Source: an uncultured bacterium (GTDB lineage: Bacteria > Acidobacteriota > Thermoanaerobaculia > Thermoanaerobaculales > Thermoanaerobaculaceae). Taken from it: DNA of 38,091 bases. Below, in pieces: positions 1 through 38,091 of this stretch. Where the stretch lies: assembly GCA_937924755.1 (NCBI GenBank), contig CALEVZ010000006.1, positions 1 through 38,091 of the forward strand. The letters are read 5' to 3'. Within the stretch, counting starts at the first letter, position 1. The number at the start of each line of letters is the position of its first letter. The position numbers were made by a program, and so were the translations under genes. The notes beneath the pieces are model-generated. The model saw only the letters and a list, made by a program, of their open reading frames with translations. It made no database searches and was not told the origin of the DNA.

Positions 1-76
1 TTTGCCCGCGGCGCGAGGGGGGGCGCGGGGGGTCGAGCGCGCGGAGGTAGGGAGGGGGGCGCGCGGACCCCCCGAC
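1..76. other. G-rich flank, no gene seen
   Basis: This short stretch lies downstream of the rseP stop codon. It is very rich in G runs on the plus strand. I see no start codon with a ribosome-binding site, no clear hairpin with a T tract and no part of a recognisable gene. Confidence 0.5.
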
Positions 77-1387
77 TCAAAGATTCTTCATCACATCATT
101 GAATAGCACTACGACCACCAGCGCGATGATCAACCAGAATCCCACGTTGAGAATTCGCTCCTTGAGCTTCTCCGGGAGATCTCGCCGAGCGACGGTCTCA
201 ATGCCGATGACGGCCAGGTGACCGCCGTCCAGAACGGGTATGGGCAGCAAGTTGAAGATGGCCAGCTGCAAGGAAATGACGCCCAGGAGCCAGACCAACG
301 ATTGAGCGCCGCTGCGCGCCGCGGCCCCGGAAAAGCGCGCGATATCGATGGGTCCTGACATCTGACGAAGGGAGGCCCGCCCCGTCAGCATGCGGCCGAT
401 CACGTTGAAGGTTTCCCGCGTCATGCGCCGGCATTCGCGCACCGCTTCCAACAGGGCCGCGCCCGCACCAAGCTTTCGAAGGACCGTGGGGTTGGGGGCC
501 GGGATACCGAGCATGCCCCGGCCGGCCTCCTCCCGGGTGGTGGCGGTCATGGAGAGGATCTCCGACTGGCGCTGCACGGTGATGGTGACCTGTCGCCCCG
601 GCCGTTCGCTGATCAACTTGACCAGGTGATAGAAGTGCTCGACAGGGTGCCCATCGACCGCCAGGATGATGTCACCGGCGGCAAGCCCGGCCTTCTCGGC
701 GGGACTGCCGGGAAGAACTCCCCCTACCTGGGCCGGCAGGGGTGGCGCCAGCCCGGCGTACCCCAGCTCATAGCGAGTTTCGCTGCGGGGGGTGAGGGTC
801 ACCTCCTGGGTTGTTCCACCTCGACGAAAGGTGACCTGGAGCGGACGATTAGCGGCCGCAACCGTGGCCAACTCCAGCTGCCGCCAGGTGGCGATGGGCC
901 GGCCATCCACAGCCAACACCGCATCGCCGGGTGCGAGGCCGGCGGCGGCACCGGGCGAGCCGGGGTCGACCCACGCGATCACCGGCGGCTGCTGGTGCCA
1001 CGCCGGCACCGGCACACCTACCATGTAGGACACGGCGATGAAAGCAACGGCACCAATCACGTTGGCCAGGGGGCCGGCAACCAGAATGAGGGCGCGACGC
1101 CAGCGGGCCAGGAGAGGAGTCGCCGATCTCTCGGCACCCACCACATCCGACTCGTCCGGTCCGAGGCCCTCGATCCGCACGTAACCGCCGAGGGGGATGA
1201 GAGACACCCGAAAATCCGTGCCCCGGCGCCGGATCCCGAACAGGCGTTTGCCGAAACCGAAGGAGAAAACGCTCACCGGCGCTCCCACCGCCCGGGCGGC
1301 GAGAAAATGCCCGCCCTCATGGAGGAGGATCAACACCCCGAGGACGATGATCAAAGCGAAGGCATTCAATAACATCCGTTTCCCCAA
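77..1387 (-). CDS. rseP: RseP-type site-2 intramembrane zinc metalloprotease
   Basis: This is a membrane-embedded protease of the RseP/RasP family, which cleaves anti-sigma factors and leftover signal peptides within the inner membrane. The first membrane helix carries the zinc motif HEGGH (His23, Glu24, His27). Two PDZ regions follow (roughly residues 130-200 and 210-285), and a late NLLPIPVLDGGHL block supplies the third metal ligand typical of site-2 proteases. At 436 residues it matches the two-PDZ bacterial form. The first codon is TTG, with GGGAG four bases upstream; an in-frame ATG four codons later is the alternative. It is the last gene of truA-uppS-cdsA-dxr-rseP, 12 bases after the dxr stop. 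The dxr-rseP pairing is conserved in many bacteria. Confidence 0.93.
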   Translation of the reverse strand: MGKRMLLNAFALIIVLGVLILLHEGGHFLAARAVGAPVSVFSFGFGKRLFGIRRRGTDFRVSLIPLGGYVRIEGLGPDESDVVGAERSATPLLARWRRALILVAGPLANVIGAVAFIAVSYMVGVPVPAWHQQPPVIAWVDPGSPGAAAGLAPGDAVLAVDGRPIATWRQLELATVAAANRPLQVTFRRGGTTQEVTLTPRSETRYELGYAGLAPPLPAQVGGVLPGSPAEKAGLAAGDIILAVDGHPVEHFYHLVKLISERPGRQVTITVQRQSEILSMTATTREEAGRGMLGIPAPNPTVLRKLGAGAALLEAVRECRRMTRETFNVIGRMLTGRASLRQMSGPIDIARFSGAAARSGAQSLVWLLGVISLQLAIFNLLPIPVLDGGHLAVIGIETVARRDLPEKLKERILNVGFWLIIALVVVVLFNDVMKNL

Positions 1388-1399
1388 TCCACTCCCGTT

Positions 1400-2572
1400 C
1401 TAACTCCGCCCCAGGCTGCCATATTTCGCGGCTTCCTCGTCGGCCCACGCGCGGCCCCGAGCGTCCGCCTCCAGCACATCCTCAAGGGAGGTAACCTGGG
1501 CGGGCATGCCGGCATCGCGCTCCAGGGTCGCAGCGATCACCGCCTCGATGCGGTGGAATGGTAGCTCGCCGCGCAGGAAGGCCGCCACCGCCACCTCATT
1601 GGCGGCGTTCATGGTAGCCGGTGCGCTGCCTCCCCGCCGCAAGGCGGCCCGAGCCATGGCCAGGCAGGGGAAGCGCTGTTCGTCGGCCGCCTCGAAGTGG
1701 AGAGCGCCAACCGCGCTGAGATCGAGGGTCCCAAAGGGAGAGGGCAGCCTGTCGGGGTAAGCGAGGGCGTACAGGATAGGGAAGCGCATGTCGTTGATCG
1801 AGAGCTGCGCGATGAGGGTGCCGTCCTCGTATTCAACCAGCGAATGGACCCGACTTTCGGGGTGGATGAGCACCTCGATGCGATCCTCATTCACGCCGAA
1901 GAGATGATGAGCCTCGATGATCTCCAGCCCCTTGTTCATCATCGTCGCCGAGTCGATGCTGATCTTGGCGCCCATACTCCAAGTTGGGTGGGCGAGGGCC
2001 TGCTCGACGGTGACTTCGACAAGGCGCTGCCGGGGCCAGGTGCGGAAGGGTCCCCCTGAGGCGGTCAGGATGAGACGGCGGACGCTCTGCGGTGGGCCCA
2101 CGCGGAGAGCTTGGTGCAGGGCGTTGTGCTCGGAGTCGATGGGGAGAATCGAGGCGTTGTGAGCCCTGGCACGGGCCATGACCAAATCGCCGGCCATCAC
2201 CAGCGTTTCCTTGTTGGCGAGAAGGATTTCTCGGCCTTGCCCGAGGGCATGCCACGTGGGCACCAGTCCCAGAGCTCCCACGAACGCGGCGACGACCGTG
2301 CTGGCCTGGGGGGCGGTGGCGACCGCGATCCGCCCCTCCTCGCCGGAGAGAACAGTGATCCCAGGCAGCTCCCTGGCAAGCCGTCGGGCGTCGTCCCGCT
2401 TCTCCACCGCCAGGAGAGTCGGGCGGTGCTGGACTGCCTGCTGGTGCAGCAGCTCCACGTTGTGCCCCGCCGCCAAGGCGACGATGCGGAAGCGGTCGGG
2501 GAAGCGCTCCACCACCTCCAGGGTGGCCCGTCCGATGGAGCCGGTGGAGCCGAGAACCGCCAGGTGTTTCAC
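1400..2572 (-). CDS. dxr: 1-deoxy-D-xylulose-5-phosphate reductoisomerase
   Basis: Dxr (IspC) converts 1-deoxy-D-xylulose 5-phosphate to 2-C-methyl-D-erythritol 4-phosphate with NADPH, the first committed step of the MEP isoprenoid pathway in the cytosol. The N-terminal Rossmann motif GSTGSIG is at residues 8-14. The metal-binding stretch IDSEHNAL and the downstream ASGGPFR and EAHHLFG blocks are all present. At 390 residues it has normal family length. It begins with GTG, and the cdsA stop overlaps it by four bases (GTGA), so the two are probably translationally coupled. Next to uppS and cdsA, it ties isoprenoid supply to undecaprenyl phosphate and lipid synthesis. Confidence 0.95.
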   Translation of the reverse strand: MKHLAVLGSTGSIGRATLEVVERFPDRFRIVALAAGHNVELLHQQAVQHRPTLLAVEKRDDARRLARELPGITVLSGEEGRIAVATAPQASTVVAAFVGALGLVPTWHALGQGREILLANKETLVMAGDLVMARARAHNASILPIDSEHNALHQALRVGPPQSVRRLILTASGGPFRTWPRQRLVEVTVEQALAHPTWSMGAKISIDSATMMNKGLEIIEAHHLFGVNEDRIEVLIHPESRVHSLVEYEDGTLIAQLSINDMRFPILYALAYPDRLPSPFGTLDLSAVGALHFEAADEQRFPCLAMARAALRRGGSAPATMNAANEVAVAAFLRGELPFHRIEAVIAATLERDAGMPAQVTSLEDVLEADARGRAWADEEAAKYGSLGRS

Positions 2573-3381
2573 GCGCCGAGTCCGAAGCCCAGTAGCAACG
2601 CGAGGGTGAAGGGGGCGGAAAAGAACAGCGAATCGGTACGGTCGAGAAAACCGCCGTGACCGGGGATCAAGGCGGAGGAGTCCTTGACCCCGGCGTCGCG
2701 TTTGAGGAGCGACTCCACCAGGTCACCCAGGGGCGCCAGGATGCTCAGGAGGAGCGCCAGACTCACGGTGGCTTGGAGGGGGAGATCGGCGAAAAACAAG
2801 GTCCGGCAAACCCACACCGCGAAAAAGGTCGCCGCCGTACCGCCAGCCACTCCTTCCCAGGATTTCTTCGGGCTGACCACCGGCGCGAGGCGATGCCGAC
2901 CGAAGCGGCTACCTAGGTAATAGGCGCCGGAATCCCCGGCCCAGATGGTCAGGCAGTGCAGCAGCACCACCTTCCACCCCACCTCCTCGCCAAAGGCCAA
3001 CCGTAACTGCCCCATGGCTCCCCCAGTGACGGCGAAAAAGGCGGCGGCGAAGACAGTGCCAGTAATGGCCGCCGCCGCTCCTTCCGTGGGATGGCCAGTG
3101 AAGAGGACGACCAGTGGAAGCGCCAGGACCATGGCTGCGAGGGCAGGCCCCGCGGCGGCCAGGCCCACGTGCCAGAGCAGCGGCAAGGTTACCAGGAGGA
3201 CCACCCCAACCGCCGCCGCCACCGCCGGCCGCCTCGTCAACCGCAGCAGCTCCAGTAGCTCCCAGCACGCCAGGAGGGTGACGATGGCCACCGCAGCCAG
3301 GTACACCCAGGGAGGAAGCCACACGATGCCAGCCAGGACCAGGGGAAGCAGCGCCATCGCCGTCGCCTCACGCTGGCCCAT
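2569..3381 (-). CDS. cdsA: Phosphatidate cytidylyltransferase
   Basis: CdsA is an integral membrane enzyme that makes CDP-diacylglycerol from phosphatidic acid and CTP, the branch point of bacterial phospholipid synthesis. The 270-residue protein is a chain of hydrophobic helices. Its C-terminal half holds the family signature: DSGAYYLGSRFGRH, then SPKKSWEG, and later LGDLVESLLKRDAGVKDSS, HGGFLDRTDS and a final hydrophobic stretch. It starts at an ATG that overlaps the uppS stop by one base (TGATG), and its own stop overlaps the dxr start. The product is essential in nearly all bacteria, and this gene order is widespread. Confidence 0.95.
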   Translation of the reverse strand: MGQREATAMALLPLVLAGIVWLPPWVYLAAVAIVTLLACWELLELLRLTRRPAVAAAVGVVLLVTLPLLWHVGLAAAGPALAAMVLALPLVVLFTGHPTEGAAAAITGTVFAAAFFAVTGGAMGQLRLAFGEEVGWKVVLLHCLTIWAGDSGAYYLGSRFGRHRLAPVVSPKKSWEGVAGGTAATFFAVWVCRTLFFADLPLQATVSLALLLSILAPLGDLVESLLKRDAGVKDSSALIPGHGGFLDRTDSLFFSAPFTLALLLGFGLGA

Positions 3382-4193
3382 CAGGTCTCCTCAAGCTCGT
3401 CCTCAGCGTTGCCCGGGCTGGGCTCCACCACCCCGCCGAATCGCCGCTCGCGCCGCACGAAATCGGCCACTGCCCGGACCAGGTGCAGGGCGGTGAAATC
3501 GGGCCACAACACGGGGGTGATGTAAAGCTCGGTGTAGGCGATCTGCCACAAGAGAAAGTTGGACACGCGCAGCTCGCCCGAGGTACGGATCAGGAGGTCC
3601 GGATCGGGACACCCGGCGGTCTCCAGGTGGGCGGCCACCCACTGCTCATCGATCTCGCGTGGGGAAAGAGCCCCGGCGGCCGCCCACTCGGCAATCCGCC
3701 GGCCGAGGTCGACGAGCTCGGCGCGGCCCGAGTAGTTGAGGGCGATCTGGAAGAGTAAACCAGTGTTGCTGGCAGTCGCTGCCACGGCGCGCTCGAGGCC
3801 GCGCTGGATGTCCTCCTCGAGTTCGTGGATGCGGCCGATGGGTCGGAAGCGGATATTGTTATCGACCAATGCGCTCAGCTCTTTCTGAAGGTACTCCTTA
3901 AGGAGCGCCATCAAGGCGCGGATTTCCCACCGGGGGCGCTTCCAGTTCTCGGTGGAAAAGGCGTACAGGGTCAACGCCTCGAGTTCGAGCCGGGCAGCAC
4001 CCTCAACCGCCTCGCGCACCGCGTGGATGCCGGCACGGTGGCCCTCCACGCGCGGCAGACCACGGCCCTGGGCCCAGCGCCCGTTGCCGTCCATGATGAT
4101 GGCGACGTGTCGGGGCAAGGAAGAGGGGTCGACCTGATCGAGAAAGTCACGCTCCGGGGTGCCGGGAAGGGCGAGTCGATCGAGGTCCTTCAT
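3381..4193 (-). CDS. uppS: Isoprenyl transferase (undecaprenyl diphosphate synthase)
   Basis: This cis-prenyltransferase extends farnesyl diphosphate with isopentenyl units to give the C55 carrier lipid for peptidoglycan and other envelope polymers. The catalytic motif HVAIIMDGNGRWA places the key Asp at residue 35. The family blocks GHRAG, YAFSTENW, RTSGELRVSNFLLWQ, AYTELY and PVLWPDF follow in the usual order. The protein is about 20 residues longer than typical because of an N-terminal extension before the core. It lies 45 bases after truA and overlaps cdsA by one base. An alternative chain-length product cannot be excluded from sequence alone. Confidence 0.95.
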   Translation of the reverse strand: MKDLDRLALPGTPERDFLDQVDPSSLPRHVAIIMDGNGRWAQGRGLPRVEGHRAGIHAVREAVEGAARLELEALTLYAFSTENWKRPRWEIRALMALLKEYLQKELSALVDNNIRFRPIGRIHELEEDIQRGLERAVAATASNTGLLFQIALNYSGRAELVDLGRRIAEWAAAGALSPREIDEQWVAAHLETAGCPDPDLLIRTSGELRVSNFLLWQIAYTELYITPVLWPDFTALHLVRAVADFVRRERRFGGVVEPSPGNAEDELEET

Positions 4194-4238
4194 GGGCCGG
4201 GGCAGTCTAGCACGGCCACCCCTCCCCCGCCCGGCGAG

Positions 4239-5003
4239 TCAGGCGCGGCTGGCCGAGGGGCGCCGGTAGACGACGCGTTCGAGGGTGAGGCCATCGGCAA
4301 GTGCGGTGGGAGCCGGGGGGGCAACCTCGGGATCGCCCAGGAGCGCGGCGAGCCACCCCGCGTCCTGCTTCCCCCTGCCAATCTCCACGAGCGCTCCCAC
4401 CAGCCGCCGAACCATGCCCCGCAGAAAGCCGTCCCCTTCAAAGAGGAGATCGAGACGCCGCCCGCGAGCGCGAAGGTCCACCGCGGCCAGGGTTCGGACG
4501 GTGCCTCGCTGGCCGGTGCCGCTGTGGCCGCGGCGAGCGAAACCGGCGAAGTCGTGGGTGCCGGGCAGCAGCGCCATTGCACCGCGAATGGCCGCGAGAT
4601 CGGGCCGCGAGGGGAGGAGGATGCGCCGCTGCGCTTCCCAGGGTGCCAGGGGAGCTCCCCAGGCGAGGCGGTAACAATAGACCTTGGCCAGAGCATCTCG
4701 CCGGGCATGAAACGTTTGCGGCACGCGCCTGGCACCCAAAACCCGGATCTCGTCGGGAAGCAGGATGTTGAGCGCCGCCAGGACGCCGGTCGGAGGAATG
4801 GGATGGGGAGCATCGTAGTGGGCCACCTGGCCGGCGGCGTGGACCCCGGCGTCGGTACGCCCGGCGCCAACCACCGCCACCGGCCGAGCGTACAGCCGCT
4901 CGAGCGCACCCTCCAGCTCTCCCTGCACGGTGCGCCTGCCGCTCTGTTTCTGCCAGCCGGCGAAGCCGTGCCCCAGATAGGCGAGGCGGAGGGCCACGCG
5001 CAT
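4239..5003 (-). CDS. truA: tRNA pseudouridine(38-40) synthase
   Basis: TruA isomerises uridines 38-40 in the anticodon arm of many tRNAs. The catalytic motif GRTDAGVHA gives Asp51. The opening LAYLGHGFAGWQKQ, the middle FHARRDALAKVYCYRL, HDFAGFARRG and the C-terminal FLRGMVRRLVGALVEIGRG are all family signatures. I take the ATG at 5003 as the start because the family fold begins at once after it. The same frame stays open upstream, but those codons do not resemble TruA. The result is 254 residues, a normal length. A GATAAT hexamer lies about 20 bases upstream on the minus strand. It appears to be the first gene of the run towards rseP. Confidence 0.92.
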   Translation of the reverse strand: MRVALRLAYLGHGFAGWQKQSGRRTVQGELEGALERLYARPVAVVGAGRTDAGVHAAGQVAHYDAPHPIPPTGVLAALNILLPDEIRVLGARRVPQTFHARRDALAKVYCYRLAWGAPLAPWEAQRRILLPSRPDLAAIRGAMALLPGTHDFAGFARRGHSGTGQRGTVRTLAAVDLRARGRRLDLLFEGDGFLRGMVRRLVGALVEIGRGKQDAGWLAALLGDPEVAPPAPTALADGLTLERVVYRRPSASRA

Positions 5004-5021
5004 CGGACTCTGCACTTCAGC

Positions 5022-5027
5022 ATTATC
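5022..5027 (-). promoter_or_regulatory. Possible -10 element of the truA-rseP operon
   Basis: Read on the minus strand, the sequence GATAAT sits 18 bases ahead of the truA start codon. I could not find a convincing -35 partner, so this is a weak prediction resting on the hexamer and its position between two divergent genes. Confidence 0.25.
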
Positions 5028-5044
5028 CCGCCGGCCGGGGCTGG

Positions 5045-5073
5045 TTGTGATGGCGGTGGGGAGCCCGTAGAAT
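5045..5073 (+). promoter_or_regulatory. Sigma-70-type promoter of the acyl-CoA synthetase gene
   Basis: TTGTGA (5045-5050) and TAGAAT (5068-5073) are separated by 17 bases, close to the vegetative consensus and spacing. Transcription should start near 5080, giving a leader of roughly 24 bases that holds GAAAGGTG ahead of the ATG at 5104. Confidence 0.5.
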
Positions 5074-5103
5074 GCCCCCAGCAGGCAGACGAAAGGTGCG
5101 CTG

Positions 5104-6891
5104 ATGAAGACCCTTCGCGATCTTTTTGAACATGTCGTCGCCCACCACCCGCCCCGCAAGGTGCTGCTTCGTATTCGCCAGGGCAAGGGGTGGCGCGAGT
5201 ACACGGTGAAGGAGTTCGAGAAGGCGACCAGGGAGCTGGCGGGCAAACTGTACCGCGCCGGTGTGCGCCACGGCGACCGGGTGGCGCTGTTCTGCGAGAA
5301 CCGGCCGGAGTGGCACATCATCGATTTCGCCTGCCACCTCCTGGGTGCCGTCTCGGTGCCGTTGTACGCCACCCTGCCGGCGCACCAGGTGCGCTACATC
5401 GTCGCCGATGCAGAGGCGAAGATGTTGCTGGTTTCTGGTCGTCAACGGGCGGCGGCGGCGCTGGAGGCCACCAGCGGGCTGACCGGCGTGCGCGTGGTGG
5501 GGATCGAGCCAGGCTTGGCGGAGAATCTCGACAGCATCGCCGACCTCCCGTCCCCCCCCAAGCACGATCAGCCACCGGTCGTTGACTTGGCGGAGGAGGA
5601 TCTGGCCAGTCTGATTTACACTTCGGGGACGACCGGCGATCCCAAGGGGGTGATGCTGACCCACCGCAACTTCATCAACCAGGTACAAACCATGGCGCCG
5701 CTGTACCCGATCAGCGAGAGGGACATCAGCATGTCCTTCCTGCCCCTCTCCCACGTCTACGAGCGCACCGTGGATTACGTCTTCTTCAACGCCGGCACGC
5801 AGATCAACTACGTGGAGTCGATCGAACGGGTGCCCTCGCAGCTCACCGAGATCCGACCCACGGTGATGGTCTCGGTGCCGCGTCTGTATGAGCGCTCCTA
5901 CATCAAGATCATCGCCAAGATCCAGCAAGAAGGCGGCGCCAAGAGGCGTCTGTTCGAGTGGGCTGTGAAAGTGGGGAGAAGGGTCAAGGAAGCGGAGTGG
6001 CGGGGAGAAAAGGCCGGGGCCTTCGCCCGTGGCCAGTACGCGGTGGCGAAGGCGCGAATCTTCTCGAAAATCCTGGAGCGTCTGGGCGGTCGACTGAAAT
6101 TCACGATTTCGGGGGGCGCGCCGCTGGCCCGCGAGGTGGCGGAGTTCTTCGACATCGTCGGCCTGCCAATCCTGCAGGGCTACGGCCTGACCGAGACCTC
6201 ACCGGTGATTGCCGTCAACCGCCTGGACGCCAACCGTATCGGTTCGGTGGGCAAGGTTTTGCCGGGGTACGAGGTGCGCATCGCCCCCGACGGTGAGATC
6301 CTGGCGCGCGGGGCCAACATCATGAAGGGGTACTGGCGCAAGCCCGAGTTGACCGCCGAGGTCCTCGACGCCGAGGGTTTCCTGCACACCGGTGACGTGG
6401 GCTACCTGGATGCGGATGGGTACCTGTTCATCACCGACCGCAAGAAGGATCTCATTGTCACTTCTGGGGGCAAGAACATCGCCCCGCAGCCCATCGAAGG
6501 ACGGCTGGGAGCAACGCCCTACATCGCCCAGGCGGTGGTCATCGGCGACAAGTACCCGTACCTGGTGGCTCTCATCGTGCCCAACTTCGAAAACCTCGAG
6601 GCGCACTTTGCCGAGCGCGGCAGCAAGGGTCTCTCCCGCGAAGAGATAGCCGCCCATCCGGAGACCGAGCAACTGATCGGCGAGGCGGTGCGGGAGATCA
6701 ACCAGGAGCTGGCGATGCACGAGCGGGTGCGACGGTTCACCGTCCTGGCCCGCGAGTTTTCCATCGAGGAGGGGGAACTCACCCCGACCATGAAGGTTCG
6801 GCGCCGGGTGGTGGGTGAGCGGTACCGCGACCGCATCGAGCAGATGTACCTCAAGACCCAGCGTGCTTCCGGCTACAGCCTGGAGGAGTAG
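5104..6891 (+). CDS. fadD: Long-chain acyl-CoA synthetase (AMP-forming)
   Basis: This member of the ANL adenylating superfamily activates a fatty acid with ATP to an acyl-adenylate and then transfers it to CoA. The P-loop motif YTSGTTGDPKG begins at residue 172. The motifs PLSHVYERT, GYGLTETSP, LHTGDVGYLD and DRKKDLIVTSGGKNIAP follow, ending with a C-terminal domain containing the LTPTMKVRRR block. The overall pattern, including GGAPLAREVAEFF, is that of the large FAA1/FadD15 group of about 600 residues; this protein has 595. The exact chain length of the substrate cannot be read. It has its own promoter, and its 3' end overlaps the convergent HAD gene by 19 bases. Confidence 0.9.
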   Translation: MKTLRDLFEHVVAHHPPRKVLLRIRQGKGWREYTVKEFEKATRELAGKLYRAGVRHGDRVALFCENRPEWHIIDFACHLLGAVSVPLYATLPAHQVRYIVADAEAKMLLVSGRQRAAAALEATSGLTGVRVVGIEPGLAENLDSIADLPSPPKHDQPPVVDLAEEDLASLIYTSGTTGDPKGVMLTHRNFINQVQTMAPLYPISERDISMSFLPLSHVYERTVDYVFFNAGTQINYVESIERVPSQLTEIRPTVMVSVPRLYERSYIKIIAKIQQEGGAKRRLFEWAVKVGRRVKEAEWRGEKAGAFARGQYAVAKARIFSKILERLGGRLKFTISGGAPLAREVAEFFDIVGLPILQGYGLTETSPVIAVNRLDANRIGSVGKVLPGYEVRIAPDGEILARGANIMKGYWRKPELTAEVLDAEGFLHTGDVGYLDADGYLFITDRKKDLIVTSGGKNIAPQPIEGRLGATPYIAQAVVIGDKYPYLVALIVPNFENLEAHFAERGSKGLSREEIAAHPETEQLIGEAVREINQELAMHERVRRFTVLAREFSIEEGELTPTMKVRRRVVGERYRDRIEQMYLKTQRASGYSLEE

Positions 6892-7607
6892 GGAGCCTGC
6901 AGGGGGTGACCGTCGCCCAGGATAGCAGCGAGCGCATCGGGGGCGGCGAGGGAATCCAGCACCGCGTCGGGTTTGAGGGCGACCAGGACCTGCCGCGGCG
7001 TCCACCCGGTGGCCACCGCCACGGCGCGCGCCCGGCCGGCGCGAGCGCAGTGGATGTCCGCCTCGGCGTCGCCCACCACCACCGTGTCCGCGTCGGCGAA
7101 CTCTAGTCCGGTGGCATGACGAGCACGCTCCCGGGCAATGGGCACCAGCAGGTTTCGGTCCTCGGCGTCGCTGCCGAAGGCGCCGAAGCCGAATACGGCA
7201 TCAAGGCCGGCGGCCCGCAGCTTGAGCGCGGCCCCCGGGGCGATGTTGCCGGTGAGCAGGCCGAGGTGAACACCCGGGGTGGCAACGAGGGCGGCGAGGA
7301 CGGTACGCACCCCCGGCAACACCTGCGCGCTGCCCGGGGGCAGCTCCGTCTCGAGGTAGGTGAGGTAGCGCGCCAGCGCCGTGTCCCGATGCTCCTCGAT
7401 GGTGGCGGTGGGCACGCCACTGGCGGTGAGGAGCTCGCGCACGATCTGGGGGTCGGTCTTGCCGGCAAAGGAGTAGCCGTCCACCTGCGGGTAAATGCCG
7501 TACGTGTCTCGCAAAGCTCGCAGCAACGCGCGGCCGGCCCGCCCGCCGGTGGAGATGAGAGTCCCATCGATGTCGAAGAGGATGAGACGAAAAGCGCTGC
7601 TCGGCAT
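6873..7607 (-). CDS. HAD-superfamily phosphatase, phosphoglycolate phosphatase-like
   Basis: The N-terminal motif LFDIDGTLI supplies the nucleophile Asp12 and the general acid Asp14. A four-helix cap region follows. Later come the LLTGN block (motif II), a conserved lysine or arginine region, and VVVGDAEADIHCARAGRA as motif IV. This is the layout of the Gph/beta-phosphoglucomutase-like subfamily of soluble phosphatases; 244 residues is slightly long for it. The substrate cannot be told from sequence. The gene stands alone, converges on the acyl-CoA synthetase gene with a 19-base overlap, and diverges from the uncharacterised gene at 7744. No good ribosome-binding site precedes the ATG. Confidence 0.8.
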   Translation of the reverse strand: MPSSAFRLILFDIDGTLISTGGRAGRALLRALRDTYGIYPQVDGYSFAGKTDPQIVRELLTASGVPTATIEEHRDTALARYLTYLETELPPGSAQVLPGVRTVLAALVATPGVHLGLLTGNIAPGAALKLRAAGLDAVFGFGAFGSDAEDRNLLVPIARERARHATGLEFADADTVVVGDAEADIHCARAGRARAVAVATGWTPRQVLVALKPDAVLDSLAAPDALAAILGDGHPLQAPYSSRL

Positions 7608-7685
7608 GGCGGGAGTCTAGCAGCGGTCCCGGCCTTTAGAGCCCATCAGTGACGCCGCCTTCGCGCCTCGTCACCTCCCCGAGGT

Positions 7686-7714
7686 TTGACACCTTGCCGG
7701 CAGTCTCGTAGCAT
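7686..7714 (+). promoter_or_regulatory. Near-consensus sigma-70 promoter that decides the next gene's start
   Basis: A perfect TTGACA (7686-7691) and TAGCAT (7709-7714) are spaced by 17 bases. Transcription should begin near 7721, which is after the in-frame ATG at 7717. The messenger would then contain GGGAGGTGG (7725-7733) and the GTG at 7744 as its first usable start. Confidence 0.65.
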
Positions 7715-7743
7715 CAATGGCGTCGGGAGGTGGTGTCGCTCAG

Positions 7744-8451
7744 GTGCTGACGGGGTTCAATACCGACATCGAGTTCGAGGGCGTGACCTATCACGTACAG
7801 ACCGAGGACCGCCGTGGGGCCAATCCGATCATCGAATCGCTGGTGTACGTCAAGGGCGAGATTCTGGCGACCCGCCGGACGGCCTACCGTAACCTCCTGG
7901 AGGCCGGTGCCGAGAACTCGGCCGTGCAGGCTCTCATGGAGCGGCAACACTTTGCCATCGTCGAGGCTATTCGCCGGGGCCGCATCCACCTGCTCACCGA
8001 GCCGCCGACCAGCGACGAGGGCGATACCACCGTCAGCCGCACCCACCGCCCCGCTGTCGTCGAACCTCCTCCACCTCCCTCCGTCGGGGGTGGGGGTCGC
8101 AAAACCCTGGACGAGGTCATCGCCGAGTGGCTCGCTGAGCAGGAGCGATCGGAAGGGATCAGGCTGGACGTGGAGGGTGGGGATCGTCTGCGGTTCGGAG
8201 GAACGTTTCCCCTCAAAGTGACGGTTCGCTCCGCCCCGGGTGGGACTCCGGTACCGGGAGCGCACGTTCTCGTGCGACTCCTCTCCACCGCCGGCAAGCC
8301 GGTGGAGCTGGCGGTGGGAAAAAGCGATGAGGGTGGCCGCCTGGAGGCCGCCGTGGCCATCCCGTCGCTGGAGCGGGGCACCGGGCTGGTGGTGGTTTCG
8401 GCCCAGCACGGCAGTGGCAGTGACGAGGCCAAGTTCTTAGTGCACCGCTGA
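7744..8451 (+). CDS. Uncharacterised protein, conserved-looking N-terminal domain plus Ig-like tail
   Basis: I cannot assign a function. The start is taken as GTG at 7744 because a strong promoter places the transcript start after the upstream ATG at 7717, and GGGAGGTGG precedes the GTG. The N-terminal part (residues 1-80) reads VLTGFNTDIEFEGVTYHVQT and resembles unassigned proteins I recall from Acidobacteriota and myxobacteria. A proline-rich linker (about 100-115) follows. The last 90 residues look like a beta-sandwich of the kind used for adhesion or as a regulatory domain (PVPGAHVLVRLL, GRLEAAVAIPS). No signal peptide or membrane segment is visible, so a cytoplasmic location is inferred. 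The gene stands alone between a divergent HAD gene and a convergent proline dehydrogenase. Confidence 0.65.
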   Translation: MLTGFNTDIEFEGVTYHVQTEDRRGANPIIESLVYVKGEILATRRTAYRNLLEAGAENSAVQALMERQHFAIVEAIRRGRIHLLTEPPTSDEGDTTVSRTHRPAVVEPPPPPSVGGGGRKTLDEVIAEWLAEQERSEGIRLDVEGGDRLRFGGTFPLKVTVRSAPGGTPVPGAHVLVRLLSTAGKPVELAVGKSDEGGRLEAAVAIPSLERGTGLVVVSAQHGSGSDEAKFLVHR

Positions 8452-8518
8452 CACCGCCGGTACCCATGGATGAGCTGGATGGTTCTTCAGCTGCGGGGCT
8501 GGCTCGCCTTTTCAACGT

Positions 8519-9430
8519 TCACGATTCCACGCGACCCCGCAGGAAGGCCTCCAGCCCGACGCGGGCGATCTGAGGGTTCTCTCGCAACCGGCGAACCGAG
8601 TACGGGTACCAGTGGGATCCGAAGGGCACGTACACCCGCAGCCGATGACCTGCCGAGGTGATGATGCGGCGCAGCTGCGGGTCGACGCCCAGGAGCATCT
8701 GGAACTCGTACCGGTCAGGCGGCAGCCCCAGTCGCCGCACCATGGCGAGCGATTGGCACACCAGCCACTCGTCGTGGGTGGCGATGCCCACGTAGGTCCC
8801 CGCCGAGAGGAGCACCTCCAAGACGTTCATGAAATTATTGCGGATGATGTCGCGCTCGGTGTAGGCAATCTCTCGCGGCTCCAGATAGATGCCCTTGCAC
8901 AGGCGAATGTTGACGTCGGAGCCGCCAAGGGCGACGGCATCGGCTAGGGTGCGCCGCAGCCGGGCCTGCAGGACGATGCCAGTGCCCCGTGGAAAGCGGG
9001 CGATGAGTGAATGGTAAACGCGCAGGGTGGCATCGGTGGTGGGTGAATCCTCCATGTCGATGCGCACGAAGATGCGCTGGGAATGGGCCTTTTCCAGGAT
9101 GGCGGCGATGTTGTCGCGGCAGAACTCCTCGTCAATGGCCAGCCCCATCTGGGTGGGTTTGAGCGACACGTTGGAGGCCAACCCGTGCTCCCGGATGGCA
9201 TCCAGCACGGCGAGGTATTCGCCCACCGCGGCACGGGCCAGATCCCGACTCGTGACGCTTTCCCCGAGCACGTCAATGGTGGCGCAACACCCCTCGGCGC
9301 TGAGGCGCTGGACGGTGGCCACCGCATCGGCCAGCGTGTCGCCGGCCACGTAACGGCGAGCGAAGTAGCGAATCAGCGGCCGCGGCGTGATGGGTAGGGT
9401 GAGCCTGACCGCACGGTCGAAGAGACTCAT
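8519..9430 (-). CDS. Proline dehydrogenase (monofunctional)
   Basis: This FAD-dependent TIM-barrel enzyme oxidises L-proline to pyrroline-5-carboxylate. Motifs in order include NVSLKPTQMG (about residues 86-95), FVRIDMEDS, the strand with VNIRLCKGIYLEP, GIATHD, FQMLLGV and the C-terminal RVYVPFGSHWYPYSVRRLRENP, which binds substrate and flavin. At 303 residues it matches the short PutB/PRODH form and lacks the fused pyrroline-5-carboxylate dehydrogenase of PutA. GGAGGATCCC precedes the ATG. Its start overlaps the comF stop by four bases, so the two genes are co-transcribed although their functions are unrelated. No partner dehydrogenase is in the window. Confidence 0.93.
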   Translation of the reverse strand: MSLFDRAVRLTLPITPRPLIRYFARRYVAGDTLADAVATVQRLSAEGCCATIDVLGESVTSRDLARAAVGEYLAVLDAIREHGLASNVSLKPTQMGLAIDEEFCRDNIAAILEKAHSQRIFVRIDMEDSPTTDATLRVYHSLIARFPRGTGIVLQARLRRTLADAVALGGSDVNIRLCKGIYLEPREIAYTERDIIRNNFMNVLEVLLSAGTYVGIATHDEWLVCQSLAMVRRLGLPPDRYEFQMLLGVDPQLRRIITSAGHRLRVYVPFGSHWYPYSVRRLRENPQIARVGLEAFLRGRVES

Positions 9431-10140
9431 GGGATCCTCCCGGGGCGGGGAGCTCGTGCCACGGTGAGCAACGACACCGCCGTCGCACCGGCGGCGTGGA
9501 GGACGTGGGTGCAGGCACGGGCCGTTGCCCCGGTGGTGAGAACGTCATCCACCAGCAGGGCGTGGCCGGTGAGGCGACGGCGGACCGCAAAGGTGCCGTG
9601 CGCCAGTGCCTCCCTTTCCCTGCGGGTGCGACCCGCTTGAGTCCCGGGGCGCCGGCGGCGAAGAGCTCTGATACGGCGGCCGGCCCCGAGTGCGGCGAGG
9701 TGGCGGGCGAGCAGGTCGGCGTGGTCGAATCCCCGCCGCAGCCGCCTGCCCCACCAGGCGGGCACGGGAACAATGGCGTCAGGCGACGGCCAGGGGAGCT
9801 GGTCGAGGCGGCGCCGCAGCAGGTGGGCCAGCGGGGCGGCCAGTTCGTCACGCCGGCCGTGCTTGAAAAGCAGGATCAAGTCACGCAGAGCGCCACCGTA
9901 CTCGCCGACGCTGGCAGCTGCTTGCCAGGGTGGAGGGTCATGCCGGCAGACGAGACACTCCTCGCCATCGCCAACTTCCTCGCCGCACCGGGGACATCCC
10001 ACCGGCCTGGCAGGGGCCACATCGTCCCAGCAGGAGCCACACACCCCGGCGTGGCTTCCGGCGACCGGCAGGGGTTGCCCACACAACGCACAGCGGGCGG
10101 GGAGGAAGACGCGGGCGAGGACTTCGAGCGGCGCCGCCAT
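9427..10140 (-). CDS. comF: ComF-type phosphoribosyltransferase-like protein
   Basis: ComF proteins help move single-stranded DNA into the cytoplasm during natural transformation and are related to phosphoribosyltransferases. The N-terminus carries zinc-finger cysteine pairs (CALCGQ, CGSCW, CPRCG, CLVCR) across residues 17-70. The phosphoribosyl pyrophosphate loop VDDVLTTGATA lies near residue 195, and YGGALRDLILLFKHGRR and the IVPVP block are also family signatures. At 237 residues it has normal length. It overlaps proline dehydrogenase by four bases. No other competence genes are in the window, so a role in DNA uptake is inferred from the family only. Confidence 0.88.
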   Translation of the reverse strand: MAAPLEVLARVFLPARCALCGQPLPVAGSHAGVCGSCWDDVAPARPVGCPRCGEEVGDGEECLVCRHDPPPWQAAASVGEYGGALRDLILLFKHGRRDELAAPLAHLLRRRLDQLPWPSPDAIVPVPAWWGRRLRRGFDHADLLARHLAALGAGRRIRALRRRRPGTQAGRTRREREALAHGTFAVRRRLTGHALLVDDVLTTGATARACTHVLHAAGATAVSLLTVARAPRPGRIP

Positions 10141-10149
10141 CTCGGCGGG

Positions 10150-10155
10150 ATTGTA
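10150..10155 (-). promoter_or_regulatory. Possible -10 element of comF
   Basis: On the minus strand TACAAT lies nine bases before the comF ATG. If used, the leader would be only a few bases and would hold no ribosome-binding site. No clear -35 element was found. Confidence 0.3.
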
Positions 10156-10199
10156 GCAAGTCGGTCACTCGCGTTGCGCTGGCCGCGGGTCCGTGCGCC

Positions 10200-10205
10200 T
10201 ATACT
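10200..10205 (+). promoter_or_regulatory. Possible -10 element of the exported barrel-like gene
   Basis: TATACT ends 19 bases before the ATG at 10225, and a transcript starting near 10212 would retain GGAGG at 10214-10218. The nearest -35-like hexamer, TTGCGC at 10174, is 20 bases away, longer than usual. The position argues against starting translation at the upstream ATG at 10207. Confidence 0.35.
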
Positions 10206-10224
10206 GATGTCCTGGAGGGATGGC

Positions 10225-10752
10225 ATGCGCACGGTGGCACTGGTGGTCCTTGCGGTGGTGGCAAGCGGACTCGCGCCGGCTGCCCAGGCGCAGGTGGGTT
10301 GGCTGGGGGTGGCGGGGGGGACGAGCTGGACCTGGAATGGCGACTCCTCGGCGTTGGTCCGCGCTGACGATGCTGCCCTGGGCGTCTTGGTGGGCGTTTC
10401 CCTCGACAAGGACGCGGTCCTCCGGCTGCGCGGCGTCGAGCTGCCGATGGGTGATGTCAGCGGCGCGACCATGCGCGGCGTTGCTCTGGGTGTCGACTAC
10501 TTCTTCCCCGGCGTGCTGGGTGAGGCGCTCTTCTCGGCCGGCTTAGGGGGGTATCGACTCAACCTCCCCGAGCCCCTGCGCGGAGAGCCGGATCATGGAC
10601 GGTGGAAACTCGGCTTTTACCTCGGGGTCGGGGAGTGGTTCGCCCTTTCCCGTCGTACCCGGCTCACCGTCGAGGTGACCTGGGACCGCTCCCGGCACGC
10701 CGGGACGCCATCGATGCTCACTGCCATGGCAGGGTTGGCTTTCGCATTGTAA
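10225..10752 (+). CDS. Small exported protein, possible outer-membrane beta-barrel
   Basis: The start is set at ATG 10225 because GGAGG lies six bases upstream and the first 23 residues form a standard signal peptide ending in AQAQ. The mature 150 residues alternate hydrophobic and polar residues with many glycines (GVALGVDYFF, ALFSAGLGGYRL, KLGFYLGVGEWF, RLTVEVTWDRS). They end in a strand-like AMAGLAFAL, as in small 8-stranded outer-membrane barrels. The terminal residue is Leu rather than Phe, so insertion by the Bam machinery is uncertain. No family is recognised. The next gene follows after four bases, suggesting an operon of two uncharacterised genes. Confidence 0.65.
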   Translation: MRTVALVVLAVVASGLAPAAQAQVGWLGVAGGTSWTWNGDSSALVRADDAALGVLVGVSLDKDAVLRLRGVELPMGDVSGATMRGVALGVDYFFPGVLGEALFSAGLGGYRLNLPEPLRGEPDHGRWKLGFYLGVGEWFALSRRTRLTVEVTWDRSRHAGTPSMLTAMAGLAFAL

Positions 10753-10756
10753 TCGT

Positions 10757-11110
10757 ATGCCTCACATTGTTTTACGAGGCGAGGTCGAGCTCGAAACGGT
10801 GTGGCAGGCGCTGCCTCGGGGTCCGTGGCGGTGGGGACGGGCGGTGGCGCGGGTGGAGGGGTGTTACCTGGCGGCCGGGGGCCGTGCGCTGCTGGTGGCC
10901 GGGGTGGTGGTGGAACTGGGGCGGCCGCTGCATCCCGTGCTCGTGATCACGCTCCGTGATGGGACGACGGCGGTGCACCTGTGGTCGGCGGCACCGGTAG
11001 AGCGCACCGAGGCGGTGCAACGCTTTTTGGTGCAGGTGGGGATGGAGCTGCGCGCCTTCGGCGCCGGCGAGGTGGCGGCCACCAACCTGGCGGCCCTGCT
11101 GCCCCCGTGA
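10757..11110 (+). CDS. Uncharacterised 117-residue protein
   Basis: No family is recognised. The protein has no signal peptide and no membrane helix. It reads as an alternation of strands (HIVLRGEVELETVWQ, GRALLVAGVVVELG, HPVLVITLRDGTTAVHLW) and a late helix with EAVQRFLVQVGMELRAFG, which suggests a small alpha/beta cytoplasmic domain. Support for coding comes from dense GC-ending codons and the four-base gap after the exported protein gene. The ribosome-binding site is poor, so translation may be coupled to the upstream gene. It converges with the gene on the other strand after only four bases. Confidence 0.55.
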   Translation: MPHIVLRGEVELETVWQALPRGPWRWGRAVARVEGCYLAAGGRALLVAGVVVELGRPLHPVLVITLRDGTTAVHLWSAAPVERTEAVQRFLVQVGMELRAFGAGEVAATNLAALLPP

Positions 11111-11114
11111 ACTG

Positions 11115-11630
11115 TCACTGCGCCTCGCGCTCCACCTGCCGGCGCTGCTCGTCCAGGGAGCGCTGCAGGTTGTCCAGTTGGTCCTTGATGCCGCCCGCCG
11201 GACCGCTGGGCAGGGGTGCCTGGCTGGCGAGCGCTGCCCGGGCCTCGGCCAGCAGGCGGAGCGCCTCCTCCCGCCGGGGGTCAGCAAGATCCGGCGAGGC
11301 GTCGAGGAGGGCGTTGGCGGCGCCGCGCAGGCGGACCGCGGCCCGGGAGGCCCCCCCGCCGGGGGCGGACGAGCGAGCCCAGCCGGCGGCGGTGGCGGCG
11401 GCTGTCTCCAGCTCGGATCGCGGCAGCTCCCGGGTGGTGGCCAACGCTTTGAGCCGGTCGGCGAGTCGCAGCGCGGCCGTGGCGTCGAAGGGTACGGGGG
11501 TGATGTTCTCCTGCAACGGCGCGATGGCGCGGGTGGTCATAATCACGCTTCGCCCGGTGCTGCGCGCCTGCAGCGAGAGGACGACCAGTAGGACAATGAG
11601 CAGGGCGACGAGTCCCAGAATCCATCGCAT
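11115..11630 (-). CDS. Uncharacterised membrane-anchored protein with C-terminal coiled coil
   Basis: The first 20 residues are one strongly hydrophobic helix (ILGLVALLIVLLVVLSL) with no cleavage-like motif, so it is probably a membrane anchor. Most of the remaining 150 residues are helical and Ala/Arg/Glu-rich, ending in a heptad-like segment (DQLDNLQRSLDEQRRQ). This would place a helical domain outside the inner membrane. No enzymatic motif is seen. A TAATGT hexamer stops six bases before the ATG, and there is no ribosome-binding site, so the messenger may be leaderless. It is divergent from the secreted protein gene at 11877. Confidence 0.55.
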   Translation of the reverse strand: MRWILGLVALLIVLLVVLSLQARSTGRSVIMTTRAIAPLQENITPVPFDATAALRLADRLKALATTRELPRSELETAAATAAGWARSSAPGGGASRAAVRLRGAANALLDASPDLADPRREEALRLLAEARAALASQAPLPSGPAGGIKDQLDNLQRSLDEQRRQVEREAQ

Positions 11631-11636
11631 GGTTCT

Positions 11637-11642
11637 ACATTA
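11637..11642 (-). promoter_or_regulatory. Possible -10 element directly before a start codon (leaderless)
   Basis: Minus-strand TAATGT is followed by six bases and then the ATG at 11630. This is the spacing between a -10 element and the first transcribed base, so translation would begin at the 5' end of the RNA. No -35 match was found. Confidence 0.3.
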
Positions 11643-11876
11643 CCGCACGGATCGACGGTCGCGACCGGACGACGGAATGCGGCCGAGATGGGCGGGGTCT
11701 TCACCGCGCTTCAGCCGCGGCCCTTGGCGATGGCCCGGAGTCAGGGGTGCCGGTGCCCTGCGGCGTCAGGGCTCGAGCGTCCTCAGGTGGGGACGTTGGC
11801 GTGGGCGTGTCTGATGGCAAAGTCGTGGCGTGAGCTGGCACGAAGCGTGCTTGGGCCTGGTGCGGGAGGTGAGGCG

Positions 11877-12788
11877 ATGACAAGGACCATGGGCGTGATT
11901 GTCATGATCGTCGCTCTGGCGGGAATCGGCGAGGGGAGGGAGCTGACCTCGGCCTACGCCATCCCAGCTGCCGCCAATACGCCGGGCAGAAACGGGACGG
12001 ACTGGCACACCGACCTGACCCTATATAACCCCCAACAGCACCCCTTGCCGGTGGTGCTGCACTTCCTCCCGTCGGGCCAGAGCAACACCGGGCAGGTGCC
12101 CACGGTCAGCTTCGAGATCCTGCCTTGGGAAACCCTCAACCTGTGGGATGTGCTGGGACCGAAAGGGTTCAACGCCCGCGGCAAGACCGGCGCGCTGCTC
12201 GTCTATGCCGACGACCAGCGGATCAGCTGCACCGGCACCAGGTGCGATTTCGCCGCCTTCTCCCGTACCTACACCTTGGATCCCAAGGGGGGCCGGGGGG
12301 AGTTTGGCCAGGCGTTCCCGGGGGTGGCTGCACACCTCGGGCTGGACCGCTCGGTGATCGGCTACCTGCCCCAGCTCACCCACAACGCCGATTTCCGCAC
12401 CAATCTGGGAGTTGCGTCCTGGACGCCGGCATGGGTCACTGTCCGGGTGGAGCTCCAGGACACCAAGGGGACGATCATCCATCGCAAGGACCACCTCGTG
12501 CCGCCCTTCGGGCACATCCAGTGGTCGTTGGATCGGACGGTGGTGGGCGGCACTGCGGCGGTGTTCATCGTCGAAGGACCGGCCGATTCCATGGTTTACC
12601 CCTACGCCTCGGTGGTGAACAACGTGTACGGTGACGCGGTCACCGTGGAGGGCCAGTACTCCACCGTGGGACTGTCGGCGCAGGCGGCGAGCACCGACCG
12701 CACCCCGGCGGCACGGGCGCGGCCCCTCACCGCTTTGGCGACCGATTTCTCCATCGAGGCGTTTCGTGCTCTTCACGTCCGTGACTGA
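11877..12788 (+). CDS. Secreted protein with two similar beta-rich modules
   Basis: The start at 11877 is set by GGGAGGTGAGG just upstream and a short signal peptide (residues 1-20, with GVIVMIVALAGIG as the core). The mature protein seems to hold two related modules. One begins near AIPAAANTPG with TDWHTDLTLYNPQQ and ends with GALLVYADDQR. The other begins near GYLPQLTHNA with ADFRTNLGVASWTP and ends with AAVFIVEGPAD. Each would be a beta-sandwich of about 110 residues. Similar secreted proteins occur in Acidobacteriota as far as I recall, without an assigned role. One cysteine pair (SCTGTRCD) in the first module might form a disulfide. No catalytic motif is seen. The codons upstream to 11688 stay open but look non-coding. 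Confidence 0.65.
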   Translation: MTRTMGVIVMIVALAGIGEGRELTSAYAIPAAANTPGRNGTDWHTDLTLYNPQQHPLPVVLHFLPSGQSNTGQVPTVSFEILPWETLNLWDVLGPKGFNARGKTGALLVYADDQRISCTGTRCDFAAFSRTYTLDPKGGRGEFGQAFPGVAAHLGLDRSVIGYLPQLTHNADFRTNLGVASWTPAWVTVRVELQDTKGTIIHRKDHLVPPFGHIQWSLDRTVVGGTAAVFIVEGPADSMVYPYASVVNNVYGDAVTVEGQYSTVGLSAQAASTDRTPAARARPLTALATDFSIEAFRALHVRD

Positions 12789-12825
12789 TGCAGGTCACCA
12801 TCGCCGCTCGCCGTTGTCAGGTTGG

Positions 12826-12831
12826 TAAAAT
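12826..12831 (+). promoter_or_regulatory. -10 element of the signalling operon, possibly leaderless
   Basis: TAAAAT is followed by six bases and then the GTG start of the histidine kinase gene. No ribosome-binding site lies between them, so the transcript probably begins at or next to the start codon. No good -35 element was found. Confidence 0.4.
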
Positions 12832-12837
12832 GCCCCG

Positions 12838-13998
12838 GTGACCGAGGCACGGGATCAGGCCAACTCTCCCCACGTGATCGTCGTCGGGTCAGACAAGAAC
12901 TGGCGCGAGGCGCAGATCCGACGGGTTATCAAGGTCTTCGGCGATGTGCCGTTCACGAGTCTGGGGGATCTGGCGGCGGTGGAGTCCCACCTGGATCACC
13001 GGGGCGGCGAGGTGGTTCTGCTCGGCTGCGGGTTGTCGCCCGACGAGGTCCTGCGCCGGTTGAAGGAACTGCGGGCACGGTCCGAGTACGCGAGACCCTA
13101 CGTCCTCGTCTCCTGCCACCAGGTGGTGGAGGAGGCTCTCGTCAAGGTGATGGTGGAGGGGGCGGACGATTTCCTGCTGGAATCCTGCGCCGACGAGGAG
13201 TTCGCCGCCCGCCTGCGGGTCGCCTGGGAGCGGGCCCGCAGTACGCCGCGGGTCGCCGCGCGGGCGGCGGAGCTGGAGGAGCTGTCTGCCCGCCAGAGCG
13301 ACTTCCTATCAGTGGTGTCCCACGAGATTCGCACGCCGCTGGCGGCCATTCTCTCGGCCGCCAACATCCTGGTGCGGTATGGGAGTCAGCGGCCGGAGTC
13401 GGTGGAGCGCTTCGGCCGGGTGATCCAGGAGGAGGGGCGACGGCTCACGCGGCTGATCAACAACCTGCTGGATCTCTCCAAGATCGAGGCCGGCCAGGTG
13501 GAGTGGGACGCCCGTGAGGTGCCGATCGCCGAGCTCGTCTCGCAGGTGGAGGAAGCCTTTACCGCCCTGGCGGACGAGCGACAGCTGCGGCTGGAGGTGA
13601 CGGTCGAAAAAGGTGTTGGGCCGATCATCGCCGACCGCGACAAGCTCATGCAGGTGCTGATTAACCTCATCTCCAACGCGGTCAAGCACTCACCCGACGG
13701 CGGCGGGGTGTACTTGCGCTGCCGCCCCACGGCCGATGGCGGAGTTCGGCTGGAGGTCGAAGATGAGGGCCCCGGCATCCCGCCGGGAGCCGAGGAGCGG
13801 ATCTTTCAACGCTTTCAGCAGCTCGACCTGGAGGATCGCAACCGCGGCACCGGCCTCGGCTTGACCATTTCCCGCCAGATCGTGGCGCGGCATCAAGGGC
13901 GCATCTGGGCCGAGCCAGGACGCCAGCGAGGCGCCTTGTTCATCATCGAGCTCCCTGCGGACGGCCTCACGCGGAGCGGGCATGGTCCAGTTCGATAA
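12838..13998 (+). CDS. Sensor histidine kinase with a degenerate receiver domain
   Basis: The first 125 residues have the length and strand pattern of a response-regulator receiver domain, but the key residues are missing. The usual acidic pair is replaced by VVGSDKN, the phospho-acceptor position reads LLGCGLSP (Gly63), and the late Lys-Pro is absent. A DHp domain follows with the phosphorylated His162 in SVVSHEIRTP. The ATPase domain holds LINLISNAVKHSPDGG (N box), DEGPGIPPG (G1), FQRFQQL (F box) and GTGLGLTISRQIV (G2). No membrane segment is seen, so it is a soluble kinase. It starts with GTG right after a -10 element and overlaps the MglA-kinase fusion by 17 bases, so it is the first gene of a three-gene signalling operon. 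Confidence 0.88.
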   Translation: MTEARDQANSPHVIVVGSDKNWREAQIRRVIKVFGDVPFTSLGDLAAVESHLDHRGGEVVLLGCGLSPDEVLRRLKELRARSEYARPYVLVSCHQVVEEALVKVMVEGADDFLLESCADEEFAARLRVAWERARSTPRVAARAAELEELSARQSDFLSVVSHEIRTPLAAILSAANILVRYGSQRPESVERFGRVIQEEGRRLTRLINNLLDLSKIEAGQVEWDAREVPIAELVSQVEEAFTALADERQLRLEVTVEKGVGPIIADRDKLMQVLINLISNAVKHSPDGGGVYLRCRPTADGGVRLEVEDEGPGIPPGAEERIFQRFQQLDLEDRNRGTGLGLTISRQIVARHQGRIWAEPGRQRGALFIIELPADGLTRSGHGPVR

Positions 13999-16165
13999 CC
14001 AGTACAAGCAGGTCAAGCTCAAGATCGTCTACTACGGCCCCGCTCTGGGCGGCAAGACGACGAGCTTGCAGTACATCCATCGCGTCACCGATCCGCAGCG
14101 CCGCACCAAACTGTACGCCCTCAACACGGCATCCGACCGCACCCTCTTTTTTGATTTGCTCGGCGTGGACCTGGGTCGTATCCGCGGCTACCGGCTCACG
14201 CTGCAGCTGTACACCGTTCCCGGACAGGTGCAGTACAACGCCACGCGCCGGGCCGTCTTGGCGGGCGCGGATGGGGTGGTCTTCGTCGCCGATTCCCGGC
14301 GCGATCAGCTCGAGGCCAACAGAGAAAGCCTCGCCAACTTGCGAGAAAACTTGTTGGCCAACAGCCTCGACCTCGAGACGTTGCCGCTGGTGCTGCAGTA
14401 CAACAAGCGGGACATGCCCGACGCCATGCCCCGCGCCGAACTGGAGGCGGCGCTGAACCGCCGCGGGTTGCCGGCCTTCGACACGGTCGCCACCTCGGGC
14501 GAGGGGATCATCGAGGCGTTCGCCGCCGTCACCGAGGCCACGGTGCGCACCGTGGCCCAGCGCCTGGGCATTGCCAGCCAGCCGGAGGCGGTCCGGCGCC
14601 TGATCGACAACGTCCGGACGGCCATGGATCCACTCCTGCCGCGGCGGCGGGGAGAGGCGGTGGAAGCTCCGACGGTGCTCCGGCCCACCTCGGCGTCGCC
14701 GGCGCTGGCCGGGGACGAGCTGGTGGCCGAGGCGGTGCGCGCCAACGTGGCCATGACCGACCTCAACGCCCAGCTGGATCGGCTCAGTCAGGAACTGACT
14801 CGACGCGTCTCGCAGCTGCGCGCCATCGCCGAGTTCACCCGCGCCGTCACTTTCACCAGCGCCCCGGAAGAGGTAACGAGGGGATTTCTGGAGCGGCTAC
14901 TGGCCGAGCTGGGCGCGCCCTGTGGATCCTTGCAGCTAATCGGCGAGGGTGGCGCGCCGGTGGAGGTGCAGCGCCGCGGCTTGGCCGAGGACCCTCTCCT
15001 GCGCGCCAGCGGGGAGGGCAGCCCGGCCCGGGTGGTCACCACCACCCGGCAGCCCTGGGCCGTGCACCTGCCGGATGTGGAGCCCTCCCAGTTGCTGGCG
15101 TCCCCGTGGCTGGAGGAGATCGCTGCGCTGGAACTAGAAAGCGCGCTGATGGTGCCGTTGCTCGCCCACGATCAGCTACTGGGGCTGGCGACTGCCTACG
15201 CCGGCTCGCTTCGGCCGCCCTTCTCGGAGGAGGAGCTCGACCTGGCCAGCATCTTTGCCGGGGTGGCCGCCACCGCCCTGGACGGCGCGCGGTCGTGGCA
15301 GCAGCTGGAGGATCTCAACCGCTCCCTGGAGCAGCGGGTGGCGGAGCGCACTCGCGAGCTGGCGCAGGCACTGGAGCGCCAACGCGCCCTCGCCGACGAG
15401 CTGGAGGTGCGCAACGCCCAGCTGGAGCAGGCGAATCGTCAGCTCAGCGAGCTGGAACGATTGAAGAGCGAACTGCTGCAGCGGGTGGCCCACGAGCTTA
15501 ACACACCGGTCACGTCAATTCAGACGGCGGCGCGCATTCTTTCCAAGTACAGCGAGTTACCGGCTGACAAGGCGGCCAAGTTCGTGGCCATCATCCAGCA
15601 GGACGCCGCCCGTCTGGCGGGCCTGATCGCTTCAGCGCTGGAGGCGGCGGTGTTGGGCGTGGCCGGCACACCGGTCGATGCGGGCACGGTGTCGGTTTCG
15701 GAGCTCTTCAAGGGGGTGCTGGCGCCGTTTCGCGGCGAGATCGCCGAGAAGGGGATCACCCTGCAGGTGAAGGTGGCCGCCGGGCTGTCGGAGCTCAGGG
15801 CCGATGCCAGCCAGCTGGAGGCAGCGCTGCGGGCCATCATCAAAAACGCCGTGGAGTTCAACCGCCCCAACGGGTCGATCACCATCACCGTTCGGCCGCT
15901 GCGGCGCGAGGCGCGCTCCTTCGTGGAGATGCGGATCGAGGATTCGGGCAACGGTATTCCAGCCGGGGACTTACCCTATGTGTGTGACCCCTTCTGGCAG
16001 GGCGGCAACCTGCTCACCAGCAAACCCCGCGGTCTGGGGTTGGGGCTCGCGGTGGCCCGCCGCGTCGCTCGCAACCACGGCGGAGATCTGGAGATCTCCT
16101 CGTCCGAGGGCTCCGGGACCACTGTCAGTCTGTTGATCGCTGCGCAGGGCCGGGGGGTCTCATGA
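13982..16165 (+). CDS. MglA-type GTPase fused to GAF and histidine kinase domains
   Basis: This 727-residue protein joins domains that are normally separate. Residues 1-195 form an MglA-like small GTPase: P-loop GPALGGKTTS (Lys25), the MglA-typical TVPGQ (78-82), VVFVADS, and NKRD (141-144) for guanine. After a linker, residues about 275-435 look like a GAF sensor domain. A long coiled coil (about 435-500) leads to a DHp domain with His504 in RVAHELNTP. The ATPase domain follows with IIKNAVEFNRPNGS, IEDSGNGIPAG and GLGLGLAVARRVARNHGG. All catalytic residues I can check are present. It overlaps the upstream kinase by 17 bases and the downstream response regulator by four. MglA controls cell polarity in gliding bacteria; here GTP state may control a kinase, which is inference. 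Confidence 0.9.
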   Translation: MVQFDNQYKQVKLKIVYYGPALGGKTTSLQYIHRVTDPQRRTKLYALNTASDRTLFFDLLGVDLGRIRGYRLTLQLYTVPGQVQYNATRRAVLAGADGVVFVADSRRDQLEANRESLANLRENLLANSLDLETLPLVLQYNKRDMPDAMPRAELEAALNRRGLPAFDTVATSGEGIIEAFAAVTEATVRTVAQRLGIASQPEAVRRLIDNVRTAMDPLLPRRRGEAVEAPTVLRPTSASPALAGDELVAEAVRANVAMTDLNAQLDRLSQELTRRVSQLRAIAEFTRAVTFTSAPEEVTRGFLERLLAELGAPCGSLQLIGEGGAPVEVQRRGLAEDPLLRASGEGSPARVVTTTRQPWAVHLPDVEPSQLLASPWLEEIAALELESALMVPLLAHDQLLGLATAYAGSLRPPFSEEELDLASIFAGVAATALDGARSWQQLEDLNRSLEQRVAERTRELAQALERQRALADELEVRNAQLEQANRQLSELERLKSELLQRVAHELNTPVTSIQTAARILSKYSELPADKAAKFVAIIQQDAARLAGLIASALEAAVLGVAGTPVDAGTVSVSELFKGVLAPFRGEIAEKGITLQVKVAAGLSELRADASQLEAALRAIIKNAVEFNRPNGSITITVRPLRREARSFVEMRIEDSGNGIPAGDLPYVCDPFWQGGNLLTSKPRGLGLGLAVARRVARNHGGDLEISSSEGSGTTVSLLIAAQGRGVS

Positions 16166-16569
16166 CCGCCGCAGGCGGGCACGAGGCCCCGCAGGCCGAC
16201 GGCACCCTGGTGCTGGTGGCCGACGATGAGCCCAACATCCGCGAGACCATCTCGTTCATTCTGGAGATGGAGGGTTTTCGGGTGGTTCTTGCCGAGGACG
16301 GGGTGAGCACCTGGGAAAAGATCGTGGCGCTAAGGCCACAGGTGGTGTTGCTGGATGCCATGATGCCGCGGCTGGACGGGTTTTCCGTGTGCGGCCGGGT
16401 GCGCAGCGAGCCATCCCTGGCGGGCGTGCGCATCGTCATGGTGACCGCCCTCGGGCAGCGGGCCGACCGCGAGCGGGCGCTCGCCGCCGGAGCTGATCGC
16501 TACATCCCCAAGCCCTTCGACGAGGAGGAGCTGTTGCGTACCATCCACGAGCTGCTGGATTCCCGGTAG
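16162..16569 (+). CDS. Stand-alone response regulator (receiver domain only)
   Basis: A single receiver domain of 135 residues. The acidic pair is VADDEPNIRE (Asp21, Asp22), the phospho-acceptor is Asp65 in VVLLDAMMPRLDGF, the conserved Thr/Ser position is in VMVTALG, and the Lys is in YIPKPFDEEELL. No output domain is attached, so it should act by binding a protein partner, like CheY or DivK-type regulators. Its ATG overlaps the stop of the MglA-kinase fusion by four bases, so it is very likely the phosphoryl target of that kinase, the upstream kinase, or both. Confidence 0.92.
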   Translation: MTAAGGHEAPQADGTLVLVADDEPNIRETISFILEMEGFRVVLAEDGVSTWEKIVALRPQVVLLDAMMPRLDGFSVCGRVRSEPSLAGVRIVMVTALGQRADRERALAAGADRYIPKPFDEEELLRTIHELLDSR

Positions 16570-16682
16570 GTGGTCATGCCAGCGGTGGTTGACGCCCTTG
16601 TGACCTTTCCAGCGGGGCGCCAGGTCGCCTGGTTTTGGCCGCGGTGGGTGTCACGGCGATATCGGTGGCAGCCGAGGTGTTC

Positions 16683-17555
16683 ATGAGCGACCTGCTGGTC
16701 CTCACCTCGCAGCCGGCCCTGCCGTTGTACGGGGAACTGCGGCAGGCGGCGGCGGCCACCGGGCGGTCGCTCACCGTGGTGGATGCCACGACCGCCGTGG
16801 CCAGGGCGTGGCCGCCGGCGGTGTGGGCCGCCGGTGTGCCCGTTCACGGGGCGAGGGCGGTGCTGCCGCGGGTGGGCAACTGGCGACCGGCCTCGACCCT
16901 GGCGGTGCTGGAGGCGCTGGAGGCCGCCGGCGTGGCCTCCCTCAACCCGGCCTGGGCGGTGCGGGTGGGACGCGACCACTGGCGTACGGTGCAGGTTCTG
17001 GCGGCGGCCGGCCTGCCGTGCCCTGAAACCATTGCCGGCAGCGAACCGGAAAGGCTCGTCGAGGGCGCCGAGCGGCTGGGCTATCCCTGCGTGGTCAAGC
17101 AGCGACGCTCGCGCCAGGGGGTGGGAGTGATTCGCTGCGGGGACCGGGCGACCCTGGCCGCGGTGTTGGACTCCCTGTGGCGGGTGGGTGACGAGGTGGT
17201 GGTGCAGCGGTTTTGCTCTCCGGGGGGGGTGAGCGTGCGGGTGCTGGTGCTGGTGGGAGAGGTGCTGGGCGCCACCCGTCACACCGCCCGCGCCGGGGAG
17301 TTCCGCAGCAATGCCGCCCAGGGAGGCACCGTCGAGGCTTTCGAGCTGCGGGAGGATCTCGCCGGCCTGGCCCTCGGTGCCGCCGCCGCCGCCGGTCTGG
17401 GGTTCTGCGGGGTGGATCTGCTGCCCGATGGGGAACGCTGGGTGGTGGGGGAAGTTAACCCCACTCCAGGGTGGACGCACTTCACCGGCGCCACCGGCAT
17501 CGACGTGGCCGCTCGCCTGATCGCTGCCCTCCGCCGGCTGGGGGCCGGGGAGTGA
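16683..17555 (+). CDS. RimK-type ATP-grasp ligase
   Basis: The order of blocks is that of ATP-grasp carboxylate-amine ligases of the RimK/LysX/MptN group. The N-terminal domain is followed by NPAWAVRVGRDHWRTVQVLAAAG and then the first ATP-binding part, GYPCVVKQRRSRQGVGV. After VVVQRFCSPG come FRSNAAQGG and FCGVDLLPDGERWVVGEVNPTPGW, with the metal-binding Glu and Asn. Such enzymes use ATP to join an amino acid, often glutamate, to a protein or small molecule. The start is ATG 16683 with GAGGTG ahead; the frame is open upstream without family similarity. The protein has 290 residues. It is coupled by a four-base overlap to an rRNA methyltransferase gene, so a ribosomal target is possible but unproven. 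Confidence 0.8.
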   Translation: MSDLLVLTSQPALPLYGELRQAAAATGRSLTVVDATTAVARAWPPAVWAAGVPVHGARAVLPRVGNWRPASTLAVLEALEAAGVASLNPAWAVRVGRDHWRTVQVLAAAGLPCPETIAGSEPERLVEGAERLGYPCVVKQRRSRQGVGVIRCGDRATLAAVLDSLWRVGDEVVVQRFCSPGGVSVRVLVLVGEVLGATRHTARAGEFRSNAAQGGTVEAFELREDLAGLALGAAAAAGLGFCGVDLLPDGERWVVGEVNPTPGWTHFTGATGIDVAARLIAALRRLGAGE

Positions 17556-18712
17556 ACCCCTATCGGGTCGGCAGACGGGTCCGTCTGAAGCCCGGCAGGG
17601 AGGCGTCGTTGGCCCGCCTGCACCCCTGGGTGTACCGGGGAGCGCTGGAAGCCGTGGAAGGGGCGTCGGGCGCCGTGGAGGTGCTTGGCGCCGGCGGCAC
17701 GCGCCTGGGCGTGGCGCTGGCCGGCGAGCCGGGCGCCTCCCTGGCGTTGCGCATGGTGGCGTGGGGGCATGAGGAGTGGTCGCGGGAAACGTTACATCAC
17801 CGACTCGCCCACGCCAGCGCTCTGCGCCGCCGGCTGCCCCTCGATGCCGAGGCGTTTCGGCTGGTCAACGCCGAGGGCGACGGCCTGCCCGGTCTGGTCA
17901 TCGATCGCTACGGGCCCTGGGCGGTGATCGAGCCGTTCATGACCGCGTGGGATGATTACCTCTCCGACGTCGTGGCTTTTCTCCGCGATGCCGAAGGCGT
18001 GGCCGGTGTGCTGGTGCGGCGGGGCCAGAGGGTGGAAGCGGCGCTGGGGAAGCTGCCCTCAGCTCCGCTGGCCGTCCGAGAGGGGCCCTGGCTGCTGCTG
18101 GCCGACCTGGTGAGGGGGCAGAAGACGGGACTGTTCCTGGACCAGCGGGACAACCGCCGGCGCGTCTTTGAGCTCGCCCGGGACTGCAAGGTGCTCAATC
18201 TCTTCTCCTACAGCGGCGGCTTCGGGGTGGCGGCGCTGGCCGGCGGTGCCAGGCGGGTGGTCAACGTGGACGCCTCCGCCGCAGCCCTAAAGCTGGCCAG
18301 AAACACCTGGCAGGTGAATGGTTTGGCCGTGGCGGAAGCGGATTTCGTGCGGGGCGACGCCTTCCATCTGGCGCCGGAGCTACACGCTGCGGGGGAGCGG
18401 TTCGAGCTGGTCATCGTCGATCCGCCGGCCTTCGTCAGCCACCGTTCGCGGCTGGCGGAGGGGCTGCGCGGCTATAGGGAGATCAATCGCCAGGCACTCC
18501 GCGTCACCTCGGCGGGAGCGCTGCTGCTCACCTGCTCGTGCTCGGCGCTGGTGAGCGAGCAGCAGTTCGCGGAGGCGTTGCTGACGGCCGCGCTGGAGGT
18601 GGGTCGCCGCCTGACGGTGTTGGGGCGCTGGGGGGCCGGGCCGGATCACCCGGTGTCGCTCTACTGCCCCGAAACCCGTCACCTGAAGGCCTGGCTCTGC
18701 AGCGTTGAGTGA
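17552..18712 (+). CDS. rlmI: RlmI-type 23S rRNA cytosine-5 methyltransferase
   Basis: RlmI uses S-adenosylmethionine to methylate C1962 of 23S rRNA in E. coli; this 386-residue protein has the same build. The N-terminal PUA-like part (RVRLKPGREASLARLHPWVYRGAL) is followed by the EGDGLPGLVIDRYG block and GQKTGLFLDQRDNR. The SAM-binding VLNLFSYSGGFGVAAL comes next with the acidic VNVDAS, then VIVDPPAFV and TCSCS. The start is a GTG overlapping the ATP-grasp stop as GTGA; the open frame before it lacks family similarity. It is followed by 175 bases holding the promoter and leader of the rimP operon. An orthologous target site is inferred. Confidence 0.85.
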   Translation: MNPYRVGRRVRLKPGREASLARLHPWVYRGALEAVEGASGAVEVLGAGGTRLGVALAGEPGASLALRMVAWGHEEWSRETLHHRLAHASALRRRLPLDAEAFRLVNAEGDGLPGLVIDRYGPWAVIEPFMTAWDDYLSDVVAFLRDAEGVAGVLVRRGQRVEAALGKLPSAPLAVREGPWLLLADLVRGQKTGLFLDQRDNRRRVFELARDCKVLNLFSYSGGFGVAALAGGARRVVNVDASAAALKLARNTWQVNGLAVAEADFVRGDAFHLAPELHAAGERFELVIVDPPAFVSHRSRLAEGLRGYREINRQALRVTSAGALLLTCSCSALVSEQQFAEALLTAALEVGRRLTVLGRWGAGPDHPVSLYCPETRHLKAWLCSVE

Positions 18713-18758
18713 GTTCGGGGGCCGATGCGCAGCCCAGTGGGAGGCGCTGGCGGGGGAC

Positions 18759-18789
18759 TTGCGTTTTCTCCGCCGATCGCGTATATATT
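18759..18789 (+). promoter_or_regulatory. Sigma-70-type promoter of the rimP-nusA-infB operon
   Basis: TTGCGT (18759-18764) and TATATA (18782-18787) are separated by 17 bases, with the A/T run continuing to 18789. Transcription should start near 18794. The -10 element is framed by a 7-bp inverted repeat (18770-18776 and 18789-18795), a possible operator. Confidence 0.6.
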
Positions 18790-18809
18790 CGGCGGCTGCT
18801 TTCGATGAG

Positions 18810-18839
18810 AAAGTGGGACCGGTGGTCCCACTTTTTTTT
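18810..18839 (+). terminator. Intrinsic terminator in the rimP-nusA leader (likely attenuator)
   Basis: A perfect 11-bp stem AAAGTGGGACC / GGTCCCACTTT with a GGT loop is followed by a run of Ts; counting the end of the stem, eight Ts cover 18832-18839. It is the only hairpin with a T tract that I find in the window. It lies after the predicted promoter at 18759 and before rimP at 18888, so besides ending rlmI transcripts it should also terminate new transcripts of the operon that encodes NusA. That arrangement fits attenuation. Confidence 0.8.
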
Positions 18840-18887
18840 CGAGCGGCGGGCCCGCGGCGGCCGCGATTCGCCGCCTAGAGGAGACGG

Positions 18888-19421
18888 GTGGCACGACTGA
18901 CGGAAGAGCTGATGGCCCGACTTCATCGCCTGGCGCGGAGCGAGGGGATGGAGCTGGTGGCGGTGGAGGTGGGGGGAACCCCCCGCCGGCCGCGACTGCG
19001 GTTGGTGCTGGATCGCCGCGAGGGCAGCGTCACCCTGAACGACTGCGAGATCGTATCGCGGCAGGCGAGTCTGCTGCTGGACGAGGCCGATCCCTTTCCG
19101 GGCCCCTACACCCTGGAGGTGTCGTCTCCCGGACTCGACCGTAAACTTTATGGACCAGAAGATTACGAGAGATTCCGCGGCCACGCGGTGCGGGTGAAGA
19201 TGCGGCCGGGGGCGGGAAGCTCTCGGGTGATGGAGGGTTTTCTCCTGGGGCTGGAGGCGGGGGTGGTCCATCTCCGGATGGCCAGCGGTGAGGAGATAGG
19301 CATACCCGAGGAGGGTGTTTTCGAGGCGAGGCTCGATCCGTTTCTGGAAGAGCGACTGACCAGGCAGGGCGAGCGCCCTCGGCGGCGCGAGCGCGATAGG
19401 GCGAAGAGGGAACGGCAATGA
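18888..19421 (+). CDS. rimP: Ribosome maturation factor RimP
   Basis: RimP helps assemble the 30S ribosomal subunit. The first 80 residues show the alpha/beta N-terminal domain (GMELVAVEVGG, RLRLVLDRREGSVTLNDCEIVSRQ) and the hallmark LEVSSPGLDRKLYGPEDYERFRG. An SH3-like C-terminal domain follows, and a basic tail extends the protein to 177 residues, longer than E. coli RimP. The start is GTG with GAGGAG four bases upstream. Its stop overlaps the nusA start by four bases. Position at the head of rimP-nusA-infB is conserved across bacteria. Confidence 0.93.
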   Translation: MARLTEELMARLHRLARSEGMELVAVEVGGTPRRPRLRLVLDRREGSVTLNDCEIVSRQASLLLDEADPFPGPYTLEVSSPGLDRKLYGPEDYERFRGHAVRVKMRPGAGSSRVMEGFLLGLEAGVVHLRMASGEEIGIPEEGVFEARLDPFLEERLTRQGERPRRRERDRAKRERQ

Positions 19422-20842
19422 AGATGGAGCTGGGCAACCTGATCCGGCAGGTCTCCCACGAACGGGAGATTGAGCCCGAGCGGCTGGTGGCCGCCCTGGA
19501 GGAGGCGATCTCGCAGGCGGCGCGCAAGCATTTCCGAGAACGGGGGGTGCGCACCCGCATCGATCTCGCCAACGGCGAGCTGACGTGTATTCGCGTTCGC
19601 CAGGTGGTGGCCACGCCGGAAGAGGTGCTGGACTCCACCGGCGAAGTGACGCTAGAGATGGCGCGCCTCACCCACCCCACCGCCGAGGTGGGGGACGAGA
19701 TCGTCCTGGGAGAGCTAGACACCTCCCAGTTGGGGCGGATCGCCGCCCAGGCCGCGCGGCAGATGCTCTTCCAGCGCGTGCGCGAGGCGGAGCGGGACAA
19801 CATTTACAACGAGTTCATCGGCAAGGTGGGAGAGCTGGTCAACGGCATCGTCAAGCGTTTCGAGCACGGCGGCATCGTCGTCGAGCTGGGGCGCACCGAA
19901 GGTATCGTGCCCCGCGCCTACCAGGTGCGCCACGAGCGCTATAGCCAGGGGGACCGCATTCGCGCCGTCATCGTCGATGTGACCAAGGACGCCAATCGTC
20001 CCCAGGTAATCCTGTCGCGCACCTCTCCTCAGCTGCTGATCAAGCTTTTGGAGATGGAGGTGCCGGAGATCTACGACGGCACGGTGATGATCCGCGGGTG
20101 CGTGCGCGAGCCGGGGGAGCGCGCCAAGGTGGCGGTATCGTCCCGGGATCGCGATGTGGATCCGGTGGGCGCCTGCGTGGGCATGAAGGGCTCGCGGGTG
20201 CAGGCGATCATGCGCGAGCTCAAAGGGGAAAAAGTCGATATTATCCCCTACTCCCCCGATCTCGTGACCTTCGCCCAGAACGCTTTGGCGCCGGCCAAGA
20301 TCAACCGCGTCGCGCTGCGCGAGAACGTCATTCGCACCCCCATCGTGGACACCGATGGCAGCCCCGCCCTGGACGAATCGGGGGCGCCGCTGGTGGTCAC
20401 CCGCACCGAGACGGTGCTGGATGTCATCGTCTCCGACGAGCAGCTCTCCCTCGCCATCGGCAAGCGCGGCCAGAACGTGCGCCTGGCCTCGCGCCTGCTC
20501 AACAGCCGGATCGAAATCAAGAGCGAGGAGGCGGTGAAGGACGAGGTAGCCGCCGCCCTCGCCGCCATGCTGCGCCAGGTGGAAGGAGTCGAGGAGGAGA
20601 TTGAACCGGAGGAGCACGCCGCCGAGGTGGACTACGACTCCCACCTGCCCCTCGAGGACGTGCCGGAGCTTCCCGAGCGTCTGCGCGAACGCCTGCTGGA
20701 ACATGGCATTTCCCACGCCGGGGCTCTGGCCGCCGCCGATCCCGCCAAGTTGATGGAAATCCCTGGCATCGGACCCCATACCGCGGCCAAGCTCATCGCC
20801 GCCGCGGCGGGAGCGCTGGCCGCCCAGGTGAACGAGGAGTAG
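19418..20842 (+). CDS. nusA: Transcription termination/antitermination factor NusA
   Basis: NusA binds RNA polymerase and RNA hairpins and modulates pausing, termination and antitermination. The N-terminal polymerase-binding domain (about 1-125) is followed by an S1 domain starting around IVKRFEHGGIVVELG. Two KH domains come next (DVDPVGACVGMKGSRVQAI; LSLAIGKRGQNVRLASRL). After an acidic linker, a single helix-hairpin-helix module (LMEIPGIGPHTAAKLI) ends the 474-residue protein, where some relatives have larger acidic repeats. The start overlaps rimP by four bases. The hairpin terminator in the operon leader offers a direct way for NusA level to feed back on its own expression. Confidence 0.96.
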   Translation: MKMELGNLIRQVSHEREIEPERLVAALEEAISQAARKHFRERGVRTRIDLANGELTCIRVRQVVATPEEVLDSTGEVTLEMARLTHPTAEVGDEIVLGELDTSQLGRIAAQAARQMLFQRVREAERDNIYNEFIGKVGELVNGIVKRFEHGGIVVELGRTEGIVPRAYQVRHERYSQGDRIRAVIVDVTKDANRPQVILSRTSPQLLIKLLEMEVPEIYDGTVMIRGCVREPGERAKVAVSSRDRDVDPVGACVGMKGSRVQAIMRELKGEKVDIIPYSPDLVTFAQNALAPAKINRVALRENVIRTPIVDTDGSPALDESGAPLVVTRTETVLDVIVSDEQLSLAIGKRGQNVRLASRLLNSRIEIKSEEAVKDEVAAALAAMLRQVEGVEEEIEPEEHAAEVDYDSHLPLEDVPELPERLRERLLEHGISHAGALAAADPAKLMEIPGIGPHTAAKLIAAAAGALAAQVNEE

Positions 20843-20845
20843 CGC

Positions 20846-23695
20846 ATGCCGCAGATGTTCCGTGTCGGCGATCTTGCCCTGCAGATGGGCGTCTCCGCGG
20901 AGGAGCTGATCTTCAAGTTGCGCTCCATCGGCGTCGAAGTGGGCAGCGCCAACGACACTCTCGACCTGTCCACGGTGCGGGCGATCATCACTGGAGAGAC
21001 GCTGCAGCGGCGGCCACGGGAGGTGATCGTGCGCCGGGATGCGGCAGCGGTGGAAGAAACTCGGCAGGCCGCGACCCCTGCCCTGGAGCGTCTGCGCCGC
21101 CGGCGGCCGGCGCGGCGCCTGCAAGGAGAAGAGGTTCCCGATGAGGTGCCCAACCTGGCGGCCATGACCTTGCCCGCCTCCGCGCCCAGGCCGCGTCCCG
21201 CCGCGCCGGTGACCCCCACCGGTGGCGAGGAGGTGCGGGGGACCGCTCCCCCTCCCGAGCTGCCAAAGGTCGGCAAGGAGGTGCCATCGCCCGGTGAAGC
21301 CGTCGAGCCCACGCCTGCGGGGCCCGAGGCGATTGCCGGGGAGGAGGCGGCCGTGGAACCCGCGCCGAAGCTCGTACAGCCGGAGACCGCCCCTGCGCCG
21401 CTCGTGGAGGCCGATAGTGGGACGGCCGTGGAGGTTGCCGAGGTGCTGGCGCCTCCTCCACAGGTGGCGGTGCCAGAGGTGGGGGTGGCGGAGGGACAGC
21501 CACAGCCGGCGGTGGCTGCGCCGGCGGGAGCCTCCGAGGCGCAGCCCAAGGGCAAACCCGGCAAGAAGCGGGTGGCGCGCACGCCATTGGAGTCGCAACT
21601 GCGCGAGCTCTCCGACGACGAGATCAAGCAACGAGTACTAGCGGCCAAGCAGGCGGCGGCCAAGCCGGCAGCTCCCCCTCCGGCGACCAAGCCGGTGCGG
21701 GGGAAGGCCTCGCGCAAGGCCAAATCGGCCGCGGATGCCGACGAGATCCGGGACCTGCTGGCGAAATTTGAGGAGTCCCGCGTCCGGGTGGCCGACGCCG
21801 TACCCGCCCAGGCGCGCCCCATGGCGCCCGTCGGACGGCAGCGACCCCAGCGCACCCGGCGGGTGCGCAGCGACGCGCCGGTGGCGGTTCGAACCGTTTC
21901 CCTGGAGTTCCGCGACGGCAAGAAACCCGAAGGCCCCATCTACCTCTCCGAGGCCCTCACCGTCCGCGAGCTGGCGGAGAAGCTCAACGTCCTCGTCAAG
22001 GACCTCATGGCCTACCTCATCTCCAAGAAGATCCTGGTGACCGCCAACCAGACCCTGCCCCAGGATCTGGCGGAGGAGATCTGCGCTGAGCTGGGCGTCG
22101 AGGCCATGGGCGTGACGTTCGAGGAGGAGATCGATCTGGAGCAGGAGGAGACGGCCGTCGCCGTCGGCGCCCTCACCCCACGCCCCCCGGTGGTCACGGT
22201 GATGGGGCACGTGGACCACGGCAAGACCTCGTTGCTGGACGCCATCCGCTCCACCCGGGTGGCGGCCGGTGAGGCGGGGGGCATCACGCAGCATATCGGC
22301 GCCTCGCGGATTGAGCACGGCGGAAGAGCAGTGGTGTTCATCGATACCCCCGGGCACGAGGCGTTCACACAAATGCGCGCTCGCGGCGCTCGGGTCACCG
22401 ACATGGTGGTATTGGTGGTGGCCGCCGATGACGGGGTGATGCCACAGACCGTCGAAGCGATCAACCACGCACGCGCCGGAAGGGTTCCGATCATTGTCGC
22501 CATCAACAAGATCGACAAACCAAACGCGAACGTGGACCGGGTCAAGAAGGAGCTGGCCGGCCACGGGGTGCTGGTGGAGGGGTGGGGGGGTGACACGCCG
22601 GTGGTCGAAGTCTCGGCCCTCAAGCGCCAGGGCATCGACGATCTTCTGGAGGTGATCCTGCTGGTGGCGGAGATGGCGGACCTCAAGGCCACCGTCGAGG
22701 GTCCGGCCCGCGGGACAGTCCTGGAAGCGCGCCGGGATCGCGGGCGGGGGGTGGTGGCCACGGTGCTGGTGCAGCAAGGGACGCTCTCGTCGGGAGATTA
22801 CTTCTTTGCCGGCGCCACCCACGGCCGGGTGCGGGCCATGGTGGACACCAACCGCAAGCCGGTGCGCCAGGCCCTGCCATCGGACGCGGTGGAAATCATG
22901 GGCTTCGACGACCTCCCCGAGGCCGGCGACACCTTCCAGGTGGTGGAGTCGGAGGCACGCGCCCGCGAGGTCGCCTCTTACCGCCAGGCGAAGCAGCGCG
23001 AGGAACAGATGGCCAGCTCCCGCAAGGTGAGTCTCGAGGGGCTGATGGACAAGATTCGCGCCGACGAGGTGCGGGCCCTCAACATCGTTCTCAAGGCGGA
23101 TGTGCAGGGCTCGGTGGAGGTGCTGCGCGACGCCCTGACGCGGCTTTCCACCCGCGAGGTGGAGGTCAACGTTCTGCACGCCTCTGCCGGCGCCGTCACC
23201 GTCAACGACGTGCTGCTGGCCTCCGCCTCCAACGCCGTGGTGATCGGGTTCAACGTTCGCCCCGAGCGCTCCGCCAAGGAGCTCGCCGAGCGGGAGCGGG
23301 TCGACGTGCGGCTGTATTCGGTGATCTACCACCTCACCGAGGACATCCAGAAGGCGATGACCGGCATGCTCGCCCCCACCTTCCGGGAAGAGGAGCTGGG
23401 GCGAGCGGAAGTGCGTGAGGTCTTCCACGTCAGCCGGGTGGGAACCATCGCCGGCTGCATGGTGCTGGATGGGGCGATTGCGCGCAACGCCAAGGTGCGG
23501 CTGCTGCGCGACCATGTGGTGGTGTGGGAGGGCTCGATCGCCTCCTTGCGCCGCTTCAAGGACGATGTCTCGGAGGTCAAACGCGGGTTCGAGTGCGGCA
23601 TCGGCCTCGAACGCTTCCAGGACATCAAGGTCGGGGACGTAATCGAGGCCTACCGCGTCGTCGAGGTGGCCCGCGAGCTGGCCAAGGAAGCGTGA
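20846..23695 (+). CDS. infB: Translation initiation factor IF-2
   Basis: IF-2 is the GTPase that brings initiator tRNA to the ribosome. The N-terminal IF2_N module ([22 protein letters not shown] truncated here by eye to residues 4-23) is followed by about 250 residues of Ala/Pro/Glu-rich linker. A second IF2_N-like segment ([20 protein letters not shown]) precedes the GTPase domain. Its motifs are GHVDHGKTS from residue 454, DTPGHEAF and NKID. The C-terminal domains hold [12 protein letters not shown] and the initiator tRNA-binding end. At 949 residues it is of the long form. GAGGAG precedes the ATG, three bases after the nusA stop. The low-complexity linker is GC-biased, which explains long spurious open frames on the other strand. 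Confidence 0.96.
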
Positions 23696-23775
23696 TGCAG
23701 CGACGTACACGCGCGGCCAGCCGGGAGTATGCCTGGGCGGTCAACGGCCCGGTCGTCGGCCAGGAATGGGCATGA
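23695..23775 (+). CDS. Possible 26-residue coupling ORF between infB and the DUF503 gene
   Basis: The ATG overlaps the infB stop as TGATG, and the TGA overlaps the DUF503 ATG as ATGA. The frame thus bridges exactly the 76-base gap with both kinds of overlap used for translational coupling elsewhere in this cluster. The peptide (starting [12 protein letters not shown]) has no recognised motif. It may be a chance frame, or serve only to carry ribosomes onto the next gene. No independent ribosome-binding site was seen. Confidence 0.25.
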   Translation: MQRRTRAASREYAWAVNGPVVGQEWA

Positions 23776-24080
23776 GCGAACCGGTGGCCCTGTTTGTGGC
23801 GCTGGGGGAGGTGCAGCTGCACCTGCCGGGGGCGCGCTCGCTCAAAGAGAAGCGGCACGATCTGCGCTCGTTGATCGATCGATTGCGCGCCCGCTGCACG
23901 GTGTTGGTGGTGGAAAGCGACCATCAGGAGCTCCACCAGCGGGCAGGGCTGGCGATTTCCTCCCTGGCCAGCGACGCCGAGGCGGCCCGTACCACCGTGG
24001 CGCGCGCCCTCGACTTCGTGCACTCCAGCTTCCCCGGGGTGGTGCTGGAGGAGCGAATCAGCGTGGTGCAGGTGCGCTGA
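23772..24080 (+). CDS. DUF503 (YlxP-like) family protein
   Basis: A 102-residue protein of the DUF503/YlxP family, commonly found between infB and rbfA. The family signature is the run of basic residues in ARSLKEKRHDLRSLIDRLRARC, followed by the ferredoxin-like strands VLVVESDHQELHQRAGLAIS and a final strand ending VVQVR. Function is not established; the neighbourhood suggests a link to ribosome or RNA metabolism. I chose the ATG at 23772 because AGGA lies six bases upstream; the ATG two codons earlier is too close to it. Confidence 0.88.
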   Translation: MSEPVALFVALGEVQLHLPGARSLKEKRHDLRSLIDRLRARCTVLVVESDHQELHQRAGLAISSLASDAEAARTTVARALDFVHSSFPGVVLEERISVVQVR

Positions 24081-24155
24081 TGTCGGGTTGCTGTACTTTG
24101 CACCGCGTGATTGTGCCCCCGGCCCTGGCAGCCGGGCCAAGGGAGGAGGATGGCA

Positions 24156-24545
24156 ATGCGTGATCCCGCCCTGCGCCGCGCCCGCCTCACCCACGCCATC
24201 CGCCAGGTGCTCTCCGAGCTGCTGCTCACCGAGGTGAAGGATCCGCGACTGGCCGGGGTAGTGATTTCAGAGGTGGAGCTGTCCCGCGACCTGAAGCTTG
24301 CCCGGGCGTTCTTTTCGGTGATCGGCGAGGGGGAACGGGAGAGGCAGGCCGCCGACGGTTTGGCCCAGGCCCGCCAGTACCTGCGACGGGAGATGGGTCG
24401 GCGGCTGAAGATCCACAACACCCCCGAGCTGCAGTTCGAGCGTGACCGCGGCTACGAGCGCGCCGACCGCATGGATCGGCTGCTGGCGACGTTACACCCC
24501 GGCGGAGGGGAGGACCGCGCCCAGGAGGAAGGTGGGAATGGCTGA
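24156..24545 (+). CDS. rbfA: Ribosome-binding factor A
   Basis: RbfA is a small KH-like protein needed for late 30S maturation and 16S rRNA 5'-end processing. The blocks AIRQVLSELLLTEVKDPRL, VVISEVELSRDLKLARAFFSV and LKIHNTPELQFERDRGYERADRMD are the family core. The ATG at 24156 sits six to nine bases after GGGAGGAGG and gives 129 residues. The ATG two codons earlier abuts the ribosome-binding site and is less likely. The 3' end overlaps the DHH phosphoesterase gene by eight bases. Confidence 0.92.
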   Translation: MRDPALRRARLTHAIRQVLSELLLTEVKDPRLAGVVISEVELSRDLKLARAFFSVIGEGERERQAADGLAQARQYLRREMGRRLKIHNTPELQFERDRGYERADRMDRLLATLHPGGGEDRAQEEGGNG

Positions 24546-25521
24546 GGTCACCCGCGAGGCTGCCCGCGCCGTGGCCTGCCTGCGCCGGGCCCGGCGCATC
24601 CTGATCACCTCGCACTCGTCCCCGGACGGCGATTCGTTGGGCTCGGCGCTGGCGGTGTGGGAGTTGGCGAGTGCCCTGGGGATCGCTGCCCACATCGTGC
24701 AGCGGGATCCCTACCCGGCTTCCCTGTCCTTTCTTCCCGGTCTGGAGAGCGTCGAGCTGGCCTCCTCGCTGTCTTCGGAGGTAGTCGAGGGGGTGGATTT
24801 CGCAGTGGTACTGGAGTGTCCGGGCATCAACCGACCCGGGCTCGCTGGGCTCGAGCGCCTGCCCATCCTCAACATCGATCACCACCTGGAGAACGAGCGC
24901 TACGGGGTTCTCAACTACCTCGACGAGGAGGCGCCGGCGGTGGGCGAGATGGTGCTGCGCATGGCCGAGGCGGCGGAGGTGCCGGTTTCGGCCACCATGG
25001 CCACCTGCCTGTACACCGCCCTGGTGACTGACACGGGTGACTTTCGCTTCTCCAACGCCACCCCGCGCGCCTTCGAGGCAGCCCGGCGGCTGGTCGCTGC
25101 CGGGGCGGTGCCGCACCAGATCGCCGATGCCCTGTGGAATCAGACCCCTTCCCGCGTCGTCCGCCTCACCGCCGAGGTGCTGGGCAGTCTCGAGCTGCAC
25201 GCCGCCGGGCGCCTGGCCGTGGTGACCTGCGACCTCGGCATGCTGGCCCGCGCCGGCGCCAGATTCGAGGACACCGAGAACCTCATCAACATCCCCCGGG
25301 CCATGGCCGGGGTGGAGGTGGCGGTTTTATTCAAAGCCTTCACGCCGGAGGCCACGCGGGTATCCCTGCGCTCCCGGGGCACGGTGGACGTGCAAAGGGT
25401 GGCGGCCCGATTCGGTGGGGGCGGCCACCGCAGCGCCGCCGGCTGCACCATCGCCCGCCCGTTTCGGCAGGCTCGCCAGGCTCTGCTGGACACCCTCGCC
25501 CCCTTGCTGGAGAAGCCATGA
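24538..25521 (+). CDS. nrnA: DHH-DHHA1 phosphoesterase, NrnA-like (oligoribonuclease/pAp phosphatase)
   Basis: NrnA-type enzymes degrade short oligoribonucleotides, and some also dephosphorylate pAp. Metal-binding motifs occur in order: SHSSPDGDSLGSALA (about residues 22-36), an Asp-containing strand FAVVLE, and NIDHHLENERYG with Asp114-His115-His116. TDTGDFRFSNATP follows. The DHHA1 domain ends with FGGGGHRSAAGCTI, which binds substrate. The protein has 327 residues, standard for the group. In the DFAVVLECPG strand the usual acidic residue appears as Glu after Leu, so one metal ligand may differ. AGGAGG lies nine bases before the ATG. It overlaps rbfA by eight and truB by four bases. The rbfA-nrnA-truB order is widespread. 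Confidence 0.88.
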   Translation: MAEVTREAARAVACLRRARRILITSHSSPDGDSLGSALAVWELASALGIAAHIVQRDPYPASLSFLPGLESVELASSLSSEVVEGVDFAVVLECPGINRPGLAGLERLPILNIDHHLENERYGVLNYLDEEAPAVGEMVLRMAEAAEVPVSATMATCLYTALVTDTGDFRFSNATPRAFEAARRLVAAGAVPHQIADALWNQTPSRVVRLTAEVLGSLELHAAGRLAVVTCDLGMLARAGARFEDTENLINIPRAMAGVEVAVLFKAFTPEATRVSLRSRGTVDVQRVAARFGGGGHRSAAGCTIARPFRQARQALLDTLAPLLEKP

Positions 25522-26462
25522 GCGCCTCACATCACGGTCTCCTCCTGGTGGACAAGCCCGCCGGGCCCACCTCCCACGATGTGGTGGAGGCGGCGCGGCG
25601 CGCTCTGAAGGAGCGCCGCATCGGCCACACCGGTACCCTCGATCCGGCCGCCACCGGCTTGCTCGTCCTCTGCGTGGGACGCGCTACCCGGTTGCAACAC
25701 TACCTGTTGTCCTGGCCCAAGACCTACAGCGGCGACATCCGCCTGGGCTGGGCAACCACCACCTACGACGTCGAGGGGGAGCCGCTGGGTGAGCCAGCAG
25801 AGGTGCCAGCCCTGGATGAGGACACCCTCGCCGCCCTCGCCGCGCAATTTCGCGGCGAGGTGGACCAGCTGCCCCCGCCCTACTCGGCCAAGAAGGCAGG
25901 GGGGAAGAAGTTTTACGAGCTGGCCCGCGCCGGGGAAGAGGTCCCCCTGCAGCCCAAGCGGGTGACCATCCACCAGGTGACCCTGCAAAGGCGAGACGCA
26001 GAACACATCGCCTTCGAGGTCACCTGCTCTTCCGGCACCTACCTGCGCTCGCTGGCCCACGATATCGGCAAGACCTTGGGCTGCGGCGGTCACCTGGCGG
26101 CGCTGCGCCGGTTGCGCATCGGCCCGTGGCAAGTGTCCCGCGCGGTGGCCGCCGAAGTGCTGGCCAATCGACCGCGGGAGGTTCCCGAGGAGGCCTTCGT
26201 TCCCCTGGCCGAAGTGGCGCTGCCGTTTCCCACCGTGGTGCTCAATCCGGTGGCGGCCAGCCACTTTCGCCATGGCCAGGACGTCGTCGTGCGCGAGGCC
26301 GAGGGGGATTTCGTGAGCGGCAAGGAAGTGGTGGTCCGTGACCGCGACGGGGGGCTGGTTGGCATTGGCGTCGCCTTGGCCTATCTCCCCCGCGCCCGTA
26401 CCCTGAACCTGGCGCCTCGAGCCGTGCTCGGAGCCCACCTTGAAGCTGAGCTAAACCCGTGA
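25518..26462 (+). CDS. truB: tRNA pseudouridine(55) synthase
   Basis: TruB makes pseudouridine 55 in the T-loop of tRNAs. The N-terminal [17 protein letters not shown] and the catalytic motif [16 protein letters not shown] (Asp42) are clear. [36 protein letters not shown] and the [24 protein letters not shown] motif follow. A C-terminal PUA-like domain ends the 314-residue protein. The ATG overlaps the upstream stop by four bases. The frame stays open far upstream but those codons belong to nrnA in another frame. Confidence 0.94.
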
Positions 26463-26515
26463 TACCCTACGCATCCTCCTCAATGCCACCGGGAGGACGC
26501 TGGAGTGATGACGAG

Positions 26516-26791
26516 ATGACGGAACGTGAGTACCAGGAAGCGAAGGACAAGGTAATCGCCGAATACCGGCGGCATGACCATGACACCGGTTCACCCGAAG
26601 TGCAGGTGGCGCTCTTGACCAAGCGCATTGCCTACTTGACCGAGCACTTCAAGGTCCACAACAAGGACCACCACTCCCGCCGTGGCCTCCTGATGATGGT
26701 CGGCCAGCGCCGGCGGCTCTTGGAATACCTGCGGCGCAAGGACGTCAACCGCTACCGCGCCCTCATTGAGCGTTTGGGCCTGCGCCGCTAG
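26516..26791 (+). CDS. rpsO: 30S ribosomal protein S15
   Basis: S15 binds the central domain of 16S rRNA early in 30S assembly. The core [35 protein letters not shown] and [15 protein letters not shown] is unmistakable. I set the start at ATG 26516, giving 91 residues, the normal size, with GGAG ten bases upstream; the open frame before it encodes no S15 sequence. It lies 53 bases after truB and 41 before pnp, the classic order. A hairpin lies in the gap before pnp. Confidence 0.95.
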
Positions 26792-26796
26792 CCCGT

Positions 26797-26818
26797 CCGG
26801 TTCTGCCGACAGAACCGG
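26797..26818 (+). promoter_or_regulatory. Hairpin between rpsO and pnp
   Basis: A perfect 9-bp stem CCGGTTCTG / CAGAACCGG with a CCGA loop ends 14 bases before the pnp ATG and just before its GAGGAG ribosome-binding site. There is no T tract, so it is unlikely to be a terminator. In E. coli a stem in this same place is cut by RNase III and lets PNPase repress its own translation; a like role here is inference. Confidence 0.6.
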
Positions 26819-26832
26819 TTACGAGGAGTCCA

Positions 26833-29118
<2,286 letters not shown>

Positions 29119-29167
29119 CCGCACCGACACCGGCACGGACAAGGACACGGCGGCGGGCAACGACGGC

Positions 29168-29190
29168 GCCGCGCGGCCCCGCCGCGCGGC
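29168..29190 (+). other. Strong GC hairpin 50 bases after pnp
   Basis: Two copies of the self-complementary GCCGCGCGGC flank a CCC loop and can form a 10-bp stem. There is no T tract. It may protect the 3' end of the long operon messenger or aid termination. Confidence 0.4.
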
Positions 29191-29202
29191 GGAGGACCGG
29201 AT

Positions 29203-29220
29203 ATCCCACGAAAGTGGGAT
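29203..29220 (+). other. Small hairpin with GAAA tetraloop
   Basis: ATCCCAC and GTGGGAT form a 7-bp stem closed by GAAA, a stable GNRA-type loop. It lies between the end of pnp and the small peptide gene, about 48 bases before its ATG, and may be part of a 3' end or a leader. Confidence 0.35.
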
Positions 29221-29267
29221 TGACCCGTCGCGGGGGGGGTAAAAGGTGCTCCGAGAGGAGAGACGCT

Positions 29268-29411
29268 ATGGCTTGCGCCTTTCGCTACCCCATCCTCGTG
29301 CTCGTGGCTTTCGCTGTCAGCACGCCCGGAGCGCCGGTACTCGCGGAGGATCCGCCCCCGGACTACGAGGATCCGTGCCCGTATGCTGACCCCCTCGTCT
29401 GGCCCGAGTGA
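29268..29411 (+). CDS. Possible 47-residue secreted peptide
   Basis: The ATG is preceded by GAGAGGAG at seven bases. The first 29 residues look like a signal peptide (core YPILVLVAFAV, likely cut near VLAED). The remaining 19 residues are acidic and proline-rich (EDPPPDYEDPCPYADP, then LVWPE), with one cysteine. No family is recognised. It could be a real small secreted peptide, or the intact N-terminus of a larger decayed secreted protein, because the same frame resumes after the stop as coding-like sequence from 29547. No promoter was found. Confidence 0.45.
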   Translation: MACAFRYPILVLVAFAVSTPGAPVLAEDPPPDYEDPCPYADPLVWPE

Positions 29412-29546
29412 TTCGGCTTGGGAACGGGGGGAGGGTCGGTTCGACCTCGCTGCGATTGTGTCCAGAGGATGATGCCGGGGGGTGTCCTGCTGCGGAAATG
29501 CTGCGCGGCGTCGGCTTGTGAGCGGGACGACTGGCAACACCTCGCG

Positions 29547-30002
29547 ATGGCGTTGCCCGAGGCGGACGGAACGTTCGTAGTCCATCTGCCCGCCACGGCC
29601 GCAGCCACGGTCTTGAACATGGTGGTGTGCGCGCCGCCCGCAATTCTGGCCAGCGCCGGCTTGGCCCCGGGCAAGGCACTCGAACTCCACCTGGCAGCGG
29701 CCGGCGGCGTCCTGGGGTTGCGAACTCCGGCCCGTACCAGGGTTCCCTGGAGCACCCTCTCGCTGGTAGCGGAAACCGGCGGCCTCCTCCCCCCTCGGCT
29801 GGGCCATGGGGTGCGGCAAGGCCGGAGGGGAAGCCGGTACGTACCGGATAGGGATCCCTGCCGGCCGCTGGCAGCCGGTGCGGGTGGCGCACCCGAGGGG
29901 AACGGCCCGCTGGCTCGAGGCGGGGCGGTGGCGACGCAGACGATCGGCGCCGCGCGGGTACCGCCGGGCGGGAGTGCGGAGCTGCCCTTGCCCCGTCGCT
30001 GA
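29547..30002 (+). pseudogene. Probable frameshifted gene fragment, secreted beta-domain-like
   Basis: Three adjoining pieces look like parts of one protein. The first frame reads from MALPEADGTFVVHLPA to about 29800 (ETGGLLPP). The next frame continues with EAGTYRIGIPAGRWQPVRVA to about 29930. The first frame then resumes with VATQTIGAARVPPGG and ends in LPLPRR and a stop at 30002. Each piece has GC-rich third codon positions. The switches fall near a run of six Cs and near a G-rich run, where indels or sequencing errors are common. The text resembles beta-sandwich modules of the carboxypeptidase-regulatory style. The 135 bases before it (29412-29546) show no clear coding frame. The opposite strand is open here, but only as an extension out of frame with the amidase. 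Confidence 0.35.
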
Positions 30003-30099
30003 GGGGGCCGGAGGCGGCTACCGCCGGGACGGGACAACGCATCGGCGCCTGCGCCTGCCAAAGGCGCAGGCTCCCGGGAAGGGTGTGCCGGCGCCAGAC
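30003..30099. other. Intergenic gap between converging units
   Basis: This gap separates the broken plus-strand gene from the end of the minus-strand amidase gene. Apart from one strong hairpin, listed separately, nothing coding is seen. Confidence 0.4.
30047..30071 (-). terminator. Hairpin after the amidase gene, possible operon terminator
   Basis: GCCTGCGCCT and AGGCGCAGGC form a perfect 10-bp stem with a 5-base loop, 29 bases beyond the amidase stop in the minus direction. No T tract follows on either strand, so it is a candidate Rho-assisted terminator or 3'-end stabiliser serving one or both converging units. Confidence 0.4.
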
Positions 30100-31830
30100 T
30101 TACGACCTGTCGGCGCCTGAAGCGGTCGCTTGGGCGCCGGGGGTGGCCGGCAGGGGAGGGCGGCGTCGGTGGAAGTCGGTGGCGCGCTGAAAGGCGTGTG
30201 CCAGGGCAAGCGCCGCGTCCTCCCGGAACAGGTTGCCGCAGAAGGTGATGGAGGTGGGCGTGCCGTCGGCGCGGAAGCCGATGGGCAGCACCACCGCCGG
30301 ATGGCCGGTGAGGTTGGTGAGCAAGAGGTTGGCGCCGCCGTAGGTGGGAGAAACGTAAGCGTCCAGCCCGGAAAGGATGCGGTCCATCTGCTGCATGGCC
30401 AAGCGGCGCACGCGGTTGGCCTGGATGTACTCGACCGCGGGGATGGTGCGCGCCTGCCGGAAGAGGTTGGGCCACGCCCGCTCGTCCTGGCGCACCAGCT
30501 CGGCGTCGCGGCCGGAGCGGGTGAGCTCGTCGAAGGCCGCCGCCGCCTCGGCGGTGAGGATGAACGACAGGGCGTCGATGGGCAGGTCGGGCAGCTCGAT
30601 GGGACGCAGCTCGACGCCCAGCCGGCGCAGCACCTCCAGGGCCTCGCGCTCGTGGGTCCGCCACTCGTGGTCTTCGTCCTTGCCCCCCTCGCGCTCGAAG
30701 AGAGGGGCCAAGTACCCAACCTTCAGGCGGCGCACGTCCGCCTCGCCGTCCCAGACGAACGGCGCTTCCACCACCGTGTCGTCCCGCCCATCCGGGCCGC
30801 GGAGGGCGTCGAACACCACGGCGCAGTCTTCGGCGCTGCGGGCGATCGGCCCCAGTTTGTCCATACTCCAGGCCAGCGCCATGGCGCCGGTGCGCGGCAC
30901 GGTGCCGAAGGTGGGGCGCAGTCCCGTGGCCCCGCAGCGGGTGCAGGGGGAGAGGATGGACCCCCGGGTCTCGGAGCCGACGGCGAACCCCACCAGCCCG
31001 GCGGCCACCGCGGCGGCGGGTCCCGCCGAGGATCCCGAGGATCCCTGCTCCAGCTTCCAGGGGTTTTTGGTGGTGCCGCCGAACCACACGTCCCCCATCG
31101 CCAGCTCCCCCAGGGTGAGCTTGGCCACCAGGACCGCCCCAGCCGCGTCCAGCCGCCGCACCACCGTGGCGTCCTCGTCGATCACCTGGGTGCGATAGGG
31201 GCCGGCCCCCCAGGTGGTGGGGTAGCCGCGCACCGCCAGCAGGTCCTTGGCCCCCCAGGGGATACCGTGGAGGGGCCCGCGCCAGCGGCCGGCGGCCAGT
31301 TCCCGGTCGGCGCGGCGGGCCTGCTCTAAGGCCCGGTTGGGGGTGAGGGTGACGACGCAGTGCAGCTTCTCGTCAAGGCGCCGCAAGCGATCCAGGTACA
31401 GCTCGGCCAGCTCCTGGGCGCGCACCTGCCGGGTGCGCAGCAGGGCCGACAGCTCGGCCACGGAGAGAAAGGCCAGGGCCTCGAAGTCGGCGGGCCGGCG
31501 AGGGGCGGGGCCGGGACGTCGGCCCCGCCGCCGCGGCGCGGGGGCCGGAGGCGGGGCGGGCAGGCGAAACTTTAGGGCCGGAGCCACCCCGTTGGGCAGG
31601 GGCACCCGGCGCAGGGCTTGGAACTTCTCCCGCAGCTCGTCCACCCCACGGAGCATCAGCTCCTGCTGCTCCTCCGAAAACTCCAGGCCCGCCACCTCCA
31701 GGGCGCAGGCGAGGGAGTCGGCGGTCAAGGGGCGGCGCTGGGCGGCGGCCCACAGGCGCTCGGCCACCGCCGCGGATACCCCGAAGCTCCCCAGCAAGGA
31801 GAGGAAGTGTCTACGGTGCAGGGCTTTCAT
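30100..31830 (-). CDS. Amidase-signature enzyme with a Tat-like signal
   Basis: This 576-residue protein belongs to the amidase-signature family, serine hydrolases that cleave amide bonds. Lys195 (IPWGAKDLL), Ser267 (GSSGSSAGP) and Ser291 (SETRGSI) line up with the Lys-Ser-Ser triad. The start is ATG 31830, with GGAGA seven bases upstream. The N-terminus reads ALHRRHFLSLLGSFGVSA, which fits a twin-arginine export signal, so it probably acts in the periplasm. Residues 90-115 are a Pro/Arg-rich linker between a helical N-terminal region and the catalytic domain. It overlaps the methyltransferase gene by 20 bases and is last in the molybdenum hydroxylase operon. The substrate is unknown. Confidence 0.87.
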   Translation of the reverse strand: MKALHRRHFLSLLGSFGVSAAVAERLWAAAQRRPLTADSLACALEVAGLEFSEEQQELMLRGVDELREKFQALRRVPLPNGVAPALKFRLPAPPPAPAPRRRGRRPGPAPRRPADFEALAFLSVAELSALLRTRQVRAQELAELYLDRLRRLDEKLHCVVTLTPNRALEQARRADRELAAGRWRGPLHGIPWGAKDLLAVRGYPTTWGAGPYRTQVIDEDATVVRRLDAAGAVLVAKLTLGELAMGDVWFGGTTKNPWKLEQGSSGSSAGPAAAVAAGLVGFAVGSETRGSILSPCTRCGATGLRPTFGTVPRTGAMALAWSMDKLGPIARSAEDCAVVFDALRGPDGRDDTVVEAPFVWDGEADVRRLKVGYLAPLFEREGGKDEDHEWRTHEREALEVLRRLGVELRPIELPDLPIDALSFILTAEAAAAFDELTRSGRDAELVRQDERAWPNLFRQARTIPAVEYIQANRVRRLAMQQMDRILSGLDAYVSPTYGGANLLLTNLTGHPAVVLPIGFRADGTPTSITFCGNLFREDAALALAHAFQRATDFHRRRPPLPATPGAQATASGADRS

Positions 31831-32626
31831 TGTCTTTCTCCGGAGTCCGGCAGGGGAACCTGACCCCCAGCCGGTAGCAGGTGAGGTGGCCGTCACTGTA
31901 AAAGCGCTCCACCGAAGGCGGGAGGAACGCCTCCAGGCAGTCGGCGACGGAGAACACCGTCACCTCTCGGGGGGCCGTCACCAGCTCCCGCGCCAGCCGT
32001 CGGTACAACTCTCCCCCTGGGCCATCGGGGTTGACCGGGCGGTATAAATAAAAGAAGTCACATGACCGGACCGGGAGATCCAACACGTCCCCCTGCACCC
32101 AGGCCACCCGCCGGGAGGGGATCCCCAGCCAGCCTTGCAGCGCCTGGCCCGAGCGCAGCATGAGGAGGGAGATTTCCACCTGCACGCTCAGCCGGTGCGG
32201 GGTGAGTACCTGCATGAGCAGCAGCTGCAGGCCGTTGCCCGCCCCCAGGTCGAGGGAGATGCTGTTCGGCTGCAGCACGTCGGCGGCCTTGAGGACGGGG
32301 GAGATCCCCCCGGCGTGCGCCCAGTACCCCCCGACGCGGTCCACGCGGGCCCGCTCCGCCGGGGTGTAGGGGGCCTGGTACCCGTGCAGGTGAGCGTAGA
32401 GCTCCAGGAAGGTCTCCTCCACGGCCTCCCCATTCCCCTCGGGCAACAGTGCCCGTAGTCGCTCCTGCAGCTCTCCAGCGCGGGGGTACAGGCCAATCGG
32501 GTCGGGGGGCGGGGGGAGGTGGGCGAGCAGCGTGGCCAGGTTGGCCAGGCGCTCCGCCTCACCGGCCGGCCGCCCCTCCAGGGCCAGGCGGGAGGCCAGG
32601 TGGTCGAGGGAAGGGAGGGCGTGCAT
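31811..32626 (-). CDS. Class I SAM-dependent methyltransferase, target unknown
   Basis: The SAM-binding motif is SISLDLGAGNGLQLLLMQVL near residue 130, followed by an acidic-ended strand VQVEIS and AWVQGDVLDLPV. The latter parts (DFFYLYRPVNPDGPG) agree with a Rossmann-fold methyltransferase. The first 120 residues are helical and not recognised. There is no signal peptide or membrane segment, so it should stay in the cytoplasm, unlike its neighbours' products. It lies 13 bases after the XdhC-like gene and overlaps the amidase by 20 bases, so it is a full member of the operon. It may act on the hydroxylase substrate, on its cofactor or on an unrelated target. Confidence 0.75.
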   Translation of the reverse strand: MHALPSLDHLASRLALEGRPAGEAERLANLATLLAHLPPPPDPIGLYPRAGELQERLRALLPEGNGEAVEETFLELYAHLHGYQAPYTPAERARVDRVGGYWAHAGGISPVLKAADVLQPNSISLDLGAGNGLQLLLMQVLTPHRLSVQVEISLLMLRSGQALQGWLGIPSRRVAWVQGDVLDLPVRSCDFFYLYRPVNPDGPGGELYRRLARELVTAPREVTVFSVADCLEAFLPPSVERFYSDGHLTCYRLGVRFPCRTPEKDNESPAP

Positions 32627-32639
32627 CGCCGTCCCTACC

Positions 32640-33428
32640 CTAGTCGTTCCCCCGGCCGCGGAAGGTGGCCACGATCTGGGCGGCGATGGCCAGGGCGATT
32701 TCCGCCGGGGTTTCCGCGTCGATGGGCAACCCCACCGGGGCGTGCACCCTCCCCAGCTCCTCCTCGCCGAACCCGTCCCGGCGCAGGCGCAGGAACACCT
32801 CCGCCACCTTGCGGCGGGAGCCGATCATGCCGATGTAGCCCGCCGGCGTGGCCAGCGCCTGGCGCAGCACCACCTCGTCGTGGCGGTGCCCCTGGGTGAC
32901 GATCACCACGCCGTCGCGGGGGGTGAAGGCCATCCCGGCCAGGGCCTCCTCGAAGGGCACCACCCGCAGCCGGGCGCCGGGGAAGCGCTCCGGGGAGGCG
33001 TACTCCGGGCGCGGGTCGATGACTACTGTGTGCATCCCCAGCAGCCGCAGGAACTGGTGCAGGGCGTGCCCCACGTGCCCGGCCCCGGCGATCACCACCC
33101 GGCGGGGGGGGTCGATGGCCTCCACGAACACCTCCATCCGCCCGCCGCACAGGGGTCCGTCGGCGCCGGCCTCGCTGTAGGTCACCTGCAGCAACCGGGA
33201 TCCCCCTTCCGCCTGCAGCTCCCGCGCCGCCGCCAGCACCTCCGCCTCCCGCACCCCGCCCCCGACGCTCCCCAGGGTGGAGCCGTCGGCCCGCAGCAGC
33301 AGGCGGGCTCCGGCCGCCCGCGGAGTGGAGCCGTGGGCCGCCACCACCGTAGCCAGCACCACCCGCTCCCCGGCCTGGCGCCGGGCCACCAGCTCCTCGA
33401 AAAGATCGGGATCCGCTCCCTCAGCCAT
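32640..33428 (-). CDS. XdhC/PaoD-type molybdenum cofactor insertion factor
   Basis: XdhC-family proteins bind the molybdenum cofactor, protect or sulfurate it with a partner, and insert it into xanthine-oxidase-family enzymes; PaoD does this for E. coli PaoABC. The N-terminal part shows LATVVAAHGSTPRAAGARLL and GSVGGGVREAEVL, and the C-terminal Rossmann part shows VVIAGAGHVGHALHQFL and YIGMIGSRRK with HAPVGLPIDAETPAEIA. The ATG at 33428 gives 262 residues and overlaps the MocA-like gene by eight bases. The frame is open a little further upstream inside mocA. Its place after the three enzyme subunits matches paoABCD. Confidence 0.92.
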   Translation of the reverse strand: MAEGADPDLFEELVARRQAGERVVLATVVAAHGSTPRAAGARLLLRADGSTLGSVGGGVREAEVLAAARELQAEGGSRLLQVTYSEAGADGPLCGGRMEVFVEAIDPPRRVVIAGAGHVGHALHQFLRLLGMHTVVIDPRPEYASPERFPGARLRVVPFEEALAGMAFTPRDGVVIVTQGHRHDEVVLRQALATPAGYIGMIGSRRKVAEVFLRLRRDGFGEEELGRVHAPVGLPIDAETPAEIALAIAAQIVATFRGRGND

Positions 33429-34011
33429 GGGGCACCATCCTCGCATACTCGGCGGGGGTGTCCACATCGGTCAGGATCCCGGGGTCCTCCACCGCCATCT
33501 CCACCACCCGGGCGGGGTCCGCCCCCACCACCGCCCGCGCCCCCGCCTCCAGGGGGCAGGCGGCCAGCTCGGCGAACACCTCCCGCGCAAAAAGCACCGG
33601 GTGTCCCCGCCGCCCGGCGTGCACCGGCACAACGATGGCAGCCCCCTGCGCCGAGCGGGCCCGCAGCAGAATCCGCACCGTCTCGGCCTGCACCAGGGGG
33701 TGGTCCACCAGCAGTACGACCGCCGCGTCCACGCCGGTGGGGAGGGCCGCCAGCCCCACCCGCAGGGAGGAGAGCTGCCCCTCCTCGGGGTGGGGGTTTC
33801 GCACCAGCAGGGGGAGGAGCTCCGGGTGGCGGGCGACGATCTCGGGGTGGGCCGGACCGGTGACCACCACCAAAGGGGCCAGGCCCCCAGCCCGGGCGGT
33901 GCGCACCACCCGCGAGAGGAACGTTTCCCCCCCCACCGCCAGCATGGCCTTGGGGGTGCCCATGCGCGAGGATTGCCCCCCTGCCAGGATGACGCCGGCC
34001 ACCTGGTTCAT
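33421..34011 (-). CDS. mocA: MocA-like molybdopterin nucleotidyltransferase
   Basis: MocA adds CMP to molybdopterin to give the cytosine dinucleotide cofactor used by PaoABC and related hydroxylases. The nucleotide-binding signature GVILAGGQSSRMGTPKAML is at residues 6-24. VVVTGPAHPEI, NPHPEEGQLSSLRVGL and VVLLVDHPLVQ with the metal-binding Asp follow, then GHPVLFAREVF and a C-terminal LTDVDTPAEY. The 196 residues and these blocks match MocA and MobA; the GQ(L/M)SSLR form and gene context favour MocA. The ATG overlaps the FAD-subunit stop by four bases. Confidence 0.87.
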   Translation of the reverse strand: MNQVAGVILAGGQSSRMGTPKAMLAVGGETFLSRVVRTARAGGLAPLVVVTGPAHPEIVARHPELLPLLVRNPHPEEGQLSSLRVGLAALPTGVDAAVVLLVDHPLVQAETVRILLRARSAQGAAIVVPVHAGRRGHPVLFAREVFAELAACPLEAGARAVVGADPARVVEMAVEDPGILTDVDTPAEYARMVPHG

Positions 34012-34976
34012 ACCAGGGCCAGTAGGGCCTCCCGCACCAGCTGCCGGACCAGCTCCACTTTGTAGGCGTTGCCCGCCAGGGGCCTCGCCCCCCCCGCCGC
34101 CGCCTCCCCCGCCCGGGCGGCCACCGCCGGGGTGAGGGACTGCTCGGCCAGGAGCTTTTCGGCAGCGGTGGCCCGCCACGGCACGGGGGCCACTCCGGCG
34201 AGCACCACCTGGGCGGTCCGCACCTTTCCGCCCTCCCCGGCCAGCGCCAAGGCCACCCCGGCCAGGGCGAAGTCCCAGGCCGCCCGGGGGCCCACCTTGC
34301 GGTAGGCGGTGCGGGTGCCGGCCGGGGGCAGCGGCACCACCACCTCGGTGAGGAGTTCTCCGGGTTGAAGCACCGTCTCGTGGGTGAAGTCCTCCTCGGG
34401 GAGGACGTAGAACTTCTCCAGCGGCACCACCCGGCCGCCGGCGGGCCCGGCCAGGCGCGCCAGCGCCCCCAGGGCCACCAGCATCGGGGCCAGGTCCGAA
34501 GGGTGCACGTAATAGCAGCTTTCCCCGCCGAAGATGGCGTGGTAGCGGTTGTCCCCCGCCACGGCGTAGCAGGTGTCCCCCCCCTTGCGCAGGCAGTGGA
34601 AGGGACCGCGGTAGTACCAGCAGCGCGGCTTCTGGCACAGGTTGCCCCCCACCGTACCCTGGTGGCGCAGCTGCGGGGAGCCCACCACCGCCGCCGCCTG
34701 GGCCAGTCCCGGCAGCAGGCGCCGCACCACCGGGTGGGCAGCCACCTCGGCCACCGTGGCCAGCGCCCCCAGGCGCAACTTGCCCCTCTCCTCCTGGATG
34801 CCCCGCAGCTCGGCAAGCCCGGCGAGGCTCACCAGGGTGTCGGCCCGGCAGACCCCGTCCCGGAGACATCCCAAAAGGTCGGTGCCGCCCGCGTGCACCA
34901 CGGCCCCGGGGGCGGCGGCCAGGCGGACGGCCTCCCCCAGGGTGGCCGGACGGACGTGGCGAACGTGGGGAAGCAT
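34008..34976 (-). CDS. paoB: FAD-binding subunit of a molybdenum hydroxylase, PaoB-like
   Basis: This is the medium subunit that passes electrons between iron-sulfur clusters and FAD. The FAD loops AGGTDLLG (about 29-36) and GTVGGNLCQ (107-115) are present. After them comes an insert with cysteines at 114, 119, 128, 136 and 154, including RCWYYRGPFHCLRKG and NRYHAIFGGESCYYVHPSDL. The same insert carries a [4Fe-4S] cluster in PaoB and in 4-hydroxybenzoyl-CoA reductase beta subunits and is absent from ordinary CoxM subunits. The ATG at 34976 gives 322 residues; it lies four bases after the large-subunit stop. The insert is the main reason I assign this operon to the Pao type. Confidence 0.88.
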   Translation of the reverse strand: MLPHVRHVRPATLGEAVRLAAAPGAVVHAGGTDLLGCLRDGVCRADTLVSLAGLAELRGIQEERGKLRLGALATVAEVAAHPVVRRLLPGLAQAAAVVGSPQLRHQGTVGGNLCQKPRCWYYRGPFHCLRKGGDTCYAVAGDNRYHAIFGGESCYYVHPSDLAPMLVALGALARLAGPAGGRVVPLEKFYVLPEEDFTHETVLQPGELLTEVVVPLPPAGTRTAYRKVGPRAAWDFALAGVALALAGEGGKVRTAQVVLAGVAPVPWRATAAEKLLAEQSLTPAVAARAGEAAAGGARPLAGNAYKVELVRQLVREALLALV

Positions 34977-34980
34977 AGCG

Positions 34981-37275
34981 TTACCCTCGCTTTCCGCCCG
35001 CGGCGGCCAAGAACCGCGCCGGGGTGATGGGGGCGTCGGTGACCCGCACCCCGGTGGCGTGGAAGATGGCGTTGGCCACCGCCGCCGCCGTGGGAATGGT
35101 GGCCGGCTCGCCCAGCCCCTTGGTGCCGGTGGAGTTGAAGGCCTCATCGGGTCGGTCAATGGCGACGCAGGCCATTTCCACCGGCACGTCCAGCATGGTG
35201 GGGAGCTTGTAGTCGTGTAGGTTGGCGTTGACCATGCGGCCGGTGGCGGGGTCGAGGACCCGCTCTTCGGTGAGGGCAAAGCCCAGCCCCATCACCACCC
35301 CTCCCAGGGTCTGGTTGTCGAAGGTGAGGCGGTTGAGCACCCGCCCCGAGTCCTGGGCGGCCACCACCCGCAGCACCCGCACCTCCCCGGTGGCGGTGTT
35401 CACCTCCACCTCGGCGAAGTGGGCGGCGAAGGGGATGGTGACGGTCCCTTCCGGGTTGGGGGCGCGGGTGCCCACCCCCACCAGCACCCCCTGCCGCTGC
35501 AGTCCCTCCAAAGCGCTCATGGGGAGAGACACGGAGGGGTCGGCGGGGGTCACAACCCGCCCTTCCCGCAGGGTCAACTCCTCTACCGGGCGCTGCAGCT
35601 GCGCCGCCGCCAGCTCCAGCACCTGCCGGCGCACCGCGGCGGCGGCGGCGCGCACCGCCGGGCTGTCCGTGGGGACGGTCTTGGAGCCCCCGGAGGGGGT
35701 GGCGTAGGGGGTGGTGCCGGTGTCGGCGTGCTCCACGGCGATGCGCTCCACGGGGATCGCCAGCTCCTCGGCGGCCACCATGGCCATCACGGTCTTGGTG
35801 CCGGTGCCGATGTCCGAGGCTCCCATGGTGAGGGTGGCGGAGCCGTCGGAGAAGAGCTTGACGATGGCGGTGGAGGGGGGGCCGCCCGAGAACCCCCAGA
35901 AGCATGCGGCCATCCCCACACCCCGGCGGATGGTTGCCCGCCCCGGCCGGGCGCGGCGGGCCCGCTCCCACCCGAAGGCCTCGGCCCCCCGCCGCAGACA
36001 CTCCTCCAGCCCGGCGGTACTGTAGGGGAGATTGCCGCGGCGCTGGGCGGTGCGGGGGACGTTTTTCAGGCGCAGCGCCAGGGGGTCCATGCCCAACTTG
36101 CCGGCCAGCTCGTCCATGGCCTGTTCCAGCGCCCAGGCGCACTGGGGGTAGCCGGGGGCGCGCATGGGGCGGGCCCGCCCGGCGTGGATGAAGACCGTCT
36201 CGTCCCGGGCCCGCACGTTGGGGCAGGCGTACAGCTCGGTGGCCATGAAGGTGGCGGCCGCCGAGGCCGGGTAGGCCCCGGCCGCCCCCAGGCTGGTGAT
36301 CTCCAAAGCGGTGAGGGTGCCGTCGCGGGCCGCCCCCAGCTTGACCGTGAGGCGGTTGGCGGGGCGGTTACCGGTGGCCAGGAAGGTGTCCTCCCGGGGG
36401 AGGAACAGCTTCACCGGGCGACCCGTGGCGCGGGCCAGCAGGGCGGCCAGCACGGTGTACTTGCCCGCCTCCAGCTTGGCGCCGAAGCCGCCTCCCATGT
36501 AGTGCCCGATCACCCGTACGTGGGCCAGGGGCAGCCCTAGGGCGCGGGCCACCTCGGCCTGCACCGCGAACACTCCCTGGGTGGTGTCCCACACGGTGAG
36601 GCGGTTGCCGTCCCAGCGCACCACCGAGCCGTGCACCTCCATGGGGGCGTGCAGCTCGCAGGCCGTGCGGAAGGTGCGCTCCACCACCACCGCCGCAGCG
36701 GCAAGGCCCGCCGCCACATCCCCCCGCTCGTACACCGCCGGCTCCCCCACCCGGTTGCTCCCCTCGTGCACCGGCGGGGCTCCGGGGGCGGTGGCCTGCT
36801 CCTCGTCGAGGACGAAGGGGAGCACCTCGTACTCCACGGCGATGGCCTTCAGAGCGTCGGCCACCTGGTAGGGGGTCTCGGCGGCCACCGCCGCCACCTC
36901 CTCCCCCTGGTGGCGGCAGTGGCGGTCCAGGAGCCGGCTCCAGGCCCGCCCCTGGGCCCGGTACCAGGGGATGTCGGCCCCGGGGGAATCCGGCCCGATG
37001 GCCGCGCGCACCCCCGGCAGGGCCAGGGCGGGGGACAGGTCCACCCTCCTCACCCGGGCATGGGGGTGGGGGCAGCGCAGGATACCGGCGTACAGCATCT
37101 CCGGCAGCACCACGTCGATGGGGTACACCGCCGTGCCGCTCACCCGCTCGTAGGCGTCCACCCGGGGCAGGCGGGCCCCCACCACCCGGGTGCTCGTCCA
37201 GGGGGGCAGCGGTTCGGTGGGGGTGGCGGCCTCGGGCAGGGCGCCGGCGACGAAGTAGGTCCCGCTGTTATCCAT
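34981..37275 (-). CDS. paoC: Molybdenum-binding catalytic subunit, PaoC-like
   Basis: This 764-residue protein is the catalytic subunit of a xanthine-oxidase-family hydroxylase. The N-terminal domain shows KVSG-like RVSGTAVYPIDV, followed by cofactor-binding blocks: DTTQGVFAVQ, GGGFGAKLEAGKYTVLAALLA, MRAPGYPQCAWALEQAMDE and GTGTKTVMAMVAAEEL. GLGEPATIPTAAAVANAI near the C-terminus holds the catalytic Glu723. No export signal is seen, so it should cross the membrane with the Tat-bearing small subunit. The start overlaps the small subunit by eight bases. Substrate could be an aldehyde, as for PaoABC, or an N-heterocycle; active-site reading cannot settle it. Confidence 0.9.
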   Translation of the reverse strand: MDNSGTYFVAGALPEAATPTEPLPPWTSTRVVGARLPRVDAYERVSGTAVYPIDVVLPEMLYAGILRCPHPHARVRRVDLSPALALPGVRAAIGPDSPGADIPWYRAQGRAWSRLLDRHCRHQGEEVAAVAAETPYQVADALKAIAVEYEVLPFVLDEEQATAPGAPPVHEGSNRVGEPAVYERGDVAAGLAAAAVVVERTFRTACELHAPMEVHGSVVRWDGNRLTVWDTTQGVFAVQAEVARALGLPLAHVRVIGHYMGGGFGAKLEAGKYTVLAALLARATGRPVKLFLPREDTFLATGNRPANRLTVKLGAARDGTLTALEITSLGAAGAYPASAAATFMATELYACPNVRARDETVFIHAGRARPMRAPGYPQCAWALEQAMDELAGKLGMDPLALRLKNVPRTAQRRGNLPYSTAGLEECLRRGAEAFGWERARRARPGRATIRRGVGMAACFWGFSGGPPSTAIVKLFSDGSATLTMGASDIGTGTKTVMAMVAAEELAIPVERIAVEHADTGTTPYATPSGGSKTVPTDSPAVRAAAAAVRRQVLELAAAQLQRPVEELTLREGRVVTPADPSVSLPMSALEGLQRQGVLVGVGTRAPNPEGTVTIPFAAHFAEVEVNTATGEVRVLRVVAAQDSGRVLNRLTFDNQTLGGVVMGLGFALTEERVLDPATGRMVNANLHDYKLPTMLDVPVEMACVAIDRPDEAFNSTGTKGLGEPATIPTAAAVANAIFHATGVRVTDAPITPARFLAAAGGKRG

Positions 37276-37897
37276 GCCCCACCTCCCGGCGGGCCGCAGC
37301 GGCCCGCCGCACGGCCTTGACGATGTGCGCGTACGCGCCGCAGCGGCACAGGTTTCCGGCCATGGCGGCGCGGATCTCGGCCACCGTGGGGTCAGGGTTG
37401 GCGCGCAGCAGCCCCTCGGCGGCCATGATCTGCCCGGGGGTGCAGAAGCCGCACTGGAAGGCGTCCTCCTCTAAGAAGGCCTGCTGCACCACCCCCAGCT
37501 CCTCCCCCCGCAGCAGCCCCTCGATGGTGGTGACTTCGTGCCCCTGCGCCTCCACCGCCAGGGTGAGGCAGGCGTAGCGGGGCAGCCCATCGACGAGGAC
37601 GGTGCAGGCCCCGCACTCCCCCCGCTCGCACCCCACCTTGGTGCCGGTGAGGACGAGTCGCTCCCGCAGCACGAAGAGCAGCGACCAGCGGGGCTCCACT
37701 AGCAGGCGGTGGGCCCGCCCGTTGATGCGCAGCGTCACCCTCACCAGCTCGGCGGGATCCGCCGGCTGCTCAGCGGCGACAGGGACGGCGGGCAACCCTG
37801 CCGCCGCCAGCACGGCGCCGGCCCCCACCGAGGAGAGAAACCCCCGCCGACTCACCCCGCCGCAACAGTGTCCCTTGTGGCCGTCTTCGTCCTTCAT
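37268..37897 (-). CDS. paoA: Two [2Fe-2S] cluster subunit with Tat signal, PaoA-like
   Basis: The small subunit passes electrons between the molybdenum centre and FAD. The plant-type cluster uses Cys90, Cys95, Cys98 and Cys110 (GCERGECGACTVL, RYAC); the second uses Cys149, Cys152, Cys184 and Cys186 (QCGFCTPG, NLCRCGAY). The N-terminus has a twin-arginine signal, SRRGFLSSVGAGAVLAAAG at residues 16-34, as in E. coli PaoA, so the assembled enzyme is periplasmic. The start is ATG 37897, with AGGAGG four bases before it; the frame is open 13 codons further but lacks a ribosome-binding site. A CC pair and several His before the Tat motif (HKGHCCGG) are odd. It is first in the operon. Confidence 0.93.
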   Translation of the reverse strand: MKDEDGHKGHCCGGVSRRGFLSSVGAGAVLAAAGLPAVPVAAEQPADPAELVRVTLRINGRAHRLLVEPRWSLLFVLRERLVLTGTKVGCERGECGACTVLVDGLPRYACLTLAVEAQGHEVTTIEGLLRGEELGVVQQAFLEEDAFQCGFCTPGQIMAAEGLLRANPDPTVAEIRAAMAGNLCRCGAYAHIVKAVRRAAAARREVGHG

Positions 37898-37938
37898 GGG
37901 GCCTCCTGCCGGTTGACAGACGAAACTGAAACACATTC

Positions 37939-37950
37939 GTGAAATTTCAC
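37939..37950. promoter_or_regulatory. 12-bp palindrome in the pao-like operon leader
   Basis: GTGAAATTTCAC is a perfect palindrome, 42 bases before the small-subunit ATG and about 16 bases downstream of the predicted transcript start. Its position fits a repressor site. Confidence 0.45.
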
Positions 37951-37972
37951 CACTCCAACAAGTTCCCTCTCA

Positions 37973-38001
37973 AGTATAGGGACTCGGAGACCCCCGGGCA
38001 A
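37973..38001 (-). promoter_or_regulatory. Sigma-70-type promoter of the pao-like operon
   Basis: On the minus strand TTGCCC (37996-38001) and TATACT (37973-37978) are 17 bases apart. Transcription should start near 37966, giving a leader of about 70 bases before the ATG at 37897. Confidence 0.6.
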
Positions 38002-38011
38002 CGTTGCCCGG
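37994..38011. promoter_or_regulatory. 18-bp palindrome over the -35 element of the pao-like operon
   Basis: CCGGGCAACGTTGCCCGG is a perfect palindrome that contains the predicted -35 hexamer TTGCCC. A dimeric regulator bound here would block or recruit RNA polymerase. No regulator gene is in the window; one may lie just beyond the right edge. Confidence 0.55.
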
Positions 38012-38091
38012 CGAGAGCCCTTGCCAGCTCCGCATCTCTCCTGTCACCTCGTAGTCGCTGTTGCCTCCAGTGATCTGCGTCACTGTCCCGG
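38012..38091. other. Right flank, no gene seen
   Basis: The last 80 bases hold no open frame with a ribosome-binding site and no clear structure. They probably separate the pao-like operon from a neighbour outside the window. Confidence 0.4.

Follow-up and report, generated by a model that had tools for sequence, protein, structure and literature searches.

Work on bacteria usually treats two-component signalling and Ras-like GTPase switching as separate subjects; the protein described here carries both on one chain. Its closest described GTPases are the MglA proteins of Myxococcus xanthus and Thermus thermophilus, known together with the GTPase-activating protein (GAP) MglB and with RomR/RomX. 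Known MglA proteins act in polarity or on type IV pili. In the actinobacterial conservons (AGPS), a sensor histidine kinase (CvnA) and an MglA-family GTPase (CvnD) are likewise linked, alongside the roadblock protein CvnB and CvnC (PMC13343842, PMC4316618). A conservon consists of four or more separate proteins, including the roadblock protein and no receiver, encoded in a single operon (PMC13343842); some have a GAF input (CvnF; PMC13343842, PMC4316618), and a 2014 survey proposed that the conservon GTPase is the output (PMC4316618). The same broad survey of prokaryotic Ras-like GTPases dropped MglA sequences of more than 240 amino acids (PMC4316618) and therefore could not list fusions of the present kind. 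In the part of the open-access literature that was searched, we found no description of an MglA–kinase fusion, a Geothrix MglA or a GTPase with a pseudo-kinase, in line with the initial annotation of this DNA, which knew of no characterised protein of the same architecture.

An MglA-type GTPase and a sensor histidine kinase in one chain

We analysed a 38,091-nucleotide stretch of Acidobacteriota DNA (hereafter, the window), which is an entire contig (C6) of a 3.35-Mb genome in 86 contigs. Within it, one uninterrupted 727-residue frame, starting with ATG and ending with TGA, encodes an MglA-type Ras-like GTPase and a sensor histidine kinase in a single chain. The gene lies in an overlapping order of sensor kinase, fusion and single-domain response regulator, with the following features:

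12838..13998, + strand: upstream sensor histidine kinase, 386 aa, with a degenerate receiver-like N terminus (Pfam HisKA and HATPase)
13982..16165, + strand: MglA–GAF–histidine kinase fusion, 727 aa (ORF, translation, Pfam, AlphaFold2 model; conservation in the order and phylum)
13982..14566, + strand: MglA-type GTPase domain, aa 1–195 (phmmer against PDB; Foldseek; invariant residues in 103 relatives)
14711..14851, + strand: candidate coupling helix, aa 244–290 (helix predicted by AlphaFold2; conservation in relatives)
14864..15283, + strand: GAF domain, aa 295–434 (Pfam GAF_2; predicted fold)
15290..15463, + strand: coiled-coil helix running to the DHp, aa 437–494 (within the modelled helix 416–522)
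15464..15658, + strand: DHp/HisKA, aa 495–559 (Pfam HisKA; model)
15491–15493, + strand: CAC codon of the phosphoacceptor His504 (sequence)
15683..16141, + strand: HATPase (catalytic ATP-binding) domain, aa 568–720 (Pfam; N622, D654, G656/G658, G684/G686/G688)
16162..16569, + strand: single-domain response regulator, 135 aa (Pfam Response_reg; DD, D and K residues intact)

Pfam profiles matched the fusion for HATPase_c (2e-21), HisKA (2e-9), GAF_2 (6e-9) and Arf/Ras (1e-7), with HisKA and HATPase_c above the cut-off. The top PDB sequence match of residues 8–188 was M. xanthus MglA (phmmer, E = 1.5e-55), and this part carries the motifs of a GTP switch (G1 GGKTT with K25 and T26; R53; G3 TVPGQ at 78–82; G4 NKRD at 141–144); binding and hydrolysis of GTP are predicted. 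The C-terminal part has the features of a HisKA-type sensor histidine kinase: HisKA and HATPase_c domains, His504 and the N, G1 and G2 boxes (Asn622; Asp654, Gly656 and Gly658; G684-x-G686-x-G688). An AlphaFold2 model (mean pLDDT 81) shows MglA, GAF, DHp and CA as separate folds, in the order GTPase, helix 201–218, a disordered stretch at 223–242 (pLDDT <50) that parts the MglA domain from the remainder, helix 244–290 and GAF 295–434; helix 416–522 then continues into the DHp, of which 528–559 is the second helix. The pTM of this single-chain model is 0.40, at which relative domain placement is unreliable and contact between the GTPase and helix 244–290 is not readable. Foldseek matched the N terminus to the MglA structures 5ymx and 6hjo (TMt 0.89–0.94) and the C terminus to HK853, DivL and YycG (TMt about 0.7–0.78). 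The architecture read from the letters by the initial annotation (a complete MglA, a GAF-like domain, a coiled coil and a kinase core in one 727-residue frame) is thus confirmed by ORF, Pfam, PDB match, AlphaFold2 and Foldseek, with Lys25, TVPGQ, NKRD and His504 where it had placed them and the N, G1 and G2 boxes present; the structural modelling that it had suggested yielded separate domain folds. A cytoplasmic one-chain signalling protein is the best explanation of the gene product.

The upstream kinase ORF overlaps the start of the fusion by 17 bases, and the response regulator ORF overlaps its stop by 4 bases (ATGA). In the window, the receiver-like N terminus of the upstream kinase lacks the acidic residues of a receiver; among relatives, these residues range from intact to degenerate. 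This kinase is syntenic in the family of the window and is missing beside the fusions of G001 (a genome of the same family) and of the sister family f2. Downstream of the operon are a RimK-like ATP-grasp gene, a 23S rRNA methyltransferase-type gene, rimP, nusA and infB. On its 5′ side, an uncharacterised gene with no Pfam match (11688–12788) occupies the same place in most relatives examined. The host genome also encodes several PilT-family motors, and a pilus or polarity target of the fusion is possible.

As the initial annotation had stated, the window has no MglB (roadblock) gene: a Robl_LC7 profile search found none on C6. It found three elsewhere in the genome, on C30, C45 and C37, and that on C30 is an MglB gene adjoining a stand-alone canonical MglA, which answers the earlier suggestion to look for MglB homologues in the same genome. 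Of the other two roadblock ORFs, L034 (G000 C45) and L035 (G000 C37), one lies near biotin carboxyl-carrier/carboxylase-like genes and the other adjoins an ftsY-like gene. Two other long MglA proteins of the genome, L002 (G000 C37) and L004 (G000 C85; about 456 and 559 aa), have long low-complexity tails and no kinase. None of about 100 fusions examined adjoins an MglB-like ORF, compared with 12 stand-alone mglA loci that do; an adjacent MglB was therefore dropped as the cognate GAP. A tree of MglA domains places the fused ones outside a supported (starred) 29-member clade containing M. xanthus MglA and the stand-alone acidobacterial MglA proteins. Since the genome also has a canonical MglA beside MglB, the fused GTPase is, by sequence, a paralogue outside the canonical MglA clade.

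Distribution and conservation in Acidobacteriota

The fusion is phylum-wide in Acidobacteriota. Among 37 genomes of the order, 33 have it as a single ORF, full-length or clearly related (two of these matches span only about residues 1–275, one being cut at a contig edge and the other a shorter, 558-aa fusion), and synteny in the order is conserved from a comF-like gene and the uncharacterised upstream gene through to the RimK-like gene. A sample of 159 genomes from across the phylum yielded 57 with a match to the fusion profile at E ≤ 1e-95; most or all of its 728 positions are covered in about 40 of these matches, and only the MglA part or a shorter stretch in the others. Named relatives are nearly all from Acidobacteriota, the nearest being Thermoanaerobaculales and Holophagae MAGs, and they include single-contig genomes and cultured Geothrix, with full-length forms in other classes. 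In the Geothrix relatives, PAS replaces GAF and a receiver is fused at the C terminus; three of them (L099, L091 and L078, 8001 onward) are MglA–PAS–kinase–receiver proteins about 800 aa long whose G2 box is degenerate. On a Myxococcota contig (L060:8001-10067), two separate adjacent genes, 15 bases apart, encode an MglA of 219 aa and a histidine kinase of 463 aa. A viral origin was rejected, as no viral_contigs entry encodes a relative, and so was a plasmid origin, the sole plasmid match being a Deinococcus MglA-like protein over 24% of the query.

The comparison covered 103 related fusions in which a kinase part can be recognised. All 103 share twelve identical GTPase residues (G19, K25, T26, R53, T54, T78, P80, G81, Q82, N141, K142 and D144). 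The position of His504 is His in 59 and Asn, Ser, Thr, Arg, Leu or others in the remaining 44; it is His in the window and in 14 other sampled members of its family. The kinase part also changes faster than the GTPase, even among fusions that keep the His. The ATP-site residues N622, D654, G656, G684, G686 and G688 are invariant in the His-bearing members of the window's family and intact in all 12 His-less relatives of its order, which speaks for ATP binding being used without phosphotransfer. G001 has lost its His along with both the receiver and the upstream kinase; its GTPase is the closest in the tree to that of the window, at 78% identity. Retention of the GTPase motifs in the 44 fusions without His suggests that the GTPase is the conserved function and that phosphotransfer is optional, and these losses rule out a phosphorelay fixed across the lineage. 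The earlier proposal that the fusion ties a GTP switch to phosphorelay output is accordingly plausible within the window's family, given the intact kinase core and the adjacent kinase and receiver, and does not extend to the protein family as a whole. Among Vicinamibacteria-type MglA proteins (L066, L068, L084, L090, L097 and L104; 503–545 aa), the C terminus aligns with histidine kinases, the ATP-site residues are gone and the His is mostly Arg or Gln; MglA and the coupling helix are intact.

Retention of the His was compared with the presence of a receiver partner. As such we counted a receiver that is fused to the chain or encoded on the same strand within 2 kb; a more distant partner would escape this definition. 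For the 101 fusions scored (two were left unscored, and a neighbouring receiver without Asp, at L088, was counted as no receiver), 52 have both, 36 neither, 7 only the His and 6 only the receiver. Among the 58 fusions with a receiver partner, 52 keep the His; of the 43 that have none, 36 have lost it. Loci fetched later, when the sample was widened, gave 17, 10, 4 and 1, respectively. Fisher's test, which ignores kinship, gives 3e-14. The tree requires at least 11 changes of the His and at least 10 of the receiver; across 8 independent pairs, about 5 change in the same direction, none in the opposite direction and the others show no difference (sign test, median p = 0.0625, range 0.03–0.5), and in an earlier, smaller set about 4 of 5 independent pairs agree with none opposite. 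Thirteen of the 101 break the rule, including a clade in which the fused receiver is intact and Asn stands where His would be. The association is consistent and, once kinship is removed, suggestive of a link between His retention and a receiver partner. In two separate lineages, and in differing gene orders, a gene for a GAF–SpoIIE (PP2C-type) phosphatase clusters with the fusion and receiver (L121:9658-11172 and L058:6002-7393; also L042, L043, L125, L126, L226, L054, L208, L214, L218 and L219); a partner-switch output through this phosphatase is possible.

Outside the GTPase and the ATP site, the best-kept part of the fusion is helix 244–290, with the motif LxxEAVRANxxMTDLNxxLD in the window. 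It is nearly invariant in alignments A1 and A2, with A251 in 97 and N255 in 82 of the 103 relatives. Between GTPase and sensor, a helix whose motif resembles LxxxA(V/I/L)xxN is present in nearly all relatives, whether GAF, PAS or no sensor domain comes next, and the two long MglA proteins on C37 and C85 lack it. The helix is a natural candidate for coupling the GTPase to the sensor.

Proposed mechanism and alternatives

Our preferred reading, which we hold with about even confidence, is that the GAF/kinase module is allosterically coupled to the MglA-type GTPase, with the GTPase as the conserved output and the phosphorelay as an optional second output that is still intact in the window. Dimerisation of the kinase module would pair two GTPase domains; GAF ligand and ATP state would shift the coiled coil and the coupling helix, and the shifted helices might then alter how the GTPase exchanges or hydrolyses nucleotide or how accessible it is to effectors. 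Like other MglA proteins, the GTPase would, as the conserved output, probably act on type IV pili or on polarity. The kinase is probably live too in the window's lineage and, together with the one encoded upstream, may phosphorylate the small receiver, making the protein a node with two outputs. Where a lineage lost the receiver, the His would have gone too and the GTPase stayed, in the window's order together with the ATP site. The direction of coupling between the GTPase and kinase parts is one that we infer. The overlapping order of kinase, fusion and receiver genes and the Myxococcota pair of separate MglA and kinase genes also favour the coupled reading; the 13 exceptions to the rule and the faster change of the kinase part even where the His is kept weigh against it. 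A bolder version, which we find doubtful, is that a kinase-shaped module, often without phosphotransfer, could regulate a Ras-like GTPase in cis, as an exchange factor or in the manner of a GAP, in a phylum-wide class of receptors whose main output would be GTP state rather than phosphate.

The roles could also be reversed: the GTP or GDP state of the GTPase, set in trans by MglB-like GAPs, may gate autophosphorylation of the fused kinase, with the small receiver as output. Conservation of the GTPase by itself cannot separate an input from an output role, and the window's family has an intact kinase core in a tight operon with an intact upstream kinase and receiver, as this arrangement would have it. 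The tendency of receiver-bearing fusions to keep the His (52 of 58) also fits, and an MglB encoded elsewhere in the genome could act in trans. We nevertheless judge this reading unlikely, since 44 of 103 relatives retain the GTPase motifs without the His, G001 retains the GTPase without the entire relay, and no MglB-like gene adjoins any fusion examined.

An arrangement without allostery, in which two largely independent modules share one chain for co-localisation (MglA bringing the kinase to the cell pole, or the reverse), seems improbable. The disordered stretch between the MglA domain and the remainder would suit such a tether, as would the polarity functions of known MglA proteins and the PilT-family motors of the host; the helix that follows this stretch is conserved beyond what a plain tether needs.

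That assembly or annotation joined two genes, as the initial annotation had allowed for, is a negligible prospect: recurrence as a single ORF across the order and in other classes, among them cultured Geothrix and genomes assembled as a single contig, with a neighbourhood shared among relatives, indicates that the fusion is neither chance nor misassembly.

Comparison with known systems

The fused GTPase has in common with the MglA proteins of M. xanthus and T. thermophilus the GTPase fold, the G1–G4 motifs and the TVPGQ G3 with its Thr, and its Arg53 and Gln82 occupy the same positions as in M. xanthus MglA. Family members are single-domain proteins of 150–240 aa (PMC4316618), whereas this domain is part of a 727-aa sensor kinase, has no adjacent mglB and lies outside the M. 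xanthus MglA clade. Neighbourhoods of Group 1 Rup GTPases likewise place a small GTPase near a histidine kinase or other signalling output; these are separate genes, and the Rup G3 lacks the catalytic Gln that the fusion has as Q82 (PMC4316618).

Among the closest solved folds to the fusion is the pseudo-histidine kinase DivL of Caulobacter (4q20). DivL has an ATP-binding fold without a phosphoacceptor, like the His-less relatives in the window's order. It has no GTPase, whereas the window protein has one and keeps His504.

Conserved across a phylum, the fusion lets cross-talk between kinase conformation and GTP state be asked about directly. Its kinase part runs in a natural series from intact through His-less to fully degenerate beside an unchanged GTPase, which offers a set ready for comparison, and Geothrix species in culture carry the fusion. 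Unlike the conservons, it is one chain, with no adjacent roadblock gene (none on the contig) and, in the window's family, an adjacent receiver, and it falls outside the conservon definition; it nevertheless bears on those systems, in which little is understood of the route between kinase and GTPase.
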